Shown here: positions 1 through 64,000 of the stretch, in pieces
Position numbering within the stretch: the first letter of the stretch is position 1
How the letters are laid out: each line of letters starts with the position of its first letter
NCBI RefSeq assembly: GCF_002487355.1
Contig: NZ_NTMG01000085.1
Location: 124,001-188,000, forward strand
DNA length: 64,000 nucleotides
Direction of reading: 5' to 3'
Source of the DNA: Candidatus Methanoperedens sp. BLZ2
GTDB lineage: Archaea; Halobacteriota; Methanosarcinia; Methanosarcinales; Methanoperedenaceae
Position numbers and translations under genes: made by a program
Notes under the pieces: model-generated
Told to the model about the DNA's origin: nothing
Database searches by the model: none
The model's input: the letters and a program-made list of their open reading frames with translations, nothing else

Positions 1-110
1 TGTGCTTCGAGATCACGTGAACTTTCAAATTCTTCCATAACATCCCGGTACTCTTTGGATTTTGTATCAATGATACTAATAATTTTGACACCACCTAAAC
101 ATAGTACCAC
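1..110 (-). CDS. possible partial ORF running off the left edge
   Basis: Read leftward from a GTG codon the frame stays open to the window edge (36 codons; ends ...KEYRDVMEEFESSRDLEA). It follows an AT-rich TATA-like stretch on the same strand. The composition is protein-like, but no family can be recognised and no Shine-Dalgarno site is clear, so this is tentative. Confidence 0.3.
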   Translation of the reverse strand, partial: MVLCLGGVKIISIIDTKSKEYRDVMEEFESSRDLEA

Positions 111-200
111 AATTTTGAGGTGATATTTAAATATTCCTATTTTCCGTTTATCCTATTTCATTGTATTCAATTTTTAAGATAATATATTAACAATAATTCC

Positions 201-374
201 ATGAAAGAAGAACGCATTGCTCAATCAAAGATTACCCGTAGAAATCAGATCACACTTCCTAAAAAGGTAATAGATAAATTAGGCAAGTTAAGAGAAGGAG
301 AGTACATATTATTTTATGAAGATAACAACCGTATCTGGATAAAAAAAGGGGAGCTTGTGGAGACACAACGGTAA
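201..374 (+). CDS. AbrB/SpoVT-type swapped-hairpin DNA-binding protein (57 aa)
   Basis: Short ORF starting ATG AAA GAA GAA and ending at a TAA. The product contains the classic AbrB/MazE swapped-hairpin pattern: a K-I-T-R-R-N-Q-I-T-L-P core (residues 10-20), then K-V-I-D-K-L-G and a hydrophobic G-E-Y-I-L-F-Y strand. Such proteins bind DNA as dimers, often as antitoxins or transition-state regulators. The partner toxin would normally lie just downstream, but the following 400 bases hold no recognisable gene, so it is either solitary or a remnant of a toxin-antitoxin pair. Family assignment is from the motif; function is inferred. Confidence 0.75.
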   Translation: MKEERIAQSKITRRNQITLPKKVIDKLGKLREGEYILFYEDNNRIWIKKGELVETQR

Positions 375-789
375 CAAATAAGTACATCTGGGTTTGCCAA
401 TGTTTTCTCTTATTCACGGGCGCCGCTTTTTGCGGTTGCTGCATTGTTGTCCTTACGCTCCAATCACCGCATCCTTCAATGCGCTCAACGCTTGCTTCGC
501 GCATTTCAGGCACGGCTCTCGCCTTGCGGTAATTGTCGCTGCTGGCTGTGGCGACACTCTTGCGCTCTTGCTCCAGAGAGTCGCCGGCATCGGTGATCAT
601 GTCATTTTTTCAGGTTGTAACGGTTAACTGAGAATGGGCGCGCGGGAGTATGCTGTGATAAGGGGCAGGAAGATATCGTTCACGGGGCAGCAGGTGGAAA
701 GGATATTGTGCCTGCCCTGCTGTAGCTGGCTTTAAAATAATGGTCTTTATGCCGCTTACCATCACCATAATTTGAAGTGGTTGCCAATT
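375..789. other. gene-poor stretch between AbrB gene and NosD-like gene
   Basis: About 415 bases, GC-richer than the flanks in 415-600. Overlapping ORFs exist on both strands but have poor codon character and no RBS. A 33-codon ORF (start 634, + strand) is the only one with a plausible protein feel. The segment may be degraded coding sequence; nothing can be assigned. Confidence 0.4.
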
Positions 790-3303
790 TTAGACATTTG
801 TTACCAAGCCGTTTATATTGCCCGTTGGCTTCTTTATAAGTTCAATATCCTGCAATACAGTCGTTCCAGATACAATAGTAACAGTAACCGAGCTATTTGT
901 ATAGAACTTGGGTTCGCTGGTCGCAGTGAGATTATAGGCTCCAGCAAGGACAAGTATTGAATATTTGCCTGATTCATCTGTATTTGTTGTGATGTTGGTA
1001 TTTGTGGAAATAGTAACACCTGCAATCCCTGTGCTGTTGTTTAACACAGTACCGAAAATATAGCTATATCCAGATGGTATTGTCAATGGTAGTAAATCGG
1101 AATTGTTCGCATCGAGAACATATGGAGAGTCGCAAATCCCATCTTTGTTCGCATCTGTGCACATCTGGCTGAAGCCTGTGCCATTGGGATATGCCCAGAA
1201 GTTTCCACCGAGGGATGGGGCGCCGATAATGTTGATGCCTGGTGTTTTGGTGGTGTTCCAAGTGTTGCCAGAAATTATCCCTTCTTGGATGTAATTATTA
1301 GTATTGTTGAAATAATTATTATTAATATTGTTGGTGATAGAATTCCAGAGATAGACTCCAATATTATTATTTGCGACATTGTTACTATTAACTGCGTTAC
1401 TATCGGAAGATTCCATATAAATGCCCTGATTGTTTTTAGATACGCTATTCTCACTTAGAATATTGGTAGATGATCTCAAAAAGATCCCGGAGCCATTGTT
1501 CAGGTTTGCAGTGTTGCCACTTAATGTATTGTTATTACCCCAAGAGTTTATTCCTATACCGTCGCCGCGACCAAGACCATAACCGTTGTTAGAGCTAGCG
1601 ATGTTTGCAACGAGTATATTATTGCTGGAAAGCCCAGCCACATTGATACCATAGCTGTTGTCAGAAGCATTATTCCTTTTTAGAATATTATCATTAGAAT
1701 GTACAAGAACGATACCTAGGCGGTTATTAAATGCTTTATTACCACTTAAAGTGTTATTGCTGGAATAGTCAAGCTTGATGCCAAAATAGTTACTCATCAA
1801 AATATTATTTGAAATATTGCTATTACCACCATTTCCAATATAGATTCCAGCCATACTCAATGCATTTTTTAATGTAAATCCACTGATGTTCACGGAATCC
1901 ACACTTACATTTATTACATCCTCGCTATTGATTGGAGATTCCAAAATTGTATAATTAGGATTTCCAGATGTTGAGCTTAAGGTTATCTGTTTATTCACTT
2001 TTATATTCTCGTGGTATGTACCACTGTCCACATGTATTTCATCGCCTGGGTTGGCACCATCGATGGCTAATTGGATTGTTGTGTAGGTAATACCTTTGTT
2101 CATATTATGAACAGAACCTTCGCTGGAAACCTTGGTGAGCCAGGCATCATAATCTCCAGCTCCATAAGAGACTGTACTGCCTGCGAGAATATATCCTCGA
2201 TCCAAAGTTTCTTGAACAAAATTTATAAGGTCTGGTCTAAAGGAATCAATTCCTCCAAATGTCATATTCCATAACTCTACGCCATTAGAATTAGTTCTTA
2301 CCAGCCAACCATAACCTCCTCGGATTAGATGGCTTCCATTTGCATCATATGAATATCCCCCAATAATAAAACCTCCTTCTGAAGTAATTTGGATAGGCCC
2401 GAATATCTCAGAGTAATTATTTCTCTCCTGATAGGTCTTGTTCCAGAGTTCATTACCATTAGAATCTGTCTTAATCAAAAGACCATCATCATAATCAATT
2501 GTACCTGCTAATTCCTTATTTCCTGCTAAAACAAATCCATCATCTGACGTTTGTTGGATAGAATGTATTATACTATATTCAAATGTTCTGTTCCATAATT
2601 CATTTCCATTAGAATCAATTTTAATTATTTTAGTATCTGCCCCTGTACATGATAATAAAGAGACAACATAAGCATTATCTAATGTATCTTGGATATTTGT
2701 TAATTGATAACAACCAATCAATAATGATTTATTCCACAATTCATTGCCATTTAAATCTGTTTTTATTTGTATTAAATTATTAGTAGGTCCTCCAGAATAA
2801 CTCATTCCTATAAATGTATATTCTTCATTTGATATTTGTTTAAAGAAATAAAATCTTTCATCTGCACTTGTTTCTTTAAATGTTTTATTCCAAATTTCAT
2901 TACCTTCTGAATCTGTCTTAATCACCCATGCATCGTTATCATTTATTGGGCTTCCCAAAGAACCAACAATTAAATATCCTCCATCAGATATTTTATTCGC
3001 AAAGTAAGGGTAGTTGTATATGCCTTCTACCAGAGTTTTATTATGTAATTCATTACCTTCTGAATCTGTTTTGACAAACCAAGTATTAAAACCAACTTGA
3101 GATTCTTTACTGCCAATAAAAGTATAGTTTAGATCTGAAGTCTGGTAAACATAAATGGCATTCTCTCCATGCTCCCCACCAAAGGTTTTGTTCCATTCTT
3201 CAACCGGAACTGCACTCGACATCTCTGCAAGCAATATAACCAGCATCGTTATTCCAAACGCTATTCTGAGGGCAACTCCTCTCCAAATCTTATATCTCAT
3301 CAT
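790..3303 (-). CDS. secreted repeat protein: N-terminal propeller-like repeats plus NosD-type right-handed beta helix
   Basis: Start chosen at the ATG preceded by GGTGG at the right distance (a second ATG follows directly); the longer reading frame from 3330 lacks an RBS. An N-terminal hydrophobic segment (GITMLVILLA) ending in SSA looks like a signal peptide. Residues ~30-400 hold about eight ~45-residue repeats with the motif (K)TDSxGNELWNKT, a pattern of archaeal surface beta-propeller proteins. Residues ~405-700 carry TYHENIKVNKQITL and many N-N-I/N-S-G-I steps typical of NosD/parallel beta-helix (PbH1) proteins, followed by a calcium-like DANKDGICD motif. A carboxypeptidase-regulatory-like beta domain follows (~745-830). 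The protein stops just as a second such domain seems to begin (TGNINGLVTNV), so the 3' end may be truncated. Likely cell-surface; ligand unknown. Confidence 0.8.
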   Translation of the reverse strand: MMRYKIWRGVALRIAFGITMLVILLAEMSSAVPVEEWNKTFGGEHGENAIYVYQTSDLNYTFIGSKESQVGFNTWFVKTDSEGNELHNKTLVEGIYNYPYFANKISDGGYLIVGSLGSPINDNDAWVIKTDSEGNEIWNKTFKETSADERFYFFKQISNEEYTFIGMSYSGGPTNNLIQIKTDLNGNELWNKSLLIGCYQLTNIQDTLDNAYVVSLLSCTGADTKIIKIDSNGNELWNRTFEYSIIHSIQQTSDDGFVLAGNKELAGTIDYDDGLLIKTDSNGNELWNKTYQERNNYSEIFGPIQITSEGGFIIGGYSYDANGSHLIRGGYGWLVRTNSNGVELWNMTFGGIDSFRPDLINFVQETLDRGYILAGSTVSYGAGDYDAWLTKVSSEGSVHNMNKGITYTTIQLAIDGANPGDEIHVDSGTYHENIKVNKQITLSSTSGNPNYTILESPINSEDVINVSVDSVNISGFTLKNALSMAGIYIGNGGNSNISNNILMSNYFGIKLDYSSNNTLSGNKAFNNRLGIVLVHSNDNILKRNNASDNSYGINVAGLSSNNILVANIASSNNGYGLGRGDGIGINSWGNNNTLSGNTANLNNGSGIFLRSSTNILSENSVSKNNQGIYMESSDSNAVNSNNVANNNIGVYLWNSITNNINNNYFNNTNNYIQEGIISGNTWNTTKTPGINIIGAPSLGGNFWAYPNGTGFSQMCTDANKDGICDSPYVLDANNSDLLPLTIPSGYSYIFGTVLNNSTGIAGVTISTNTNITTNTDESGKYSILVLAGAYNLTATSEPKFYTNSSVTVTIVSGTTVLQDIELIKKPTGNINGLVTNV

Positions 3304-3482
3304 TGATCCACCTATCCTATATAAAGACACAATCTGTTCGCTCTATAAGCAAAACACTAGACAATATACATGTAAACATGGTGAGTTTAAAGTTCTTTGG
3401 AAAAAATTTTCTCAGATTTAACCTAATTACCAAGAATTTGCTTTAATTTAAATCACTTTTAAAGTTTATGCCTGATCGAATG

Positions 3483-3620
3483 TTAAGTATGTAATTCATG
3501 GGGTAATGAGCATTCTGGACACACATCGATATCCGTGACGGTAATATAGGGATATATTTCGGGGCTGCGATTATGAGAATGAGGCCGCCCTGGTATCTGT
3601 GCTTCCTGTATTGCTGGATC
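3483..3620 (-). pseudogene. possible 3' remnant of a gene with a CPEC motif
   Basis: A stop-to-stop frame of about 45 codons, without a start, ends in ...DIDVCPECSLPHELHT before a TAA. The CxxC motif and even composition look coding, whereas the overlapping 75-codon frame on the same strand does not. No family is recognised. It lies between the NosD-like gene and the mobile element and may be debris left by insertion. Confidence 0.25.
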
Positions 3621-3727
3621 TCAGCGAGAATCGATATTGAACCAATTTCATGAAGTCGTAGCACATCCACCGGAATTTTTCGGTCTGCTAGGCTTGTTAT
3701 AAGGTTTCTGAGGATACAAATACCTTA

Positions 3728-3786
3728 CCCGCCTTGTGATCGTGACTCATATCGCATCCTAGATGACGTCTATGCTTTGCTGTTTT
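3728..3786 (+). repeat. dispersed repeat, copy A
   Basis: This block matches 11804-11862 closely; both contain a shared CTCATATCGCATCCT core preceded by GATCGTG, and weaker similarity continues into a T-rich tail. Each copy is followed within ~30-50 bases by a tRNA-like fragment. The arrangement suggests two ends of an insertion or a duplicated attachment region. Confidence 0.55.
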
Positions 3787-3811
3787 GTGAAATTAACCAA
3801 AAAAAGTATAA

Positions 3812-3848
3812 TTGTCCAGCCGAGCCAGGCAAAGCTTCAGACTTGATC
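3812..3848 (+). pseudogene. possible class II tRNA 5' remnant (D arm and anticodon stem side)
   Basis: GCCGAGCCAGGCAAAGC followed by a C-A-G-A-C-T-T-G-A stretch resembles the D arm and 5' anticodon arm of an archaeal tRNA-Ser/Leu. The sequence to the right does not complete the anticodon stem and the 5' acceptor is not convincing. Listed as a candidate relic only. Confidence 0.25.
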
Positions 3849-3941
3849 ATTTAAGTCATATTTTCTTCCTTTTAGGTCTAAAGAGTAATAATTCGACAAT
3901 GATATTCTCTATTGTTCTGCTGGAACAATTATTCTATCATG

Positions 3942-4148
3942 TTATACGCCGGATTTAGAGACACTCTTGAAAAACTTTCTGCGAAGAATAATATCAAATA
4001 ATGCGGTTGTTATCATTTGATTTCTGTCCTCAAATAATCCCTCTGCAATACACTTGTCCATTTTATCAATTATTTTTTGATCAAGTTCGAGACACATAAC
4101 GTCACCGTTATCGTTTTTTGGTATGTTTGTATTGAATGACATATTCAT
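3942..4148 (-). CDS. small CopG/RHH-type DNA-binding protein (68 aa)
   Basis: Sequence includes a VMCLELDQKIIDKMDKCIA strand-helix block followed by DRNQMITTALFDIIL, the strand-helix-helix layout of ribbon-helix-helix regulators. ATG codons at M1 and M3 are both possible. A TATA-like sequence and a perfect 7+7 palindrome (4157-4172) lie directly upstream, which suggests that the protein represses its own promoter. It is the last minus-strand gene at the left end of the element. Probable role: copy-number or transfer control; the target is inferred only. Confidence 0.65.
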   Translation of the reverse strand: MNMSFNTNIPKNDNGDVMCLELDQKIIDKMDKCIAEGLFEDRNQMITTALFDIILRRKFFKSVSKSGV

Positions 4149-4156
4149 CAGACATC

Positions 4157-4172
4157 ACTAACGCTCGTTAGT
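4157..4172 (-). promoter_or_regulatory. operator palindrome ACTAACG-N2-CGTTAGT upstream of RHH gene
   Basis: Perfect inverted repeat located between an AT-rich TATA-like element (~4185-4210 read leftward) and the start codon at 4148. Its size and position suit a dimeric RHH repressor. Confidence 0.6.
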
Positions 4173-4209
4173 ATTTAAGAGTTTCGTTTTTATTTTATAA
4201 TTTATATAA

Positions 4210-4240
4210 AATATTACGCAGACATTACGGGCGTAATATT
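4210..4240. repeat. AATATTACGC-N11-GCGTAATATT palindrome
   Basis: Perfect 10-base arms. The same ATTAC/GTAAT half-sites recur in the promoter regions at 8716-8764 and 15056-15089, so this appears to be an element-wide regulatory or structural site. It overlaps the 3' end of the small ORF at 4214-4348. Confidence 0.6.
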
Positions 4241-4348
4241 TGAAGCTCTCCTGCGTCGAATTTCTTCTTCGATAACTGCGAGAGTTTCAACTTTGTTCAC
4301 ATTAGAAAGAGTTATATCTTCTCGTTGTTCGCGTCTGTTGGATCTCAT
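4214..4348 (-). CDS. small charged ORF (44 aa)
   Basis: ATG to TAA; product is rich in Arg and Glu (MRSNRREQRED..., EEEIRRRRAS) with a short hydrophobic heptad, as in a small helical DNA- or RNA-binding protein. No RBS is evident, and the end overlaps a palindrome. No family recognised; could be a chance ORF. Confidence 0.35.
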   Translation of the reverse strand: MRSNRREQREDITLSNVNKVETLAVIEEEIRRRRASNITPVMSA

Positions 4349-4382
4349 AGTGAATTATATATACGTTAGGAAATAATAAGGT

Positions 4383-4414
4383 TGTGCATCCCCAGAGAGC
4401 TATCAGGATGCACA
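4383..4414 (-). terminator. 9-bp hairpin downstream of the minus-strand replication operon
   Basis: TGTGCATCC pairs perfectly with GGATGCACA across a 14-base loop. It lies about 170 bases beyond the stop of the coiled-coil gene at 4585, within a 236-base spacer (4349-4584) that shows no other feature. It may act as a 3' end or RNA stabiliser. Confidence 0.4.
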
Positions 4415-4584
4415 GCCTCATTAACAGTATACTTTAGGATATATCCTTTTTCACCAAGCTCGGCTTAATTTTTCACGCTTTTTGAGATGAAAAGAAAGAG
4501 TCGCATTTTCATTGACGGAATGACCTTTGGCATGCGTTTTTCTTTCTTTCATCTTCTTCCGGTTTCGGGCATGACCGCCCATAT

Positions 4585-5103
4585 TCAGAATCCTTCAGTA
4601 ATTGCCGGTTTCTGCTGAAGGGCTGACAGGCCACCGGGGATATCAGGGATCCCGGATAATTTCGTTTCGATTGGAGTAAGGATCTTCTCCATCTTCTTTA
4701 GGGAGCTTCTACTCTCTGCGATTGTGGATTCCAATACATCTACACGGTCTCTGGATATAACTCCCTGTGCTATACCCTGGGAAATTAAGGATTCCGCTTG
4801 GGTTATTTTCGAGTTGAGGCTCTGCTTCCTGGAATCATAGTCTCGGCCATTCATTTCGAGGCTTAAGCTTGCTGATTTTATCCGCTCGATCAATTCAGAG
4901 TACTCTTTCGCCTGGGCTGATGCTGCAGACGAGGAGTCAAGGAGGTTTTTAACTTGTTCCCGGGCATCTGGTGAGACAATGACCTCTAATTTAGAGCTGA
5001 CCGTAATATTTTTCATAATTTCGGTGTGGTTCCGCTCGATCTTTGCTTTTGCATCGCTGATCAGCTTTTCAAGCTTCTGGATCGTGGTTTTATCAAGCTG
5101 CAT
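4585..5103 (-). CDS. coiled-coil protein of the element (172 aa)
   Basis: Almost wholly helical with heptad patterning: TIQKLEKLISDAKAKIE, SELIERIKSASLSLEM, ESTIAESRSSLKKMEKIL; the C-terminus (SGIPDIPGGLSALQQKP) is proline- and glycine-rich. No catalytic motif. The start ATG overlaps the stop of the upstream 58-aa gene (TAATG), so the two are translationally coupled. Last gene of a five-gene minus-strand chain behind the iteron array. A structural or partition-like role is possible but unsupported. Confidence 0.6.
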   Translation of the reverse strand: MQLDKTTIQKLEKLISDAKAKIERNHTEIMKNITVSSKLEVIVSPDAREQVKNLLDSSSAASAQAKEYSELIERIKSASLSLEMNGRDYDSRKQSLNSKITQAESLISQGIAQGVISRDRVDVLESTIAESRSSLKKMEKILTPIETKLSGIPDIPGGLSALQQKPAITEGF

Positions 5104-5279
5104 TATTTCCTCTTCTCATTTCTAATGTAGGCTGATTCGATTAGGGCAGTTCTGTTCTGTGCTCTGACATTTGATGCAAGATCCTCAAGGCGTAACTCAT
5201 CGTAGGTCTTAAGCTCTTCGATTGAATAAAATTGTGGCAGCGCGTCGTGTATGGTTTTTATATTTTCGTCTTTTGTCAT
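5103..5279 (-). CDS. small helical protein (58 aa)
   Basis: Begins MTKDENIKTIHDALPQFYSI and ends ...YIRNEKRK, acidic then basic. It starts 1 base after the stop of the preceding 48-aa gene and its stop overlaps the next ATG, which supports a real gene in a coupled operon. No family recognised. Confidence 0.55.
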   Translation of the reverse strand: MTKDENIKTIHDALPQFYSIEELKTYDELRLEDLASNVRAQNRTALIESAYIRNEKRK

Positions 5280-5280
5280 A

Positions 5281-5427
5281 TTATAATTCTCCTTCTATTG
5301 CTTTCTTATTTTCTTTTGCTTTTAATTCTATCAATTCGCCATTTCTATCGGCGAACATTTGCGGTTCTCGCATCTTGTTTTCTGGTTTTTCCATTAACAT
5401 CTTTAGTTCCTCATTTTTTTGTGTCAT
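5281..5427 (-). CDS. small hydrophilic protein (48 aa)
   Basis: Reads MTQKNEELKMLMEKPENK... and ends ENKKAIEGEL. The start lies 17 bases inside the previous gene in another frame, and an internal GAAGGAGAAT just before its stop supplies the SD for the next gene. Charged and helical; no family recognised. Support is mainly its place in a tightly packed operon. Confidence 0.5.
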   Translation of the reverse strand: MTQKNEELKMLMEKPENKMREPQMFADRNGELIELKAKENKKAIEGEL

Positions 5428-5683
5428 TTTTGATGTTTGATGACTGTAATTTTTGTATCAGCTGCACGATATCCCGGGTATGTGACTCGTCAAGATCTTG
5501 AGAGATCCGAACGTGCAGTTTTGATAGTTGTGTGAGATTTTTTCGAATCGCTTGTGTGGATCTATGGTGTTTTTTTAGGTCCCTCAAGAATTGATTGAGA
5601 GTGAACGACACTTTAAGATATTCCCATGCCTCTTTTCTTTTTGAGGATCCCATGTTGCGAATTTCCGAAAGTATGTCACTCAT
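5411..5683 (-). CDS. basic helical protein of the element (90 aa)
   Basis: Starts MSDILSEIRNMGSSKRKEAWEYL; the rest is helical and basic with many Lys, His and Arg (LRDLKKHHRSTQAIRKN). The ATG overlaps the stop of the 126-aa gene as ATGA. Nucleic-acid binding is plausible from charge alone. No homologue recognised. Confidence 0.55.
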   Translation of the reverse strand: MSDILSEIRNMGSSKRKEAWEYLKVSFTLNQFLRDLKKHHRSTQAIRKNLTQLSKLHVRISQDLDESHTRDIVQLIQKLQSSNIKNDTKK

Positions 5684-6060
5684 TTTTTGCCTTCTTTGCC
5701 CTTGTTTATATCTTCTTTTTCTTCTTTAGGTTCAGATATAAAACCGAGGGCTATCATTATATTCCTGATTTCATCTTCCCTTTGGAAAATTATGGCGAAT
5801 TGATCACATATTCTGGTCTCGTTCTTTCTACAGAATGAATCACTATTCAAAACTTCACCCATTTGTTCCATAAGTCCGACCTGGCGAACTGAAAGTTCTA
5901 AAACTTGTGAATTATAGTAATTTTGTCCAGATTGTGCCAGAGCATCCCTGTAGGATTTTGATAGTTTATCTACTTTTTTTGCGAGTTCTGGCCTGTTCTT
6001 TGACCAGAAAACGTAGATTTTCTGGATATCGTTGCAATAGAGGCCAGCCTTCAGATTCAC
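5680..6060 (-). CDS. unknown protein, first gene after the iteron array (126 aa)
   Basis: Starts MNLKAGLYCNDIQKIYVFWS and ends in a lysine- and glutamate-rich tail (EPKEEKEDINKGKEGKK). Helical, with two cysteines, no known motif. It heads the minus-strand chain 5680-4585 and lies just leftward of the candidate replication origin, so a role in replication or maintenance is inferred from place alone. Confidence 0.55.
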   Translation of the reverse strand: MNLKAGLYCNDIQKIYVFWSKNRPELAKKVDKLSKSYRDALAQSGQNYYNSQVLELSVRQVGLMEQMGEVLNSDSFCRKNETRICDQFAIIFQREDEIRNIMIALGFISEPKEEKEDINKGKEGKK

Positions 6061-6118
6061 TAGGATCGCCCCGGAACAGACCTAAACCCCTGTCTGGCTG
6101 AATTTGAGCTAATAGGAT

Positions 6119-6338
6119 CCAATAACCATCCAATAACCGCCCAATAACCACCCAATAACCACTTCGAATCGCTAGCAGTAACCAGATAACCACCATAACC
6201 ACTTGAAAATATATGTTTTATATATTTTGGCCTTAAAAGTTGTTCAATATAATAATCTGTGGTTATAGTGGTTATAGTGGTTATCGTGTCTATGCAAGTG
6301 GTTATTATACTGGTTATTATATGGTTATTAGTGGTTAT
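6119..6338. other. candidate replication origin: opposed iteron arrays with AT-rich centre
   Basis: Left arm 6119-6162 is four tandem 11-base units CCAATAACC(A/G)(T/C), followed by three more AACCA copies to 6202. Right arm 6260-6338 holds seven copies of TGGTTAT, the reverse complement of the left-arm core, the first three spaced by 9 bases. Between them (6205-6255) the sequence is AT-rich (ATATATGTTTTATATATTTT). The array sits between the operon for small proteins and the stop of the DUF927-type ATPase gene. Phased repeats in both directions around an AT-rich core are typical of an initiator-binding origin; use as an origin is inferred. Confidence 0.65.
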
Positions 6339-6364
6339 TGTGTTATTATAGATATACATATTAT

Positions 6365-8392
6365 TCATTTCGGCCACCCCATCTTCAAAATGAAGTCATC
6401 AATAGCCGGTTCATTCTCAAGTGCCAAAGAAACTGATAGTGCTTCTCTCATTCTTTCCCGGATCTGTACCAACTCCTCTTTATTTGCAGGTGTGGGAAAC
6501 TTACCATATCGCTCATTAAGAAATTCAAACACCTTTTCAGGATTCTGGTTTTCAGGTCTAGCCAGATATTTTGCCAGGAAGCGGATAACCCTCTTATTTC
6601 CATCATCATGTTTCTGAACAGTCGTGAATCGCCCAGGTTGTGGTGTGATAATTCCTGATGCTCTCCAGTCCTGAAAGCAGCGATTGACATCATACCCGGA
6701 TTGTTCAAGGTACTTTTTCAAGGTCTCCGGAATAAAATCAACATATCGCCGCTCGCTGTACTCTTTCCCATTTTCCAAACCCTCATATACTACAAGCCAG
6801 CCGAGGATCTCGTAATGATAAGCCCCATCATCGTCAGTGAATATTATATTATCACGTTGGGCGTGTCTCTCTGTCAGGAAAAACTTTCTCTTATTCTCCA
6901 CAAGTGACGCCACGGATTCAAGGGCCCTATCGCTATATTTTTGAATCACATTATTTTCAGAGATCTGTTCTCTCACAGCCCGGGTGAATTCTACAGCATC
7001 GACCTCCTTAATCCCGATATCCTTGAAAATTTGCTCCAATAATGTTCCGGCCAGGGCGATTGCTGCATAAGTGTCATCCAATCTCGTATCTATATTTGAT
7101 GTCGAACTGTTGAATGATGCTTTGATTTTAAGAAATTCGCCTTCTAAAGACCCGAAATTTTCAAAAACCTTCTGGATGAATAATGGGAAAATATGCCCAT
7201 AATTCACGTTTATACAGTGATTTGCTTTCTCCAGCTCCTTTGGAATTCTATCAAGGATCCCACCGTAATATTCCAGGGTCCTAACCTGAGCACCGGTGTA
7301 CATATTGTCTGAAGTAATGGGCGCTTCACCTGTCAAATGTACAACAGTATTCCAGGTACCGGGTTCTTGAAGCTTCCCGTCTTTAGTTCCTCGGTTCTTA
7401 GTTTTTCCATTGGCCCACATATATATGAGCTCCTGCAGCTGCTCTGGTTTCATGGAGCTCGTCTCATCAAGATAAATAGGCAGGTCAGTATAATTCTCGG
7501 CTACACGCTCGCTTCCAACTTTCGTTCCATCTGCTGATTGGCGAAGACCACTCGGAGAGCCAATCATGCTGCTCGCGACATTTGAGGAGGCTGTTTTTGC
7601 CGCTGTGCTTTCATAATATTGATCCAAAACATATGACTGTACATGCAAAAACCGCAACAATACGGCTGATAACGAGGTATAGCATTTGAATCGAACGATC
7701 TGGTGATCAAAGAGAGGTGAAACTCCATCGATCCAGGATGCAAGAGATCCGGAAATGTAGGATTTTTGGAGATTTCCTAAGTTTTTAACGACTTGGGGTC
7801 CTTGTACTGTGTAACCAACATCGCCAAGCACGAACATTTCATGATCATTTTTCCAGCCATTTTTGCTTACTATTTTTAGTTGTGGAAGGTACTCCGCAAG
7901 CCTATTAATGGAATATGAAAAATATGATGTTAGATCTTTAGCAAGTGGTTCCGGTACATTAACTCCCATTGCCATCAGTTCAAATATCCCGGATTTGGTC
8001 AGGACTGTCTTGTATGGTACTAGAATTTCCCGTTCTCTTCCTCCAGCATCTTTATAATTTAGTTGAACATGGCTTTCTCCCCGATCCATATCGAAACCGA
8101 GAGCCGTCACGAATATAGGAGTATAACACAATAGGACTTCACTCACCTCCCCATCGACATATTTCAGTTGAACAATACTAGAATTCACACGATATCTTTC
8201 AGCCAAAATATACCGAATTTCTTTAATATCAATTTTTTTGTTATCTCTAGGTGTGTTTTCAGCTTCGTTTTCCTCAACTATCTGCTTAGCTTCGAGATCA
8301 GCAAGCAGTTTTCTCCCTTCCTCCGACCTATCAACAATATTAGTCGGACTCTCCTGCGATATGGTATTCATGCCATCTATAGATGTTACCAT
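6365..8392 (-). CDS. DUF927-type replication ATPase/helicase-like protein
   Basis: Start set at the ATG two bases after the stop of the upstream 38-aa ORF (TGAAATG), giving 675 aa. The central region matches the DUF927 layout of plasmid and phage primase-associated ATPases: a Walker-A position reading ESTAAKT (~residues 261-267) where SSTGKT is expected, a Walker B LPIYLDE (~304-310), LIYMWANGKTKNRG and a HLTGEAP sensor-like segment. N-terminal ~200 residues are mixed alpha/beta; the C-terminal ~200 residues look helical/winged. The loss of the P-loop glycine is notable and may impair ATP binding. The gene lies next to the iteron array, so it is the likely replication protein of the element. 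Confidence 0.7.
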   Translation of the reverse strand: MVTSIDGMNTISQESPTNIVDRSEEGRKLLADLEAKQIVEENEAENTPRDNKKIDIKEIRYILAERYRVNSSIVQLKYVDGEVSEVLLCYTPIFVTALGFDMDRGESHVQLNYKDAGGREREILVPYKTVLTKSGIFELMAMGVNVPEPLAKDLTSYFSYSINRLAEYLPQLKIVSKNGWKNDHEMFVLGDVGYTVQGPQVVKNLGNLQKSYISGSLASWIDGVSPLFDHQIVRFKCYTSLSAVLLRFLHVQSYVLDQYYESTAAKTASSNVASSMIGSPSGLRQSADGTKVGSERVAENYTDLPIYLDETSSMKPEQLQELIYMWANGKTKNRGTKDGKLQEPGTWNTVVHLTGEAPITSDNMYTGAQVRTLEYYGGILDRIPKELEKANHCINVNYGHIFPLFIQKVFENFGSLEGEFLKIKASFNSSTSNIDTRLDDTYAAIALAGTLLEQIFKDIGIKEVDAVEFTRAVREQISENNVIQKYSDRALESVASLVENKRKFFLTERHAQRDNIIFTDDDGAYHYEILGWLVVYEGLENGKEYSERRYVDFIPETLKKYLEQSGYDVNRCFQDWRASGIITPQPGRFTTVQKHDDGNKRVIRFLAKYLARPENQNPEKVFEFLNERYGKFPTPANKEELVQIRERMREALSVSLALENEPAIDDFILKMGWPK

Positions 8393-8393
8393 T

Positions 8394-8510
8394 TCAGACC
8401 ACCATTCCGGGCAGGGCAAAGGCTTTTATATTTTTAGGCACATTATAGTCATTGCAGGAATTGTTTGAAATTGGAATATTCTTGACAATTCCTTCATATC
8501 TCTTCTCCAT
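8394..8510 (-). CDS. short ORF between RHH and replication genes (38 aa)
   Basis: Its ATG overlaps the stop of the RHH gene by one base and its stop is two bases before the likely start of the DUF927 protein. This spacing suggests a translated linker cistron. Sequence MEKRYEGIVKNIPISNNS... has no recognisable motif. Confidence 0.45.
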   Translation of the reverse strand: MEKRYEGIVKNIPISNNSCNDYNVPKNIKAFALPGMVV

Positions 8511-8644
8511 TACTTTGCCTCAGCATCTTCCAGTATTTTCTCGATGTATGCACTCCGGGGTATAAGCCCCCGCTTGCTCTCGATTCTCTTTAATACTCCA
8601 GTATCTAACGATATTGAAAACTTTGTGTGTGTTTTTTGCATCAT
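8510..8644 (-). CDS. RHH/Arc-type DNA-binding protein (44 aa)
   Basis: Too short for routine ORF calling but clear: KTHTKFSISLDTGVLKRIE (strand then helix) and RSAYIEKILEDAE (second helix), the full ribbon-helix-helix fold. ATG at 8644 or 8641. First gene of the minus-strand replication operon; its promoter contains a TATA-like TTTTTATATA and the repeated palindromes at 8716-8764. It is likely to autoregulate the operon, as small RHH repressors of plasmids do. Confidence 0.7.
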   Translation of the reverse strand: MMQKTHTKFSISLDTGVLKRIESKRGLIPRSAYIEKILEDAEAK

Positions 8645-8671
8645 AACAGTAATACTAATAGTACCGACTAA

Positions 8672-8764
8672 TATATAAAAAGAACCTTACTGACGTATTT
8701 TTTTCGATATAAAGAAATATTACACCTCTTTTACCTTAAAGAGGTAATTATTACGCTTGTAATA
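8672..8764 (-). promoter_or_regulatory. promoter of replication operon with repeated 28-base element and palindromes
   Basis: 8672-8699 matches 14966-14993 in 27 of 28 bases (TATATAAAAAGAACCTTACT...); read leftward it supplies a TTTTTATATA TATA box about 30 bases before the start codon. Beyond it, 8716-8764 carries AATATTAC, a perfect ACCTCTTT/AAAGAGGT inverted repeat and ATTACGCTTGTAAT. The same architecture precedes the AbrB gene at 14942. Confidence 0.65.
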
Positions 8765-8917
8765 AATAAATGATATAGCTTAGAACTATTCTTAGTTTCC
8801 AAAATAAGGATTTTCTAATAAATCGATTGGCGTGTAATTCATGATCAAAAGCGCGCAGGAATAATCATACACTACAGGCCTGGGATATTCAGAGGGCGGC
8901 GCGCTGTGATCAGCGAC

Positions 8918-9006
8918 CTACCGTCTAATTATTGTCGGGGCAGGCTTGCCCCTCCGTGCGTTTCGCTACGCTCAACAGCACACGGTAGTAGGATTGCCGC
9001 TTGTGG
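8918..9006 (+). ncRNA. structured repeat, copy 1 (candidate RNA element)
   Basis: CTACCGT (8918) pairs with ACGGTAG (8982-8988), enclosing a GGGGCA/TGCCCC hairpin (8937-8952) and a GTGCGTTTCGCTACGC-type stem. The right edge ACGGTAGTAGGATTGCCG is nearly repeated at 11151-11168. The two copies bracket the small-gene/ArdC operon. Structure is visible; being an RNA is inference, and a DNA-level site is equally possible. Confidence 0.4.
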
Positions 9007-9026
9007 CTCCGGTGTCATCGTCCATG

Positions 9027-9051
9027 GTCGCATATTAAATGAATTTGTCAA
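9027..9051 (+). promoter_or_regulatory. repeated promoter-like motif, copy 1
   Basis: TCGCATATTAAATGAATTTG here recurs with small changes at 9315-9342 (TCGCGGATATTAAATGAAAT). Both precede + strand small genes by roughly 40-80 bases and contain ATATTAAAT, a plausible TATA element. Confidence 0.45.
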
Positions 9052-9090
9052 TTCCGAATTAGTATAATATATAATTCAGGAGTTATTATA

Positions 9091-9261
9091 ATGGTAAGAA
9101 CGACAGACCTCAGACTAAAGAGGCGAAGATTGCAAATCATCGGATATGAACGAAGGATTAACGAGCGCAAAGAAGAATTCGTTATGGAAGTCGTGAACAC
9201 GATCCAGCTGTCAATCTGGAAAGAACAGATCCGGAACAACCTGGCACCGATCGGGTGTTAA
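9091..9261 (+). CDS. small basic protein (56 aa)
   Basis: Preceded by AGGAG seven bases before ATG. The product is basic (MVRTTDLRLKRRRLQIIGYE...) and helical, ending APIGC. It is followed by a poly-T stretch (9273-9295), a likely terminator. No family recognised; a nucleic-acid-binding role is possible from charge. Confidence 0.55.
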   Translation: MVRTTDLRLKRRRLQIIGYERRINERKEEFVMEVVNTIQLSIWKEQIRNNLAPIGC

Positions 9262-9314
9262 GGTTAAGTTGCTATTTTTTTTGTTTTTGGTCTTTTAATC
9301 CGGAAACCTGCCGT

Positions 9315-9344
9315 GTTCGCGGATATTAAATGAAATTGTTAAAA
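9315..9344 (+). promoter_or_regulatory. repeated promoter-like motif, copy 2
   Basis: Second copy of the ATATTAAATGAA element, followed by a TGCCGG/CCGGCA hairpin in the leader before the ATG at 9425. Probably drives the 9425-11005 operon. Confidence 0.45.
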
Positions 9345-9424
9345 GTGAAATCGCAAGGCAACTGCCGGCTACAACCGGCAATAGCCACGGAAGCGATTAC
9401 CGCCTGAACAAGAGGCAGTTAGAT

Positions 9425-9622
9425 ATGAATACTGAACTAAAACCACTTAAAACATTCGCTCAATCCGAGCGAGAATCGTTAATGAAACAATTCCACGATG
9501 TTGCGGCACACCCACCGCAGACAGATCCTTTCAGTCATGCAGGAGCTCAGGCTTGGCAGGAATGGACAGAGAGCTGCAGAGCCTACGAAAATCTATTATT
9601 CAGCATGGGTGTGCCACTATGA
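9425..9622 (+). CDS. small element protein (65 aa)
   Basis: MNTELKPLKTFAQSERESL... helical, with WQEWTESCRAYENLLF near the end. Upstream AGGCAG is a weak RBS. Stop overlaps the next gene's ATG (ATGA), marking the start of a five-gene coupled operon leading to the ArdC-type protein. No family recognised. Confidence 0.55.
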   Translation: MNTELKPLKTFAQSERESLMKQFHDVAAHPPQTDPFSHAGAQAWQEWTESCRAYENLLFSMGVPL

Positions 9623-9873
9623 TCGCCAAATCTGAGGTTTTCATTGGTATCAAAGATCCTGCTACACTGGGAAGGTTGGCCCGGGCATCCGAGATCCGGG
9701 TTCTTAATCGCTTTTCCTTTTTTGAGGCGATAAATACCAGAAACGGTCATCGGTATCGAGTTGATATCAATGGTCAAGACATTTCATGTAATTGTCCGGA
9801 TGCAAAAAACCATCAATGCAAACACGAAATAGCAGTTCTTAGAGACTTGAATCTCTTTAAGGAGGTGACTTAA
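9619..9873 (+). CDS. SWIM zinc-finger protein (84 aa)
   Basis: Start set at the ATG overlapping the previous stop; the longer in-frame reading from 9553 would run inside the previous gene. The C-terminal part has CNCPDAKNHQCKHEIAVL, the CxCx(n)CxH signature of SWIM zinc fingers, preceded by strands with RYRVDINGQDISC. SWIM domains bind DNA or protein and are common in mobile elements and transposase-associated proteins. Function here is unknown; next gene follows with a strong SD. Confidence 0.75.
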   Translation: MIAKSEVFIGIKDPATLGRLARASEIRVLNRFSFFEAINTRNGHRYRVDINGQDISCNCPDAKNHQCKHEIAVLRDLNLFKEVT

Positions 9874-10731
9874 ATGTCATCTTCTTTTTCCGTCTATGAT
9901 ATCATCACGGACCAGATCATCAAGAAACTCGAATCTGGATGCATACCATGGAGAAAAGCCTATGCAGGAGGATTCCCGCAAAATGGGATATCCAAGAAAG
10001 ACTACCGAGGTATAAACTCGATCATGCTTCTGTGTGAATCACGATCTAATCCATACTGGCTAACTTTCAAGCAGATTAACGAGATGGGCGGGCATGTTAA
10101 GAAAGGAGAACATGCAAGCAAAGTGATCTTCGTCAAACCTGTCAAGAACATCTCTGAAAACGAAGCGGGAGAACTCGAAGAATCCAGAGGCGCGATAATG
10201 AGATATTACAATGTCTTTAACTTCGATCAGACTGAAGGACTACCTGCAGAGAAGTTCTCAGTCGAGTTGAAACATCATGAGCCGATCCCGGAAGCGGAAG
10301 CAATCATCAAAGGATATCAGGGCGCGCCAATAGTCCAACATAAGGAGCAGCGAGCTTATTATTCACCCGGGCAGGATTATATCAATATGCCGATCCTTGG
10401 AAGCTATGATGAACCCGAATTTTATTATAAAACGTTATTCCATGAGCTAACTCACTCCACAGGCCATACGTCCAGGTTAGATCGCGGCCTGACAGGTCAT
10501 TCAGCATCCGGTGAAGAAGAATATTCCAAAGAAGAACTTGTCGCAGAAATAGGAGCCTCGTTTTTATCCGGGCATTGTGGCATTTTCAATGATCCGCAAT
10601 TGGAGCAATCAGCAGCTTACATCAATTCCTGGATTAAAGCATTGAAAAATGATAAACAGATGCTCATTCAGGCTGCAGCTAAAGCTCAGAAAGCAGCTGA
10701 TTTCATCCTTGGAAGGCAGGTGATTTCATGA
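9874..10731 (+). CDS. ArdC-type antirestriction protein (ssDNA-binding domain plus zincin metallopeptidase)
   Basis: A strong AAGGAGGTGA precedes the ATG. N-terminal ~130 residues match the ArdC-like ssDNA-binding domain (DUF1738): IIKKLESGCIPWRKAY, GINSIMLL, WLTFKQINEMGGHVKKGEHA. The C-terminal half is the MPTase-PolyVal zincin domain with FHELTHSTGHTSRLDR (His-Glu-x-x-His) and EELVAEIGASFL supplying the third acidic ligand. ArdC proteins protect incoming plasmids against host restriction and coat ssDNA during conjugation. Full length (285 aa; family ~290-310). Its presence supports a conjugative or transferable element. Confidence 0.9.
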   Translation: MSSSFSVYDIITDQIIKKLESGCIPWRKAYAGGFPQNGISKKDYRGINSIMLLCESRSNPYWLTFKQINEMGGHVKKGEHASKVIFVKPVKNISENEAGELEESRGAIMRYYNVFNFDQTEGLPAEKFSVELKHHEPIPEAEAIIKGYQGAPIVQHKEQRAYYSPGQDYINMPILGSYDEPEFYYKTLFHELTHSTGHTSRLDRGLTGHSASGEEEYSKEELVAEIGASFLSGHCGIFNDPQLEQSAAYINSWIKALKNDKQMLIQAAAKAQKAADFILGRQVIS

Positions 10732-10859
10732 TTCAATGTGAAGACTGCAAGGTCTTCTTCTTTTTGAAGGAATCCCTTGATGAACATCCATGTATCGGAT
10801 ATGTGGCCTTGGATGATCCGATTCGAAAATCACTCGAATGGCGTGAGGCACATCAATGA
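10728..10859 (+). CDS. small C2-H/C zinc-finger protein (43 aa)
   Basis: MIQCEDCKVFF...DEHPCIGY has a CxxC-x11-HxC zinc-finger pattern. ATG overlaps the ArdC stop (ATGA) and its own TGA overlaps the next ATG. Archaeal viruses and plasmids often encode such one-finger regulators; target unknown. Confidence 0.6.
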   Translation: MIQCEDCKVFFFLKESLDEHPCIGYVALDDPIRKSLEWREAHQ

Positions 10860-11005
10860 ACAGAGATCTTTCTTTTTCCCAGAACCTCAAAGCGGGAGTG
10901 AGCAAGCAGGAGCTCATGACGTATTATGCTTTGACTGAATATGAATACGAGCGAGTGATCAGATGTCTTGCAGATATCAGAGCGAGAGCTATGAGAACTT
11001 GTTAA
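10856..11005 (+). CDS. small helical protein (49 aa)
   Basis: Begins MNRDLSFSQNLKAGVSKQEL and looks like a short helix-turn-helix (SKQELMTYYALTEYEYERVIRCL). Starts inside the previous stop (CAATGA) and is the last gene of the + strand operon. No family recognised with confidence. Confidence 0.5.
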   Translation: MNRDLSFSQNLKAGVSKQELMTYYALTEYEYERVIRCLADIRARAMRTC

Positions 11006-11092
11006 TTTTTTTATTATTGCGTTTATGTTTGAATATTCAGGGCATGGGGAGAAGTTGAAGATACATGCCCGGTATCATGATGTGAGCCATCT

Positions 11093-11176
11093 TAACTACT
11101 GTCGGCAAGCTCGCCTCCGCGTGGGATTCGCTGTTGCGAACCCACGCAAAACGGTAGTGGGAAAGCCGTGAGTGTG
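11093..11176 (+). ncRNA. structured repeat, copy 2 (candidate RNA element)
   Basis: Related to 8918-9006: TGTCGGCAAGC, CGCTGTTGCGAAC and ACGGTAGTGGGAAAGCCG align with copy 1. The inner hairpin is strong: GCGTGGG (11119-11125) with CCCACGC (11141-11147) and a further TTCGC/GCGAA. ACTAC at the left pairs with GTAGT at the right. Sequence differs while stems are kept, which hints at a conserved fold. Confidence 0.4.
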
Positions 11177-11803
11177 CTGTATGCCTTTGAATGGAAAAGC
11201 AAACGACAACGCATGAAGATAGGGGTATTTGGCAGTTCTCCCGAATGCCAACATGCCAGCCTTTGAAAAGGCTTAGGCCAAACTTTCCGGGTATGCCTTC
11301 TGTTGAAGGCAGTTATTGTTTTGGTAATAGATACCAAGTCTTTTAATTTGTTAATGGCGCGATAGCGCGCAAGTTCTAATGTTATCGAATCAACTTATCC
11401 AGGAAGAAGAACAAACGAGAAGCGGATAATTTATAACTCTATAATATAGTAATAATTGTATCGATTATCCCAGGCATGCAGCTCTCATCTTGTTATCAAG
11501 TCTGGTATTAGGAAAGACACACGCCCACCGCTATCGAATTAATGGTAAATTCTTTAAATCTTCATCATCTTATATAAGTCTCTCCATCGCTTGAAAAAAT
11601 ATTAAAAAACCTTAATCGGTTTGGGTTAATATAATAGCATGATTATAAATATATTGATTCCAGCCCGACATTTTGAAGATCCATATTTACCAGGGAAAAT
11701 CTTTTTGAAAAAGAGATCTGATTTTTAAAAAATTTTGAATTTTGCTCGAAAAAATTAGGTTTTTTAGGCTGCGTATAACGATTTCATAGGGAATAGATCA
11801 TTA

Positions 11804-11862
11804 ACCGCCCTGAGATCGTGCCTCATATCGCATCCTGGAGGCTATCGCTGCTTATCGTTTTT
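11804..11862 (+). repeat. dispersed repeat, copy B
   Basis: Matches copy A at 3728-3786, including the shared CTCATATCGCATCCT core. It is followed by a tRNA 3' fragment, as copy A is followed by a tRNA-like 5' fragment. Confidence 0.55.
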
Positions 11863-11880
11863 TGATATATGAAAAGGAAT

Positions 11881-11933
11881 AGATCTTCTCTGTGGTTCTA
11901 GCGGACCCCCGCGTTCAAATCGCGGCCGAAGCG
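11881..11933 (+). pseudogene. 3' fragment of a class II tRNA (Ser-like)
   Basis: A variable arm GGTTC-TAGC-GGACC, a T arm CCGCG-TTCAAAT-CGCGG and an acceptor 3' strand CCGAAGC with discriminator G can be read in order, preceded by CTCTG as the 3' anticodon stem. The long variable arm and G discriminator suit tRNA-Ser. No D arm or 5' acceptor lies upstream, so the gene is a fragment, probably a displaced attachment-site copy. Confidence 0.5.
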
Positions 11934-11990
11934 CCTTATATTAATAATTATTTACATACTATTATAATATAATCACATGAGCATTATGAT

Positions 11991-12212
11991 ATGAGGTTGT
12001 ATTTAAATAGATATTTATTATATTATATGGTCATGGGTATTTTAGAATCTATAGGTCAAGGAATAGTCGCAGTTATATTAGTGATTATCGGCTTTTTTTT
12101 GGTTTTTTTCGCATTGGTTTCACTCGCGAAAGGCAACGGTATCACAGGGATTATTAGTGGTATTGTCGGAGCAGGCATAATAGTTGGCGCAAGAAAATAT
12201 AGGGGAAATTAA
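11991..12212 (+). CDS. small membrane protein with two hydrophobic segments (73 aa)
   Basis: Hydrophobic stretches GQGIVAVILVIIGFFLVFFA and GIVGAGIIVGA are separated by a short polar loop; a KYRGN tail ends it. The true start may be one of the later ATGs at 12027 or 12033, giving 61 or 59 aa. No family recognised. Confidence 0.5.
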   Translation: MRLYLNRYLLYYMVMGILESIGQGIVAVILVIIGFFLVFFALVSLAKGNGITGIISGIVGAGIIVGARKYRGN

Positions 12213-12334
12213 CTTCATCTTAAAATTTTATTCTGTCATCTCTGCAAATCGATTTCTATAAAATATGTGGGTCCCATATCAAAAGGATCTGCATCATTGA
12301 ATATTGCAGTGGGTAAATCGTCACACTTTGTTTT

Positions 12335-13168
12335 ATGAGGTGTACATTTCATATAATAAAACAAATGGAAAATATAATAATGCCTTTAGGCAAAAGAATT
12401 GAAAATTTTTTTGTTTGTAAGGGACATAAAATAGACCATGCTACATATCAGTTCTTTCTAAACACGAAGAGGGCTCCTGTTCCAACCTCAGAAGATATAA
12501 AAGAAGCAGAAGATCTTGCAAAAAAATTAAAAGGAAACTCTAGCAGAGATACTTTAGATAATATAATAAAATATCAAAATGAGAATATAGCCTATTTTAA
12601 TGAAAGAGCCGTTTGCCTTGATGCATTTATATATTCAATTATATTTGGATTATTAGTAATTCTTAGTCTTGTGCCAGCAGTATCATCACAAACATTATTA
12701 ATAATTTATATTACATTTTTAATATTCTGTCAACTGGGCATAATAATGGTCACTGTTGATAGATTTAGGAAAAAAATGAAATGGAAAAAGGAAAAGTTTC
12801 ATTTGAAAGAATTAATACAATCTATAATAGAAGCTTCGAAATATGGGATATTTCAAAAAGATATGCCGGTAAAAAAAATATTGGACTGGAAACTTGCAAT
12901 ATGCCGAGATTATGCAAGACTCACAGCATCTTTGCTCCGTAATCTATTTCCTGATTCTGAACTTTATTTTATTTTTATGCATGACCATGTGGTAGCAGGA
13001 ATAAAAATCAACAATGAAATTAATGTCTTTGACCCTCATTATGATAACCCGACTCCGCCAACCGTTCTTAAGTTGGATGAATGGTTAAATAAAAAGGAGT
13101 TAAATGTCGATGCCTTTGCATCAAAAAAGGATTCAACACTTCGGTTTTATTATAAACATAATAAATAA
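12335..13168 (+). CDS. membrane-anchored transglutaminase-like cysteine protein
   Basis: Two adjacent membrane segments (~100-145: AFIYSIIFGLLVILSLVPA and LLIIYITFLIFCQLGIIMV) divide an N-terminal helical part from a C-terminal domain. The C-terminal domain shows the transglutaminase/papain-like triad order: Cys in LAICRDYARLTASLL, His in MHDHVVAGIKI, Asp in NVFDPHYD. Archaeal proteins of this fold are usually peptidases or protein-modifying enzymes. Start is uncertain; ATG at 12365 (MENIIMPLGK) is also possible. Codon use is AT-rich and it stands alone between repeats and a pseudogene, in keeping with accessory DNA. Confidence 0.7.
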   Translation: MRCTFHIIKQMENIIMPLGKRIENFFVCKGHKIDHATYQFFLNTKRAPVPTSEDIKEAEDLAKKLKGNSSRDTLDNIIKYQNENIAYFNERAVCLDAFIYSIIFGLLVILSLVPAVSSQTLLIIYITFLIFCQLGIIMVTVDRFRKKMKWKKEKFHLKELIQSIIEASKYGIFQKDMPVKKILDWKLAICRDYARLTASLLRNLFPDSELYFIFMHDHVVAGIKINNEINVFDPHYDNPTPPTVLKLDEWLNKKELNVDAFASKKDSTLRFYYKHNK

Positions 13169-13376
13169 TTCAAGAGAAACAATTGTACATTCGTGCAGCG
13201 TTTCCCGTTCATCTTTTTGCCTTCCTGCAAAGTCTATATCTTTCTTATTTATTATCATAGCCTGAGCTATTCAGATTCTTTTCTATTTTTGATGTTTTTC
13301 TATTTTTTCAATATTTCAAGTCTGAACCTGCCCCCTTTAATTTCAAGTGGATATTTTCACAACCTGCCAGAGATTA

Positions 13377-14470
13377 TTATTTTGAAAATTTTTGCGTCAC
13401 TGAAAGTGCAAGTACCACATGCGGTAACCCTCGCTTCCTCAGAATAGACCTTATTCTTCCAAAATCTTTCGGAATGGATGCCTGATCAATAAGAAAATCA
13501 ACAGCTTTGATTATGATTGCTTCAGTACTCTCCTGTTCTTCTTCCGATCTCCGGGCCTCTAGTGCACGCAACTTCGCGTCTAGGATTTTGATGAGTTCAT
13601 TATAAGTGATAATGTTTTTCATCCCTTCAAGTCCCTTGAAAATCCGAGCTACCGTATAGGGAGGAGTCAACATTTCCATAAGACGCCCCGCTAGTGGAAA
13701 CCGGCTGACTTAATTTTAATTTTCCAAGTGTCGTATATCGGAAATAGATTAGTTCTGATCTGAGCAATACTGCCTTATTTTCTTCAATCAAGATATTCGC
13801 GGGAATCCCCTGCGTCATATTTATGATGATGGACCGACTTTCTAAGGTTGCGAGAAACGCCCTGGTAGAAGCGATAGCTTTGAAGCCATACACATCAAAA
13901 GCAGTTGGAATCCTAGAGTCTCCCTCTGTAAGTTATATATTTCTGTAAACTTCAACCGCTGAACATTCCCTGCAGCCATTCGGCAATTTCCATATCGGCT
14001 TAACTAATTCAACAGGAAACGAAGGTTTAAATGCGCCTTTACGGCCACAATCGAGATTTTCACACTCAAATGGTTCAGTCAATTTTCCATTTTGTGGAAC
14101 ATATGTTTTTTCTCCACATCTTTTACACTCGAAAAAAACCAATTCTTTCCTCAATTAAGGAGGATTCATCAGAACTGGGCTGAACTATTTTCAATGAGCC
14201 ATTTATTGCGACTTCTGGAGGCCCCCTGAACTTTTCTCGCAGATAGGGGACATTCCTTTGTACAATTTTGATGTGACCCGCTCCTTTCTCCATCTCTAAA
14301 AGTTGATCACTGGCGCAAGTATAGTAGGTTCCATCCTTTGATTTTTCATATGTGAATGGCAGTTCATGATTTATTGTTTCGATCGTGAAGGAAGTTTTAA
14401 AATGTTCCTTCTCATCGTCATCAAATTCCATCCTATTCACCCCGAACACAAGTATTATATATTTCAACAA
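13377..14470 (-). pseudogene. decayed replicative helicase gene (MCM-like Zn/OB part plus ATPase C-terminal part)
   Basis: Four frames together resemble one broken gene. 14470-14123 encodes an N-terminal part ending in SSLIEERIGFF; a frame change in a T7 run passes into 14154-13933, which has the MCM-type zinc site FECKRCGEK...EPFECENLDCGRKGAF. An in-frame TAA separates it from LTEGDSRIPTAFDVYGFKAI..LESRSIIINM, typical of the sensor/arginine-finger side of plasmid primase-helicases. A second shift in a G4 run (TSG then RLMEMLTPPYTVARIF) leads into 13679-13377. The Walker A/B core is missing. The pieces overlap as expected from simple indels, so this is a pseudogene rather than four genes, though the 115-aa and 73-aa pieces could still be made. 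Confidence 0.6.
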
Positions 14471-14536
14471 CTATATTGAAATTCATATATTTTGACCGTT
14501 GCGGTTTTCTGGCGAATTCCGCACTTTCTTTTTTCA

Positions 14537-14737
14537 TCATTTCTGTGTTGCCCCAAAGTAACTTCTCAAAGCAACTACTACAGCCCTCTCAAGAACAGGG
14601 AACAGAGGAAGCAGCGTATCATCTGTACTAATCAGAGATTCAATTTTCGCAATCTGGTCGGGCGTCAGTTTCAACATTGGTGACACCCGTCCGAAAGGAT
14701 TAAGGTACCTGAGATGTAATACATCATACCCAGTCAT
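14537..14737 (-). CDS. small helical protein (66 aa)
   Basis: Overlaps the upstream AbrB-type gene by 14 bases. Contains LKLTPDQIAKIESLISTDD and a second hydrophobic helix LFPVLERAVVVALRSYF. Possibly the partner of the AbrB-type protein in a toxin-antitoxin-like pair, but no toxin motif is visible. Confidence 0.5.
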   Translation of the reverse strand: MTGYDVLHLRYLNPFGRVSPMLKLTPDQIAKIESLISTDDTLLPLFPVLERAVVVALRSYFGATQK

Positions 14738-14942
14738 CTCTGTGTATTTTGGCTGTGGCCGCGCCGGTTTTCTGCTTGGCCGCGTCTACCGGCGTTATGG
14801 TCATCTTTTTTCCATCAACTGATACCATGACCTCATCCCCTGCTTTCAAAGGATTCTGCGAATCTTTTCTTACATCACTAGGAATGTATATGTGGATGCC
14901 CGTGGCGCCGAACTTCTGAATTTTAGTTTTTGCTTCCTTCAT
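14724..14942 (-). CDS. AbrB/SpoVT-type DNA-binding protein (72 aa)
   Basis: Shows the swapped-hairpin pattern: KIQKFGATGIHIYIPSDVRKD, then NPLKAGDEVMVSVDGKKMTITP. First gene of a short minus-strand operon. The promoter has a TATA-like element and the same 28-base sequence and palindromes found before the RHH gene at 8644, so both operons are probably under one control. Regulator role is inferred from family. Confidence 0.75.
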   Translation of the reverse strand: MKEAKTKIQKFGATGIHIYIPSDVRKDSQNPLKAGDEVMVSVDGKKMTITPVDAAKQKTGAATAKIHRDDWV

Positions 14943-14965
14943 TAGGGGTATATAGTAGCAAAAAG

Positions 14966-15089
14966 TATATAAAAAGAACCTTACTGATGTATTATTTTAG
15001 TATAATTTGGATTTTTATAGGTTATATTTGAAATCACGAACATATAAACGCCTGAAATATTACACATGTAATATTACATCCGTAATAAT
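14966..15089 (-). promoter_or_regulatory. promoter of AbrB operon, second copy of shared regulatory region
   Basis: 14966-14993 repeats 8672-8699 with one mismatch. 15056-15089 holds AATATTAC-acat-GTAATATT followed by another ATTAC-N6-GTAAT half-site pair. The 243-base spacer 14943-15185 holds nothing else visible. Confidence 0.65.
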
Positions 15090-15185
15090 AGAGTGGAAAA
15101 CAATGCTATAGATGCCGTTTTTTTATTATAGTATTTTAGGTACCAGATTACCAGTAAAAAAAAAGATGTTTTTATTGAGCGAACT

Positions 15186-16331
15186 TCATTTCTTTGCAGC
15201 TTTCATTATGGCTTCAGCGAATAATTTCTGAAATTCCGGATCTCCCTGCATCGTCATGAGGATTTCGGGGATAAGCTTTGTCTTTTCATCAACTTGTTTT
15301 GCAACATTCTTATCTAGGATAAGCCCGCAGATCGCACAATATTTCGCGTCAATTGGGTTGTCGGTAGCACATCTAGGACACTTCCCGGGTTTCAAGGTCT
15401 TAAACAGAAGTTCTCCATCATCCCTAATCAATCCATTCTTGGCGAGGAGCTTCCTATCAACATCGCCCCCTGCAAGATGAACATAAACTGCTGGCATACC
15501 GCTCTCTTTTTCCCAACCGGCGAGGATCCGCAGCTCAGACTCAAAAAATCCCTGTTTCACGAATAAGGTAAGTCTCCCATGTCTGAGCGCGTGAGGATGT
15601 ACGTTCTTATCAAGGCTAGCCAATTTACCCGCTGTCTTGAGCATGTTCTGGACTGTGCGCTGGTCCATCCTACATTCTTCCATTACTTTACTCTCCTTAT
15701 GATTATATCGTCTCTCAGTAACAAAAAGTGGCGCATCGTTTTTATTTTTTATTGGATGCTGGTTAAGCCAAAGTCGAACATCTGGGAGAGAATCGATCAG
15801 CCTTACCTTCCGCATGCCGGTCTTGCCATCTACTATCATGGTGGCTCCATGTTCATCAGTTTGGATGTGATTGACATTCCGACTCAATACCTCATTCAAT
15901 CTACATCCTGAGTCCCACAGGAGCATGATAATCGCCCTATCCCGCTGGCTCTTGCATACCGAAATCAATTTCTTGACGTCTTCTGGTGTTATTAGTTGCT
16001 CTACAGGTAAATAGTTCTTAGGCTGCTTGACTTTAATATCATCAAAGAAATCGTTCCCCGGTTTTAACCAATCAAAGAATTTCCGCAAGGCTATAATATC
16101 ATTGTTTACCGTCCTCTGCTTGTTGTTATTGCGCCTGTAGATAATATAGTCCCGAATATCCTGCCTGGTTAATTCATTACCACGCTTGAAGCCAAAATGT
16201 TTTAGTGCAGCATAGATCTTCCACAAATAACCATCTATCGTCAGCCTTCCTAGTTGGTTTAATTCAAGGGTTGTCTGATATTGTTTCAAGATCTCAGCAT
16301 TTTTTCCTGGAAATATGGGTGGATGTTGCAT
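15186..16331 (-). CDS. tyrosine recombinase/integrase with C-terminal zinc ribbon
   Basis: 381 aa. Residues ~10-95 form the SAM-like core-binding domain (GYLWKIYAALKHFGFKRG). The catalytic domain has the first Arg in LLWDSGCRLNEVL, the HxLRH box in VHPHALRHGRL, a Gly-Trp (LAGWEKES) in the later His/Trp position and the nucleophile Tyr in PAVYVHLAGG. A C-terminal ribbon CPRCATDNPIDAKYCAICG is added, as in several archaeal integrases. The gene lies 50 bases from a tRNA-Leu 3' fragment, the expected place for attP/attR. It most likely integrates and excises the element. Confidence 0.9.
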   Translation of the reverse strand: MQHPPIFPGKNAEILKQYQTTLELNQLGRLTIDGYLWKIYAALKHFGFKRGNELTRQDIRDYIIYRRNNNKQRTVNNDIIALRKFFDWLKPGNDFFDDIKVKQPKNYLPVEQLITPEDVKKLISVCKSQRDRAIIMLLWDSGCRLNEVLSRNVNHIQTDEHGATMIVDGKTGMRKVRLIDSLPDVRLWLNQHPIKNKNDAPLFVTERRYNHKESKVMEECRMDQRTVQNMLKTAGKLASLDKNVHPHALRHGRLTLFVKQGFFESELRILAGWEKESGMPAVYVHLAGGDVDRKLLAKNGLIRDDGELLFKTLKPGKCPRCATDNPIDAKYCAICGLILDKNVAKQVDEKTKLIPEILMTMQGDPEFQKLFAEAIMKAAKK

Positions 16332-16380
16332 GCAATATCCAAATTAATTTATACACTTATAAATCTTGCGTCATAAATTA

Positions 16381-16438
16381 CGCAGGATTTAGGGTCCTGT
16401 CTCGCAGGAGTTCATGGGTTCGAATCCCATCCTCCGCA
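16381..16438 (+). pseudogene. 3' fragment of tRNA-Leu(UAG): attachment-site copy
   Basis: Reads as an anticodon stem-loop CAGGA-TTTAGGG-TCCTG (anticodon TAG), a long variable arm, T arm ATGGG-TTCGAAT-CCCAT and acceptor 3' strand CCTCCGC with discriminator A. Upstream bases cannot form a D arm or a matching GCGGAGG acceptor. Such a fragment beginning at the anticodon stem next to an integrase gene is the usual sign of tRNA-targeted integration. No intact tRNA-Leu is present in the window. Confidence 0.8.
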
Positions 16439-16548
16439 TACTACATCAGGGATTATATACAGAAAGCTATTCATTGCCGCATTGTAAATTCAGTTAGATA
16501 GTTGGTGTTGTAATAATACCATTTGGGACGGGGAGGTCTCTACTCATA

Positions 16549-16803
16549 TGATAGATATCATTTTTACCCGGCTGGTCACCGGGTGTGGTGACCTTTATCC
16601 TTGGTTTTGGCAACTGGGCGAACTGTTCAAGGGGCATAGAGATTGATAGAAATGTCATAAAAGGCGATGAGCGGAGGGGCAGGAGTATTCATGCCAATGC
16701 AGCCATGCTTCTTGATCCGTACCTGAAAAACACATGCTTGTCTGATCTTGCAGGCGGAAGCGCTGTGTTCTATGATACGAAAGTGAAGTTGGAGAAAGTC
16801 TGA
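16549..16803 (+). pseudogene. C-terminal remnant of a molybdopterin oxidoreductase
   Basis: About 84 codons open from a stop, with no proper start. The end resembles the C-terminal molybdopterin-dinucleotide-binding domain of DMSO-reductase family enzymes: [32 protein letters not shown], then a [16 protein letters not shown] tail. The N-terminal ~90% is missing. It lies immediately beyond the tRNA fragment, so the host gene may have been cut by insertion or deletion. Neighbouring moeA and the moaA remnant support an old molybdoenzyme locus. Family call is from pattern only. Confidence 0.5.
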
Positions 16804-16807
16804 GATT

Positions 16808-17389
16808 TTACGAGGTCCTCAATAATTTATAGTATGCTGTCCCTGTGCAGGGTTTACAATAAATTTCATTTCCTTTTCTTTCTATCAGGCTTTCAGGGAC
16901 CAGCTCGCGGCATTCTTTGCATGTTACTATCCCGGATTTCTCGAAATTCTGACCTTTATTTATCTCAACATCCTGAATAAGAAAATGTTTTTCATCCATA
17001 TCCACTAATTGCATTCCAAGCTCCTCCTCCTCTTCATGGGAGAGTTTCCCAAGCCGCATCATCCATTTATTCATCAGCGTTGAGTGCTTATTCGCTTCAT
17101 CCTTAAGCGCAACGCGCACACCTTTTTTCGTCCTGGCATCTCCAAGAGTAAGAGCTAGCTTTCCATAATCTTCAACAAAAGCGCTCCCATGTCCAAGTGT
17201 GCAGCCGGTCGCAGCCTGCATGGCATCTGCAAGGCATCGAGCTGTTTCGGATATACCGATGAGATATTTATCCCCCTTTTTAGTCTTCATTCGAACAAGT
17301 GCAAGTTCACTCATTCTTAATCCAAGCGCAATGCCTGGCGCCAGATGGCCGTGAAGGTCTATTGCAAGATTTACGATTTTTTTATCCAT
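16808..17389 (-). CDS. FmdE-like protein (formylmethanofuran dehydrogenase subunit E family)
   Basis: Start taken at the ATG preceded by AGGAGATAC (193 aa), 7 bases after the moeA stop; the longer frame from 17419 would overlap moeA. The FmdE domain is seen in AIDLHGHLAPGIALGLRM, a TGCTLGHGSAFVEDYGKLAL metal-site region and the C-terminal zinc ribbon CKECRELVPESLI...YCKPC. FmdE family proteins occur with formylmethanofuran dehydrogenase and with molybdenum cofactor genes; the exact reaction is not known. Pairing with moeA suggests a role in molybdopterin-enzyme maturation. Confidence 0.85.
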   Translation of the reverse strand: MDKKIVNLAIDLHGHLAPGIALGLRMSELALVRMKTKKGDKYLIGISETARCLADAMQAATGCTLGHGSAFVEDYGKLALTLGDARTKKGVRVALKDEANKHSTLMNKWMMRLGKLSHEEEEELGMQLVDMDEKHFLIQDVEINKGQNFEKSGIVTCKECRELVPESLIERKGNEIYCKPCTGTAYYKLLRTS

Positions 17390-17396
17390 GTATCTC

Positions 17397-18578
17397 CTAA
17401 CTGAATAGATGGACTTCAACTAATTCGCCTTTTTCCATGTTCCTATCTGTTACTACATATCCATCCACTATGGTAGACCTGGGTGATGCTGAGATGATCG
17501 CAGTCTCGTATTCCTTCTCAAACAGTTTCATACCCGAACTCTTATATCCCATAGTGTTTGCCACGTCCTGTGCTATTTTCACGAACAGAATGTAACTAAA
17601 ACCTTCTTCCTGGAGCAATATATCCTCATTTATCGTTAGTTTGCAAGTTGCTCTTGGTATTTTTGTGAAATAACTTCTTACCACCATTTCAAGGGCTGCA
17701 AAAGCGCCTGTGGGCTTGCCCGGAAGGCTGAATACAGGAGTGTCATTTATTATTCCTACCGCGATCGGCTTGCCGGGCCGTATAGCAACCCTGTGGAATA
17801 TGATTTCACCGGTTTTTGCAATGATATCTGCAACATAATCGCGCTCCCCGACTGAAACGCCGCCTGTGGTGAAAACAATATCATTGTTATCTGTCGCCTT
17901 CAACAGCATGTTCTTTGTTTTATCGTAGTCATCGGGCACCGTGCCAATAAACGTGGATTCGCAGCCCAGTTCCTTCATGAAGCCCTGTATCAATACTGCG
18001 TTGGTATTTTTTATCATTCCGTTATGGATCTCCGTACCTGTGGAAATTATGCCTGTTCTAACCTTTCTGAATACCGGAACTTTTTCGATACCAAGGCTAT
18101 ATAAAAGCGCGGCGCTCTGGGGCATTATACGGTGATTTTTCTCAAATATCTTATCTCCTGTTCTGTAATCCGAGCCAGCACGGAACACATTTTCCCATTT
18201 TTTTAATCTCTTACCGAAAAGTTGGTCTTTTTTAACCTCTGAATCCTCTATCTTCAGCACAGCGTCTGCGCCCTGCGGGAGTAATGCACCTGTTGCTATT
18301 GCCACAGCTTCGCCCTGATTGAACTTTGCCATGCGATCACCCGCATATACACTGCCTGATATTATCAGGGGATACGCATCATCGCAACGAACAGCAAATC
18401 CGTCCATTGCAGCTATATCGAATTCAGGAGACATTGAATCTGCAAAAATAGTTTCACTGAGTTCTCTGCTTATGGAGTCATTAAGATCGACCAGTTCAGA
18501 TCCACGCCTGAAATAATATTTATTCTTTAACTCGTTTATTTTTTCAAGCGCTTCTTTAAGTGATATTGGCGGTTTCAT
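17397..18578 (-). CDS. moeA: molybdopterin molybdenumtransferase MoeA
   Basis: About 393 aa from the ATG at 18578. Key MoeA motifs: FDIAAMDGFAVRCDDA (~50-65), GEAVAIATGALLPQGADAV, GIISTGTEI, the FTTGGVSVGERDY phosphate-binding loop, and RPGKPIAVG with SLPGKPTGAF. MoeA inserts molybdate into adenylylated molybdopterin. The start overlaps the stop of a moaA remnant (ATATGA), so moeA was once translationally coupled to moaA. FmdE-like gene follows. Product would serve the molybdoenzyme encoded at 24.9 kb. Confidence 0.95.
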   Translation of the reverse strand: MKPPISLKEALEKINELKNKYYFRRGSELVDLNDSISRELSETIFADSMSPEFDIAAMDGFAVRCDDAYPLIISGSVYAGDRMAKFNQGEAVAIATGALLPQGADAVLKIEDSEVKKDQLFGKRLKKWENVFRAGSDYRTGDKIFEKNHRIMPQSAALLYSLGIEKVPVFRKVRTGIISTGTEIHNGMIKNTNAVLIQGFMKELGCESTFIGTVPDDYDKTKNMLLKATDNNDIVFTTGGVSVGERDYVADIIAKTGEIIFHRVAIRPGKPIAVGIINDTPVFSLPGKPTGAFAALEMVVRSYFTKIPRATCKLTINEDILLQEEGFSYILFVKIAQDVANTMGYKSSGMKLFEKEYETAIISASPRSTIVDGYVVTDRNMEKGELVEVHLFS

Positions 18579-18748
18579 ATTTTGCACATAATCTGTTTGA
18601 GGTTATTTTTATAATATGGCTCTCCACCTGAGAATTTTACTTTCTTAACTCCAAATTCAGTTGCCGCCGTTACAATTTTAACAATAGTGTCAAGAGAGCG
18701 CAGACTCGTTATAACACGGCCACAAGAATCCATAAGCATATTATTCAT
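18575..18748 (-). pseudogene. moaA: moaA remnant with internal deletion
   Basis: 57 codons. The start MNNMLMDSCGRVITSLR corresponds to the MoaA N-terminus (D-x-x-G-R-x-x-x-x-L-R), but the radical-SAM CxxxCxxC segment that should follow is absent and the reading jumps to IVTAATEFGVKKVKFSGGEP, the conserved GGEP region, then stops soon after. Thus both the cluster ligands and the C-terminal two thirds are lost. Not functional as MoaA; it may still be translated to couple moeA. Confidence 0.7.
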
Positions 18749-19133
18749 GAATATTCGTTTTCCAATTAGAGCAAATTTAATTTATCTATCCGCTTATTAA
18801 AATAGGTATAGATGTAGTTGTATAAAATCATTTTTCTAAAGAAAAATTCTATTAACAGCAATTATTTGCAATAAAAATTCTAATTTCCAACCCATGTCGA
18901 TATCCCTAAGCACCTGCTGAAACTACATATCGTCCCGAATATCCTCTTTACGAAAGCAAAATTAATATTTTTTCTATTGCCACTATGCTCAAGCCAGGCG
19001 AAATAATATCTATCAGATTCCTGACCGTCAAAGGTGTGCTTTTCTTCACAACCTGACATAAATATGTGTGAAGTCCACGTAAAGTTGATTGAAAAACGAG
19101 TTGAGACTAGGAAAAAACTAAGAGGTATAATTG
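18749..19133. other. intergenic stretch between moaA remnant and pstS
   Basis: About 385 AT-rich bases. A promoter for each direction is expected, but no clear motif stands out apart from A/T runs at 18770-18880. A 73-codon frame (19034-19255) is only a shadow of the start of pstS. Confidence 0.4.
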
Positions 19134-20000
19134 ATGAAAAACAAAATGGTATTCTTGATGCTCTTCATCATCTCTGTACTTGTGGCAGGATGTATTGGAG
19201 ACAGCACGGAGAATTCGAAACAGCAAACAGAACTATCTGGTGTTCTGAAGCTTGACGGATCAACAACCGTCTATCCGATAGCAAAAACTGCCTCGGAAGA
19301 ATTTATGAAACTCCACCCGGCGGTAACAATTGACGTCCAGCAAAGCTCAACAGGTGAAGGGCTTGTAAAATTCCTGGCAGGCGAAACTGATATTTCGGAT
19401 GCCACTCGTGCTCCCAAGGATAATGAGTATGCTGAAGCGAAACAGAAAGGGATGAAGCTTCATATGATCGTTATATCCAACGATGCCGTAGGCGTAATCG
19501 TACATCCGAGCAACCCGCTTTCTGACCTTACCACGGCACAGCTAAAAGCCATCTACTTTGATGGGACAGTAACCGACTGGAGCCAGATCACAAATGGCAC
19601 AAAGAAGGGCAAGATAAAAATATATAATACCGACCCCAAGATATCAGGAACGGCTGAGCTCTTTAACACTAAGATCGCCGGTTCTGCTGATAAACAATAT
19701 GTCGCAGGTACCACAATAATACACCCCACTCCTTTGATGATACCCACTATAAGGGATGATCCTGACGGTATCGCATATACCCCTGTGAACTGGATCAATA
19801 GCGATGTCAAGGTCGTCAAAGTCAATGGTGTAGCTCCGACACAGCAAACGATCCTGGATACATCATACTTGCTATCAAGAAAGATGTATATGATAACCGA
19901 CGGGGCACCCGTAGGACTTGAAAGAGAGTTCATAAGCTTTATTCTGAGCGAAAAAGGACAGAACATTGTCCAGAAAGAAGGATTCATTCCCGTGACGTGA
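19134..20000 (+). CDS. pstS: PstS-type phosphate-binding lipoprotein
   Basis: Start at the ATG after GAGGTATAATTG. Lipoprotein signal LFIISVLVAGC (Cys ~20). The mature part carries PstS motifs: LDGSTTVYPIAKTASEEF, QQSSTGEGLVKFLAGETDISDATR (phosphate-binding loop), DAVGVIVHPSNPLSDL and GTAELF. In the usual system it delivers phosphate to PstCAB; no permease or ATPase genes are in the window. The next gene, a HAMP membrane protein, is only 11 bases on, so this copy may serve sensing rather than, or as well as, transport. Related oxyanions are possible ligands. Confidence 0.9.
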   Translation: MKNKMVFLMLFIISVLVAGCIGDSTENSKQQTELSGVLKLDGSTTVYPIAKTASEEFMKLHPAVTIDVQQSSTGEGLVKFLAGETDISDATRAPKDNEYAEAKQKGMKLHMIVISNDAVGVIVHPSNPLSDLTTAQLKAIYFDGTVTDWSQITNGTKKGKIKIYNTDPKISGTAELFNTKIAGSADKQYVAGTTIIHPTPLMIPTIRDDPDGIAYTPVNWINSDVKVVKVNGVAPTQQTILDTSYLLSRKMYMITDGAPVGLEREFISFILSEKGQNIVQKEGFIPVT

Positions 20001-20011
20001 GGCGATAAACA

Positions 20012-20824
20012 ATGAAAATAATGTATAAGCTGATGAGTGGATTTATACTGCTTGTCCTGATATTCGCAATAGCAGGAGCAACAGTCATATCAAACCTGGA
20101 TGTAATCAAGGCTGTTAATTCAGATGTTGGAAGCGACTTTTCGATCAACCAGTATGCTACCAATTATGAAAGGGGAGCCACAAAAGTTCAGGTTGGAACG
20201 TTTCTATACGCCCAGGACAGCCAGGCAATGGGCAAGCAACTGATCGATGAAGGAAAAGAGGCCATGGCGCAAAATAGGGACAATCTGAAAAATATCCTGA
20301 AAGATGACGCGACAAGAAACGAGCTGAATGAACTGGAAAGAATAGAAGTCTTGGCTTTGGCGGCATCAGACCAGGTAGTTGCCAGGGTGAAAAATCCGGA
20401 TAAAGACGCAAGTATACAGGAAAAACATCTTAAACAGGATATGCATTTCCTGGAAGCAAGAGTAGATGCGCTGAACCTCAAGCTAGGGACTTTCGTGGAC
20501 AAGACCCAGGAAGACATGTCGTTATCCCTCAAAGTGGCACAGGAAAGCGGAGATAAAACCACAACTATAACGATCTATGCTATAGCGATTTCGTTATTGA
20601 TAGCTCTTGTTGTTTCATTCGTAGCAGCAAAGATGATAACAGACCCGGTGAAAAATCTTACCAGCGTTGCTAACAAGGTCAGTAAAGGAGACATGACAGA
20701 GAAAGTAGAAGTGTCTTCTTCAGATGAGATCGGAGACCTGGCAGATTCCTTCAGGCGCATGATAAATGCCTTTAAGGTGATGGAAGCAATGAGCAAAGAG
20801 GATAATACTCCTCCCAGAGGGTGA
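20012..20824 (+). CDS. membrane sensor-like protein: four-helix-bundle ligand domain plus HAMP, no output domain
   Basis: 270 aa. N-terminal membrane helix (residues ~10-28), a ~150-residue helical extracellular region of the 4HB-MCP type, a second membrane helix (ISLLIALVVSFVAAKMI) and a HAMP domain (TDPVKNLTSVANKVSKGDMTEKVEV, SSDEIGDLADSFRRM). It then ends after ~20 residues, where chemoreceptors would have the long methyl-accepting hairpin. It is not obviously truncated by a frameshift; the stop is followed by a coupled gene. Role perhaps in transmitting PstS state to a partner; inference from neighbour. Confidence 0.8.
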   Translation: MKIMYKLMSGFILLVLIFAIAGATVISNLDVIKAVNSDVGSDFSINQYATNYERGATKVQVGTFLYAQDSQAMGKQLIDEGKEAMAQNRDNLKNILKDDATRNELNELERIEVLALAASDQVVARVKNPDKDASIQEKHLKQDMHFLEARVDALNLKLGTFVDKTQEDMSLSLKVAQESGDKTTTITIYAIAISLLIALVVSFVAAKMITDPVKNLTSVANKVSKGDMTEKVEVSSSDEIGDLADSFRRMINAFKVMEAMSKEDNTPPRG

Positions 20825-20830
20825 TTAAGA

Positions 20831-21055
20831 ATGGCAATAAATGATCAAATTGTTAAGATACTGGCTGAGGATATGGGTCCGTCAGCATCTCCTTTTCTGG
20901 AGCGGCAGTGCAAATTCCACCTTAATAAAGATCCCGGAGCTTTGACAGCTTCAGATATGGAGGAATTGGCAAAATGGGTATATACGGGTGCAAAGCTGAC
21001 TATTGGAGAAGGAATAGCTGACAAGTTGAAAACAAAGATTCTGGCTGTTAAATAA
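20831..21055 (+). CDS. small soluble protein coupled to the HAMP protein (74 aa)
   Basis: MAINDQIVKILAEDMGPSAS..., helical, with FLERQCKFHLNK and LAKWVYTGAKLTIGEGIADKL. Only 6 bases separate it from the HAMP gene, and a terminator follows. I do not recognise a named family; it could be a cytoplasmic partner of the HAMP protein. Confidence 0.7.
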   Translation: MAINDQIVKILAEDMGPSASPFLERQCKFHLNKDPGALTASDMEELAKWVYTGAKLTIGEGIADKLKTKILAVK

Positions 21056-21069
21056 TCTAATGTAATCAA

Positions 21070-21113
21070 AGGCTCTCCTGAATAGAAATATCAGGGGAAC
21101 CTTAACTTTTTTT
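21070..21113 (+). terminator. hairpin with T-run after the pstS-HAMP operon
   Basis: AGG-TC-CCTGA pairs with TCAGG-GA-CCT across a short loop, followed by CTTTTTTT. Typical intrinsic-type 3' end; position fits the end of the three-gene operon. Confidence 0.6.
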
Positions 21114-21242
21114 AATTACTTCTTACATTGAACAATTTATATTTTTTTTAATATAGAGTTTTTTTCTTTTTTAATATAAAGCTTCCAATACCTTTTAATT
21201 ATAAGGATGGATAAAGTAAGATTGAAATCTAAATGAGTTTGT

Positions 21243-22169
21243 ATGCATCCTGAAAAAAACGTGGTTCCATTATTGATTATCTTATTTGTAATTACAAGCG
21301 GATGTTTGAGCAATGAAGCCACAAAAGTAAATCTCTCGAACAGAAGCAATGACTTTGATAGCAGTTCAGATTCAGAGAGCCTGAGAATCGCAGTATCTGC
21401 AATCATCTCGCCCGATGAAACTCTGATTTATTATCAGGATATGTTCGATTATCTGTCTTTGAAAATGGGTGTTCCGGTTAAGCTTGTCCAGCGGAAGACT
21501 TATCAGGAAGTAAACGACCTCGTTCGGAAAAATAGCGTGGATGCTGCTTTTGTATGCAGTCTTGCATATATAGATGGCAAAGACCAGTTCGGCATGGAAA
21601 TCCTTGCAGTACCCATAGTGCGAGGAGAACCTCGCTATTATTCATATATAATAGTGCCGGATGACAGTAGCATCAAATCTCTTGAAGGATTGAAAGGAAA
21701 GACATTTGCCTACACTGACCCTCTCTCCAATTCAGGGAAGCTATCGCCAGAGTATATGATAGCGCAGTTGGGTGAGAACCCGGAAACTTTTTTCAAGCTT
21801 ACATTTTTCACTTACAGTCACGACAAATCCATTCAGGCTGTAGCTGAAAAGATGGTTGATGGTGCTGCTGTGGATAGTCTGGTCTGGGATTTCAAAAATG
21901 CAACTGACCCGGGATTTACTTCAAGAACTAAAATAATAAGTAAGTCTCCTCCATATGGCATTCCTCCTCTGGTGGTCTCAAAAGACATTGACCCAACTTT
22001 GAAAGGGAAATTGGGCAAAATTCTTCTTCAAATGCATGAGGACGAAAAGGGAATAGAGATACTGGATCGCATCATGATAGACCGGTTCTCAGAAGCTAAT
22101 GATAGTCTCTATAATTCTGTAAGAGAGATGAAAAAGGTAGTCAGCGATGCTAAAAGAAAAGATACTTAA
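21243..22169 (+). CDS. PhnD-family periplasmic-binding lipoprotein (sensor subunit)
   Basis: 308 aa. Lipoprotein signal PLLIILFVITSGC. The mature part is a PhnD-like type-2 binding protein: LRIAVSAIISPDETLIYYQDM, DYLSLKMGVPVKLVQRKTYQE, SVDAAFVCSLAYI, LEGLKGKTFAYTDPLSNSG, VDGAAVDSLVWDF. It overlaps the histidine kinase gene that follows and has no transporter genes, so it most likely senses rather than imports. In tetrathionate sensors (TtrS) a PhnD-like domain is the extracellular part of the kinase; here it is a separate lipoprotein. Confidence 0.85.
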   Translation: MHPEKNVVPLLIILFVITSGCLSNEATKVNLSNRSNDFDSSSDSESLRIAVSAIISPDETLIYYQDMFDYLSLKMGVPVKLVQRKTYQEVNDLVRKNSVDAAFVCSLAYIDGKDQFGMEILAVPIVRGEPRYYSYIIVPDDSSIKSLEGLKGKTFAYTDPLSNSGKLSPEYMIAQLGENPETFFKLTFFTYSHDKSIQAVAEKMVDGAAVDSLVWDFKNATDPGFTSRTKIISKSPPYGIPPLVVSKDIDPTLKGKLGKILLQMHEDEKGIEILDRIMIDRFSEANDSLYNSVREMKKVVSDAKRKDT

Positions 22170-23898
22170 AATAAATGATTTCATTGGTGGGGGACTGGTA
22201 AGGAAATTTGTTATCTGGATAGTTTTCATCATAATGCTTCTCGGAGTCATGACAACTATTTTTGTACAGGTTAGCCTCAACAAGACATTGACAGAAGAGC
22301 TTCATGAGAGAGGACAGGTCATATCAAGGAATATGGCAACAAGCATTGTAGAATCCATATTGATCGAGGATACAATATATGTCCATAGGCTTGTTGAAAA
22401 TACTAAAAAAATAGAAAAAGATGTTAAATATATTTATATAACTGATGCGAGGGGCAAAGTGCTGGCGCATACCTTTGAGGGCGGTTTTCCGGTCGAACTT
22501 CTCACTGTTCAGAAATATTTGGAAAATAGTTCCCATCTTCTCGATACGGGTGATGGCATTGTCATTGATTTTACTGCCCCAATTCTGGACGGCAGGGCAG
22601 GTTTTGTCCATATCGGCATGGATGAAACATCCATGCACGAAAAGATAAAACAGACAAGCAGTGCAATAATTACAATCACTCTTCTTGTAGGGACTCTGGG
22701 TGTTTTAATGGCATATATCGCTGGAAATTATTTGACAAGACCGATACGCTCTCTGGTAAAAGGAACCGAAGAAATAGGCAGGGGGAATCTTGGATATCAA
22801 ATAAAGACTGACTCAACAGATGAGATAAATATTCTTTCAAATGCATTCAACAAGATGTCATATAATCTGAATACCGGCATAAACGAACTGCGTGAATCAG
22901 AAGAAAGATATAGAAGATTCGTTGACAGTATAAGTGATGCTGTCATATTGATAGATTCACAAAAAAAGATACTTTCCTGGAATAGCGGAGCTCAAAAGAT
23001 ATTTGGCTACTGTTTAGAGGAAGTTGCAGGCAGTAAGATTAATATATTGTTTTATTCGATGAATGAAGCTGATAATTTGGAAATACCAGATGGTGAGAAT
23101 GTTTTCAAGAGAAAAGACGGCTCGAATTTCCCCGGTCTTATAAGTAATAAACCATTGCAGGATAGTCGCAATGCTGGTAATGTTCTGGTTATCAAAGATA
23201 TTAAAGAACAGAAGGAGATAGCAAATCTTGAGAAATTGCTCATGCGGTCTGAAAAGCTTTTTACATTAGGTAAATTGGCTGCAGGAGTTGCTCATGAGAT
23301 AAACAATCCTCTGACCGCTATATCCCTTCACACCCAGATAATGCTAAGGAAAACGTGGGATGAAAAAACTGACAGCAGGCTCAAAATCATAAATAAGGAA
23401 ACTAATAGAGCGGCGGGTATTGTGAAGAGACTGCTTGAATTTGCGCACCAGTCAGAGCCCAAAATAGGTTCGGTAGACATAAATAGCGAGATTGATATTG
23501 TGCTAAATGTCCTCGAACCTCAATTAAATAGTACGAAGATAACTACTGACCTTATGCCTCTTCCACTTATAATGGCTGATGGTGAACAGATCCAACAGGT
23601 AATCATGAATATGCTGACAAATTCAATACAGTCCATAACAACAGACGGAGAAATAATTATTAAAACAGCAGCAAAAAATGATCACATCGAGATTAGCATA
23701 ATAGATAATGGTTGTGGCATTTCACAGGATAACATTGGTAGAGTATTTGATCCCTTTTTTACGACTAAAAAGTCAGGTGAAGGAACAGGACTTGGACTCT
23801 CGATCTGCTATGGGGTCATTAAAAAGCACAATGGTTTAATCGATGTTAAAAGTAGAGTTGGAACTGGAACAACGTTTACAATAAGATTACCGATTTGA
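22147..23898 (+). CDS. membrane sensor histidine kinase (HAMP-PAS-HisKA-HATPase)
   Basis: 583 aa. Two membrane helices flank an extracellular domain (~20-190); HAMP at ~205-260 ([20 protein letters not shown]); PAS at ~270-365 ([25 protein letters not shown]); HisKA with the phosphoacceptor in [16 protein letters not shown] (~H405); ATPase boxes N ([11 protein letters not shown]), G1 (IDNGCGIS), F (DPFFTTK) and G2 ([11 protein letters not shown]). Starts inside the end of the PhnD-like gene (overlap 23 bases) and is followed after 4 bases by the response regulator. Forms the PhnD-kinase-regulator set likely controlling the molybdoenzyme operon. Confidence 0.95.
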
Positions 23899-23902
23899 TG
23901 TT

Positions 23903-24535
23903 ATGAAGAATATCTTGATAATTGAGGATGAAAAAGAAATCCGGGAAGGGCTGGTAGAGCTGCTGGAAGATGCAGGTTTCCTGGTGGATTCTGCCGAGAA
24001 TGGCCGACAAGGGCTTGAAAAAATCGGGAAAAAAGATTTTGATATCGTTGTGACAGATCTCATCATGCCTGTTGTTGGTGGTATGGAAGTATTGCGGGAA
24101 GTAAAACGTATAAAACCTCAGATCCGTGTGGTCCTTATCACCGCTTTTGCAACTATTGATAATGCGGTTGAAGCCATGAAAGCAGGTGCATCAGATTACA
24201 TCACAAAGCCATTCAGAATAGATGAAGTCCAGACAAAAATACGAAAGGTTCTTGCAGAGGCAGAATTTGACAAGCCTCAAATCTTCGATTCCGATCTGAT
24301 CAAGGCAATCTCAAATCAAACAAGAAAGGATGCAGTAAAACTTCTTTATAAGGCAGGCAGGCTTAAGTTTACAGAGATCCAGCGCAGGCTTGGTATTGAA
24401 GATGCTACCAAGTTAAACTTTCATATGAGAGTAATGAGGGAACATAAAATAATAGAGCAGGACAGGGAGAAATTTTATACGCTGACACCTGCAGGAAAGA
24501 AGTTGTTTGAAGCTTTAAGAAGTGCTGAACTTTGA
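23903..24535 (+). CDS. response regulator with C-terminal winged-helix domain
   Basis: 210 aa. Receiver domain 1-120: acidic pair EDE at ~8-10, phospho-acceptor Asp in DIVVTDLIMP (~D52), T in LITAFAT and K in DYITKPF. The output domain ISNQTRKDAVKLLYKAGRLKFTEIQRRLGI...LTPAGKKLF is an archaeal ArsR/PadR-like winged helix, giving direct promoter binding, which is uncommon for archaeal two-component systems. Likely target: the tatA-molybdoenzyme promoter 140 bases downstream. Confidence 0.9.
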   Translation: MKNILIIEDEKEIREGLVELLEDAGFLVDSAENGRQGLEKIGKKDFDIVVTDLIMPVVGGMEVLREVKRIKPQIRVVLITAFATIDNAVEAMKAGASDYITKPFRIDEVQTKIRKVLAEAEFDKPQIFDSDLIKAISNQTRKDAVKLLYKAGRLKFTEIQRRLGIEDATKLNFHMRVMREHKIIEQDREKFYTLTPAGKKLFEALRSAEL

Positions 24536-24676
24536 ATTTTCTCCAGGTAAAAGTCATTGACTGGAATTTTTCTTCCTGTAAAATCAATTAATTAGAAATT
24601 TTTTTCTAAAAAATCTTTTATATTTATATTGCTTTACATAATCAATAATTAGCTTTGGATCGGACATAAAAATGAT

Positions 24677-24847
24677 ATGATAGGAACTCAAGAAATGGTA
24701 ATTTTATTTTTTGTGATTCTCTTGCTTTTCGGGGCAAGCAAGCTACCTGAGCTGGCGCGCTCCATGGGAAAAGCAACAGGTGAATTCAAGAAAGCTAGGA
24801 TAGAATCTGAAAAAGAAATAAAGAAAATCGATTTAATAATAAAATAA
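24677..24847 (+). CDS. tatA: TatA-type twin-arginine translocase subunit (56 aa)
   Basis: Short ORF: one N-terminal membrane helix MVILFFVILLLFGASKLPEL, then an amphipathic helix ARSMGKATGEFKKARIESEKE, the defining TatA layout with the conserved F-G/K-L-P-E-L hinge. Promoter-like TTTTATATTTATAT at ~24617. It lies 29 bases before the Tat-signal molybdoenzyme, so it is a dedicated export component of this operon. Confidence 0.85.
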   Translation: MIGTQEMVILFFVILLLFGASKLPELARSMGKATGEFKKARIESEKEIKKIDLIIK

Positions 24848-24876
24848 TTGGAATAATTATAAAAAGGAGACTTATA

Positions 24877-27426
24877 ATGGTATTGGATGTAAAATTGAAC
24901 CGGAGAAATTTTTTAAAAATAGCTGGTGTAGCAGGTGCTGCAACCTTTGGGCTTGGTTTTGGCGAACCTATTATCAAAGCACTTGCCCAGGGCACTGATG
25001 CGGCCAGAGATGAAAAATGGGTCTCAAGCGTATGTATCCAGTGTCCTGCAGGTTGCGGGACAAAAGTAAGAGTGGTCAATGGGAAAGCTGTGAAGATCGA
25101 AGGGAATCCTGACCATCCTTACAGCAATGGCAAGCTCTGTCCAAAAGGGTATGCTGGACTTCAATTGCTTTATGATGTTGATAGAATAAAATCCCCCATG
25201 AAAAGGACGAATCCTAATAAAGGTCAGAACGAGGATCCAAAGTTCATGGAAGTCTCATGGGATGAGGCGCTCAATGACATAGCCGCACGATTGAATCAGA
25301 CAAGAAATGAAGGAAAATCACATACTGTCGCTTTCCTCAGCGGTAGGAACCAGGGAAGAGCTGGCTCAGTATGGACAACTTTCACGAAGCTCTATGGTAC
25401 CCCAAATAACATTGGTCATAGCTCGATATGCGCAGATGCAAGTAAAAAAGCAAGGCTATGCATGGATGGAACGGATGATTACTGTGCTTATGACTGGGAT
25501 AACTGTAATTACGTGCTCAACTTTGGAGGTGCCACCCTCGAAGCCTGGAGACCTACAAACCTGATGCTTCAGAAATGGGCGCACATGCGAAGAGGAAGAC
25601 CTGTCAGGGCAAAGCAGGTCATGGTAGACACGAGATTCTCAACAACGGCTATTAAGGCGGATGAATGGCTGCCTGTAAAACCTGGCACAGACGGTGCACT
25701 GGCTATGGGGATCTCACAGGTCATTCTCACTGAAGGATTATGGGATAGAAGCTTTGTAGGTGATTTCAAGACACCAGGACGAAAGTTCATCTCCGGAGAA
25801 ACAGTGGCAAATGATGACTTTGAAGAAAAATGGACTTTGGGGCTTATAGATTATTGGAACAATGTACTTATCAATTTTACACCGGCAAAAGCAGGTGAGA
25901 TTACAGGCATCCCCGCTGAGCAAATAATCAGGATAGCAAAGGAATTCGCAACCGCAAAACCTTCCATAGCAGCAGGTGAAAGAGGCGCAGGCGCCCACAC
26001 CAATGGTACTTACAATCATATGGTGATACACGGTCTTAACGCACTTGTCGGAAGCATGTTCGCTCAAGGTGGGGTAATGTACCAGATGGGTGTTCCCTAT
26101 GCAAGTTCTTCTTTGAAGGACGACGATTATTTGGATGATATCGCCAAGAAGGTCGCTGCAGATTTCAAAGCTCATACTCTTGAGAGAATAGATGAAGCAA
26201 AGAGCGATGAATGGCCGCTTGCCAGCAATGTATACCAGAATGTACCGGATAATCACGCAAAGGGGGATCCCTATAAACTGAGTATGATGTTCACCTATTA
26301 TACTAATCCTTTATTCTCGAATCCAAATCCCCAGCGGGCGTGGGAAGGCTTTAAAGATGTTTTCATGGTCGAGACCTCAAGTTATTTGAGCGAAACAGCG
26401 CTTTATGCGGATTATATACTGCCGGATGCTTATTACATTGAGAGAAAGCAGGATATGGCAGTATATGCAAGTTCAGGTTATCCTGTTACTGGATTTAGAG
26501 AGCAGGCAGTGAAACCAATATATGACAATCGGGATTCAATAGATGTAATAATAGACCTGGGTAAGAGAATGGGTGGAAAAATGGGAGAGTATTTTACCCT
26601 GCTTGGCAACCATGAAAACATGCTGCGTGAAATAGCGAAAGGCTTTGAAAAAACCCCGGGAGATAATGGAGTTAACGGCTTTGATTCATGGGCTGAAAAA
26701 GGAGCATGGTATAAGAAACCTTACATATATCGCTTCTCGAATGGAAACTTCTATGAATGGGACGGCGCCGGATACAATAAGGAGATGAAAAAGGCCGAAG
26801 AAGAAAAGGAAGAAATGAAGGATGGGAAAAAGGTCAAAACAACAACTGTTAAGGACCCGGTAAAGGACAAACTCCTGAAAACAAAATCTGGCAAGTTCGA
26901 GTTTAGAAGTTCAAAGCTTGAGGGATTTACAGATAAGCAAAAAGAAATACTAAAGAGCGAGTTGAAATCTCCTGAACTTTATGCGTACCCCCATTACGAA
27001 GAACCGCATTTTGCAGGAAAAGAAGAAGGATTCCCTCTTCATATGAGTTCGCCTAAAATGATAAACCATGCAGAAGGCAGGGGTGCAAACGCACAGTGGC
27101 TGCAAGAAAGGTTCGGGGTAGTGATCGGGAAAGCATGGACAAGCTGGGTAGAACTTAACCCTGACAAAGCCGAAGAACTTGGGATCAAGAACGGGGACGA
27201 AGTCTGGGTTGAATCCCCGATAGGTAAGATCAAGGTAATGGCTGTGATAAATCCGGGAAATCCTCCATGGTTGGTTGTTTTCCCGTTCGAGCATGGGCAC
27301 TGGAACTATGGAAAATATGCTAAAGGACTGGGCGCTAACCCCAACGAGATAATAGCAAACCTCTCAGCTGTGATCTCGGCGCAGAGCGCTACCAATGCAA
27401 CAATGGTCAAAGTTTACAGGGCGTGA
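24877..27426 (+). CDS. Tat-exported molybdopterin oxidoreductase, catalytic subunit (Psr/Phs/Ttr-like)
   Basis: 849 aa, SD AAAGGAGA. Tat signal with NRRNFLKIAG (R9, R10). An N-terminal 4Fe-4S site uses C53, C56, C60 and C88 (CIQCPAGC ... LCPKG). The predicted Mo ligand is C185 in HSSIC; this argues against membrane NarG-type nitrate reductase (Asp ligand) and for the polysulfide, thiosulfate, tetrathionate or arsenate group. The molybdopterin-binding C-terminal domain runs ~700-849 (WVELNPDKAEELGIKNGDEVWV). A lysine- and glutamate-rich insert at ~625-655 is unusual. Followed by FeS, NrfD and chaperone genes, forming a CISM-type complex. The substrate cannot be told from the sequence. Confidence 0.9.
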   Translation: MVLDVKLNRRNFLKIAGVAGAATFGLGFGEPIIKALAQGTDAARDEKWVSSVCIQCPAGCGTKVRVVNGKAVKIEGNPDHPYSNGKLCPKGYAGLQLLYDVDRIKSPMKRTNPNKGQNEDPKFMEVSWDEALNDIAARLNQTRNEGKSHTVAFLSGRNQGRAGSVWTTFTKLYGTPNNIGHSSICADASKKARLCMDGTDDYCAYDWDNCNYVLNFGGATLEAWRPTNLMLQKWAHMRRGRPVRAKQVMVDTRFSTTAIKADEWLPVKPGTDGALAMGISQVILTEGLWDRSFVGDFKTPGRKFISGETVANDDFEEKWTLGLIDYWNNVLINFTPAKAGEITGIPAEQIIRIAKEFATAKPSIAAGERGAGAHTNGTYNHMVIHGLNALVGSMFAQGGVMYQMGVPYASSSLKDDDYLDDIAKKVAADFKAHTLERIDEAKSDEWPLASNVYQNVPDNHAKGDPYKLSMMFTYYTNPLFSNPNPQRAWEGFKDVFMVETSSYLSETALYADYILPDAYYIERKQDMAVYASSGYPVTGFREQAVKPIYDNRDSIDVIIDLGKRMGGKMGEYFTLLGNHENMLREIAKGFEKTPGDNGVNGFDSWAEKGAWYKKPYIYRFSNGNFYEWDGAGYNKEMKKAEEEKEEMKDGKKVKTTTVKDPVKDKLLKTKSGKFEFRSSKLEGFTDKQKEILKSELKSPELYAYPHYEEPHFAGKEEGFPLHMSSPKMINHAEGRGANAQWLQERFGVVIGKAWTSWVELNPDKAEELGIKNGDEVWVESPIGKIKVMAVINPGNPPWLVVFPFEHGHWNYGKYAKGLGANPNEIIANLSAVISAQSATNATMVKVYRA

Positions 27427-27430
27427 AATT

Positions 27431-28162
27431 ATGGTAAGATATGGAATGGTCATTGATCTTGATAGATGCGTTGGATGTGCTGCATGCGCTGTAGCCTGCA
27501 AAGCAGAGAACAGTGTAACATCAAGCACTCCTGAAGATTACAAAAATAGAAGGCTGATGGAGTGGAACCGTGTTGTCACGGTCTTTAAAGGAAAGTTTCC
27601 TAATGTGAGTGCAAGCATCATGCCTCTTATCTGTAACCATTGCGAACATCCTCCCTGTGTTAAGGTGTGCCCTGTGGATGCCACATATAAGAGAGAAGAT
27701 GGTCTTGTGCTGCAAAGATATGAGCGCTGCATAGGATGTAAATATTGTATGGTAGCATGTCCTTACCAGCAGAGGTTCTTTAATTTCTATGATCAGAAAA
27801 AGAAATATGTGGAGAGGTTCGAAAAGGAAGCAGAGGAGCTCAAAAAAGAAAACAAGAATGTTCCGATAACTTATTTGGAAATCCCGTATCACAATCCAGA
27901 TGTACCTTCCAGGATATCAGGCATAGTGGAGAAATGCACTTTCTGCCGCCACAGGATTGATAAAGCGATAGCTGAAGGGAAAAAAATCGGCTCACCCGAT
28001 GGCGTTGAACCCGCATGTACCCAGGCGTGCCCTGCAAAGACAAGGACTTTCGGTGATCTGGATGACCCGGATAGCGAAGTCTCCAGGCTGCTTCGCAGCA
28101 GAAGGAATTACCAGCTTCGGGCTGACCTTGGTACGGAACCACAGGTCTATTATCTGGATTAG
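27431..28162 (+). CDS. four-cluster ferredoxin-like electron-transfer subunit (PsrB/NrfC/TtrB-like)
   Basis: Start at ATG 27431 (243 aa); the longer frame runs inside the previous gene. Four 4Fe-4S sites: CVGCAACAVAC, CNHCEHPPCVKVC, CIGCKYCMVACPY, and CTFCRHRI with a distant CTQACPAK. An ~50-residue insert between clusters is typical of the DMSO-reductase B subunit. It carries electrons between the NrfD-type membrane subunit and the molybdoenzyme. No Tat signal of its own, as usual for partners exported with the catalytic subunit. Confidence 0.93.
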   Translation: MVRYGMVIDLDRCVGCAACAVACKAENSVTSSTPEDYKNRRLMEWNRVVTVFKGKFPNVSASIMPLICNHCEHPPCVKVCPVDATYKREDGLVLQRYERCIGCKYCMVACPYQQRFFNFYDQKKKYVERFEKEAEELKKENKNVPITYLEIPYHNPDVPSRISGIVEKCTFCRHRIDKAIAEGKKIGSPDGVEPACTQACPAKTRTFGDLDDPDSEVSRLLRSRRNYQLRADLGTEPQVYYLD

Positions 28163-28173
28163 GAGGCAAAAAC

Positions 28174-29328
28174 ATGGAATACACAAAAATTAATGGAAAA
28201 TCTACCGGGTCTTACGTTTTGATCGGGATCCTGGCAATAATGGTGGCTGTAGGTTTATACGAATTTATCCAGGGTATGATCCAGGGCCATGAAAGTTTCG
28301 GCACAAGCAACATTGTTCCCTGGGGCCTGCCTATAACATCGGTAATATTTTTCATAGGAGCAAGTGCAGGCGCTCTTATGCTCTCATCCCTGACCTATGT
28401 TTTCGGGAAGGAAGAATACAAGCCTGTCTCAAGAGTATCCATATTCCTTGCAATCCTCCTTATAATCGGAGCCCTGACAACCATATTAGGGGAACTTGGT
28501 CGCCCGGATAGGTTCATGAATCTATTCCTGTATGGGCCAGGTAACCTTTCATCGATGTTCGCGGTAAATTCTTTCTTATATACGGGATATATTATTCTCT
28601 CAATTGTATATCTCTGGACTACATTTAGAGACGATCTATTGAAAATCACAAAGCTCCTCGGAGCCATGGCAGCAACTCTTGCGATATTCGTACACACAGG
28701 TACCGGCGCAATATTTGGTTTCATAGTAGCTAAAGAACTCTGGTTCTCGCCGCTTCTTCCAATACTTTTCATTGTTGCAGCCCTGACATCCGGAGTAGCG
28801 TTGCTCATATTGATCCTCACAGTTACTTTCAAGTTGATAGGGTATAAGATGGATGAGAAACTCGTTGTAGGGTTGGGAAAATATCTAACAGCTTTTCTGT
28901 TGTTACAGTTGTTCCTTGTATTCATTGAAAACATAGTACGCACTTATGGGGGAATGGGTGGAGGTGAGATGTCAAAATTCCTGTTCGAAGGCCCTTACAG
29001 TTTCGTGTTCTGGGGGATACAGATAATCTTCGGAACAGTGTTACCAATAATCATCCTCTCTTCAAAGAAGACAATGATCAAGGTGCAGATAGCATCCCTT
29101 CTAGCAGTTATTGGCGTGTTTGCAGAAAGGTTCAGCCTTGTGATTCCAGGTCAATCAGTACCTTCCCAGCAGGTGGTTGGAAGAACTATGATGGGATTAT
29201 ACGGTGAACCTGCCGTATATTCAATTTCAGGAGCAGAGGTCGCTATTATCCTCGGGGTAGTTGGTGCAATAGGAATAGCATATATTATAGGGTTGAGGTT
29301 TATTAAACTCCTCCCCTCTCAACCTTAA
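28174..29328 (+). CDS. NrfD/PsrC-type membrane quinone-interacting subunit
   Basis: 384 aa with about ten hydrophobic helices. NrfD features include the glycine-rich SVIFFIGASAGALMLSSL and LGELGRPDRFMNLFLYG (conserved GRP motif). SD GGAGG precedes the ATG. It anchors the complex in the membrane and exchanges electrons with a quinone such as menaquinone; the archaeon could use menaquinone or methanophenazine, inferred. Confidence 0.93.
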   Translation: MEYTKINGKSTGSYVLIGILAIMVAVGLYEFIQGMIQGHESFGTSNIVPWGLPITSVIFFIGASAGALMLSSLTYVFGKEEYKPVSRVSIFLAILLIIGALTTILGELGRPDRFMNLFLYGPGNLSSMFAVNSFLYTGYIILSIVYLWTTFRDDLLKITKLLGAMAATLAIFVHTGTGAIFGFIVAKELWFSPLLPILFIVAALTSGVALLILILTVTFKLIGYKMDEKLVVGLGKYLTAFLLLQLFLVFIENIVRTYGGMGGGEMSKFLFEGPYSFVFWGIQIIFGTVLPIIILSSKKTMIKVQIASLLAVIGVFAERFSLVIPGQSVPSQQVVGRTMMGLYGEPAVYSISGAEVAIILGVVGAIGIAYIIGLRFIKLLPSQP

Positions 29329-29330
29329 TT

Positions 29331-29894
29331 ATGGAGAAAGAATATTATAAAATATTAAGTCTTATCTTTCATAAACCTGACAGGGAATTCACTTTATATT
29401 TGAGGGATGGCTTTATTGAGGATGTTAAGTTCCTTGATGAAGCCGCTATTAGTGGTTTTTCCACTTTTTTAAAGGAAAACAGGGAAAAGGATGATGAGAA
29501 ATTCTATGAAATGCTTGCTGTAGAGTACACAAGGCTTTTTACAACTGCAATACCGCAAGTTCCATGCCCCCCTTATGAATCAATGTACAGGGAAGATGTC
29601 ATAATGGGACATTCCACATTATCTGTGCTTGATTTTTACAACAAGGCCGGATTGAATGTAATTGAAAAATTCCACGATCTTCCGGATCATGTGGCAGTTG
29701 AACTGGAATTCCTGTATTATCTCACAGAAAATGGGTTCAACGCCCAGCATGATTCTTTTATGAAGGAACATTTCTCAAAATGGGTCCCTATATTCTGTGA
29801 AGATGTTAAACAGAATGACATGATCGGCTTTTACGGGCATGCTGCCGGGATATTAAAAGATTTTATTAATGTTGAAAATATGAACAAAGAGTAG
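29331..29894 (+). CDS. TorD/DmsD-type chaperone for the molybdoenzyme
   Basis: 187 aa, helical; conserved features EYTRLFTTAIPQVPCPPYESMYR and FYNKAGLNVIEKFHDLPDHVAVELEFLYYL are typical of the TorD/NarJ-like family (FxxP..PPYESVY, DH.A.EL.F). Such proteins bind the Tat signal and fold the catalytic subunit before export. Starts 2 bases after the NrfD stop. Confidence 0.9.
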   Translation: MEKEYYKILSLIFHKPDREFTLYLRDGFIEDVKFLDEAAISGFSTFLKENREKDDEKFYEMLAVEYTRLFTTAIPQVPCPPYESMYREDVIMGHSTLSVLDFYNKAGLNVIEKFHDLPDHVAVELEFLYYLTENGFNAQHDSFMKEHFSKWVPIFCEDVKQNDMIGFYGHAAGILKDFINVENMNKE

Positions 29895-29905
29895 AGGTGA
29901 GATAA

Positions 29906-30475
29906 ATGAATGGTGAAAACAAAACATTGCTTGTGCTTGCCGCAGTAGTGATAGGCATAATTTTGGGAATATTCCTTGAGCAAAAAATATCTGGAGAAAT
30001 AAACGTTGTATCTTCTGATGTCAAGAAACTTGAGACATCAGTAAAAGAAATTGACTCCTCAATAAAAGCAATTGATTCATCTGTAAAGGATGTAAAAACA
30101 TCTCTGGCAGAAAAAGATAAAGTTTCGTTCATCAGGGATATGCAGGAGATCGGTCGCAGAATGCTCTCCCTTGATTATGCAGGAAAGTTTGCAAGATGGG
30201 ATACTGCAAAAATTGAAATAGATGAATTGGATAAAACGCTGCAAGATGCTGCTATCCTTGATTCCCAAAGGGCTTCTTCTCTTACTGATTTCCGCAATAC
30301 TTATATTCCGAAATTAAAAGATGCAGCTTCCAAAAAGGATGCTAAGAGTTTTGAAAATGTATGGGCTGAAACATATAATGCCTGCATTGGCTGCCATAAG
30401 GGAGCTGGCTCGCCTCCATCAGCTATCGAGACATTAAGGGAAATTAGTTCTGAGGTTGATCAATTGAGCGGGTGA
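29906..30475 (+). CDS. membrane-anchored monoheme cytochrome c
   Basis: 189 aa, SD GAGGTGA. N-terminal membrane anchor LLVLAAVVIGIILGIFL, a helical coiled-coil-like stretch (SVKEIDSSIKAIDSSVKDVK), and a single CIGCH heme motif near the C-terminus (~residue 165). The four-helix cytochrome c'/c-552-like arrangement (heme near the C-terminus) is plausible. Last gene of the molybdoenzyme operon; it probably passes electrons to or from the complex at the outer membrane face. Confidence 0.85.
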   Translation: MNGENKTLLVLAAVVIGIILGIFLEQKISGEINVVSSDVKKLETSVKEIDSSIKAIDSSVKDVKTSLAEKDKVSFIRDMQEIGRRMLSLDYAGKFARWDTAKIEIDELDKTLQDAAILDSQRASSLTDFRNTYIPKLKDAASKKDAKSFENVWAETYNACIGCHKGAGSPPSAIETLREISSEVDQLSG

Positions 30476-30500
30476 AAAAAATTTTAAATTTTTATTTAAT

Positions 30501-30701
30501 TTATTCAAAAGCGCAGAGTTTCGCAATTCTAAACGCAAGGGCAAGTATGTCCTCCCTTCCAATTCCAACATTTTTGTCGATAACTGCTACAACTTCACAC
30601 CCTCGTTTGAATACCTCAATGTCCTCTTCACTGTCTACGGCTATAAATAGTGAAGCTTTGTACTTAAACCCATCTTCCGTACCCTTAATCTCAATAATTT
30701 C
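30501..30701 (-). pseudogene. small gene without start codon
   Basis: 66 codons with good protein character (FKYKASLFIAVDSEEDIEVF, GIGREDILALAFRIAKLC) ending in TAA, but the frame begins right after a TAG with no ATG, GTG or TTG. A single change at ATATAG could have destroyed an ATG. Family unknown. Convergent with the cytochrome operon. Confidence 0.4.
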
Positions 30702-30805
30702 CTATATACATATAAACCGTCGATGCATAATTTTATATTATTAAGTAAATTGTAGTGTAACAGTTACAATATGCGCAGTAAAAATTATGTTAGCAAAACC
30801 CTTAT

Positions 30806-30829
30806 ACTATTGTAATAAATTACAATAGT
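30806..30829. promoter_or_regulatory. 24-base palindrome ACTATTGTAAT-AA-ATTACAATAGT
   Basis: Perfect 11-base arms. It stands just before ATG 30834, the start of a 17-codon ORF (MVKEFIREIKD..., ends 30887) that looks like the beginning of a lost regulator gene. A TATA-like CTTATACT overlaps. Strong operator candidate of unknown regulator. Confidence 0.55.
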
Positions 30830-30976
30830 AATTATGGTAAAAGAATTCATACGCGAAATCAAAGATTGTATACTCCACATTGACTAATATTCGAGATGCA
30901 AATGCTGATTATTTACAATCAAAAGTGTAAGTCCTAAAATGATTTGTAATAACCGACTTTAGGATGGCTGAGCCTG

Positions 30977-31126
30977 TTATAACGGCCTACGACCTTCAAT
31001 GACTCTGATCAGTATCATAATGATGGCAATGACCAACAATATATTGATTAAAGCACCAACTGAACCGAGCGACCCCAAGAGCCATAAAATCAATAGGATC
31101 ACAATTAATGTTTCTACTAAATCCAT
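30977..31126 (-). CDS. lmo0937-type small membrane protein (49 aa)
   Basis: SD GGAGGTTAG precedes the ATG. Two hydrophobic helices with LILWLLGSLGSVGALI then VIAIIMILIRVIEGRRPL, matching the DUF5670/lmo0937 family: a W-L-L-G motif and a C-terminal R-x-x-x-G-R-R. Often stress-induced; function unknown. Confidence 0.8.
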   Translation of the reverse strand: MDLVETLIVILLILWLLGSLGSVGALINILLVIAIIMILIRVIEGRRPL

Positions 31127-31200
31127 TATCTAACCTCCACATAGATATTATTTGAAATGAATGTTTATAATCCTTTCGCTGTTTTTGGCTCTCAATTATC

Positions 31201-31332
31201 TCAATTAGACATTAATCTATTTTTTCTTCCCGCAACTGGAAACATCATGCCAGTATACTTATACGTGAGCATTTGAAATGCCCTGGTTCCTGTGCTTTTC
31301 TCCTTGTGCTCAACATAGAAGTTGAACTCCAT
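31201..31332 (-). CDS. possible small protein (43 aa)
   Basis: MEFNFYVEHKEKSTGTRAFQ... ends AGRKNRLMSN. Codon use looks coding, but no RBS is clear and no family is recognised. It may be the remains of a longer gene. Confidence 0.3.
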   Translation of the reverse strand: MEFNFYVEHKEKSTGTRAFQMLTYKYTGMMFPVAGRKNRLMSN

Positions 31333-31458
31333 TCCATTCCGACTCTTTTTCGTTAGTAAGGGCACGCATTGGAGCAATATATATAATCTTTCATATCATT
31401 TACTTTTAAAAGCATGGGGTCGTTTTCGCTGTTCATTGCTTATTTACATCCTTTAAGA

Positions 31459-31492
31459 ACGAATTTTGAAAATCATTCGTTTATATACGAAT
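31459..31492 (+). promoter_or_regulatory. ACGAAT/ATTCGT operator cluster
   Basis: Three hexamers ACGAAT (31459), ATTCGT (31475) and ACGAAT (31487) in alternating orientation; the last two form ATTCGT-TTATAT-ACGAAT around a TATA-like centre. About 120 bases upstream of the CMD-family gene at 31612, whose closer TATA lies near 31555. Probable repressor site; target direction uncertain. Confidence 0.45.
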
Positions 31493-31611
31493 AAAAGAAA
31501 CAAAGGCAATATAACTTTGGGTATCTTTTCACCCTACTGCAATATTTGAAACATAGATTTAAATGGTTTTGGCAAGATAGTTTGAATAAGAATTATTAGG
31601 AGGAGTGTATT

Positions 31612-31929
31612 ATGATAGAGTATCCCGAGAATTATTTGACATTTCAGGAAATGTTCCCTGAACTAATTCAGGCTCATGAGCATGCAGGTACCCTTGCCAG
31701 AAATGTGGGCCCAATTGATGTAAAGACCGGACATCTAATACAGCTTGCAGCATGCGTTGCTTTGCGGTCAGAGGGTGGTGCCCATTCGCATGCAAGAAGG
31801 GCAATTGCAGCAGGGGCATCCAGTGAAGAGATTTATCATACGATTGCTCTCCTGGTCGATACTGTCGGCTTCTCAACAGCAGCTGCAGCATTTTCCTGGA
31901 TGAATGATATAATCGGAACAAATCTTTGA
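31612..31929 (+). CDS. carboxymuconolactone decarboxylase (AhpD-like) family protein
   Basis: 105 aa, strong SD AGGAGGAG. Helical CMD fold: HLIQLAACVALRSEGGAHSHARRAIAAGASSEEI then a TIALLVDTVGF helix. The CxxC of AhpD is not present; only a Cys in AACVALR precedes the HSHA motif, so a peroxiredoxin-reductase role is doubtful. Function unknown; near redox and copper genes. Confidence 0.8.
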   Translation: MIEYPENYLTFQEMFPELIQAHEHAGTLARNVGPIDVKTGHLIQLAACVALRSEGGAHSHARRAIAAGASSEEIYHTIALLVDTVGFSTAAAAFSWMNDIIGTNL

Positions 31930-32054
31930 AACAAGCCAGGAGATTGGTTATTTGTATATGATATTTTGTTTGGAATTCAGCATTCGGAGATACTGAAGCA
32001 AGCGAAAGGATTATATGTACTTAATACAAATATTCTATATTAAGGAGGTTAGTT

Positions 32055-32429
32055 ATGAAAAAGACATTGATTATTGGATTGTTAGTGGTGTTTGTGTTAA
32101 TAAGCGGGTGTACTTCAACGACTACGGTAACACCCGCATCGACAACACCTGGACCAACAACTCCAGCACAGACATCCACCGAACAACAGGTAAATATTAA
32201 AGACTTTAATTTCGTTCCTGCTACTGCAGAAGTCCCGGTGGGAACAACCGTGACATGGATTAATGATGATAATGTTCCACACACAGTAACTTCAGTATCA
32301 GGCTCATTCGATTCAGGAAGTATCGATGCGGGTAAAACATACAGTTACAAATTTAATCAAGCCGGAACATTTGAGTATAGCTGTACAATCCATCCAACCA
32401 TGCCGCGCGGAAAAGTAATCGTGAGATAA
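32055..32429 (+). CDS. cupredoxin (plastocyanin/amicyanin-like) lipoprotein
   Basis: 124 aa, SD AAGGAGG. Lipobox VFVLISGC, then a Thr/Pro-rich linker and a blue-copper domain. Ligands: His in NVPHTV, Cys in YSCTIHPTM, with the following His and Met, the type-1 copper set. It would carry electrons at the outer face of the membrane, possibly linking the cytochromes or buffering copper. Stands before CsbD-like and copA genes. Confidence 0.92.
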   Translation: MKKTLIIGLLVVFVLISGCTSTTTVTPASTTPGPTTPAQTSTEQQVNIKDFNFVPATAEVPVGTTVTWINDDNVPHTVTSVSGSFDSGSIDAGKTYSYKFNQAGTFEYSCTIHPTMPRGKVIVR

Positions 32430-32478
32430 TCGTGAGAGTTTAAATCATCACTTATAAATTAAGAAACTGGTGAATATT

Positions 32479-32658
32479 ATGAAAAGCAGCACAAAAGATC
32501 AGGTAAAAGGCAAGGCTCACAAAATAAAGGGTGAAATCAAGGAAACTGCAGGACAGCTCCTCGATGATCCTGAAATGGAAGCCGAAGGAACAGCAGAAAA
32601 AATTGTAGGCAAACTTCAAGAAAAGACCGGTCAGATCAAGAAGGTATTTGGAAAATAG
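32479..32658 (+). CDS. CsbD-family stress protein (59 aa)
   Basis: KDQVKGKAHKIKGEIKETAG and KIVGKLQEKTGQIKK match CsbD repeats. Start at ATG after GGTGAATATT; a GTG at 32470 is also possible. Small, hydrophilic, helical; general stress protein with unknown activity. Confidence 0.88.
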   Translation: MKSSTKDQVKGKAHKIKGEIKETAGQLLDDPEMEAEGTAEKIVGKLQEKTGQIKKVFGK

Positions 32659-32916
32659 AACATTTTCCATCGAGGAAACAGTAGGGGGAGGAAGCCTCTT
32701 AATTATAGTGATTCCTCATACTTTTCTTTAAATTTTTCACATTTATTCTTTTCTGGTTCATTTTACGTTCTGCAAGACTTCAAGCTTTGATTTTATTATT
32801 AAACAACAATCTGCATTAAAAAGTTTCATTATTTTAACCAAAAGAAACATAAAAGATAGAGATAATTAAAGTATTATAATTATTGCATAAATTCAAAAAA
32901 CCCCAGGAGAATTAAA
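32659..32916. other. intergenic region before copA
   Basis: 258 AT-rich bases; an AGATAATTAAAGTATTATAAT stretch around 32858-32880 could hold the TATA box. No palindrome like that of the TRASH regulator was found, so copA control is not obvious. Confidence 0.35.
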
Positions 32917-35670
32917 TTGGAAGACGTTTTGATAAAAATCAAAGGCATGATGTGCGGGCACTGCGAAAAAACGGTCAGTGAAGCAGCAAAGAGCGTTAAA
33001 GGCGTCACAAAAGCTTCATCGGATTATAAAAAGGGACAGGTTTTGGTTTCGTATGATACTTCTATTACTGATCTTGAAGCCATAAAAAAGGCGATAATAG
33101 CATCCGGGTATGAGGTCATTGATGAAGAAGAAGCATGCCCTGTACCTGTTAAGCAGGCACAGGCTGTCACTTTACCACCTGTGAAAAATGAAGTTAAATC
33201 CGGCGGAATACAAAAAATCACTTTGAAACTTACAGGAATGACATGCGCATCATGTGCCCAGAATATCGAGAAAGTTCTTAATAAAATAGACGGGGTAAAA
33301 AAAGCAACAGTCAATTTCTCGGTTGAAAAAGCAACGATCGAGTATGATCCGGGAAAGGTGAACCCGGCAGCTTTTGAAACCGCTATTAAAGGCATCGGAT
33401 ACGGGGTTGCAAAGCAGGAGATCACGTTAAAAATAGGCGGGATGCACTGCGCTTCATGCGCTCTTAATATAGAAACCGCCCTTAAGAAAACAAACGGGAT
33501 AACCTCGGCAGATGTGAGTTTTCCTCTTGAACAGGCAAAGATCAATTATGATCCCGAATTAGTCTCAATCCCGGAAATAAAAAAAGCCATTGAAAATGTA
33601 GGTTATACAGCATCTGAAAAAATTGATAAGACAGAGGCTGACAGGGAGCAAAGAGCAAGAGAGTCAGAGATAAAAAGACAGAAGATCAATTTCATAATCG
33701 CTCTGGTTCTTGCAATTCCCATTTCACTTGGAGATATGGGACGAAACCTTGGCTGGGGTTTTGTTCCTGACATACTGAAAAATGATTATCTGCTATTTAT
33801 TCTCGCCACCATCGTAATGCTGTTCCCTGGACGTCAGTTCTTCGAGGGTACATACAGAGGTCTAAAACACGGGGTCACCGATATGAACCTGCTGATCGCA
33901 ACAGGGACGGGGGCTGCGTATATCATTAGCGTCGCAGCAACTTTCCTTGACCTTGGTGAGGCATACAAACATACCTATTACGATACTGCTGCGCTTCTTA
34001 TCATGTTCATAGTGCTTGGGCGATACCTTGAGGCGCTAACCAAAGGAAAAACTTCCGAGGCAATAAGGAAGCTGATGGGTCTACGTGCAAAGACAGCCCG
34101 AATTTCTGTGAACGGTGAAGAAAAAGAGATCCCTGTGGAAAATGTCATGGTCAATGATGTGGTGATCGTAAGACCGGGAGAGAAAATACCTGTGGATGGC
34201 AGGGTCATAGAGGGTCTTACTGCAATTGATGAATCAATGCTGACAGGTGAGAGCATACCTGTTGAGAAAACGGTAGGCTCAGAAGTTATCGGTGCCACCA
34301 TGAACAAGACCGGGATGATAAAATTCACGGCCACAAAAGTTGGAGCAGATACAGCGCTTGCCCAGATAATCAGATTAGTGGAAAACGCCCAGACCCAGAA
34401 AGCACCGATCCAGAAACTTGCTGATATTGTTGCAGGGCATTTCATTCTTGCAGTCCATGTGCTTGCGCTTCTAACGTTCTTTTTCTGGTTCTTTATCGGA
34501 TTTGAATATTTCAATGTCCCGGCCACATTCGGGATGGGAATGACCTCACCTTTTCTCTTCTCGCTATTGATCTCCATAACAGTCCTGATCATCTCATGCC
34601 CATGCGCTGTGGGGCTTGCTACGCCTACTGCCATAATGGTAGGCACTGGAAAAGGAGCCGAGAACGGTATTCTTATAAAGGGTGGTGAGGCGCTTGAGCG
34701 TGCGCAGAAACTTGATACTATTGTATTTGATAAGACAGGGACGCTTACAAAAGGTGAGCCTTCACTTACCGATGTAATAGCTATTAAAGGAACAGAGGCT
34801 GAAATCCTGAAACTTGCTGCTATTGCGGAAAAAGGCTCGGAGCATCCGCTTGGTGAAGCTATTTTGAAAGGCGCAAAAGAACGTGGTATTGAAATCCCTG
34901 ATGCAGAGAGCTTTAAGGCAATTCCGGGAAGAGGAATAGAAGTAAAATCCGGTGGAAAGCGGGTCCTTGTTGGCACGCGAAAACTGATGACTGAGAACAA
35001 TATGGATATCGCACCCCTGAATAGCAGGATGGAAGAACTCGAAACCCAGGGGAAAACTGCCATGCTTGTGTCATCTGATAATGAAATTGTGGGAATGATC
35101 GCTGTTGCGGATACACTGAAAGAGCATTCAAAAGAAGCAGTGAGTGAACTTCATAAGATGGGATTTACGGTCGCCATGATCACAGGAGATAACAGGCGTA
35201 CTGCTGATGCTATCGCAAAACAGGTAGGTATCGATATTGTATTATCAGAAGTGCTGCCTGAGGAAAAAGCATCCCAGATCAAGAAACTCCAGGCCGAAGG
35301 TAAAAAAGTGGCGATGGTCGGCGATGGCATTAATGACGCGCCAGCTCTCATGCAGTCTGATGTTGGTATCGCTATCGGAAGCGGTACAGATGTTGCGATC
35401 GAGTCAGCACAAATTGTCCTGATAAAGAGTGATGTGCGTGATGTGGCAAAAGCGATACGCTTAAGCAAGCTAACATTGAAAAAGATAAAGCAGAACCTGT
35501 TCTGGGCTTTCTTCTATAACATTGTGGGAATACCCATAGCTGCAGGAATTCTCTATCCGTTCACGAATCCGCCGTTTTTGCTCAATCCCGCACTTGCAGC
35601 AGCAGCAATGGCTACAAGCTCTGTTTCCGTGACAATGAACACTCTTTTGATGAAGAGGATAAAACTTTAA
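32917..35670 (+). CDS. copA: copper-translocating P-type ATPase with three HMA domains
   Basis: 917 aa; start is a TTG after AGGAGAATTAAA. Three metal-binding HMA domains at the N-terminus: [11 protein letters not shown] (~10), [12 protein letters not shown] (~111) and [12 protein letters not shown] (~176). Then the P1B core: TGES actuator motif ([11 protein letters not shown]), [11 protein letters not shown] transport site, DKTGTLTKG phosphorylation site, [19 protein letters not shown] and [10 protein letters not shown]. It exports Cu(I) from the cytoplasm. Three HMA domains is more than usual for archaeal CopA (0-2). A 72-aa membrane protein follows after 9 bases. Confidence 0.96.
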
Positions 35671-35679
35671 AGGTGAAAT

Positions 35680-35898
35680 ATGGAGAATAAAACAGGATTT
35701 TACAGCGTTGCAGCAAGTATGGTAACATCGATATTGATCGTCATATTATTTTATATATTTGCTATCCAGAAAGTTGGCCCATCCACTCAATACAGTTATA
35801 CGGATGTGTATGCGGGGATGGTTTATGCGTTCATTCTTTCGATGATAGTATCGGCTTCGATATGGCCTGGAGTAATCGAGAAAAGGCTAAAGGAATAA
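35680..35898 (+). CDS. small two-helix membrane protein next to copA (72 aa)
   Basis: Helices MVTSILIVILFYIFAI and DVYAGMVYAFILSMIVSASIWPGVI with SD AAAGGTGA. Co-transcribed with copA by spacing. Unknown family; possible accessory subunit of the pump. Confidence 0.75.
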   Translation: MENKTGFYSVAASMVTSILIVILFYIFAIQKVGPSTQYSYTDVYAGMVYAFILSMIVSASIWPGVIEKRLKE

Positions 35899-35939
35899 AA
35901 ACAAATAACAAACACTGAATGAATTTCCAGAATAATTAT

Positions 35940-36800
35940 TCAATATTTCGCATACTGCGGCCTTGGACATGCGCCGAACTCAAACGTCCTGAACAGGTCG
36001 TATACATGATCAGGGACTCCTTTCTTGACCTCCAGGCCGAATTCCTTAGCGACTTCAAATGTTATAGGTGTGCTGTGGGTTATGTATCCTCCCGTTAAAA
36101 AATCAGCCACATCCTGTGCCTTTTCTCTTTCCATTCTATCTTCCAGCAGCCACTCTACTAATTTTATTACTCTTACGAGACTCTTCCTGGCTATATCCGA
36201 AAGCATGATGTTCTCATCTGAGATGGTCCCTATCGGCTTTTTATTGAGCAGAGAGATTAAAGAGCCTGCAGGTATATCCTTTATCTGCGGGTCAACAGGC
36301 CCGAGCACGCTGTCCTTCTCCATAATAATTTCGTCAGCAGCCAGTGCGATAAGTGTACCGCCAGACATGGCATAAAAAGGAACTATGACCGTGACCTTTG
36401 CAGGATGATTCTTCACTGCCATGGCGATCATCTCAGCAGCCAGGACAAGTCCGCCGGGAGTGTGCAGAATCAGATCCACATCCTTATCCTCTGGTGTCTG
36501 CCTTATATTCATTAAAACATGCTCTGTATCCTCGATATTGATATAATTCTCATCTTTTTCTTCCCACGGCTCCCTTCTGTGGATCAATGTTATTACTTTA
36601 GTCCCCCTTTCTTCCTCCAGTTTAGAAAGTATTTCAGTCCGCTCTACCATGATTGCTGCTTTCATTCTTCCTTTTTTCTCAAGTCCTCCGAACATAATTG
36701 AGCAATGCAGGCTGCAGAATTTAATTTTTTCTCCATCAATTTCCCTGTTTACTCCTTCTCCCTCAATTCCCATACCGCAGTAGATACATCTTTCTGACAT
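35940..36800 (-). CDS. TRASH-like zinc domain fused to ClpP/SDH-type serine protease
   Basis: 286 aa. N-terminal CIYCGMGIEGEG...KFCSLHCSIMF resembles the TRASH metal-binding fold (CxxC ... CxxxC). The rest is the SDH_sah/ClpP-class protease of archaea: DLILHTPGGLVLAAEMIAMA (oxyanion region), VPFYAMSGGTLIALAAD with the catalytic Ser in MSGG, and DSVLGPVDPQI. Proteases of this class degrade membrane or exported proteins. The added metal-binding domain suggests activity tuned by copper or another metal; this is inference supported by the copA and TRASH-regulator neighbours. Confidence 0.85.
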   Translation of the reverse strand: MSERCIYCGMGIEGEGVNREIDGEKIKFCSLHCSIMFGGLEKKGRMKAAIMVERTEILSKLEEERGTKVITLIHRREPWEEKDENYINIEDTEHVLMNIRQTPEDKDVDLILHTPGGLVLAAEMIAMAVKNHPAKVTVIVPFYAMSGGTLIALAADEIIMEKDSVLGPVDPQIKDIPAGSLISLLNKKPIGTISDENIMLSDIARKSLVRVIKLVEWLLEDRMEREKAQDVADFLTGGYITHSTPITFEVAKEFGLEVKKGVPDHVYDLFRTFEFGACPRPQYAKY

Positions 36801-36849
36801 CCTTAAACCTCCATTGGTAATTCCGATTGATCTGCATTTAATTTTAATT

Positions 36850-36948
36850 TTATTTATACCTCAGCCAGAGAGAGGAGAGTCCCAGTATGGCAATAAATAT
36901 GAACATGAATAAAAATACCAGCATCATTTCTTTATCTTTGTCTTGCAT
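36850..36948 (-). CDS. tiny single-helix membrane protein (32 aa)
   Basis: MQDKDKEMMLVFLFMFIFIA then ILGLSSLWLRYK: short charged start, one membrane helix, basic end. Lies just upstream of the TRASH-protease gene on the same strand. Possible small subunit or regulator. Confidence 0.5.
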   Translation of the reverse strand: MQDKDKEMMLVFLFMFIFIAILGLSSLWLRYK

Positions 36949-37099
36949 GGTAGATCGCATATGTAAGAACTATCTAATTGCTAAAGAAATTTTTGGTTTA
37001 AATTTGAAAAATTATTTAAGCATTTTTTTAACAAGAAATTTCCTGAGCCAGAAAAATCTGTAAAACAAGAGACCTCAAGAATTACCGTAAAGTACTTAC

Positions 37100-37118
37100 G
37101 TTTACACTCCTTGTAAAC
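37100..37118 (+). promoter_or_regulatory. GTTTAC-N7-GTAAAC operator at the regulator promoter
   Basis: Perfect inverted repeat ending 5 bases before the start codon, overlapping the expected transcription start/RBS. A second, near-perfect palindrome CGTAAAGTACTTACG (37086-37100) abuts it. Likely autoregulation by the Lrp-TRASH protein. Confidence 0.55.
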
Positions 37119-37123
37119 ATATT

Positions 37124-37723
37124 ATGATAGAACTGGACAATCTCGATGTAAAGATATTGGCACATTTGCAGAGCAATAGCAGGGAATCATTCCAGGAGAT
37201 CGCAAAGCGGTGTCTTACAAGCGTTCCCACGGTCAAGAGCCGTGTGGACAGGATGCTTGAACTCGGGATTATCAATAAATTCACAATAGATATCGATAAC
37301 GCCAAGCTGGGGATAACAGAAGCGATACTCCTTGTAAATGCAAAGCCAGGCGCTGTCAGGAGGATAACTGAAGAGCTCCGGGGGATTGAAGAAGTTAAGG
37401 AGCTGTATGTAACCTCTGATTCTGATACAGCCATCGTATCAAGAGTGGCAGGGGATATGCAGCGGATTCTTGCGATACAGGAGAGAATAGGTCTTACTGA
37501 TGTGAATAACATCCGTATATTATCAGTAAAAAATGCATACGGGAAGGATTCAACTATCCCGCTCGCGTCCTCCAGCATAACATTGACCTGTTCTTATTGC
37601 GAAAAGAAAGTGACAGGAGATGCAGTAAAAAAGAAATTCGATAACAAAGATTATTTCTTTTGCTGCACTACATGCCAGGGCGAGTTTGAAAAGAAATACA
37701 CTAAAATGGCAGCCAGGATCTAA
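37124..37723 (+). CDS. Lrp/AsnC-type regulator with C-terminal TRASH metal-sensing domain
   Basis: 199 aa. N-terminal winged helix (LDNLDVKILAHLQSNSRES ... SVPTVKSRVDRMLELGII), central RAM-like effector domain, then the TRASH domain CSYCEKKVTGDAVKKKF...YFFCCTTCQGEFEKKY (CxxC..CCxxC). Archaeal regulators with this makeup, such as CopT/CopR in Sulfolobus and Halobacterium, sense copper and control copA-type genes. Position next to copA and the TRASH-protease fits this role. Metal specificity is inferred. Confidence 0.88.
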   Translation: MIELDNLDVKILAHLQSNSRESFQEIAKRCLTSVPTVKSRVDRMLELGIINKFTIDIDNAKLGITEAILLVNAKPGAVRRITEELRGIEEVKELYVTSDSDTAIVSRVAGDMQRILAIQERIGLTDVNNIRILSVKNAYGKDSTIPLASSSITLTCSYCEKKVTGDAVKKKFDNKDYFFCCTTCQGEFEKKYTKMAARI

Positions 37724-37793
37724 AATGAGAATTATCATGGCTCTAAGGCCGGAATTATTTGTATTTTCAAATTATCTGAAAAAGATTTAAAGT

Positions 37794-38444
37794 ATGGACA
37801 CGAATAACAATAAATATATTCCGGCACTGCGCCATGGGTGGTTCACACCTTTTTATGATCCATTAATGCAGTTGTTCATGCGCGAATCCACATTCAAGCG
37901 CGGCCTTATCGAGCAGGCTAATATAAAAAAGGGTTATCAGGTACTTGATATCGGCTGCGGTACAGCCACACTAACTATTCTCATAAAGAAAGCCAATCCG
38001 GATGCTAAAGTGACAGGTCTTGACGGAGATCCTGAAATTCTCAAGATTGCGAGGAAAAAAGTAATAAATGAAGGTATTGACATCAAACTTGACCAGGGAA
38101 TGTCGTTTGAATTACCGTATCCTGACCGCTCTTTTGACCGTGTAGTTTCAAGCCTTGTTTTTCATCATCTGACAGCAGAGAACAAAGCCCGCACATTTAA
38201 AGAGATATTCAGGGTTCTGAAACAAGGGGGAGAACTGCATGTTGCAGACTTCGGGAAACCCCATAATGCACTGGCGTATTTGATATCACTGGTATTGCGG
38301 CATCTTGAGGAAACAAAAGAGAACATAGATGGGCTGCTGCCCGATATGTTCCGGAAAGCCGGATTTGAACAGGTAGAAGAAACTGCAAGATTTATGTCGC
38401 TTTTTGGTACGCTTTCCCTGTACAGGGCAAAAAAACATGAATAA
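37794..38444 (+). CDS. class I SAM-dependent methyltransferase (Ubi E-like)
   Basis: 216 aa. SAM motif VLDIGCGTATLTILIKKANP, acidic motif II GLDGDPEIL, post-I/II RSFDRVVSSLVFHHLT, FREIFRVLKQGGELHVADFG. Looks like the UbiE/menG or generic Methyltransf_11 family. Substrate unknown. Overlaps the next gene by eight bases. Confidence 0.85.
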   Translation: MDTNNNKYIPALRHGWFTPFYDPLMQLFMRESTFKRGLIEQANIKKGYQVLDIGCGTATLTILIKKANPDAKVTGLDGDPEILKIARKKVINEGIDIKLDQGMSFELPYPDRSFDRVVSSLVFHHLTAENKARTFKEIFRVLKQGGELHVADFGKPHNALAYLISLVLRHLEETKENIDGLLPDMFRKAGFEQVEETARFMSLFGTLSLYRAKKHE

Positions 38445-39852
38445 ACAAAAATGCGTATTCCTTATCTTTATAACTGCAATTACAGCCCTGAATATAAATT
38501 TTGCTGGAAACGCCATCTCTTCTGAAGAACCTGCTCCTTCCCTCCAGTGGTTCCCATCTTTAGCTGCTGATAATGGCACAGTTTATATTGCCTGGGCCGA
38601 TGAGCGAAATGGCAATTACACAAGGACAATGAACAATATACCCCATAAATCCGGGGACATATATCTTTCAAAAGGAAGCTTCAAGAATGGCTGGGTTTTT
38701 GATGAAAATATCAGGATAAATGAAATTAAAGGAACTACAGGGCACGGTTCTCCCTCGATAGCTGTTGATAACCGCAATATCTATGCAGTCTGGGAAGATG
38801 ACAGATTCGGGTTTGAAGAACTCTATTTTTCAATGGCCGAAAAAAATAATATCAAGTTCAAAAAAGATTTCCCGGTTGTAGCTGAGACGGGAAGCCAGGT
38901 GCTGCCCTCCATTGCAATCCTGAATGAAACCGTATATGCAGCAATGATGAACAAGAATACCTGGGATATAGAATTCACAGAAGGGCGTTCTACCGGGCGT
39001 TCTACCAACAGTGTTTACAGATTTGATAAACCGGTGCGGGTAAATGATGATCCCGCAGGTAACTGGCACTATGCGCCGTCGCTTGCTGTGGATGATGAAA
39101 AAAATGTATGTGTTGCCTGGCTTGATGCGAGAAATGGCAATTATGATATTTATTTTTCACATGGAGTAAAGGAAAATGGGATCTGGCAATTCAGTCAGAA
39201 CGTCAGGGTAAATGATGATTCCACAAACGCTTCCCATTATACTCCTTCACTGGCATTTGAGAATGGAAGCGTGTATATCGCCTGGTACGATGACAGAAAT
39301 AAAGATTTTGATATATACTTCTCAACAGGCAGGTTAGAGGACAACTGGAAATTTGATAAAAACATACGGATGAATGACGATACAGGAAATAAAGATCAAA
39401 TGCACCCCTCAATTGCAGTCAGGAACGGGGAGGTTTTTGCTGTCTGGGAGGATGAAAGGGAAGGCGCATCAAATATTTATTTTTCAAGAAGCATCAGAAG
39501 GAATGACAGTCTTGAGTTTGATAACAATATCAAAGTAAACGATGTTAGCGGCAAACATTACGATCCGCAGATTGAGATATCGCAGGACAATATCTACACT
39601 GTATGGCAGGCAGAAAAGATCCTGTATGACAACACTGTATCCGGGGAATATGTGACTGATGCCGGAGATATATTTTTTTCAAATGGAATATACAACGGTA
39701 AGGACTGGGAATTCAGCAGGAGTGTGAAAGTAAATGATGATTTGACAGACTCTTTTACAAAACCAGGCATGGTGTTTCTGGGTCCAGTGCTGGGCTCTGT
39801 TATTTTTTCCATTTTGATAGTGAGTTTTTTTAAGAGGAAGAATAAGAAATAA
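38437..39852 (+). CDS. extracellular propeller-repeat protein with C-terminal membrane anchor
   Basis: Start at ATG overlapping the methyltransferase stop (471 aa); the longer frame runs in the previous gene. Signal-like FLIFITAITALNINFAGNA, then seven ~50-residue repeats with SLAxxNGTVYIAWADxRNGNYDIYFS (BNR/sialidase-like propeller). A C-terminal helix FLGPVLGSVIFSILIVSFF with basic tail anchors it. Enzymatic residues are not evident; a surface binding role is likely. Confidence 0.85.
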   Translation: MNKQKCVFLIFITAITALNINFAGNAISSEEPAPSLQWFPSLAADNGTVYIAWADERNGNYTRTMNNIPHKSGDIYLSKGSFKNGWVFDENIRINEIKGTTGHGSPSIAVDNRNIYAVWEDDRFGFEELYFSMAEKNNIKFKKDFPVVAETGSQVLPSIAILNETVYAAMMNKNTWDIEFTEGRSTGRSTNSVYRFDKPVRVNDDPAGNWHYAPSLAVDDEKNVCVAWLDARNGNYDIYFSHGVKENGIWQFSQNVRVNDDSTNASHYTPSLAFENGSVYIAWYDDRNKDFDIYFSTGRLEDNWKFDKNIRMNDDTGNKDQMHPSIAVRNGEVFAVWEDEREGASNIYFSRSIRRNDSLEFDNNIKVNDVSGKHYDPQIEISQDNIYTVWQAEKILYDNTVSGEYVTDAGDIFFSNGIYNGKDWEFSRSVKVNDDLTDSFTKPGMVFLGPVLGSVIFSILIVSFFKRKNKK

Positions 39853-39869
39853 AAAATAAGAAACGAGAA

Positions 39870-41267
39870 ATGAAAAACGAAGATAAAACAGATAGATACG
39901 ACCTGCTTGAGAATGGATCAATACTATCCGTCTTCAAAAACCACAAAACCCGGTTTCTATTCCACCTGCCAGCAGTTTTGCTTTTAGTTCTGGTCGTATT
40001 TGCAGGCTTTTTCGGGATCCAGAACAGCAATAAGAGCCTGGCAACCATTTCAATCTGGGTTATCTGGTGGTCTCTTCTCATAATAAGCCTGGCTCTGTTT
40101 GGGAGGATCTGGTGCCTGATATGCCCTTTCGGGGCTGCAGGAGACTGGGTTCAGCACCAGACTTTATATAAAAAGGTTAATGATACATTCAGTTTAAACA
40201 GGAGATGGCCTGCTAAATTCAGGAATCTCTCTTTTGCAGCAATATTTTTTCTAATCATTACATGGGCAGATTTCCAGTTCAATCTTGTAAATAGCCCGAT
40301 GTACACAGCGTATTTTATCGTTGCTTTACTCGGTCTGATCGTGATAATATCAATTATCTTCGAACGCCGCTCTTTTTGCAGGTATGTATGCCCCATAACA
40401 GGATTGATAGGCCTGTATTCAATGTTCGCTCCTTTTGAATTGAGGGCAAAAGAAAAGGAAACCTGTAAGATATGCAAAGAAAAATACTGCATATCGGGAA
40501 ATGAAAATGGATACGCATGCCCGGTATTTGAATATCCGGGTACAATGGAGAAAAATGCTAATTGTATTCTCTGTACAGAGTGTGTAAAAACCTGTCACAG
40601 GAATAATATCTCCTTTAATCTTCGTTCCTTTGCAGGAGATCTGTTCACGTTAACAAAAACAAGAATGGATGAAGCACTGTTTATTTTGATGCTCCTGGGA
40701 GTGACAATATTTCAGACACTGATTATGATAAGACCGTGGGCGGGTTTCACCCGTGATTTAATGATTTATACGGGCGCAGGTTACGATACCATTCGATTCA
40801 TATTATTTATTACAGCAGCGATTCTTCCTGTTCTGATTTATTCAACAGCTATCGCGATTTCAAAATTGTTCATTCAGAAAATAATTTTTAAAGACCTTTT
40901 CACCAGCTATGCATATTCCATCATTCCTCTTGGATTGATGATGCATCTATCCCATAATATCCGCCATCTGCTGGAAGAAGGCGCAGGGATAATTCCTGTT
41001 CTTTCGGACCCTTTTGGATTTGGGTGGGATTTATTCGGGACTTCCGGGTATATGCCGTCCCCGCTTCTTGATATTAATAACATTCTCCTCATCCAGTTGC
41101 TGCTGATGTTAATCGGGCTGGTATTTTCAGTATCGGTTGGCAAGAATATTTCAAAACGGACTTTCTACGGAAAGGACTCCGCATATATCCCTGTTCTCAT
41201 ATTTGTTTTAATCTTTTTCGTGTTTAACCTCTGGGTGCTCGGGCAGCCGATAATGCATAAACACTAA
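39870..41267 (+). CDS. NapH/NosR-like membrane ferredoxin-type protein
   Basis: 465 aa. About ten membrane helices. Cysteine motifs: GRIWCLICPFGA and RRSFCRYVCPITG (CxxxCP in loops), CKICKEKYC and a ferredoxin-type CILCTECVKTCHRNN. NapH/NosR/RdxA-type proteins move electrons between quinol and exported redox enzymes or assembling copper proteins. NosR and NosD-like functions meet in nitrous-oxide systems, but no NosZ is visible here. Follows the propeller gene by 17 bases. Confidence 0.85.
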   Translation: MKNEDKTDRYDLLENGSILSVFKNHKTRFLFHLPAVLLLVLVVFAGFFGIQNSNKSLATISIWVIWWSLLIISLALFGRIWCLICPFGAAGDWVQHQTLYKKVNDTFSLNRRWPAKFRNLSFAAIFFLIITWADFQFNLVNSPMYTAYFIVALLGLIVIISIIFERRSFCRYVCPITGLIGLYSMFAPFELRAKEKETCKICKEKYCISGNENGYACPVFEYPGTMEKNANCILCTECVKTCHRNNISFNLRSFAGDLFTLTKTRMDEALFILMLLGVTIFQTLIMIRPWAGFTRDLMIYTGAGYDTIRFILFITAAILPVLIYSTAIAISKLFIQKIIFKDLFTSYAYSIIPLGLMMHLSHNIRHLLEEGAGIIPVLSDPFGFGWDLFGTSGYMPSPLLDINNILLIQLLLMLIGLVFSVSVGKNISKRTFYGKDSAYIPVLIFVLIFFVFNLWVLGQPIMHKH

Positions 41268-41317
41268 TATTGCAGGGTTACTACATATAAGATGAATTCC
41301 AGGATCAGGAGAGAAAT

Positions 41318-43462
41318 TCATTTAAACACCGCAAGCCGCATCGCATTCACTATCACAAGCAGAGAAAGGCCCATATCTCCAAACGCAACAGCCATCCAGA
41401 GAGTTACAATGCCAGGAAAAGCAAGAACAGCAAAACTTCCTTTTACTGCAATTGAAGTAAAGATATTCTGCTTAACTATCCCAAATGTCTTTTTGCTGAG
41501 TTCAAATAAATAAGGAAGCTTTGATATATCATCATGCATTAGCGCTATGTCGGCGGTCTCAAGTGCAACATCGCTGCCGATTGCTCCCATTGCTATACCA
41601 ACAGTCGCCTTTGCCAGCGCAGGGGCATCGTTCACTCCATCGCCTACCATAACTACCCTACCGTATTTCTGGTTCAGTTCCTCGATCATCCTGACCTTAT
41701 CTTCCGGAAGGAGATTTGAATGGTATTCATCAATCTCAAGCTTGTTAGCTATCGTCTTTGCAATTCTATCATTGTCTCCTGTCAGCATCGCCACACGCAT
41801 GTCCTTTTTCTTTAACAAGCGTATGGTTTCAGGCGCAGCGTCCCTGACTTTATCCATTATTGCAATAATTCCCATACATTCCCGGTTCCCTACAAGTATT
41901 GTTGTCTTCCCTTCCTCTTCAAGCTCCTTGACTTTTGCCTGCGGGAAAGGGATCGATAGCTCAGAAAACATTGCAGGACTGCCGATATAATAGGTCTTAC
42001 CGTTTATGTTTCCTTTTAAGCCCTTGCCTGGAATCGCCTTAAATTCGCTGGCAGGTTTTAAACTCACGCTCTCAGACTCAGCTTTTGCAACCACCGCCTT
42101 TGCAAGCGGATGCTCGGATAATGACTCTATGGATGCAGCCATCTCCAGAATTTCCTTAGCCGGATAATTATTGACCTCCAGCGTATCTGTCACCACCGGT
42201 CTTCCCTCGGTCAGGGTGCCTGTCTTGTCAAAAACAAAAACTTTTGCCTTTGCCATCTCCTCTATGTAATTTCCGCCTTTTATCAAGACCCCGTTCTTTG
42301 CAGCGCCTGTTATTCCAGAAACCATTGAAACGGGCGTGGAAATGGCAAGAGCACAGGGACAGGATATAACCAGCAGGACAAGTGCTTTATAAAGCCATTC
42401 ATCAAAAGGCTTACCGAAAACAAGGCTTGGAATTGTAGCCACGCCCACTGCCAAAAATATTACCGCAGGGGTATAATATCGGGCAAATTTATCCACAAAT
42501 TTCTCAGTCGGGGATTTTTTCCGTTCAGCCTCTTCAACCATTTTCACGATCTTTGAGAGCACAGTTTCCTCTGACCTCCTGGAGACCTTTATTTCAAGAT
42601 AGCCGTGTTCGTTAAGAGTCCCGGCATAGACCTGATCCCCTTCCTTTTTGTGAACTGGCATTGATTCTCCGGTGATAGCGGCCTGATTTACGCTTGACTC
42701 TCCATTAATTACAATACCGTCAAGTGGTATTTTCTCGCCAGGTCTTACAACCGCAATATCATTTATATTCGCATCGTGAACATGCAGGTTTACCTCCTTT
42801 CCATTTCTCTTTACAACAGCAGTCTCAGGAGCAAGCTTAATCAACGCCCCAATGGATTTTCTTGCTCTTTCGCCCGCATAATCCTCTAAGAACTCGGCAA
42901 TGAAAAACAGATATACCACAGATGCTCCTTCTTCCCCGTGACCTATGGAAAAGGCACCCACCGCGGCAATGGTCATAAGGAAATTCATATCAAGGCGTTT
43001 TTTCAGAAGAGCTAAAAGCCCCTTTTTCATTATGCTGTATCCGGAGACTACAGTAACCATCAGGTAGAGGATGTTAGCCTGAAGCTGCATTCCCAATACA
43101 AATTCGATATAAAGCCCAAGAGTCAGCAATACAGAGGAAAGTGCTATGATCAGCGTGCTCCTTTGCTTCCAGATGGATGGTTTTTCCTCAAAAATATCAG
43201 TTGCACATGATGAGCAGCTTTCTTCGTGATTTATCTCTTTTCCCTCTTCAATTGCATTATATCCGGCATTCTCAATAGCACCTATAATTTGCGATGTGTT
43301 AATGCGGGATGAATCGTACTTTATTGCTGCTTTTCTCGTAATGAAATTCACGCTTATATCAGATACGCCGTCTAATTTCTTCACAGCGTTCTCCACATTC
43401 ATAGCGCATGAAGGACAGTCCATGCCTTTTACTTTCAATTCGCATTCATTTGGCTCGACCAT
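41318..43462 (-). CDS. Zn/Cd/Pb-type P1B ATPase
   Basis: 714 aa. One HMA domain with GMDCPSCAMNVENAVK, a CSSC spacer (ESCSSCATDIF), CPC site SCPCALAISTP, AITGES, DKTGTLTEG, SEHPLAKAV and GDGVNDAPAL. The CPC with S/A context and K-rich TM regions suits the Zn/Cd/Pb group rather than the copper group, but metal choice needs testing. Convergent with the NapH-like gene and divergent from the efflux-carrier gene at 43550. Confidence 0.9.
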   Translation of the reverse strand: MVEPNECELKVKGMDCPSCAMNVENAVKKLDGVSDISVNFITRKAAIKYDSSRINTSQIIGAIENAGYNAIEEGKEINHEESCSSCATDIFEEKPSIWKQRSTLIIALSSVLLTLGLYIEFVLGMQLQANILYLMVTVVSGYSIMKKGLLALLKKRLDMNFLMTIAAVGAFSIGHGEEGASVVYLFFIAEFLEDYAGERARKSIGALIKLAPETAVVKRNGKEVNLHVHDANINDIAVVRPGEKIPLDGIVINGESSVNQAAITGESMPVHKKEGDQVYAGTLNEHGYLEIKVSRRSEETVLSKIVKMVEEAERKKSPTEKFVDKFARYYTPAVIFLAVGVATIPSLVFGKPFDEWLYKALVLLVISCPCALAISTPVSMVSGITGAAKNGVLIKGGNYIEEMAKAKVFVFDKTGTLTEGRPVVTDTLEVNNYPAKEILEMAASIESLSEHPLAKAVVAKAESESVSLKPASEFKAIPGKGLKGNINGKTYYIGSPAMFSELSIPFPQAKVKELEEEGKTTILVGNRECMGIIAIMDKVRDAAPETIRLLKKKDMRVAMLTGDNDRIAKTIANKLEIDEYHSNLLPEDKVRMIEELNQKYGRVVMVGDGVNDAPALAKATVGIAMGAIGSDVALETADIALMHDDISKLPYLFELSKKTFGIVKQNIFTSIAVKGSFAVLAFPGIVTLWMAVAFGDMGLSLLVIVNAMRLAVFK

Positions 43463-43549
43463 GGAGACTTATAGTTCATATTTTTAAAAGTAGGTTGTGC
43501 TAAGAAATTGGGTAAATGTTAATAAGGTTTAGAGAGATGAGTCCAAGAA

Positions 43550-44491
43550 ATGGAAGCCCGAAACCAACCTTTGGTATTTTTTGCAGCCATACTCATTGGT
43601 CTTGCATCAAGTAATATCGAGGCTGTTGGGAATATTTCGATATTGATAATTCCATCACTTATAGTAATGCTGTATTTTGTTTTTGTAGATGTAAAAGTTG
43701 CTGATGTTTCAAAAGCTGCAAGAAACCGCCCTCTTATATCCGCTTCTCTTGGTCTTAATTTTATATTCACGCCAGTTCTGGCCTATGTTATTGGCTGGAT
43801 ATTCCTCTCTGACATTCCGGATCTTTGGATAGGGCTTATCATGCTTTTGGTTACACCATGTACTGACTGGTATCTTACTTATACAAAGATTGCCAGGGGG
43901 GATGTTCCAGCCTGTCTAACCCTGCTGCCATGGAACCTTATACTTCAGTTGGCTTTACTACCTATTTATCTAAAAATCTTCGTGGGTGAACTCATAAATA
44001 TTGAACTCAAAATGATCATAGACGCTATGGGACTTGTTCTCACAGTTCCTATTCTCGGAGCTGCTTTTTCCAGATGGGCGCTACCTGAAGATTTGAAGGA
44101 AAAACTTATATCAAAGAGTTCTTCCATGCAGATGTGGGCGCTGGCGTTTGCAATATTCTCCATGTTTGCTTCGCAGGGGAGCATATTATTGAAAACCCCC
44201 TCTCTTTTTATCAAATTTCTACTTCCGCTTTTCCTTTTTTATCTGATCATATTTACATTAGGGCTTATCATTGGAAAGATCTTGAGCTTTGAATTTCGCA
44301 GGATTGTATGTCTTGTCATGACGACGACTGCAAAAAACTCCCCTCTTTCTTTAGCTATAGCAGTAGCAGCATTTCCAGATAGACCTCTGATTGCTCTGGC
44401 GTTGGTGCTTGCGCCGCTTATCGAAATCCCTGTACTGCTATTGCTCTCAAAAGTCTTGCCTTTATGGGAGAAGTACGGATATGCAAATTAG
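43550..44491 (+). CDS. ACR3/BASS-type arsenite or organic anion efflux carrier
   Basis: 313 aa, ten hydrophobic helices. Features: LIMLLVTPCTDWYLTYTKIA (ACR3-like TPC motif with the key Cys), VPILGAAFSRWALP, TTTAKNSPLSLAIA. Probably arsenite export, given the neighbouring ArsR and mercury-type genes. Start at ATG after GTCCAAGAA; RBS weak. Confidence 0.8.
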   Translation: MEARNQPLVFFAAILIGLASSNIEAVGNISILIIPSLIVMLYFVFVDVKVADVSKAARNRPLISASLGLNFIFTPVLAYVIGWIFLSDIPDLWIGLIMLLVTPCTDWYLTYTKIARGDVPACLTLLPWNLILQLALLPIYLKIFVGELINIELKMIIDAMGLVLTVPILGAAFSRWALPEDLKEKLISKSSSMQMWALAFAIFSMFASQGSILLKTPSLFIKFLLPLFLFYLIIFTLGLIIGKILSFEFRRIVCLVMTTTAKNSPLSLAIAVAAFPDRPLIALALVLAPLIEIPVLLLLSKVLPLWEKYGYAN

Positions 44492-44865
44492 ACGGAACAG
44501 CGGCAGACCGTAACATCCTTTATTGCAGATATGCGCTCTACAAACTGTTTGATACTGTCATTATCTCCCTGAAGGATTACCCACTCAGCGCACCTGTCGC
44601 CAAAATTAGTGTGGGTTGCAGATTTGACAATATTTTTAAAATCATGGATGATGTTGTGTACCGGCTGCTCTCTCTTATCGTCATAAACAATAGTAGCGAT
44701 GAATGGAGTAGCGCTGTCAATATGCTCTATCCATTTATTCTGGGCAACGAATCTATGAAGAGCCTCACGGACTGCATCCGAACGGCTGGAGAAACCCAGC
44801 TTATTCGTGATATTGTCGAATTCCTTTAGCTCTGTGCCTGAGAGTGATATGCTTATAACTACCAT
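44488..44865 (-). CDS. NikR-like RHH regulator with altered metal site
   Basis: 125 aa. N-terminal RHH (SISLSGTELKEFDNITNKLG, RSDAVREAL). C-terminal ACT-like domain with HNIIHDFKNIVKSATHTNF..RCAEWVIL. In NikR the nickel ligands are His, HxH and Cys at fixed spacing; here one His of HxH is Thr and the H-to-C distance is one residue longer, so metal specificity may differ. Last gene of the mer-like operon, convergent with the ACR3 gene (4-base overlap). Confidence 0.75.
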   Translation of the reverse strand: MVVISISLSGTELKEFDNITNKLGFSSRSDAVREALHRFVAQNKWIEHIDSATPFIATIVYDDKREQPVHNIIHDFKNIVKSATHTNFGDRCAEWVILQGDNDSIKQFVERISAIKDVTVCRCSV

Positions 44866-44941
44866 GAATACTCTATGATGCTTGATTGCCTGAAATAGTT
44901 ATTTTTCAAATTTTAGCGCTCACTTACTTTCAATGTCCTGT

Positions 44942-45157
44942 TTAACTTCTTGTTGTTGCAATGTATCCAAGATCGCTTACAGCCTTTGCAATGTCTGATA
45001 CTCCCACTATTGCCGGGTCGTACTCCACAACTGCCATTCTTTCATTCAAAGAAACTTTCGCACTTCTGACTCCTTTCTTTTTTCCAAGCGCAAGCTCAAT
45101 GCCTATAGCACATGCCCCGCAGCGCATTCCAGCGATATCAAGAATCAGTTTTTCCAT
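44942..45157 (-). CDS. HMA-domain metallochaperone (MerP/CopZ-like, 71 aa)
   Basis: Single HMA domain: DIAGMRCGACAIGIELALGKKKGV (GMxCxxC), followed by EYDPAIVGVSDIAKAV. No signal peptide, so cytosolic. SD GAGGTGTAATATG. In this operon it may hand Hg or other metal to MerA. Confidence 0.9.
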   Translation of the reverse strand: MEKLILDIAGMRCGACAIGIELALGKKKGVRSAKVSLNERMAVVEYDPAIVGVSDIAKAVSDLGYIATTRS

Positions 45158-45196
45158 ATTACACCTCGTTTTCTGTTTAATTGCCGTCTTTCTGCT

Positions 45197-46588
45197 CTAT
45201 TCAGCACAGCAGCTCATCTTTCTGATATCCCTTCTAAAGGACTGTGCCACAAGTTTTACCGCCTCTGTCATTGTGGGAAAAACATGAACCGTGTCTATAA
45301 TGTCATTAATCGTCATTCCATATTTTACAGCAAGCACTCCTTCATGAATCATATCCGCCGCCAGGGATGCCACTATATGCACGCCGAGTATGCGCTCTGT
45401 TTCTGCATCGATCACCATTTTTACAAGTCCCCGTGTATCCTTTGCCAGCACTGCTCTTGGCACAAGTTCCATCGGGATAGTGCTGCATCTGCAAGTTATG
45501 CCTGTTTCTTCTGCCTTCTTTTCTGTCAGACCGACACTTGCCACTTGCGGTATGGTGAATACGGCATGGGGAACTGCTGAAAAGTCCATCTTTTTCCCTT
45601 TACCTGCCAGGGCGTTCTCAGCCGCAATTGAGCCTTCTTTGCCTGCTACAGTCTCAAGCATTGGTTCGCCTATAACATCACCTGCTGCCCAAATATTTGG
45701 TGATGTGGTTCTCATCTCATCATCCACGATTACTGCGCTGTTCTTATCAACCTGAACACCTGCTCTTTCCAGACCTAAATCCCTCGTATTGGGCTTCCTG
45801 CCTGTTGCCATCAGCAGTTTTTCAGCCTTAAATTCTCTTTTTTCGTCTCCAAAAAATGCAGTTACTACGATATTACAGTTCTCTTTCCTGACACTTCTGA
45901 CACTTGCCCCGGTCTGAATATTTATGCCTTCCTCCTCAAGATAGGCTTTGAGATAATCTGAGATTATGCTTTCCTCTTCAGGTATTATGCCGGGACTTCT
46001 CTGGATCACTGTAACTTTTGTTCCAAAATGAGCGAACATCTGGGCGAATTCCAGACCAATAGCCCTTCCGCCCAGCACTATCATTGATTCAGGGAGTTCG
46101 GATAGCTCCATAGCCTCTACGTTGGTCAGGTAATCTACGCTGTCTATACCTTCTATAGGAAGGATATGTGGAGAGGAACCTGTGGCTATAACGAACTTAT
46201 CGGCATGTAGAGTCCTGCCGTTCACTTTTACTTCGTTTTTGGAATCAAAAACAGCCTGCCCTCTCAGAAGAGTTATCCCTGAAGCATCAATTACATCAAT
46301 ATACCTGCTCTTCCTCAAGCCCTCCACAATCTCTCTTTTCTCGTTTATCGTGCCAGCGAAGTCAAGGGATGAGGTAACGTCCAATCCAGTGTGACCATGA
46401 TTCCTGTAATAGTTGATTTCCCCGACCCTGAGGAGGTGCTTGCTTGGCACGCAGCCAACGTTAACGCAGGTGCCGCCGATTGTACTTTTCTCAACCATCG
46501 CCACTTTTGCTCCTAAATCTACGGCTTTTATCGCCGCCCCGAAAGCAGCAGAGCCGCTGCCGATGATTATTAAGTCAAATTTGTCCAT
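45197..46588 (-). CDS. merA: mercuric reductase (MerA-like flavoprotein)
   Basis: 463 aa. FAD-binding GSGSAAFGAAIKA; redox-active disulfide GGTCVNVGCVPSKHL; NAD site MIVLGGRAIGLEFA; second FAD segment IWAAGDV. C-terminal region HVFPTMTEAVKL lacks the His of the lipoamide dehydrogenase HPTxxE motif and ends in MSCCAE, the paired cysteines that deliver Hg(II) to the active site in MerA. It reduces Hg(II) to Hg(0). The fused N-terminal HMA domain of many MerA is absent; a separate HMA gene follows. Confidence 0.9.
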   Translation of the reverse strand: MDKFDLIIIGSGSAAFGAAIKAVDLGAKVAMVEKSTIGGTCVNVGCVPSKHLLRVGEINYYRNHGHTGLDVTSSLDFAGTINEKREIVEGLRKSRYIDVIDASGITLLRGQAVFDSKNEVKVNGRTLHADKFVIATGSSPHILPIEGIDSVDYLTNVEAMELSELPESMIVLGGRAIGLEFAQMFAHFGTKVTVIQRSPGIIPEEESIISDYLKAYLEEEGINIQTGASVRSVRKENCNIVVTAFFGDEKREFKAEKLLMATGRKPNTRDLGLERAGVQVDKNSAVIVDDEMRTTSPNIWAAGDVIGEPMLETVAGKEGSIAAENALAGKGKKMDFSAVPHAVFTIPQVASVGLTEKKAEETGITCRCSTIPMELVPRAVLAKDTRGLVKMVIDAETERILGVHIVASLAADMIHEGVLAVKYGMTINDIIDTVHVFPTMTEAVKLVAQSFRRDIRKMSCCAE

Positions 46589-46616
46589 GTTATAACCTCA
46601 TTTCTATATCCACTGA

Positions 46617-46901
46617 TTATGTTATTTTCCTTGGTACGCACACCATTGCTTTCGGTTTGCAAACCATGTGGCAGCTCCCATCCCCCACGCAGTTACCAGC
46701 GTTTACAACGACTGAGATTTTCCTGCCATTTAATTCCTTAATCTCGTAAACTCCCTTTGAGCAGACCTTCACGCACATCCCGCAGCCGTTGCATTTCTCT
46801 TTATCAACATATTCTATAAAGGCTGGAGTCCACTTTTCGCCTGACTTTGTTTCACCCTGATAATATGCAACATCATCAAGTTCACAGCAGCAACTCTTCA
46901 T
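46617..46901 (-). CDS. ferredoxin-like protein with two FeS-type motifs (94 aa)
   Basis: MKSCCCELDD start, then CNGCGMCVKVCSKGVYEI and a second cluster-like CVGDGSCHMVCKPKA, with spacing differing from a standard 2[4Fe-4S] ferredoxin (extra residues before the second CxxC). A triple Cys at the N-terminus may bind metal. Start overlaps the stop of the Zn-ribbon gene (ATGA). Probably supplies electrons within the operon. Confidence 0.8.
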   Translation of the reverse strand: MKSCCCELDDVAYYQGETKSGEKWTPAFIEYVDKEKCNGCGMCVKVCSKGVYEIKELNGRKISVVVNAGNCVGDGSCHMVCKPKAMVCVPRKIT

Positions 46902-47065
46902 TTTTCTACACTCACAGTTTCAAAATTGCTGGATTTGCAGGCAGGACAGATTATGCTTTTTCCAAGTCCTTTAAATCTATTTTCGCAATCAAGGCAAACG
47001 TATTCTTTCAAATCCATTTCTATTTTTTCTATATCGAATTCGGGCACATCTCCGACCATGCACAT
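46898..47065 (-). CDS. zinc-ribbon/rubredoxin-like protein (55 aa)
   Basis: Start at the ATG behind GAGGTGAAAAAT; the longer reading lies in the previous gene. Contains YVCLDCENRFKG...IICPACKSSNF, two CxxC knuckles as in rubredoxin/FmdB-like ribbons. Between the AtwA-like ABC protein and the ferredoxin gene. Confidence 0.75.
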   Translation of the reverse strand: MCMVGDVPEFDIEKIEMDLKEYVCLDCENRFKGLGKSIICPACKSSNFETVSVEK

Positions 47066-47070
47066 ATTTT

Positions 47071-48225
47071 TCACCTCAATTTCATGTGTATATCTGTAAG
47101 CGTCCATTTCTCATACCACGGTAATGATTTTAAGATATCCTCTATGTTTTTTCCAAGCTTTTCGGCATAATTGCCTGCTCTATGAATATATTGATACGAC
47201 ATGCCAAGTAAACCTTCAGCTTCATGCTTTTCTGCTTCCTGCAAAGCCTCTTTGAGGCCTTCCTCGTATGTATGCATAAATTTCGGAAGTTCCCCTGAAA
47301 TATCGATACCTGCTTTAGCTGCATAATTTATTGCATTTTCTATATACACATGCATTTCATAGATTTGCCCTTCTGATGCATATCTTTCTGCTTCTTTAAG
47401 CATTTCAGAGATTCCTTTTCGATATGCTGGCTTTAGCCTTTCAAGCTCGATGCTGATATCCTTGTTGAGTTTTACGGCAGTCTCCTTTGCTTTTGATACA
47501 TAAAAGTCAACATCGTTCAAAACATTCAGATCTGCGCACTGCTGAGCTCTTTTAAGAAATCTTTCCAGGTCGTTATTTCTGTCTTCAAGGGTCTTTTCCC
47601 TATCTGCTTTTTCTTCGATCATAATTTCTTCAAGCACCGAACCAACATCTCCCATCGCTGTTATTTTGCCAAGCTTCATATGCGCAGCGTGGTCGCAAAC
47701 ATTCCTGACAAATTCCATGTCGTGAGAAACTATAACAAATGTCGTCCCCGTCTCTTTTCTTGCTGTCAGTATCGAGTTTGCAACTTCGTTCTTTGTGATC
47801 TGGTCCATCGTTCCTGTTGGTTCGTCAAAAATAACAATCCTCGGTTCTCTTATGAGAACCTGCGCCATTGTCACCCTCTGACGTTCTCCAACGCTGAGCT
47901 CATATGATGTCTTCTCTAAAATCTCATGTGCTGTATTTTCATCAAAGCCCACTGCTTTCAATGCAGCAATCGTTTTTGTTCTTGCCAGTTCAGGCTCAAG
48001 TTTCAGACCTATCGACTCGGTCAGATTAGACAATACATTCCTGTGAGGATAAAGGGAATATTCCTGATGCAAATAACCTATATGCGGTTTTGCGCGCCCC
48101 CTGAAATCTGTTCCTTTCTCGGTCATATCAACCCATATATCCCCGATCCTTACATCCACTTTTCCGCTGTCTCTCTCCATAATACCTGCTATGATTTTAG
48201 AGAGTGTTGTTTTACAACCTCGCAA
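47071..48225 (-). CDS. AtwA-like ABC ATPase, N-terminally truncated, with a C-terminal helical repeat
   Basis: 384 codons; start unclear (TTG at 48225, inside the arsR frame). Residues 1-195 resemble the second ABC domain of methyl-CoM reductase component A2: Q-loop LHQEYSLYPHR, signature LSVGERQRV (~110-118), Walker B RIVIFDEPTGTMD, H-switch IVSHD. The P-loop reads RGCKTTLS, one residue short of GxxGCGKTT, so the 5' half of atwA is lost or the loop is altered. Residues ~226-372 contain three ~48-residue repeats (EAExxAxEGxxxxxxxYIxxA-N-YAxKxGxDI) not typical of AtwA. A chimera created by rearrangement is likely. Whether it works as an ATPase is uncertain. Confidence 0.65.
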   Translation of the reverse strand: MRGCKTTLSKIIAGIMERDSGKVDVRIGDIWVDMTEKGTDFRGRAKPHIGYLHQEYSLYPHRNVLSNLTESIGLKLEPELARTKTIAALKAVGFDENTAHEILEKTSYELSVGERQRVTMAQVLIREPRIVIFDEPTGTMDQITKNEVANSILTARKETGTTFVIVSHDMEFVRNVCDHAAHMKLGKITAMGDVGSVLEEIMIEEKADREKTLEDRNNDLERFLKRAQQCADLNVLNDVDFYVSKAKETAVKLNKDISIELERLKPAYRKGISEMLKEAERYASEGQIYEMHVYIENAINYAAKAGIDISGELPKFMHTYEEGLKEALQEAEKHEAEGLLGMSYQYIHRAGNYAEKLGKNIEDILKSLPWYEKWTLTDIHMKLR

Positions 48226-48530
48226 GAAAGAATTCCTTCAAACATTTCCTTCACATGCTTATCCGAAAGATCAAGAATTTGTGAGATAAGCTCGTTCTTT
48301 ATCGAGTAAACCACAAATTTTCCATCTTTTTCGGTGTTTACAAGCCCACAGTTTCGCAGACATGCCATATGGTGCGAGATGAGACTCTGGTCTTTTCCTG
48401 TCGCCTCGCAGATATCATTTACGCACATTCCGCCGTTCTCTTTCAATGCATAGAGTATTGAAAGCCTGGTTTCATCGCTCAATGCGCTGAAGAAATATTT
48501 TTTTGCAGTAGTCAAATCTCCATTTAACAT
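48189..48530 (-). CDS. arsR: ArsR-family metal-responsive repressor
   Basis: 113 aa. Winged helix: ALSDETRLSILYALKENGG, CEATGKDQSLISHHMACLRNCGLV, EKDGKFVVYSI. Possible sensor Cys: CVNDICEA before the recognition helix and C in ACLRNC and ILSCEVV. Its 3' end is fused out of frame to the AtwA-like reading frame. It heads the minus-strand operon 48530-44488 and its own operator GTATG-TT-CATAC is next to the TATA box. Likely senses Hg, As or a related thiophilic metal. Confidence 0.88.
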   Translation of the reverse strand: MLNGDLTTAKKYFFSALSDETRLSILYALKENGGMCVNDICEATGKDQSLISHHMACLRNCGLVNTEKDGKFVVYSIKNELISQILDLSDKHVKEMFEGILSCEVVKQHSLKS

Positions 48531-48536
48531 ATGTAT

Positions 48537-48548
48537 GTATGTTCATAC
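48537..48548 (-). promoter_or_regulatory. ArsR-type operator GTATG-TT-CATAC
   Basis: Inverted repeat between the ArsR start (48530) and a TTTATAAT-like TATA (48550-48565 read leftward). Typical place for repressor to block transcription. Confidence 0.55.
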
Positions 48549-48651
48549 GTTCTATTATAAATAGATTTTGGAATAAAATCAGCATCCTTTCATCCAGAGC
48601 GGCCTTTGCGCTCTAAGATTATTTAATACTAAGCTCATCAGAAACATAATA

Positions 48652-48711
48652 TTCGGTTAACCGAAATATTTAATAACTACTATTGCATTATAAAACATTA
48701 GGTAAACCTAA
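48652..48711 (+). promoter_or_regulatory. tandem DtxR-type iron boxes before the FTR1 gene
   Basis: TTCGGTTAACCGAA (48652-48665) and TTAGGTAAACCTAA (48698-48711) are perfect or near-perfect palindromes sharing TTNGG-N4-CCNAA, the consensus for DtxR/IdeR-type iron-dependent repressors. A TATA-like TTATAAAA lies between them, and the start codon is 14 bases after the second. Strongly suggests iron control of the operon. Confidence 0.75.
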
Positions 48712-48724
48712 TAAAGGTGAGATA

Positions 48725-50017
48725 ATGTTTGAAACACTGACAATTACTTTAAGAGAAGGAATAGAAGCAGCGCTTGTAATTGGTATAATACTTGCATATC
48801 TTGGCAAGACCAATAAAGAGGCGCTGAAGAAATATGTGTACGCTGGAATCATTGCGGCTGTAGTTGGAAGCATCGCAACCGCCATTGCAATACAGATGCT
48901 CCTGGCAGAATGGAGCGAATTTATGGAGGGTTTGATGTTCTTCATAGCTGCAATCTTCCTTGCAACGATGCTTGTATGGATGCACCGAACTTCGAAACAC
49001 ATCAGGCAGGATGTAGAGCAGGGCATTGAAAGCGCCCTTAATAAGTGGCAGGCGCTCGGAGTCCTGGCGCTTACATTTTTCATGATATACAGGGAAGGAG
49101 CAGAAATAGTATTGTTCCTGTCTGCAACAGCAAAAGAGGCAAATATATTCTCTGTACTGGAGGGCGCCGCTGGTTTAAGTTTGGCTGGGCTATTCGGTTA
49201 CCTGTTCATTAAAGGCAGCCTTAAGATGGACCTCGGAAGATTCTTCAAGATAACAGGCGTGATGCTTGCCGTAATAATCTTCCAATTGATAATCGGCGGT
49301 ATTCATGAGTGGTCGGAAGTGGGAATTATAAACTTGAGCCAGACCGGAATGAGTATAATAGGTCCTCTGGTGAAAGAGTCGGCATCCATTCTATTCACGG
49401 GAATAATGCTTGGTTTCCTTGTGCTGTTATTTGTAATGGTACCGTGGAAACAGGTCAGCACTGAGGGTATTGAAGGCATTGAAAAAAGAAAAGCGCTCGG
49501 TGCCATGCGTAAAGAGAGAAACAGGAAAATCACAGTAGGCATAGTAACAGCATTTTTAATATTTGCTTTCGTGAGCGCCCAGATATCGGCGCTGCCGGCG
49601 GGCGTAGACCCAAAGCCTGAAAAAGTGAGCGCAGCAGGAGGCGTGGTAAAGATCCCCATAGCAAGCGCATCAGACGGAAATCTGCATAAATACGTTTGCG
49701 ATATGCAGCATGCGGCAGGTGAAGCCTGCCCGATGCATGGCAGTTCAGGCGAAGCAAATGTGAGGATCCTGGCAATGACAAAGAGCGATGGGAGCGCTGC
49801 CGTAGCTTATGATGCCTGTGCCCTGTGCGGCGCTGCAGGGTATGTACAGGAAGGAGACGAATTGATATGCAAGCGATGCGGCGCACCAATTAATCGCGAT
49901 AGTCTGGAAATGGGGGGAGGATGCAATCCCATCCCTCTTAATTCCACACTTGAGGGTGAACAGATTGTGATAAAAACCGGGGATATCAAAGAAAAGGCTG
50001 ACCTTTTCAAGAATTAA
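48725..50017 (+). CDS. FTR1-type iron permease fused to a DUF2318 domain
   Basis: 430 aa from the ATG after AAAGGTGAGATA. FTR1 motifs TLREGIEAALV (~9-18) and YREGAEIVLF (~122-131) in seven membrane helices, the REGxE ferrous/ferric-iron site. From residue ~325 a DUF2318 domain follows: YVCDMQHAAGEACPMHG, VAYDACALCGAAGYVQEGD, CKRCGAPINRDS, GGCNPIPL (several Cys pairs and the GCNPIPL tail). DUF2318 is usually found with or fused to FTR1 in P19/FetMP-type systems. High-affinity iron import inferred. Confidence 0.92.
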   Translation: MFETLTITLREGIEAALVIGIILAYLGKTNKEALKKYVYAGIIAAVVGSIATAIAIQMLLAEWSEFMEGLMFFIAAIFLATMLVWMHRTSKHIRQDVEQGIESALNKWQALGVLALTFFMIYREGAEIVLFLSATAKEANIFSVLEGAAGLSLAGLFGYLFIKGSLKMDLGRFFKITGVMLAVIIFQLIIGGIHEWSEVGIINLSQTGMSIIGPLVKESASILFTGIMLGFLVLLFVMVPWKQVSTEGIEGIEKRKALGAMRKERNRKITVGIVTAFLIFAFVSAQISALPAGVDPKPEKVSAAGGVVKIPIASASDGNLHKYVCDMQHAAGEACPMHGSSGEANVRILAMTKSDGSAAVAYDACALCGAAGYVQEGDELICKRCGAPINRDSLEMGGGCNPIPLNSTLEGEQIVIKTGDIKEKADLFKN

Positions 50018-50028
50018 AGGAGTTAAAA

Positions 50029-51003
50029 ATGAAAAAAACGATAACAATTGCTGCATTAATCATAGCAGCAATCTTCTTATCTGGCTGCGTTACGCCAGAG
50101 GAAAAGCAAGCTGAACAAAAACAACCCGAAACAACAACGCAAGTAACCAGACAAAAAATAACCATAGCTATTCTGCCCACGCAGCAAGCTGAAGAAATAA
50201 TGCCAAAAGCAAAGGAGCTTGAAAATTTCCTGGAATCAAGGGTAAATGCCGATATTGATGTGTATGTACCCATGAGCTACTCTGCTGTTGTTGAATCTCT
50301 CAGATTCGGACATGCGCAGGTCGGCTTGATGAGTGCGTGGCCGATTGCTGCCTCGGCAAAGCTGGCAGGAACCGATGTTGTGCTCTCTGAAGTAAGAGAG
50401 GTCATAATAGATGGTGAAAAGACAAACCAGACCTATTATTATTCGTACTATGTTGTCATGAAAAATTCCAGCTACACAAAACTGGAAGATTTGAGAGGAA
50501 AAAGAGCCGTATATGCAAGCCTGACCTCTACTTCAGGTTACCTGTTCCCGGTTGCAAAGCTTGTTGAAAAAGGCTTAATATCAAAACCAGCCCAGGGAAA
50601 AGAAGCCGATCCCAGAGAATTCTTTGGCACGGTTGCTACGCCCGGAGGATACGGTCCCGCATGGGATACGCTGAAGCGGGGTCAGGCTGATGTAGGCGTG
50701 ATAGCTGGCGATGTCTCAGGGACGCTTTTTAAGGAGATAATGGATAATACTCGCGTAATAGAGACGCAGGGTCCCATTCCTTCGCATGGCGTGGTTTTTG
50801 GCAAAAACCTCAAAGAGCCTTTGAGGTCAGAACTGATAAACGCCTTCATGGAATTGAATGAACCTGAAAACAATGACCTGATGAGAAAATTGGTTTCGGC
50901 GATTTTCGTCGGATTCAAAAAAACAAGCAATGAGGAGCATCTTGCAGGTTTATCCGCCGCCCTGAATGCTACGGGTTACAAACTCACAGAAAAACTGGGA
51001 TAA
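50029..51003 (+). CDS. PhnD-type substrate-binding lipoprotein
   Basis: 324 aa. Lipobox AAIFLSGC; mature PhnD fold: ITIAILPTQQAEEIMPKAKELENFL, DVYVPMSYSAVVESLRFGHAQVGLMSAWPI, LEDLRGKRAVYASLTSTSGYLFP, TLKRGQADVGVIAG. Followed by PhnC- and PhnE-type genes, so it is a transporter subunit. Ligand may be phosphonate, phosphite or another oxyanion, or an iron complex given the FTR1 neighbour. Confidence 0.9.
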   Translation: MKKTITIAALIIAAIFLSGCVTPEEKQAEQKQPETTTQVTRQKITIAILPTQQAEEIMPKAKELENFLESRVNADIDVYVPMSYSAVVESLRFGHAQVGLMSAWPIAASAKLAGTDVVLSEVREVIIDGEKTNQTYYYSYYVVMKNSSYTKLEDLRGKRAVYASLTSTSGYLFPVAKLVEKGLISKPAQGKEADPREFFGTVATPGGYGPAWDTLKRGQADVGVIAGDVSGTLFKEIMDNTRVIETQGPIPSHGVVFGKNLKEPLRSELINAFMELNEPENNDLMRKLVSAIFVGFKKTSNEEHLAGLSAALNATGYKLTEKLG

Positions 51004-51004
51004 C

Positions 51005-51721
51005 ATGGAAGAATATGCGGTAGAGCTTCGCAATGTGTGGTATTCCCCTGACAGGGGCAACCACACTCTAAAGAATATTGACTTAAAGATAAAACGCGGA
51101 GCGAGAACTGCTCTAATCGGGCCAAGCGGTTCCGGAAAGACCACTCTTTTCAAGATAATCACCCGCCTCCTGAAACCGTGCAGCGGGTCAGTATGTATCA
51201 AAGGGAGCATTGGCGAGCTTGAAAAACATAAAGTCGGTTATATCCCGCAGCAGCTCGGCCTGGTTCGAAGCCGTACAGCTCTTGAGAACGTCCTTATAGG
51301 CGCCCACTCCAGAATAGGGTTTACGGGTACTTTGCTTGGAGTATTCCCGAAAAAAGAAGTGGAACTTGCTCTGAAATACTTGAACATGGTGGGCATTGCA
51401 CCCAAAGCTGACATGAAAGTCTATACCTTAAGCGGCGGGGAGAGGCAAAGAGTAGCGATTGCCAGGGCATTGATGCAGGAACCGGAGATTATTCTTGCGG
51501 ATGAATTTGTTTCTAACCTTGACATTGTAACTGCCAGGGAGATAATGGACATGATGATAAAAATAAAAGGAAAGGATACTACGTTAATAATTGCAACGCA
51601 TGATATTAATCTGGCTCGTGATTATAGTGAAACCACCGTGATCATGAAAAATGGAGCCAGGATCGGAGAGATAAGTTCAGGGGATCTTGACCAGGATAAG
51701 GTAAAGGATGTCTTCACATAA
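51005..51721 (+). CDS. PhnC-type ABC ATPase
   Basis: Start at ATG one base after the PhnD stop (238 aa). Walker A IGPSGSGKTTLFK, signature TLSGGERQRVAIARAL, Walker B EIILADEFVSNLD, H-loop IATHD. Energises the adjacent PhnE-type permease. Overlaps the permease gene by 14 bases. Confidence 0.93.
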   Translation: MEEYAVELRNVWYSPDRGNHTLKNIDLKIKRGARTALIGPSGSGKTTLFKIITRLLKPCSGSVCIKGSIGELEKHKVGYIPQQLGLVRSRTALENVLIGAHSRIGFTGTLLGVFPKKEVELALKYLNMVGIAPKADMKVYTLSGGERQRVAIARALMQEPEIILADEFVSNLDIVTAREIMDMMIKIKGKDTTLIIATHDINLARDYSETTVIMKNGARIGEISSGDLDQDKVKDVFT

Positions 51722-52475
51722 CATAGTTCGTACAATAATCTTTTCAGGAATTGTATTATATCTGGCTTATTCTATAGGATTTTTCGACATCGAGAAAATT
51801 TATTCGGGAAGTAAAAATCTCATCGTTTTTTCAGGCGACCTCTTTCCGCCCGATTTCAGAGTTGCTGGAACGTTATTTTACTCATTATTCGAAACCATCC
51901 AGATGGCTCTTATGGGCACTGTATTGGGATTTATTGCAGCTTTTCCTCTTGGACTTCTTGGAGCCCGCAACATATCGGGAAGAAGCATAAGCGCATTTGT
52001 AAGGCTTGTCCTTGGAGCTATAAGGACCATACCTGCTCTCCTGTGGGCGATCATATTTGCCGTAGCTTTCGGCCTTGGGCCTCTTCCCGGAACATTAGGT
52101 CTTGCGATATATTCCGTTGGCTACCTGAGCAAGCTCTACTACGAAGCGTTTGAGGCAGTTGACCAGGAAGTCATCGGGGCCGTCAGGGCAACGGGAATAT
52201 CCCGCCTGAAGGAAATACGCTTCGTAATTATCCCTGAATCGATGAACCATATCTTAAGCCAGCTTTTCTTCATGTTCGAATACAATGTCAGGTCTTCTGC
52301 CATACTCGGTTTTGTAGGCGCCGGAGGCATAGGGTTCTACATGATGAACTACATCCAGCTTTTCCAGTACCAGCGACTTACAACAGCAATTCTGCTAACA
52401 CTGGCAGTGGTATTGATCATCGACTTTATAAGTGCAAGGATAAGGGACAAATTTTTAACACAAATGCCTTATTAG
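51708..52475 (+). CDS. PhnE-type ABC permease
   Basis: 255 aa, six membrane helices; EAA-type motif LYYEAFEAVDQEVIGAVRATGIS and GRSISAFVRLVLGAIRTIPALLWAIIF match the PhnE family. Last gene of the PhnDCE-type unit. Specificity unknown. Confidence 0.92.
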   Translation: MSSHNIVRTIIFSGIVLYLAYSIGFFDIEKIYSGSKNLIVFSGDLFPPDFRVAGTLFYSLFETIQMALMGTVLGFIAAFPLGLLGARNISGRSISAFVRLVLGAIRTIPALLWAIIFAVAFGLGPLPGTLGLAIYSVGYLSKLYYEAFEAVDQEVIGAVRATGISRLKEIRFVIIPESMNHILSQLFFMFEYNVRSSAILGFVGAGGIGFYMMNYIQLFQYQRLTTAILLTLAVVLIIDFISARIRDKFLTQMPY

Positions 52476-52624
52476 GCTATCCTAAATAATAAATTCGCAA
52501 TACCGAATGATTTATATGTTAACAAAACAATTACTGATTGATATGTCTAACCCGAACCAAATCCTATCCTATCTATTAGAACTGTTTTTAGGGTTAGGTA
52601 TATCCCCTGCTATGGGGTGACGGC
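52476..52624 (+). promoter_or_regulatory. leader with long inverted repeats before the small gene and FtsX pair
   Basis: CTAACCC (near 52547) and GGGTTAG (near 52594) can pair, and ATCCCC-tgctat-GGGGT makes a hairpin ending just before the ATG at 52625. Suggests an RNA or regulator-binding control for the following operon. Confidence 0.4.
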
Positions 52625-52795
52625 ATGATAGAAGCATTAAGAATAAATCTCAAAAACGAAAAAGATGCAGAATTCATCGTTGGTAAAATTCTCGCTCTCG
52701 TAAATTGCAATAATAAAACCAAAAATGTAGAGATTCAGAATGAGTTCTACAAGTACGACCCAAAAACTCCGGTAATCCGGATTTTCGTGGAGTAG
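52625..52795 (+). CDS. small conserved-looking protein (56 aa)
   Basis: MIEALRINLKNEKDAEFIVG... KYDPKTPVIRIFVE, alpha/beta mix, SD GGGGTGA. Two bases before the FtsX gene, so part of its operon. No family recognised. Confidence 0.65.
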   Translation: MIEALRINLKNEKDAEFIVGKILALVNCNNKTKNVEIQNEFYKYDPKTPVIRIFVE

Positions 52796-52797
52796 TC

Positions 52798-54060
52798 ATG
52801 TTCTATCACCTTGTTTCTTCCGCCATCCGGAGAAGAAAGCTGAGAATTGCCCTGGCAGTACTCGCTGTTGTCATGGGCGCCTCTATAGCCTCAACCCTTC
52901 TTACAGTATCATTTGATATCAATGATAAAATGGGAAAGGAGTTGAAAAGCTATGGCGCAAACATTCTTTTGCAGCCTTCATCCGAAGGCGCATTCATAAA
53001 CGAGAGCGAACTCTACAAAATTAAGACCATTTTCTGGAGGCACAACATAATAGGATATTCTCCCTATCTCAGTGATACTGTAAAAATAAAAGATACGGAA
53101 ATAGTACTGAGCGGCGCCTATTTTGACGAGGAGATCAGGATACCGGGGATCAACACTACATTTATCGGGAACAGGAAAGCGCAAGAGAAAGAAGAAACTA
53201 TCAGGACAGGAATAAAAACAATCGCGCCCTGGTGGAAGGTGGATGGAGAATGGCTTGCACAGAAGGAAGCGCTTGTTGGGGAAGCGCTTGTTGGTGTCAA
53301 TGCTGCTGAAAAGTTAGGGTTAAAGCAGGGAGATCTTTTCATGGCAGAGTCCGGCAATAACAATGAAACTTTCAAAGTATCGGGTATTCTCTCCACTGGC
53401 GGGGATGAGGATGAGCAGGTGACAGTATCCCTCAAGGATGCACAGATGCTTTTCGGGAAGCAGGGCATGGCTGACCGGGTCGTGGTCAGTGCATTAACTA
53501 AACCTGAGCCTGCACAGGAGATAGACCCGTCCAGGCTCCCGCCTGAGCAATATGAAATCTGGTACTGCACACCGTATATTTCCTCCATAATGTTCCAGAT
53601 CGAAGAGGTTATTGATGCAAATGCCAGGCCCATCAGGCAGGTGGCGGACAACGAAGGAAAGCTGCTTAAAAAATTTGAATGGCTTATGTTCCTGATCACA
53701 GGAATAGCTATGACCACAGCATCGCTCGGTGTCGCAGCCGCCATGAATACCTCGATTTTCGAGAGGAAAAAAGAGATCGGGTTGATGAAAGCGATAGGTG
53801 CCGATGGAAATCAAATCGCAGGGCTTTTCTTTGCAGAGGCGGCTGTTACAGGCATCATAGGCGGAGCAATTGGAATTCTTATTGGCGTTGCACTGGCCAG
53901 GATGGTGGGCATGTGGGTATTCGGCGCTATCATAAATCCCTCCCTTTTCCCTGTATTGATCTCAGGGCTGCTATCGCTGGCTGTTGCTCTTTTTGGCAGC
54001 ATGCTGCCGGTGAAAAAGGCTGTTGAAATAGAACCATCCGTCATACTCAGGGGTGATTAA
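52798..54060 (+). CDS. FtsX/MacB-type ABC permease 1
   Basis: 420 aa. N-terminal membrane helix (LRIALAVLAVVMGASIASTLL), large extracellular MacB-like domain, then three membrane helices at the end (ERKKEIGLMKAIGADGNQIAGLF, ...GIIGGAIGILIGVALA, LFPVLISGLLSLAVALFGSML) and PVKKAVEIEPSVILR. With the next gene and the ATPase it forms the ABC part of a FetM/P19-like iron system. Confidence 0.88.
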   Translation: MFYHLVSSAIRRRKLRIALAVLAVVMGASIASTLLTVSFDINDKMGKELKSYGANILLQPSSEGAFINESELYKIKTIFWRHNIIGYSPYLSDTVKIKDTEIVLSGAYFDEEIRIPGINTTFIGNRKAQEKEETIRTGIKTIAPWWKVDGEWLAQKEALVGEALVGVNAAEKLGLKQGDLFMAESGNNNETFKVSGILSTGGDEDEQVTVSLKDAQMLFGKQGMADRVVVSALTKPEPAQEIDPSRLPPEQYEIWYCTPYISSIMFQIEEVIDANARPIRQVADNEGKLLKKFEWLMFLITGIAMTTASLGVAAAMNTSIFERKKEIGLMKAIGADGNQIAGLFFAEAAVTGIIGGAIGILIGVALARMVGMWVFGAIINPSLFPVLISGLLSLAVALFGSMLPVKKAVEIEPSVILRGD

Positions 54061-54062
54061 AT

Positions 54063-55112
54063 TTGTTCACCCGCCTGGTAACAAAATCACTCCGGGTAAG
54101 AAGAGAGCGGCTGTTGATATCTATAATTGCAGTAATGCTGGGTGCCGCCATGGTGACTTCATTGATGACTATCTCCCTGGATATAAGGGAGCAGATGGGT
54201 AAGGAGCTTAGAAGCTATGGAGCCAATCTGGTTGTTCTTCCAGGCGAAGGAGAATATATCAACCAGTTCAATGCCACGCATAATTCTATTATAGGTTCTG
54301 TCTCTTTTCTTTATTTCAAAGCCGGCGTTAATGCAAAAAAGATAGATTTTGCAGGGGCAGACCTTGAAGCAGCCAGAAAAATGAACCCGTGGTGGCATAT
54401 TGAAGGAGCACTTCCCGGACAGCAAGAGCTGCTGCCAGGCATTAATGCTGCAAAAAAACTTGGGCTTAAAATCGGTGATCCTCTGATCGTAGGGGAGAAA
54501 TCTTTTAAAGTCTCAGGTATCCTGGATACAGGCACATCCGATGATAACAGGATTTTCATCACCATGGAGGCTGCGGAACAGATATCAGACAGGAGTGGGG
54601 CTACATTGGTACAGGTGAGTGTTCTTGGGGATATCGATGAAGTAATCAGGTATCTTGAGAATGAAGGCTATAAAGTAAAGAAGATCCGGCAGGTGGCCCA
54701 GAGCGAGAAAGCTCTTCTTGATAAAACCCAGCTTTTGATCTCCCTCGTTGCCTTTTTTGTCCTTTCAGCGTCGAGCCTCACCCTCTTTAGCACAATGGTA
54801 ACAAGCGTGCTTGAGCGAAGCCGTGAGATAGGGCTTATGAAAGCACTTGGCTGCGGAAATGGCAGGCTTGCGGCCATGTTTCTTGCCGAGGCAGGGGCGA
54901 TGGGCGCAGCAGGCGGCATCCCCGGATATTTTGTCGGGCTTTTACTTTCTCAATTTATAGGAATAGAGATATTTGATATGCAGGTGTCGATAAAGCCTGA
55001 AGTGTTCGTTCTCACCGTTTTAATCTCGGTATTGGTCGCAGCAGTCTCAAGTCTCCTGCCCATCAGGCGTGCAATTTCAATCGATCCTGTCATAATACTA
55101 AGGGGTGAATGA
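54063..55112 (+). CDS. FtsX/MacB-type ABC permease 2
   Basis: 349 aa, TTG start two bases after the previous stop. Similar layout: RLLISIIAVMLGAAMVTSLM, extracellular part with KMNPWWHIEGALPGQQ, and ERSREIGLMKALGCGNGRLAAMF with two further helices; ends PIRRAISIDPVIILRGE. Paralogous to the preceding gene. Confidence 0.88.
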   Translation: MFTRLVTKSLRVRRERLLISIIAVMLGAAMVTSLMTISLDIREQMGKELRSYGANLVVLPGEGEYINQFNATHNSIIGSVSFLYFKAGVNAKKIDFAGADLEAARKMNPWWHIEGALPGQQELLPGINAAKKLGLKIGDPLIVGEKSFKVSGILDTGTSDDNRIFITMEAAEQISDRSGATLVQVSVLGDIDEVIRYLENEGYKVKKIRQVAQSEKALLDKTQLLISLVAFFVLSASSLTLFSTMVTSVLERSREIGLMKALGCGNGRLAAMFLAEAGAMGAAGGIPGYFVGLLLSQFIGIEIFDMQVSIKPEVFVLTVLISVLVAAVSSLLPIRRAISIDPVIILRGE

Positions 55113-55150
55113 GACCCCGTATTTGAATGCGGGGAATAGGACTGATAAAA

Positions 55151-55792
55151 ATGATAATAGCAAAAAATCTTGTCAAAAAATACGATACCACCTGTGCATT
55201 GAAAGATGCCAGTTTCACTATTGAAAAAGGAGAATGGGCTAATATAATGGGGCCTTCAGGGAGCGGAAAAACCACGCTTTTGAACCTGATAGGATGCCTC
55301 GATTCACCAACAAGCGGCTCTTTGCTGGTGAATGGAATTGAGACAACGAAGCTTAGCCAGAAGGAAAGAACTCGTTTTCGGCGCGAGAACATTGGTCTTG
55401 TTTTCCAGCAATTCCACATGATCCCCCATCTTACCGCCCTTGAGAATGTGATGATAGCGCAGTATTTCCACAGCATTGAGGACGAGAAAGAAGCAAAAGA
55501 GGCGCTTGTGCATGTCGGGATGGAGCACAGGCTGCATCACCTCCCCTCCCAGCTTTCCGGTGGAGAACAGCAGCGGGTATGCATAGCCAGGGCGCTTATC
55601 AACCAGCCCCGGATAATATTAGCGGATGAGCCTACAGGAAATCTGGATAAAACTAATGAGGAAGCTGTTCTTGATATATTCAGAAAACTCCACAGCGAAG
55701 GGAGAACGATTGTGATAGTGACACACAATCCTGAAATAGGCGAAATAGGGGATAAAATAATCCAGATATCACACGGTGAAGTAAAGTATTAA
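55151..55792 (+). CDS. LolD/MacB-type ABC ATPase
   Basis: Start at ATG 55151 (213 aa); the ATG at 55127 lies within a hairpin (CCCCGTATT/AATGCGGGG, 55114-55133) and is less likely. Walker A GPSGSGKTTLLN, signature QLSGGEQQRVCIARAL, Walker B IILADEPTGNLD, H-loop VTHN. Partners with the two FtsX-type permeases. Confidence 0.92.
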   Translation: MIIAKNLVKKYDTTCALKDASFTIEKGEWANIMGPSGSGKTTLLNLIGCLDSPTSGSLLVNGIETTKLSQKERTRFRRENIGLVFQQFHMIPHLTALENVMIAQYFHSIEDEKEAKEALVHVGMEHRLHHLPSQLSGGEQQRVCIARALINQPRIILADEPTGNLDKTNEEAVLDIFRKLHSEGRTIVIVTHNPEIGEIGDKIIQISHGEVKY

Positions 55793-55794
55793 AA

Positions 55795-55837
55795 AGGATG
55801 CCACTGAGTGGTGGTATCGCTCTTATTCGTGCATCCT
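55795..55837 (+). terminator. hairpin after the ABC ATPase gene
   Basis: AGGATGC pairs with GCATCCT across ~29 bases right after the stop of the ATPase gene. Likely 3' end of the iron operon; long loop lowers certainty. Confidence 0.45.
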
Positions 55838-56100
55838 CCTAAATTCGAACATATCATTATTTTTTATCTGAAAGAAATTTGTTTATTTTTTTGGTTTTTA
55901 AGTAAAAAATCGGTAGATGTTGTTTATTTTTTAAAGCAAAAACCATATTAAATGATAAGTTCTATAATCATGAAATAAAGTCATTAAGCTAATACTCACA
56001 ATCTGAAAAATGTTAAAAATCAGCGATGGAAGCTGTATTCCAATAGATGGTTTACATTTACATTCGTAGAACGTTCTTTTACAAGTTACAAAAGATAAAT
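55838..56100 (+). promoter_or_regulatory. promoter region of the multiheme cytochrome operon
   Basis: AT-rich; a 10-base palindrome AGAACGTTCT at 56068-56077 stands ahead of the leader ORF, and a TTTATTTTTT-rich stretch at ~55870-55940 may hold TATA elements. Apart from these nothing is visible. Confidence 0.45.
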
Positions 56101-56166
56101 ATGACAATAGAAGAAAATCTTAAAAAGATAATAAACGACTTAAATCGTGGAAGGATGATAGTATGA
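56101..56166 (+). CDS. 21-codon leader ORF overlapping the multiheme gene start
   Basis: MTIEENLKKIINDLNRGRMIV ends in a TGA that overlaps the ATG of the cytochrome gene (ATGA). The GGAAGGATG near its end would be the cytochrome SD. It may be an upstream ORF controlling translation; too short to test by sequence alone. Confidence 0.4.
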   Translation: MTIEENLKKIINDLNRGRMIV

Positions 56167-58847
56167 AGCCGGTCATATTGATTACAGCCACTGTAGTGTT
56201 GGCCCTGCTGATTTTTTCATCTCTGGTATATGCAGTGGACAATTCTTCTTATGATTTTAATTCATCGTTAACTGAGCACGCCCACTCTAATACAACTGAA
56301 AACTCTTCTAATTCACCGGAATATGCTCAAGCGAACCTGACACTGACAGCCGCCATTATACAGAACGGTACCGGGGATGTGACAGTTAATATCGAGGACT
56401 TCGAAAAAAATAATCCAATAACTGTCCAGCCTCACGGCTTGCCTGTCAGGTTTTTCAGGGTAAGCGCGCAGAACATATCTTATGAATCCATCTCCATCAG
56501 TGCAGCCTATTGTGAAATGGATCTAAATGGGATCGATGAGAGAAAACTCACTTTTTTCATTTATGAGAATTCCACGTGGATCATGCTGCCTACGGATGTA
56601 AATGAGGAAGAAAACATATTGAATGCATCTGCCAATTCCCCATCTTTATTTGCAGTCACTTCACATTCTGAAAATACCTCTGAACATATCCATAATGATA
56701 CTGCCCGGGCCGGGAAATCGCACGAATACAAAGACATGGGTGACGAAACCATATCAGCTTCATTTGTTGGAAGAGAAAAGGCTGAGTTTACTCTTGAGAT
56801 GAACAGTAATAACATACCCGACTCTTCACCGCCCGGGAGCCCTGTTAAATTTTTCAGCATATCAGCAAGCAACTTTTCTTACAGTGGGGTAAATATCAAA
56901 GTGGCTTACAATGACGCAGAATTCGCCGAAGCAAATGAGAGCGACCTTTCGATCATTCATTATACTGATTCAGCATGGATAACTTTGCCCACAGATTTCG
57001 ATGAAAAAGAAAATACTTTGAGGTCCTACGTAGATTCGTTATCCCTGTTTGCAATTTCATCTCTTTCAGGGACAGGCGGCATGGGTATGGGAGTAATATC
57101 AAACTGTCTGAGATGCCACGGAACCAATAGTAAGGCACCGGGCGAAGAAATGATGGGAGGGAACTTTTCGAAAATAAACCAGGATATCATGAGCCAGAGC
57201 ATCCATGCCAATATAAATAATTCAAGCTCAAACCTCAATCGAGCATGCTGGGCATGTCATTTGAACTCAACAACGCCGCCGAAAAAGCATCCCATGCACA
57301 AGCCTGCGCTCACATGTGCTTCCTGTCATGTGAACAGTACTGAAAAATTCAAATCTCCATTAGTAACGGAACACACTCCGCAGCCTGCCAGCATCGCTGT
57401 GATTGCCACTTGCCAGCTCTGCCACGGCAAATCACAGATGATAAATTTCAATGGCAGTACTGTAAATTCGACAATTTCTCACTACGGCAAGAAAAGGACT
57501 GATATGCTTGATTTAAATAAGACCAGTACTATCTGCTCCTACTGTCACCAGGATCCAGCTTCTGAGTTCTCGGATGTTTTCAATAAGACCTCAAGGACGA
57601 ACATAACCCACAATGGAAATATAAGCTGTTCATCGTGCCATGGCACAGGCAGGCTTCATGATACAACCCTTGTGAACATGAAGGGCTATAATCTCTCAAA
57701 CTGCGTTGCATGCCACGGAAAAAGCGGTTTTGCTATTAATAAATTAGACGAAAATGCAATAAATAAGAGTATTCACGCAAATCTGAATAATGCGAGTTCC
57801 ATCCTTAACGGTGCATGCTGGACATGTCATTCAAATATTATTACTGCACCGGAAAATCATCCAGACATTGTAAAACAGCCGGAAACCTGCTCTACCTGCC
57901 ACATTGAAGATACTCTTAACCTGACACAAAAATTAAAACCAAACCACCTGACAAGGCACACCGCCGAAAGCAGCCAGGTAAAGGCAGCAGCAGCCTGCAT
58001 CCTTTGTCATAGCAACGATGTGCGGGCTTCTGGAAAAACGATAAATTCCACGGTGTCGCATTACGCCAAATACCCGGCGGTAGATACGAAAGACTGCGTG
58101 AGCTGCCACCAGAACAAAGAAATCGGGAAAAAATGGAGCAGCCCTCCTGATCCGAGAGACACCGTCCGGCTTGCAAATGTTGAAAAGAAGCTTGTTTCGG
58201 ATGAGATATGGAAGCTTGACCAGAACTACAGCATAGCGATCAGTGAAGCTGATAAAGAAGGCCAGTCGGCCTGGATTGAACTTTATTACAACGCGAAACC
58301 AGTCAAAAAAGAACTGGTTACGCAAGGCGACAGCTTCAAATACGACACAAAACTGGTTGAGGACGGCGCCAATAAAACAATAATCGACCTTGGGATATCT
58401 GATATATTCTACGGCGGAACAGTGAGCCTTGTGACTTTTCGCGGATTCGTTCCAAAACATATACATACCGAAACGAGCAGCGTCCAGTGCTACACCTGCC
58501 ATGTCAGGGACTACAGATCCGACAGGCCGGACGGGTACAGGTATTTAGTACTCAAGAACGAGGAGCAGAATATCACATTAAACCGGCTGGACATCGATTT
58601 TTCAGCCTCTGATAAAAAAACGATGTACTCAGGTGAATCGTGGGATCTTGGAAGCGGATATGAACTGAAGATAAAGGATTTCGGCCCGGATCGCGCATAT
58701 GTGCTGCTTGCGCTTGAAAAAGATGGTATTGTTGTCAAAGAGGAGTTCGTCAGGGAAGGGGATTATTTCACATATAATACGACATCAAATGGCGTCGAGA
58801 TTACGATGCTGAGCATGAAAATAGCAGGTATGTTCGTAAATGGATGA
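56163..58847 (+). CDS. 12-heme cytochrome c with N-terminal PGF-pre-PGF-like domains
   Basis: 894 aa. Signal peptide (LITATVVLALLIFSSLVYA). Residues ~55-165 and ~200-300 are two copies of an archaeal surface domain (VTVNIEDFEKNNPITVQPHG; FFRVSAQNISYESISIS) like PGF-pre-PGF. Twelve CxxCH motifs follow (CLRCH ~ residue 316, CWACH, CASCH, CQLCH, CSYCH, CSSCH, CVACH, CWTCH, CSTCH, CILCH, CVSCH, CYTCH). The C-terminus has two repeats with GESWDLGSGYELKIKD. Probably exported and linked to the S-layer for electron transfer out of the cell. Forms an operon with the next two genes. Confidence 0.93.
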   Translation: MKPVILITATVVLALLIFSSLVYAVDNSSYDFNSSLTEHAHSNTTENSSNSPEYAQANLTLTAAIIQNGTGDVTVNIEDFEKNNPITVQPHGLPVRFFRVSAQNISYESISISAAYCEMDLNGIDERKLTFFIYENSTWIMLPTDVNEEENILNASANSPSLFAVTSHSENTSEHIHNDTARAGKSHEYKDMGDETISASFVGREKAEFTLEMNSNNIPDSSPPGSPVKFFSISASNFSYSGVNIKVAYNDAEFAEANESDLSIIHYTDSAWITLPTDFDEKENTLRSYVDSLSLFAISSLSGTGGMGMGVISNCLRCHGTNSKAPGEEMMGGNFSKINQDIMSQSIHANINNSSSNLNRACWACHLNSTTPPKKHPMHKPALTCASCHVNSTEKFKSPLVTEHTPQPASIAVIATCQLCHGKSQMINFNGSTVNSTISHYGKKRTDMLDLNKTSTICSYCHQDPASEFSDVFNKTSRTNITHNGNISCSSCHGTGRLHDTTLVNMKGYNLSNCVACHGKSGFAINKLDENAINKSIHANLNNASSILNGACWTCHSNIITAPENHPDIVKQPETCSTCHIEDTLNLTQKLKPNHLTRHTAESSQVKAAAACILCHSNDVRASGKTINSTVSHYAKYPAVDTKDCVSCHQNKEIGKKWSSPPDPRDTVRLANVEKKLVSDEIWKLDQNYSIAISEADKEGQSAWIELYYNAKPVKKELVTQGDSFKYDTKLVEDGANKTIIDLGISDIFYGGTVSLVTFRGFVPKHIHTETSSVQCYTCHVRDYRSDRPDGYRYLVLKNEEQNITLNRLDIDFSASDKKTMYSGESWDLGSGYELKIKDFGPDRAYVLLALEKDGIVVKEEFVREGDYFTYNTTSNGVEITMLSMKIAGMFVNG

Positions 58848-58853
58848 AGAAGT

Positions 58854-61052
58854 ATGAAAGAATCGATAAAACATCTGTTTTTCATTGTTCTTGCCGTCCA
58901 GATGATCAATGTATCATCCGCCGCTGCAAATCAGGATGCAATTATCGTAATTGAAGATGCACGTCACATCTCAAATGAGACTGATGTAGTTGGGCAGAAT
59001 GAAACAGTTGGGAACTATACTGGTTCAGAACTTGTGCCGGGCCAGTATATAAAAATTGGTGAAGTTCCGGGGACTTTCCACGAATCTGCCCTGACAAACG
59101 GGAGTTTTAACCCCGAATGCAGCGGCTGTCACCGCCTGGGTGGAATTGCAGCAAAGCAGGTAGATGTTGATGCCTTAAAAAAAAGCGTTCACGCAAACCT
59201 CAATAATATAACAGAAAGCACAGGTGTAATCGACCCTGTCAACAGGGCGTGCTGGGCATGCCACGGCAACGGCACCATGCCTGCGACCCATCCTGAAGAA
59301 TACATGGCGCCAAGATCATGCGCCTCGTGCCATTTTTTTGCAACAGACTATAATGCACCCGGTGTGAGCGGCCACACAAAAGCCGGGGAAAACCTGACCC
59401 TGAATATAAGCTGTGAGAGGTGCCATGGCAACAGTCTTGTTAACTCCGGGTTAAACAGCACGAAATCAAATGTTTCGCATTACCTTGCAAAAATAGCGTA
59501 TAATTCAACGGATTGTCTCTCCTGTCATGGAAACCCGGCCAATGCCACTAAATGGGGGAACGCATCCCTCGTATATTCTCACGTCAAGAACGGTTCATGC
59601 ACTGATTGCCACGGAACAGGGCAGGTCAAAACTCTTCACGATATAAACCTTACAATTCCCGCTGAAAGAACATGCGTTAAATGCCATACGAAAGAGGACG
59701 CTGTAGAAAAATACGGGGCAGGGGGTATTATTCGCACACATTACCCGGGCGCGCCGCAGGGGCGGGCAAACACGACTGCGCAGAATTCCAGCTTCTCATG
59801 CGAATTATGCCATAATGCATCTAACACTACGCTCCATAACCGCACTCTTACCAGGAACCTCCTATATCAGGATAACATTTCACAGGAAAACAATAACAAT
59901 ATATTGCAGATATTCTGCTCTGACTGCCACAGTGCGGCAGGGAACTTTCCCTATAAGCCCGCTGTCCAGATCCCGCGTCTCATCCACGGCAACCAGACAG
60001 AACACACTGCACTGGGAATGAAATTGAACTGCGAGACTTGCCACGATTCTAACAGATTGAGCAGGTTCCACAAACCTACCCTCGCATGGGAGAGACCTGT
60101 TGGAATGGTTGTGGATAGCAGGGATGCCCGGTGTACGGATTGCCATAATACCCATATAAAACAGACCGTTCAGAAAGTTACATGCACAACCTGCCATTCG
60201 GGTTATGATGCCTCACACTATAGCAGCCTGATCGTGGAAAATATCAACAAAACCCTTACCTGCGGCGTATGCCACAATGAGATAAAAAATGAGTTCCATA
60301 ACCTGACAGTACCTGATAAAGAGTTTGTAAAGCCCCGGATAAAAACAAAAGATACTGTAATATTATCGTGCGACTCCTGTCATAACGCTACAGGGAAAGA
60401 GAAATTTCACTACAGCGAGTTCCCGACAGGAACTATCCAGTCGCCGGGATGGAATAACTGGAGCAATGGCACCAGGGTGAATAAATGTCAGGACTGCCAT
60501 GTAAAAAATGGCGGAGAGCAGCCATTTAAAGCTACAAACCTGACATATCCCTTACATAGAGATGCTTCTGATTGTACCCTCTGCCATGGCGGAGATACTC
60601 CGATCTCTCTTCATGTACTCCAGAAATCAACAGGCGTTCCATATATCAAAGATATAATTCTTGTCCCGCAGAAAAGTTATGCAGGTGAAAATATTTCCAT
60701 CAGTGTCCTGGCTGTGGCAGGGTGGGATGCCAGTATTGCGAACGTGGAATATTTTATTGACATCGTGGGAGAGGGCGGAAGCGGCAGGAACCTGACCTCT
60801 GGAAAAGAGCTTGCGGGAGGCCAGGTAAGGGAAGCGTTTGCAGATATGGATACCACAGACCTGAAGGAAGGCACCCATATAGTTTCTGTGCATGCGCAGG
60901 ATTCAAAAGGCAGGTGGGGAGATGTTTTGCCTGCCCCATTCGTGATAAATAAAGAGATTAGAGCCTGGTATTTGTTCAGGCACTGGGAACTGGTATTCCT
61001 GGTTGCGGGTGTATTGGTATTGATTTACTTATTTAAGAAATTTGGAAAATAA
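58854..61052 (+). CDS. 16-heme cytochrome c with C-terminal membrane anchor
   Basis: 732 aa, starts 6 bases after the previous stop. N-terminal signal (LFFIVLAVQMINVSSAAA). Sixteen CxxCH motifs from ~residue 83 (CSGCH) to ~575 (CTLCH). A C-terminal domain (ENISISVLAVAGWDASIANVEY) resembles an Ig-like metal-binding/surface domain, followed by an anchor HWELVFLVAGVLVLIYLFKK. Likely extracellular electron conduit partner of the 12-heme protein. Confidence 0.93.
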   Translation: MKESIKHLFFIVLAVQMINVSSAAANQDAIIVIEDARHISNETDVVGQNETVGNYTGSELVPGQYIKIGEVPGTFHESALTNGSFNPECSGCHRLGGIAAKQVDVDALKKSVHANLNNITESTGVIDPVNRACWACHGNGTMPATHPEEYMAPRSCASCHFFATDYNAPGVSGHTKAGENLTLNISCERCHGNSLVNSGLNSTKSNVSHYLAKIAYNSTDCLSCHGNPANATKWGNASLVYSHVKNGSCTDCHGTGQVKTLHDINLTIPAERTCVKCHTKEDAVEKYGAGGIIRTHYPGAPQGRANTTAQNSSFSCELCHNASNTTLHNRTLTRNLLYQDNISQENNNNILQIFCSDCHSAAGNFPYKPAVQIPRLIHGNQTEHTALGMKLNCETCHDSNRLSRFHKPTLAWERPVGMVVDSRDARCTDCHNTHIKQTVQKVTCTTCHSGYDASHYSSLIVENINKTLTCGVCHNEIKNEFHNLTVPDKEFVKPRIKTKDTVILSCDSCHNATGKEKFHYSEFPTGTIQSPGWNNWSNGTRVNKCQDCHVKNGGEQPFKATNLTYPLHRDASDCTLCHGGDTPISLHVLQKSTGVPYIKDIILVPQKSYAGENISISVLAVAGWDASIANVEYFIDIVGEGGSGRNLTSGKELAGGQVREAFADMDTTDLKEGTHIVSVHAQDSKGRWGDVLPAPFVINKEIRAWYLFRHWELVFLVAGVLVLIYLFKKFGK

Positions 61053-61057
61053 CTACT

Positions 61058-62986
61058 ATGGACACAGGGAACATACTTTTGCTGATCGGGCTAATTGCTT
61101 CGATAGCATCACTATCGGTTTATAAACTTAATCGCAGATATTTCTTATATGCGCTAATCCTGGCGTTTCTCTTTATTTCATCCGCGGTCCTGCTTCTCGT
61201 TTACTATTTTATCTCAAATGACTTGAGTATAAATTACGTATACATTTACAGCGGGGACCTGCCTGTAGTATATCGAATTGCAGCCATGTGGGCAGGAAAA
61301 CAAGGCATGCAACTGCTACTGGTATGGGCTACCATGCTGTTTATTTTGTTATTCTACATGAAAAACCAGGAGAATAATGGATTCGCACGGAAAATATCAT
61401 ACATAGCTCTGGGCATCGTTATTTTATTTTTATCAATCACCCTTCTGGATTCACCTTTCAGACCCGCTCCTGGCTCATCAGAGGCAGGAATTTTATCAGG
61501 TCATGGTTTGAGCCCGAAGATGATAAGCTTCTGGTTTCTGATTCATCCGCCCCTGGTAGTAATGGCGTATGCGGCAATTATTATTCTATTTGCCTCTGCA
61601 ATAACTTACCTGTTTTCAGGGGAAAAAGAGTGGGTCGTAACTGCAAGATCCTGGGGAAGGGCATCATGGCTGCTATTGTCCCTTGCAATGGCGACAGGCG
61701 GTGCATGGGCTTATGAGACCGTCGGATGGGACGGATTCTGGAAATGGGACCCTGCCCAGTCAGGCGCGCTCATAATATGGCTTGTTCTGACTGCTGTGCT
61801 GCATGCGATCATCAGGCACCAGCGCAACTTCCGGGAGTATGATACAACTGCTCCGCTGTTATCTGCTTGCGTATTTATCCTGAGTCTCTATGTAATGTTC
61901 TTCTCGCGAAAAGGGGTGCAGGGTTCCGAACACAATTTCCTGGGAAGTGATATTTGGGCCATATTGTTCGCTGCAATGTTATTTACCACAATTATTACGT
62001 TATATTTGATCATGAGGAGAAAATCGGAAGAATCCGGCTGGAAAATGACATTGAATTCCATGAACTCACTTCGAACTTCATTCCACACCGCTATTTTATT
62101 ATTATGTATGCTGGCTTTTGTCCCTTTCTGGGGCATCACCCATTCGATCATCCCGGAGAAGATTTTTGGAGATCAAATCTTAATCCCGAAAGAAGTCTAT
62201 AATTTCTGGAGTTTTCCCATAATACTGCTGTTGATCACGCTTACAGGATATTCCCTGCTTCAGGGTGTAGTAAAACAAAAAGTCCTGAAGCTTATAACGC
62301 TCCTGGCAATCTTCACAGGCGCTGTGACTGCATTCTTCCCCGGACCAACTCTCCTTGACCCTGCTTCAGAATTCTATCAACAGTCTACGTTTCTTGGACA
62401 ATCAATCGGGTCCGTATCTGTAATTTCTTATATACCAATATCCCTTTTCGGTGTGGGAGGGATATTTTTCAGGTTTATTCACGGCAAACACAGGTTTTCA
62501 TGCAGTAATACAGGTATAGGATTGATCCATGCAGGATTTATTTTTATCGTGGCCGGAGCAATCTCATCCACTTCTTTGAGTACCGAAGGCACTGTCGGTT
62601 ATACCGCTCTGGAATTAAATATCCCAAAAGGCATAGATGCTGTGTGGAGAGTATCGGTAACTGATATCAGCACTACTGTAAAAGCTGATAATGGATCGGA
62701 ACAGGTATTAAATTTAAATTTCTATAAAAATGGGAATCCGCATGGGTCAGGCGTAGTCAGTTTATCAAAAAGTGACCGTATTGGTAATTTTCATAAACTC
62801 CTTGTTCACAGGACATTGTTTACAGATATCATGGTACATTATGATGGGGATGCATTAAATCCTTCTTCGATCCGGCTGCGCACAGAAATGATGCCGCTGG
62901 TAAATGTTCTCTGGGGAGGAACTCTTTTGATGATTGGTGGAATTATTTTTCTGATGAAACCAAATTTATCCTCAAAAACAGGTTAA
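61058..62986 (+). CDS. ccmF: CcmF/CcsA-type cytochrome c assembly protein
   Basis: 642 aa, about fifteen membrane helices. The WWD-like heme-handling motif appears as GWDGFWKWDPAQSGALIIWL (~222-241), with conserved His in LIHPPLVVMAY and HAIIRHQ; C-terminal soluble part follows FIHAGFIFIVAGA. It attaches heme to CxxCH apocytochromes, fitting its place directly behind the two multiheme genes. Confidence 0.93.
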   Translation: MDTGNILLLIGLIASIASLSVYKLNRRYFLYALILAFLFISSAVLLLVYYFISNDLSINYVYIYSGDLPVVYRIAAMWAGKQGMQLLLVWATMLFILLFYMKNQENNGFARKISYIALGIVILFLSITLLDSPFRPAPGSSEAGILSGHGLSPKMISFWFLIHPPLVVMAYAAIIILFASAITYLFSGEKEWVVTARSWGRASWLLLSLAMATGGAWAYETVGWDGFWKWDPAQSGALIIWLVLTAVLHAIIRHQRNFREYDTTAPLLSACVFILSLYVMFFSRKGVQGSEHNFLGSDIWAILFAAMLFTTIITLYLIMRRKSEESGWKMTLNSMNSLRTSFHTAILLLCMLAFVPFWGITHSIIPEKIFGDQILIPKEVYNFWSFPIILLLITLTGYSLLQGVVKQKVLKLITLLAIFTGAVTAFFPGPTLLDPASEFYQQSTFLGQSIGSVSVISYIPISLFGVGGIFFRFIHGKHRFSCSNTGIGLIHAGFIFIVAGAISSTSLSTEGTVGYTALELNIPKGIDAVWRVSVTDISTTVKADNGSEQVLNLNFYKNGNPHGSGVVSLSKSDRIGNFHKLLVHRTLFTDIMVHYDGDALNPSSIRLRTEMMPLVNVLWGGTLLMIGGIIFLMKPNLSSKTG

Positions 62987-63105
62987 TTTTTTCATTATTT
63001 AAATCAAAAACCACATAAATAAAGGATGATAATTATAGACTATAATCGGGGATAGTTATACCTAGACTACCTAATTTAAAAACTGGAGAATAAGGAGGTA
63101 AATAA

Positions 63106-64000
63106 ATGAATAGAAAATTAATATTTGCACTGCTGTTAACAGCTGTTTTTGTAATGTTATCTGAAGCTTCGGCATCTAAAAATTATCAACCAATGGGCTT
63201 CACAATGAATCATATGGGCATGGATGATCAACTTATCCCGGACGGAGCGACAATCCGGCTTGAGGCAAAGCCTATTGTACAAAATATTAACGGCAGCAAT
63301 GTTATCATGTACGGCTACAACGGCCAGATCCCTGGACCCTTGATAAAGGTCAGGCAGGGCAGCAGCATATACGTTAATTTCACAAATAACCTTGATATAG
63401 AGACTACTGTCCACTGGCACGGTTTGAGGCTGGAGAACAAGTTCGACGGAGTTCCAGTTGTTACACAGGAACCTATCCAGCCAGGAGAAAGCTTTCTCTA
63501 TAAATTAGATTTCCCAGATGAGGGCATCTACTGGTATCATCCTCATATAAGAGACGATATAGGTCAGGAGATGGGACTATACGGGAATATACTTGTTGAA
63601 CCAGCCCGCCACATGAGCATGAGCGATTCCGTGGATAAAGAGGCAGCTCTATTTCTCGATGACATTAAAATAAACGAAAGTGGTGATATTTACCCTTTTA
63701 GCAGAGAATACGCCAATTTTGCGCTGACAGGACGATTCGGGAATATCATGCTGATCAATGGAGAGGCGGATTATCAACTGAATGTGAGAAAGGGCGAAGT
63801 GGTGCGGTTCTATCTTACGGACTCAGCAAATACGAGAACATTTAATTTCTCAATTGAAAATACCAGGATGAAATTAATCGGGGGAGATTCAGGGAGATAC
63901 GAAAAAGAAACTTTAGTGGACTCTGTCGTACTCAGCGTCGGAGAGCGGTACATTGTAGACGTTCTCTTTGATAAGCCCGGTACGTTCCGGATTCTTAATA
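63106..64000 (+). CDS. multicopper oxidase, cut by the right edge
   Basis: Strong SD TAAGGAGGTAAATAA. Signal peptide (LIFALLLTAVFVMLSEASA). First cupredoxin domain has HWHG (H103, H105) and WYHPH (H145, H147), copper-ligand motifs of multicopper oxidases; a second domain begins (NIMLINGEADYQLNVRKGE). The C-terminal Cu ligands lie outside the window. Possible roles: copper or iron oxidation, or terminal electron transfer at the cell surface. Own promoter likely in 62987-63105. Confidence 0.88.
   Translation, partial: MNRKLIFALLLTAVFVMLSEASASKNYQPMGFTMNHMGMDDQLIPDGATIRLEAKPIVQNINGSNVIMYGYNGQIPGPLIKVRQGSSIYVNFTNNLDIETTVHWHGLRLENKFDGVPVVTQEPIQPGESFLYKLDFPDEGIYWYHPHIRDDIGQEMGLYGNILVEPARHMSMSDSVDKEAALFLDDIKINESGDIYPFSREYANFALTGRFGNIMLINGEADYQLNVRKGEVVRFYLTDSANTRTFNFSIENTRMKLIGGDSGRYEKETLVDSVVLSVGERYIVDVLFDKPGTFRILN

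Follow-up and report, generated by a model that had tools for sequence, protein, structure and literature searches.

SaPI Rep recognizes iterons directly downstream of its own gene through its C-terminal domain, and SaPIbov1 Rep has a relative in Cch, a protein that contains DUF927 (PMC7581432). In PICIs, the origin follows rep immediately on the 3′ side and comprises two sets of iterons with an AT-rich region between them; the PICI rep-ori drives plasmid replication, a function tested in E. coli (PMC6092414). DUF927 proteins have been predicted to be the replicative helicases of mobile elements and are often fused to primases (PMC5862659). We analyzed a 64,000-nucleotide stretch of DNA from Candidatus Methanoperedens sp. 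BLZ2, referred to as the window, to which all positions refer unless a contig is named. An array of opposed iterons at 6119–6346 is very probably the replication origin of an integrated element, used by a DUF927 helicase that would load from both sides. The evidence supports a candidate origin of the SaPI/PICI type: the DUF927 helicase encoded by the neighboring gene is a homologue of SaPIbov1 Rep, the array lies immediately 3′ of that gene, and two iteron sets surround an AT-rich core. The initial annotation had proposed an origin at this place, and the helicase neighbor, the 3′ position, the iteron layout, and recurrence in relatives lend support to that proposal.

Read from the sequence, the region 6119–6346 contains 14 six-base units, of which 13 are ATAACC and one is GTAACC, and seven plus-strand units to the left of the core face seven minus-strand units to the right in a plan of 4+3 units, a 60-bp AT-rich core, and 3+4 units. 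Within each arm, the outer four units are stepped at 10–12 bp and the inner three at 8–9 bp, with 21–23 bp between the two sets; the helical phasing originally ascribed to the array therefore holds for the outer units and fails for the inner ones. The left outer iterons (6121–6160, plus strand) are four AATAACC units at 6121, 6132, 6143, and 6154, which place ATAACC at 6122, 6133, 6144, and 6155, exactly 11 bp apart as first described. These four had been taken for the whole left arm, but the complete count includes three more, GTAACC at 6178 and ATAACC at 6186 and 6195 (6178–6200, plus strand), an inner triplet whose plan recurs in relatives. All seven TGGTTAT units reported on the right were found, with GGTTAT at 6261, 6270, and 6279 in 9-bp steps (inner iterons, ATAACC on the minus strand; 6261–6284) and at 6300, 6312, 6323, and 6333 (outer iterons, minus strand; 6300–6338), followed by a degenerate eighth unit, TGTTAT, at 6341. 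The AT-rich center noted between the arrays corresponds to the 60-bp core (6201–6260), a candidate melting site with 20% GC versus 39% in the flanking region. The 64-kb window has 18 ATAACCA sites, twelve of them within the array's 220 bp; the mean count in whole-window shuffles was 10.0, and the opposed hexamer array detector gave no hits in 20 whole-window shuffles. A genome-wide search found no second occurrence of the triple AATAACC pattern in the host genome, and the array DNA had no homologues in plasmids and only short matches in 200 relatives. A CRISPR array, already dismissed in the initial annotation, and a tandem minisatellite were both ruled out by the opposed orientation and the unit size.

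The two arms are arranged symmetrically. The sum of the left start and the right end is 12460–12462 in all seven pairs, giving a single axis at 6230.5, within 0.5 bp, which falls in the GGCC at 6229–6232 and bears out the mirror symmetry noticed earlier. All seven pairs fell on one axis in 7 of 5,000 simulations with random spacing and in 35 of 5,000 with permuted spacing. Mirrored spacer positions agree in just 15 of 44 cases, so what is symmetric is the spacing and not a copied sequence; a recent inverted duplication was ruled out on the same count, the spacers being non-palindromic. The region folds strongly when single-stranded (z −8.5), and since this folding arises from the opposed repeats, the hairpin was not counted as separate evidence. 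The GC skew showed no minimum, maximum, or turning point at the array.

The array begins 19–27 bp past the stop codon of a gene for a SaPIbov1 Rep/Cch-type helicase (6365–8419, minus strand; 684 aa from TTG; Pfam DUF927, 3.6e-56); translation more likely starts at an in-frame ATG near 8392. Sequence searches of the PDB matched the protein to SCCmec Cch (5dgk, 4.3e-13) and to a pathogenicity island protein (8tch, 1.5e-10), and a profile search was much stronger (8tch, 4.6e-62; 5dgk, 2.4e-47). An AlphaFold2 model built from 11 sequences (mean pLDDT 72.7) gave SaPIbov1 Rep as the top Foldseek match (8tch, E 9.1e-25, TM 0.71 by target length), with Cch next. By sequence, profile, and predicted fold, the protein is related to SaPIbov1 Rep and SCCmec Cch, which are self-loading MCM-like helicases, in agreement with the replication ATPase gene that had been placed beside the array. 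A predicted winged-helix-like C-terminal domain at about residues 540–620 (6560–6802, minus strand; AlphaFold2, moderate pLDDT of about 55–86 by block) is the candidate iteron reader; PF18662, the HTH domain of Cch, matches 10 of 16 DUF927 relatives but not the window's own protein alone. A canonical Walker A motif, expected for helicase activity though outside the published origin definition, is absent from the window protein, which has a degenerate ESTAAKT versus ESSTGKT, with the P-loop glycines missing and Lys-Thr kept. Several array-bearing DUF927 relatives share similar P-loop variants. A degenerate Walker A that lost the GK glycine and kept the lysine with its following serine or threonine was seen at loci L062, L063, L064, L066–L068, L070, and L071, and thus in several lineages, some of which have clear 3′ arrays. 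No primase was found in the window's element, and four archaeal DUF927 relatives carry an NrS-1 polymerase-type domain.

None of 30 other genomes of the genus Methanoperedens carries a DUF927 gene, so the element was probably acquired recently or only rarely, and the useful relatives are those in Methanosarcinaceae and in viral contigs. Beyond the window's own genome, 22 related genomes have DUF927 relatives, and they belong without exception to a single other family of the same order; those named include Methanococcoides, Methanolobus, Methanosalsum, and Methanosarcina (Methanosarcinaceae). Further relatives lie in viral contigs, and related loci were retrieved with alignment queries, a single-protein query giving none. 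With exact hexamers, an opposed array was present 3′ of DUF927 in 14 of 27 loci, a count that takes in L066, L067, and the doubtful L077, and in none of 14 control loci, and four loci had a 5′-side match. At L066 (10764–11032) and L067 (4574–4871), the array stands about 1.7 kb beyond DUF927, past a gene with a 3′-5′ exonuclease-like start; both loci are from the other archaeal family. A chain detector for opposed arrays, which allows one mismatch per unit and whose thresholds were loosened after the strict outcome was known, detected arrays in 12 of 33 DUF927 3′ flanks and in none of the 33 5′ flanks; among 308 control tiles, one scored (Fisher p for the 3′ flanks, 1e-12 against the control tiles and 1.4e-4 against the 5′ flanks). 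The stricter exact detector agreed in direction, with hits in 7 of 33 3′ flanks and one 5′ flank and none in control tiles, gene-body tiles, or 660 shuffles. The 21 of 33 3′ flanks that fail the chain detector include some with irregular arrays by eye. The initial annotation had made its origin reading depend on the presence of the array in related elements with the same ATPase, and opposed arrays do recur 3′ of DUF927, so that this check left the reading unrefuted.

What recurs is the layout. Inner triplets with 8–9 bp steps face each other across roughly 60–100 bp at L053, L055, L057, L058, L059, L060, L078, and L093, and this plan of three units at 9 bp facing three at 9 bp is found with differing iteron sequences. 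The viral contig L093, which has GTAACC repeats in a two-tier layout with outer units, is closest to the window. Judged by eye, iteron types are similar within related helicases, being GTCACA-like at L053, L055, L059, and L060 and GTTACC/TGTACC/GTAACC at L058/L054/L093, and related helicases thus appear to tend to share iteron types. The search for AACCA/TGGTT that had been suggested for finding relatives would miss most of them, since the iteron sequence is not conserved.

The converse scan of viral contigs with the archaeal iteron alone yielded opposed arrays at 5 of 80 examined triple-ATAACC loci, and two of the five (L181 and L188) are satellite elements with a DUF927-HTH_56 protein; because so few were opposed and only two had DUF927, the ATAACC motif alone is not diagnostic. 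In these two satellites, the DUF927 gene stops 27 bp before a GGGTTAT/ATAACCC array, and near-identical DNA is present in E. coli genomes, within an element that encodes an integrase, SSB, and capsid proteins. The viral contig L197 has a clean 3+3 ATAACC/GGTTAT array with 9-bp steps at 7511–7654 and no DUF927 homologue in the 8.5 kb of contig sequence covered. The exact triple motif also occurs in one other genome (G090 C1:944618), where the repeat runs in a single direction, with seven forward units and no reverse unit.

The surrounding DNA has the features of an integrated element. A tyrosine integrase (15186–16331, minus strand; PF00589, 4.2e-16) is adjoined by a tRNA-Leu 3′ remnant (16388–16438, plus strand), the probable right end of the element; the remnant shares 84% identity with the intact tRNA-Leu at C5:121045–121130 over the latter's 3′ part. 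This intact gene, located on the same strand 19.3 kb leftward, may mark the other end, although the identity is only 84% and host-like genes lie in between. The first ORF beyond the array (5680–6060, minus strand; 126 aa) had no match in the family search, and a small ORF upstream of DUF927 (8510–8644, minus strand; 44 aa), ribbon-helix-helix (RHH)-like as classed by eye, is a possible regulator. A 55-bp repeat (84%) at 8658–8712 and 14952–15005 places a TATA-like box some 25 bp before the start of this 44-aa ORF, which heads the DUF927 genes, and of an AbrB/MazE-like gene at 14724–14942; the repeat looks like a shared promoter with a leaderless start. Two diverged repeat pairs, 3623–3672 with 9468–9517 (80%) and 3689–3793 with 11765–11868 (73%), may be left over from duplications of genes or control regions. 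A 73-aa ORF at 13933–14154 with a weak MCM OB/zinc match (PF17207, 3.6e-4, below the cut-off) is possibly a remnant MCM fragment, and 9874–10731, directly downstream of a SWIM-domain gene, encodes an anti-restriction protein of the ArdC type that combines the ArdC N-terminal domain and a metallopeptidase. No packaging or capsid genes were recognized among the scanned element genes, and the element was not filed as a PICI.

Functions in transcription and in partition were considered as alternatives. As an operator/promoter, the core would be the promoter of the minus-strand genes from 6060 down, repressed by an RHH protein on the flanking units, as a TATA-like stretch, TATATAAAA, on the minus strand within the core and small RHH-like ORFs at 3942–4148 and 8510–8644 would allow. 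However, fourteen sites across 220 bp are large for an operator, the next start codon is about 160 bp from the core, and the layout in relatives tracks the DUF927 3′ end and not any downstream gene, which makes this function improbable, although origin and promoter roles could coexist at the array. The small RHH-like ORFs, together with 11-bp direct repeats around an AT-rich core, also recall parC of plasmid R1, in which arrays of 11-bp repeats surround a promoter. Such a partition centromere, bound by an RHH adaptor, is very improbable here, as no ParA, ParM, or TubZ match was obtained among the scanned neighbors and the array tracks DUF927 genes in relatives.

Archaeal chromosomal origins have opposed boxes around an AT-rich core, and the array matches that plan, so that it could be an origin with origin recognition boxes for the host Orc1/Cdc6, DUF927 being merely adjacent. 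Orc1/Cdc6 is also the initiator that large Methanoperedens plasmids use (PMC9674854). We regard this as the least probable alternative, because an ORB-like consensus pattern gives only chance matches with three mismatches, none of them in the array, and the array units are 6–7 bp and differ between lineages. A chromosomal ORB was ruled out by the lack of any match to this consensus in the array.

For the origin used by the DUF927 helicase, we propose that the element excises and that the DUF927 protein would bind the iterons via its C-terminal winged-helix domain, with one assembly per side of the AT-rich core. The mirror layout of seven units facing seven would set a pair of helicase rings around the core, facing in opposite directions; the core would then melt, and the two helicases would move outward in bidirectional theta replication; we infer that the origin may be active today. 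Counted against the origin reading are the degenerate Walker A, the non-match to PF18662, the failure to find a primase, the flat GC skew, and the 3′ flanks that fail the detector. More tentatively, and with rather more doubt than belief, DUF927 helicases with private, fast-diverging iterons in a fixed dyad layout could form a single origin class across archaeal and bacterial mobile elements, in which the spacing would encode the loading of two opposed rings, like the MCM double hexamer without ORC, and which lineages with a degenerate P-loop would still use. The array is a concrete and testable candidate origin for mobile elements of Methanoperedens and Methanosarcinales that could become replicons for genetic tools, and it would extend to archaea the SaPI/PICI origin plan described from bacteria. 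The diverged helicase–iteron pairs provide a natural experiment in origin reading by a self-loading helicase and bear on whether dyad-symmetric iterons place two hexamers without ORC.

Among known systems, Orc1/Cdc6 origins of Methanoperedens plasmids (PMC9674854) share the host genus and the placement of repeats and an AT-rich region by the initiator gene, but their initiator belongs to another family, and no Orc1/Cdc6-type boxes were found at the array. SCCmec Cch (DUF927, PDB 5dgk) is a homologous helicase (E 4.3e-13) encoded by a staphylococcal cassette element, the comparison with it covering the helicase. The Gram-negative PICI origins (EcCI, PMC6092414) have two iteron sets around an AT-rich region immediately 3′ of rep, as in the window, whereas a phage-dependent life cycle is not indicated for the window's element. 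The E. coli DUF927 satellite likewise carries ATAACCC-type units 27 bp after rep, although its array has more irregularly spaced units. SaPIbov1 Rep and its origin share the same initiator helicase family (8tch, the top fold match) and iterons directly 3′ of rep; the window differs in its archaeal host, degenerate P-loop, lack of a detected primase, and ATAACC units in a mirror of 4+3 and 3+4. The SaPIbov1 iterons are read by the C-terminal domain, and the predicted winged-helix-like domain of the window's protein is a candidate counterpart.
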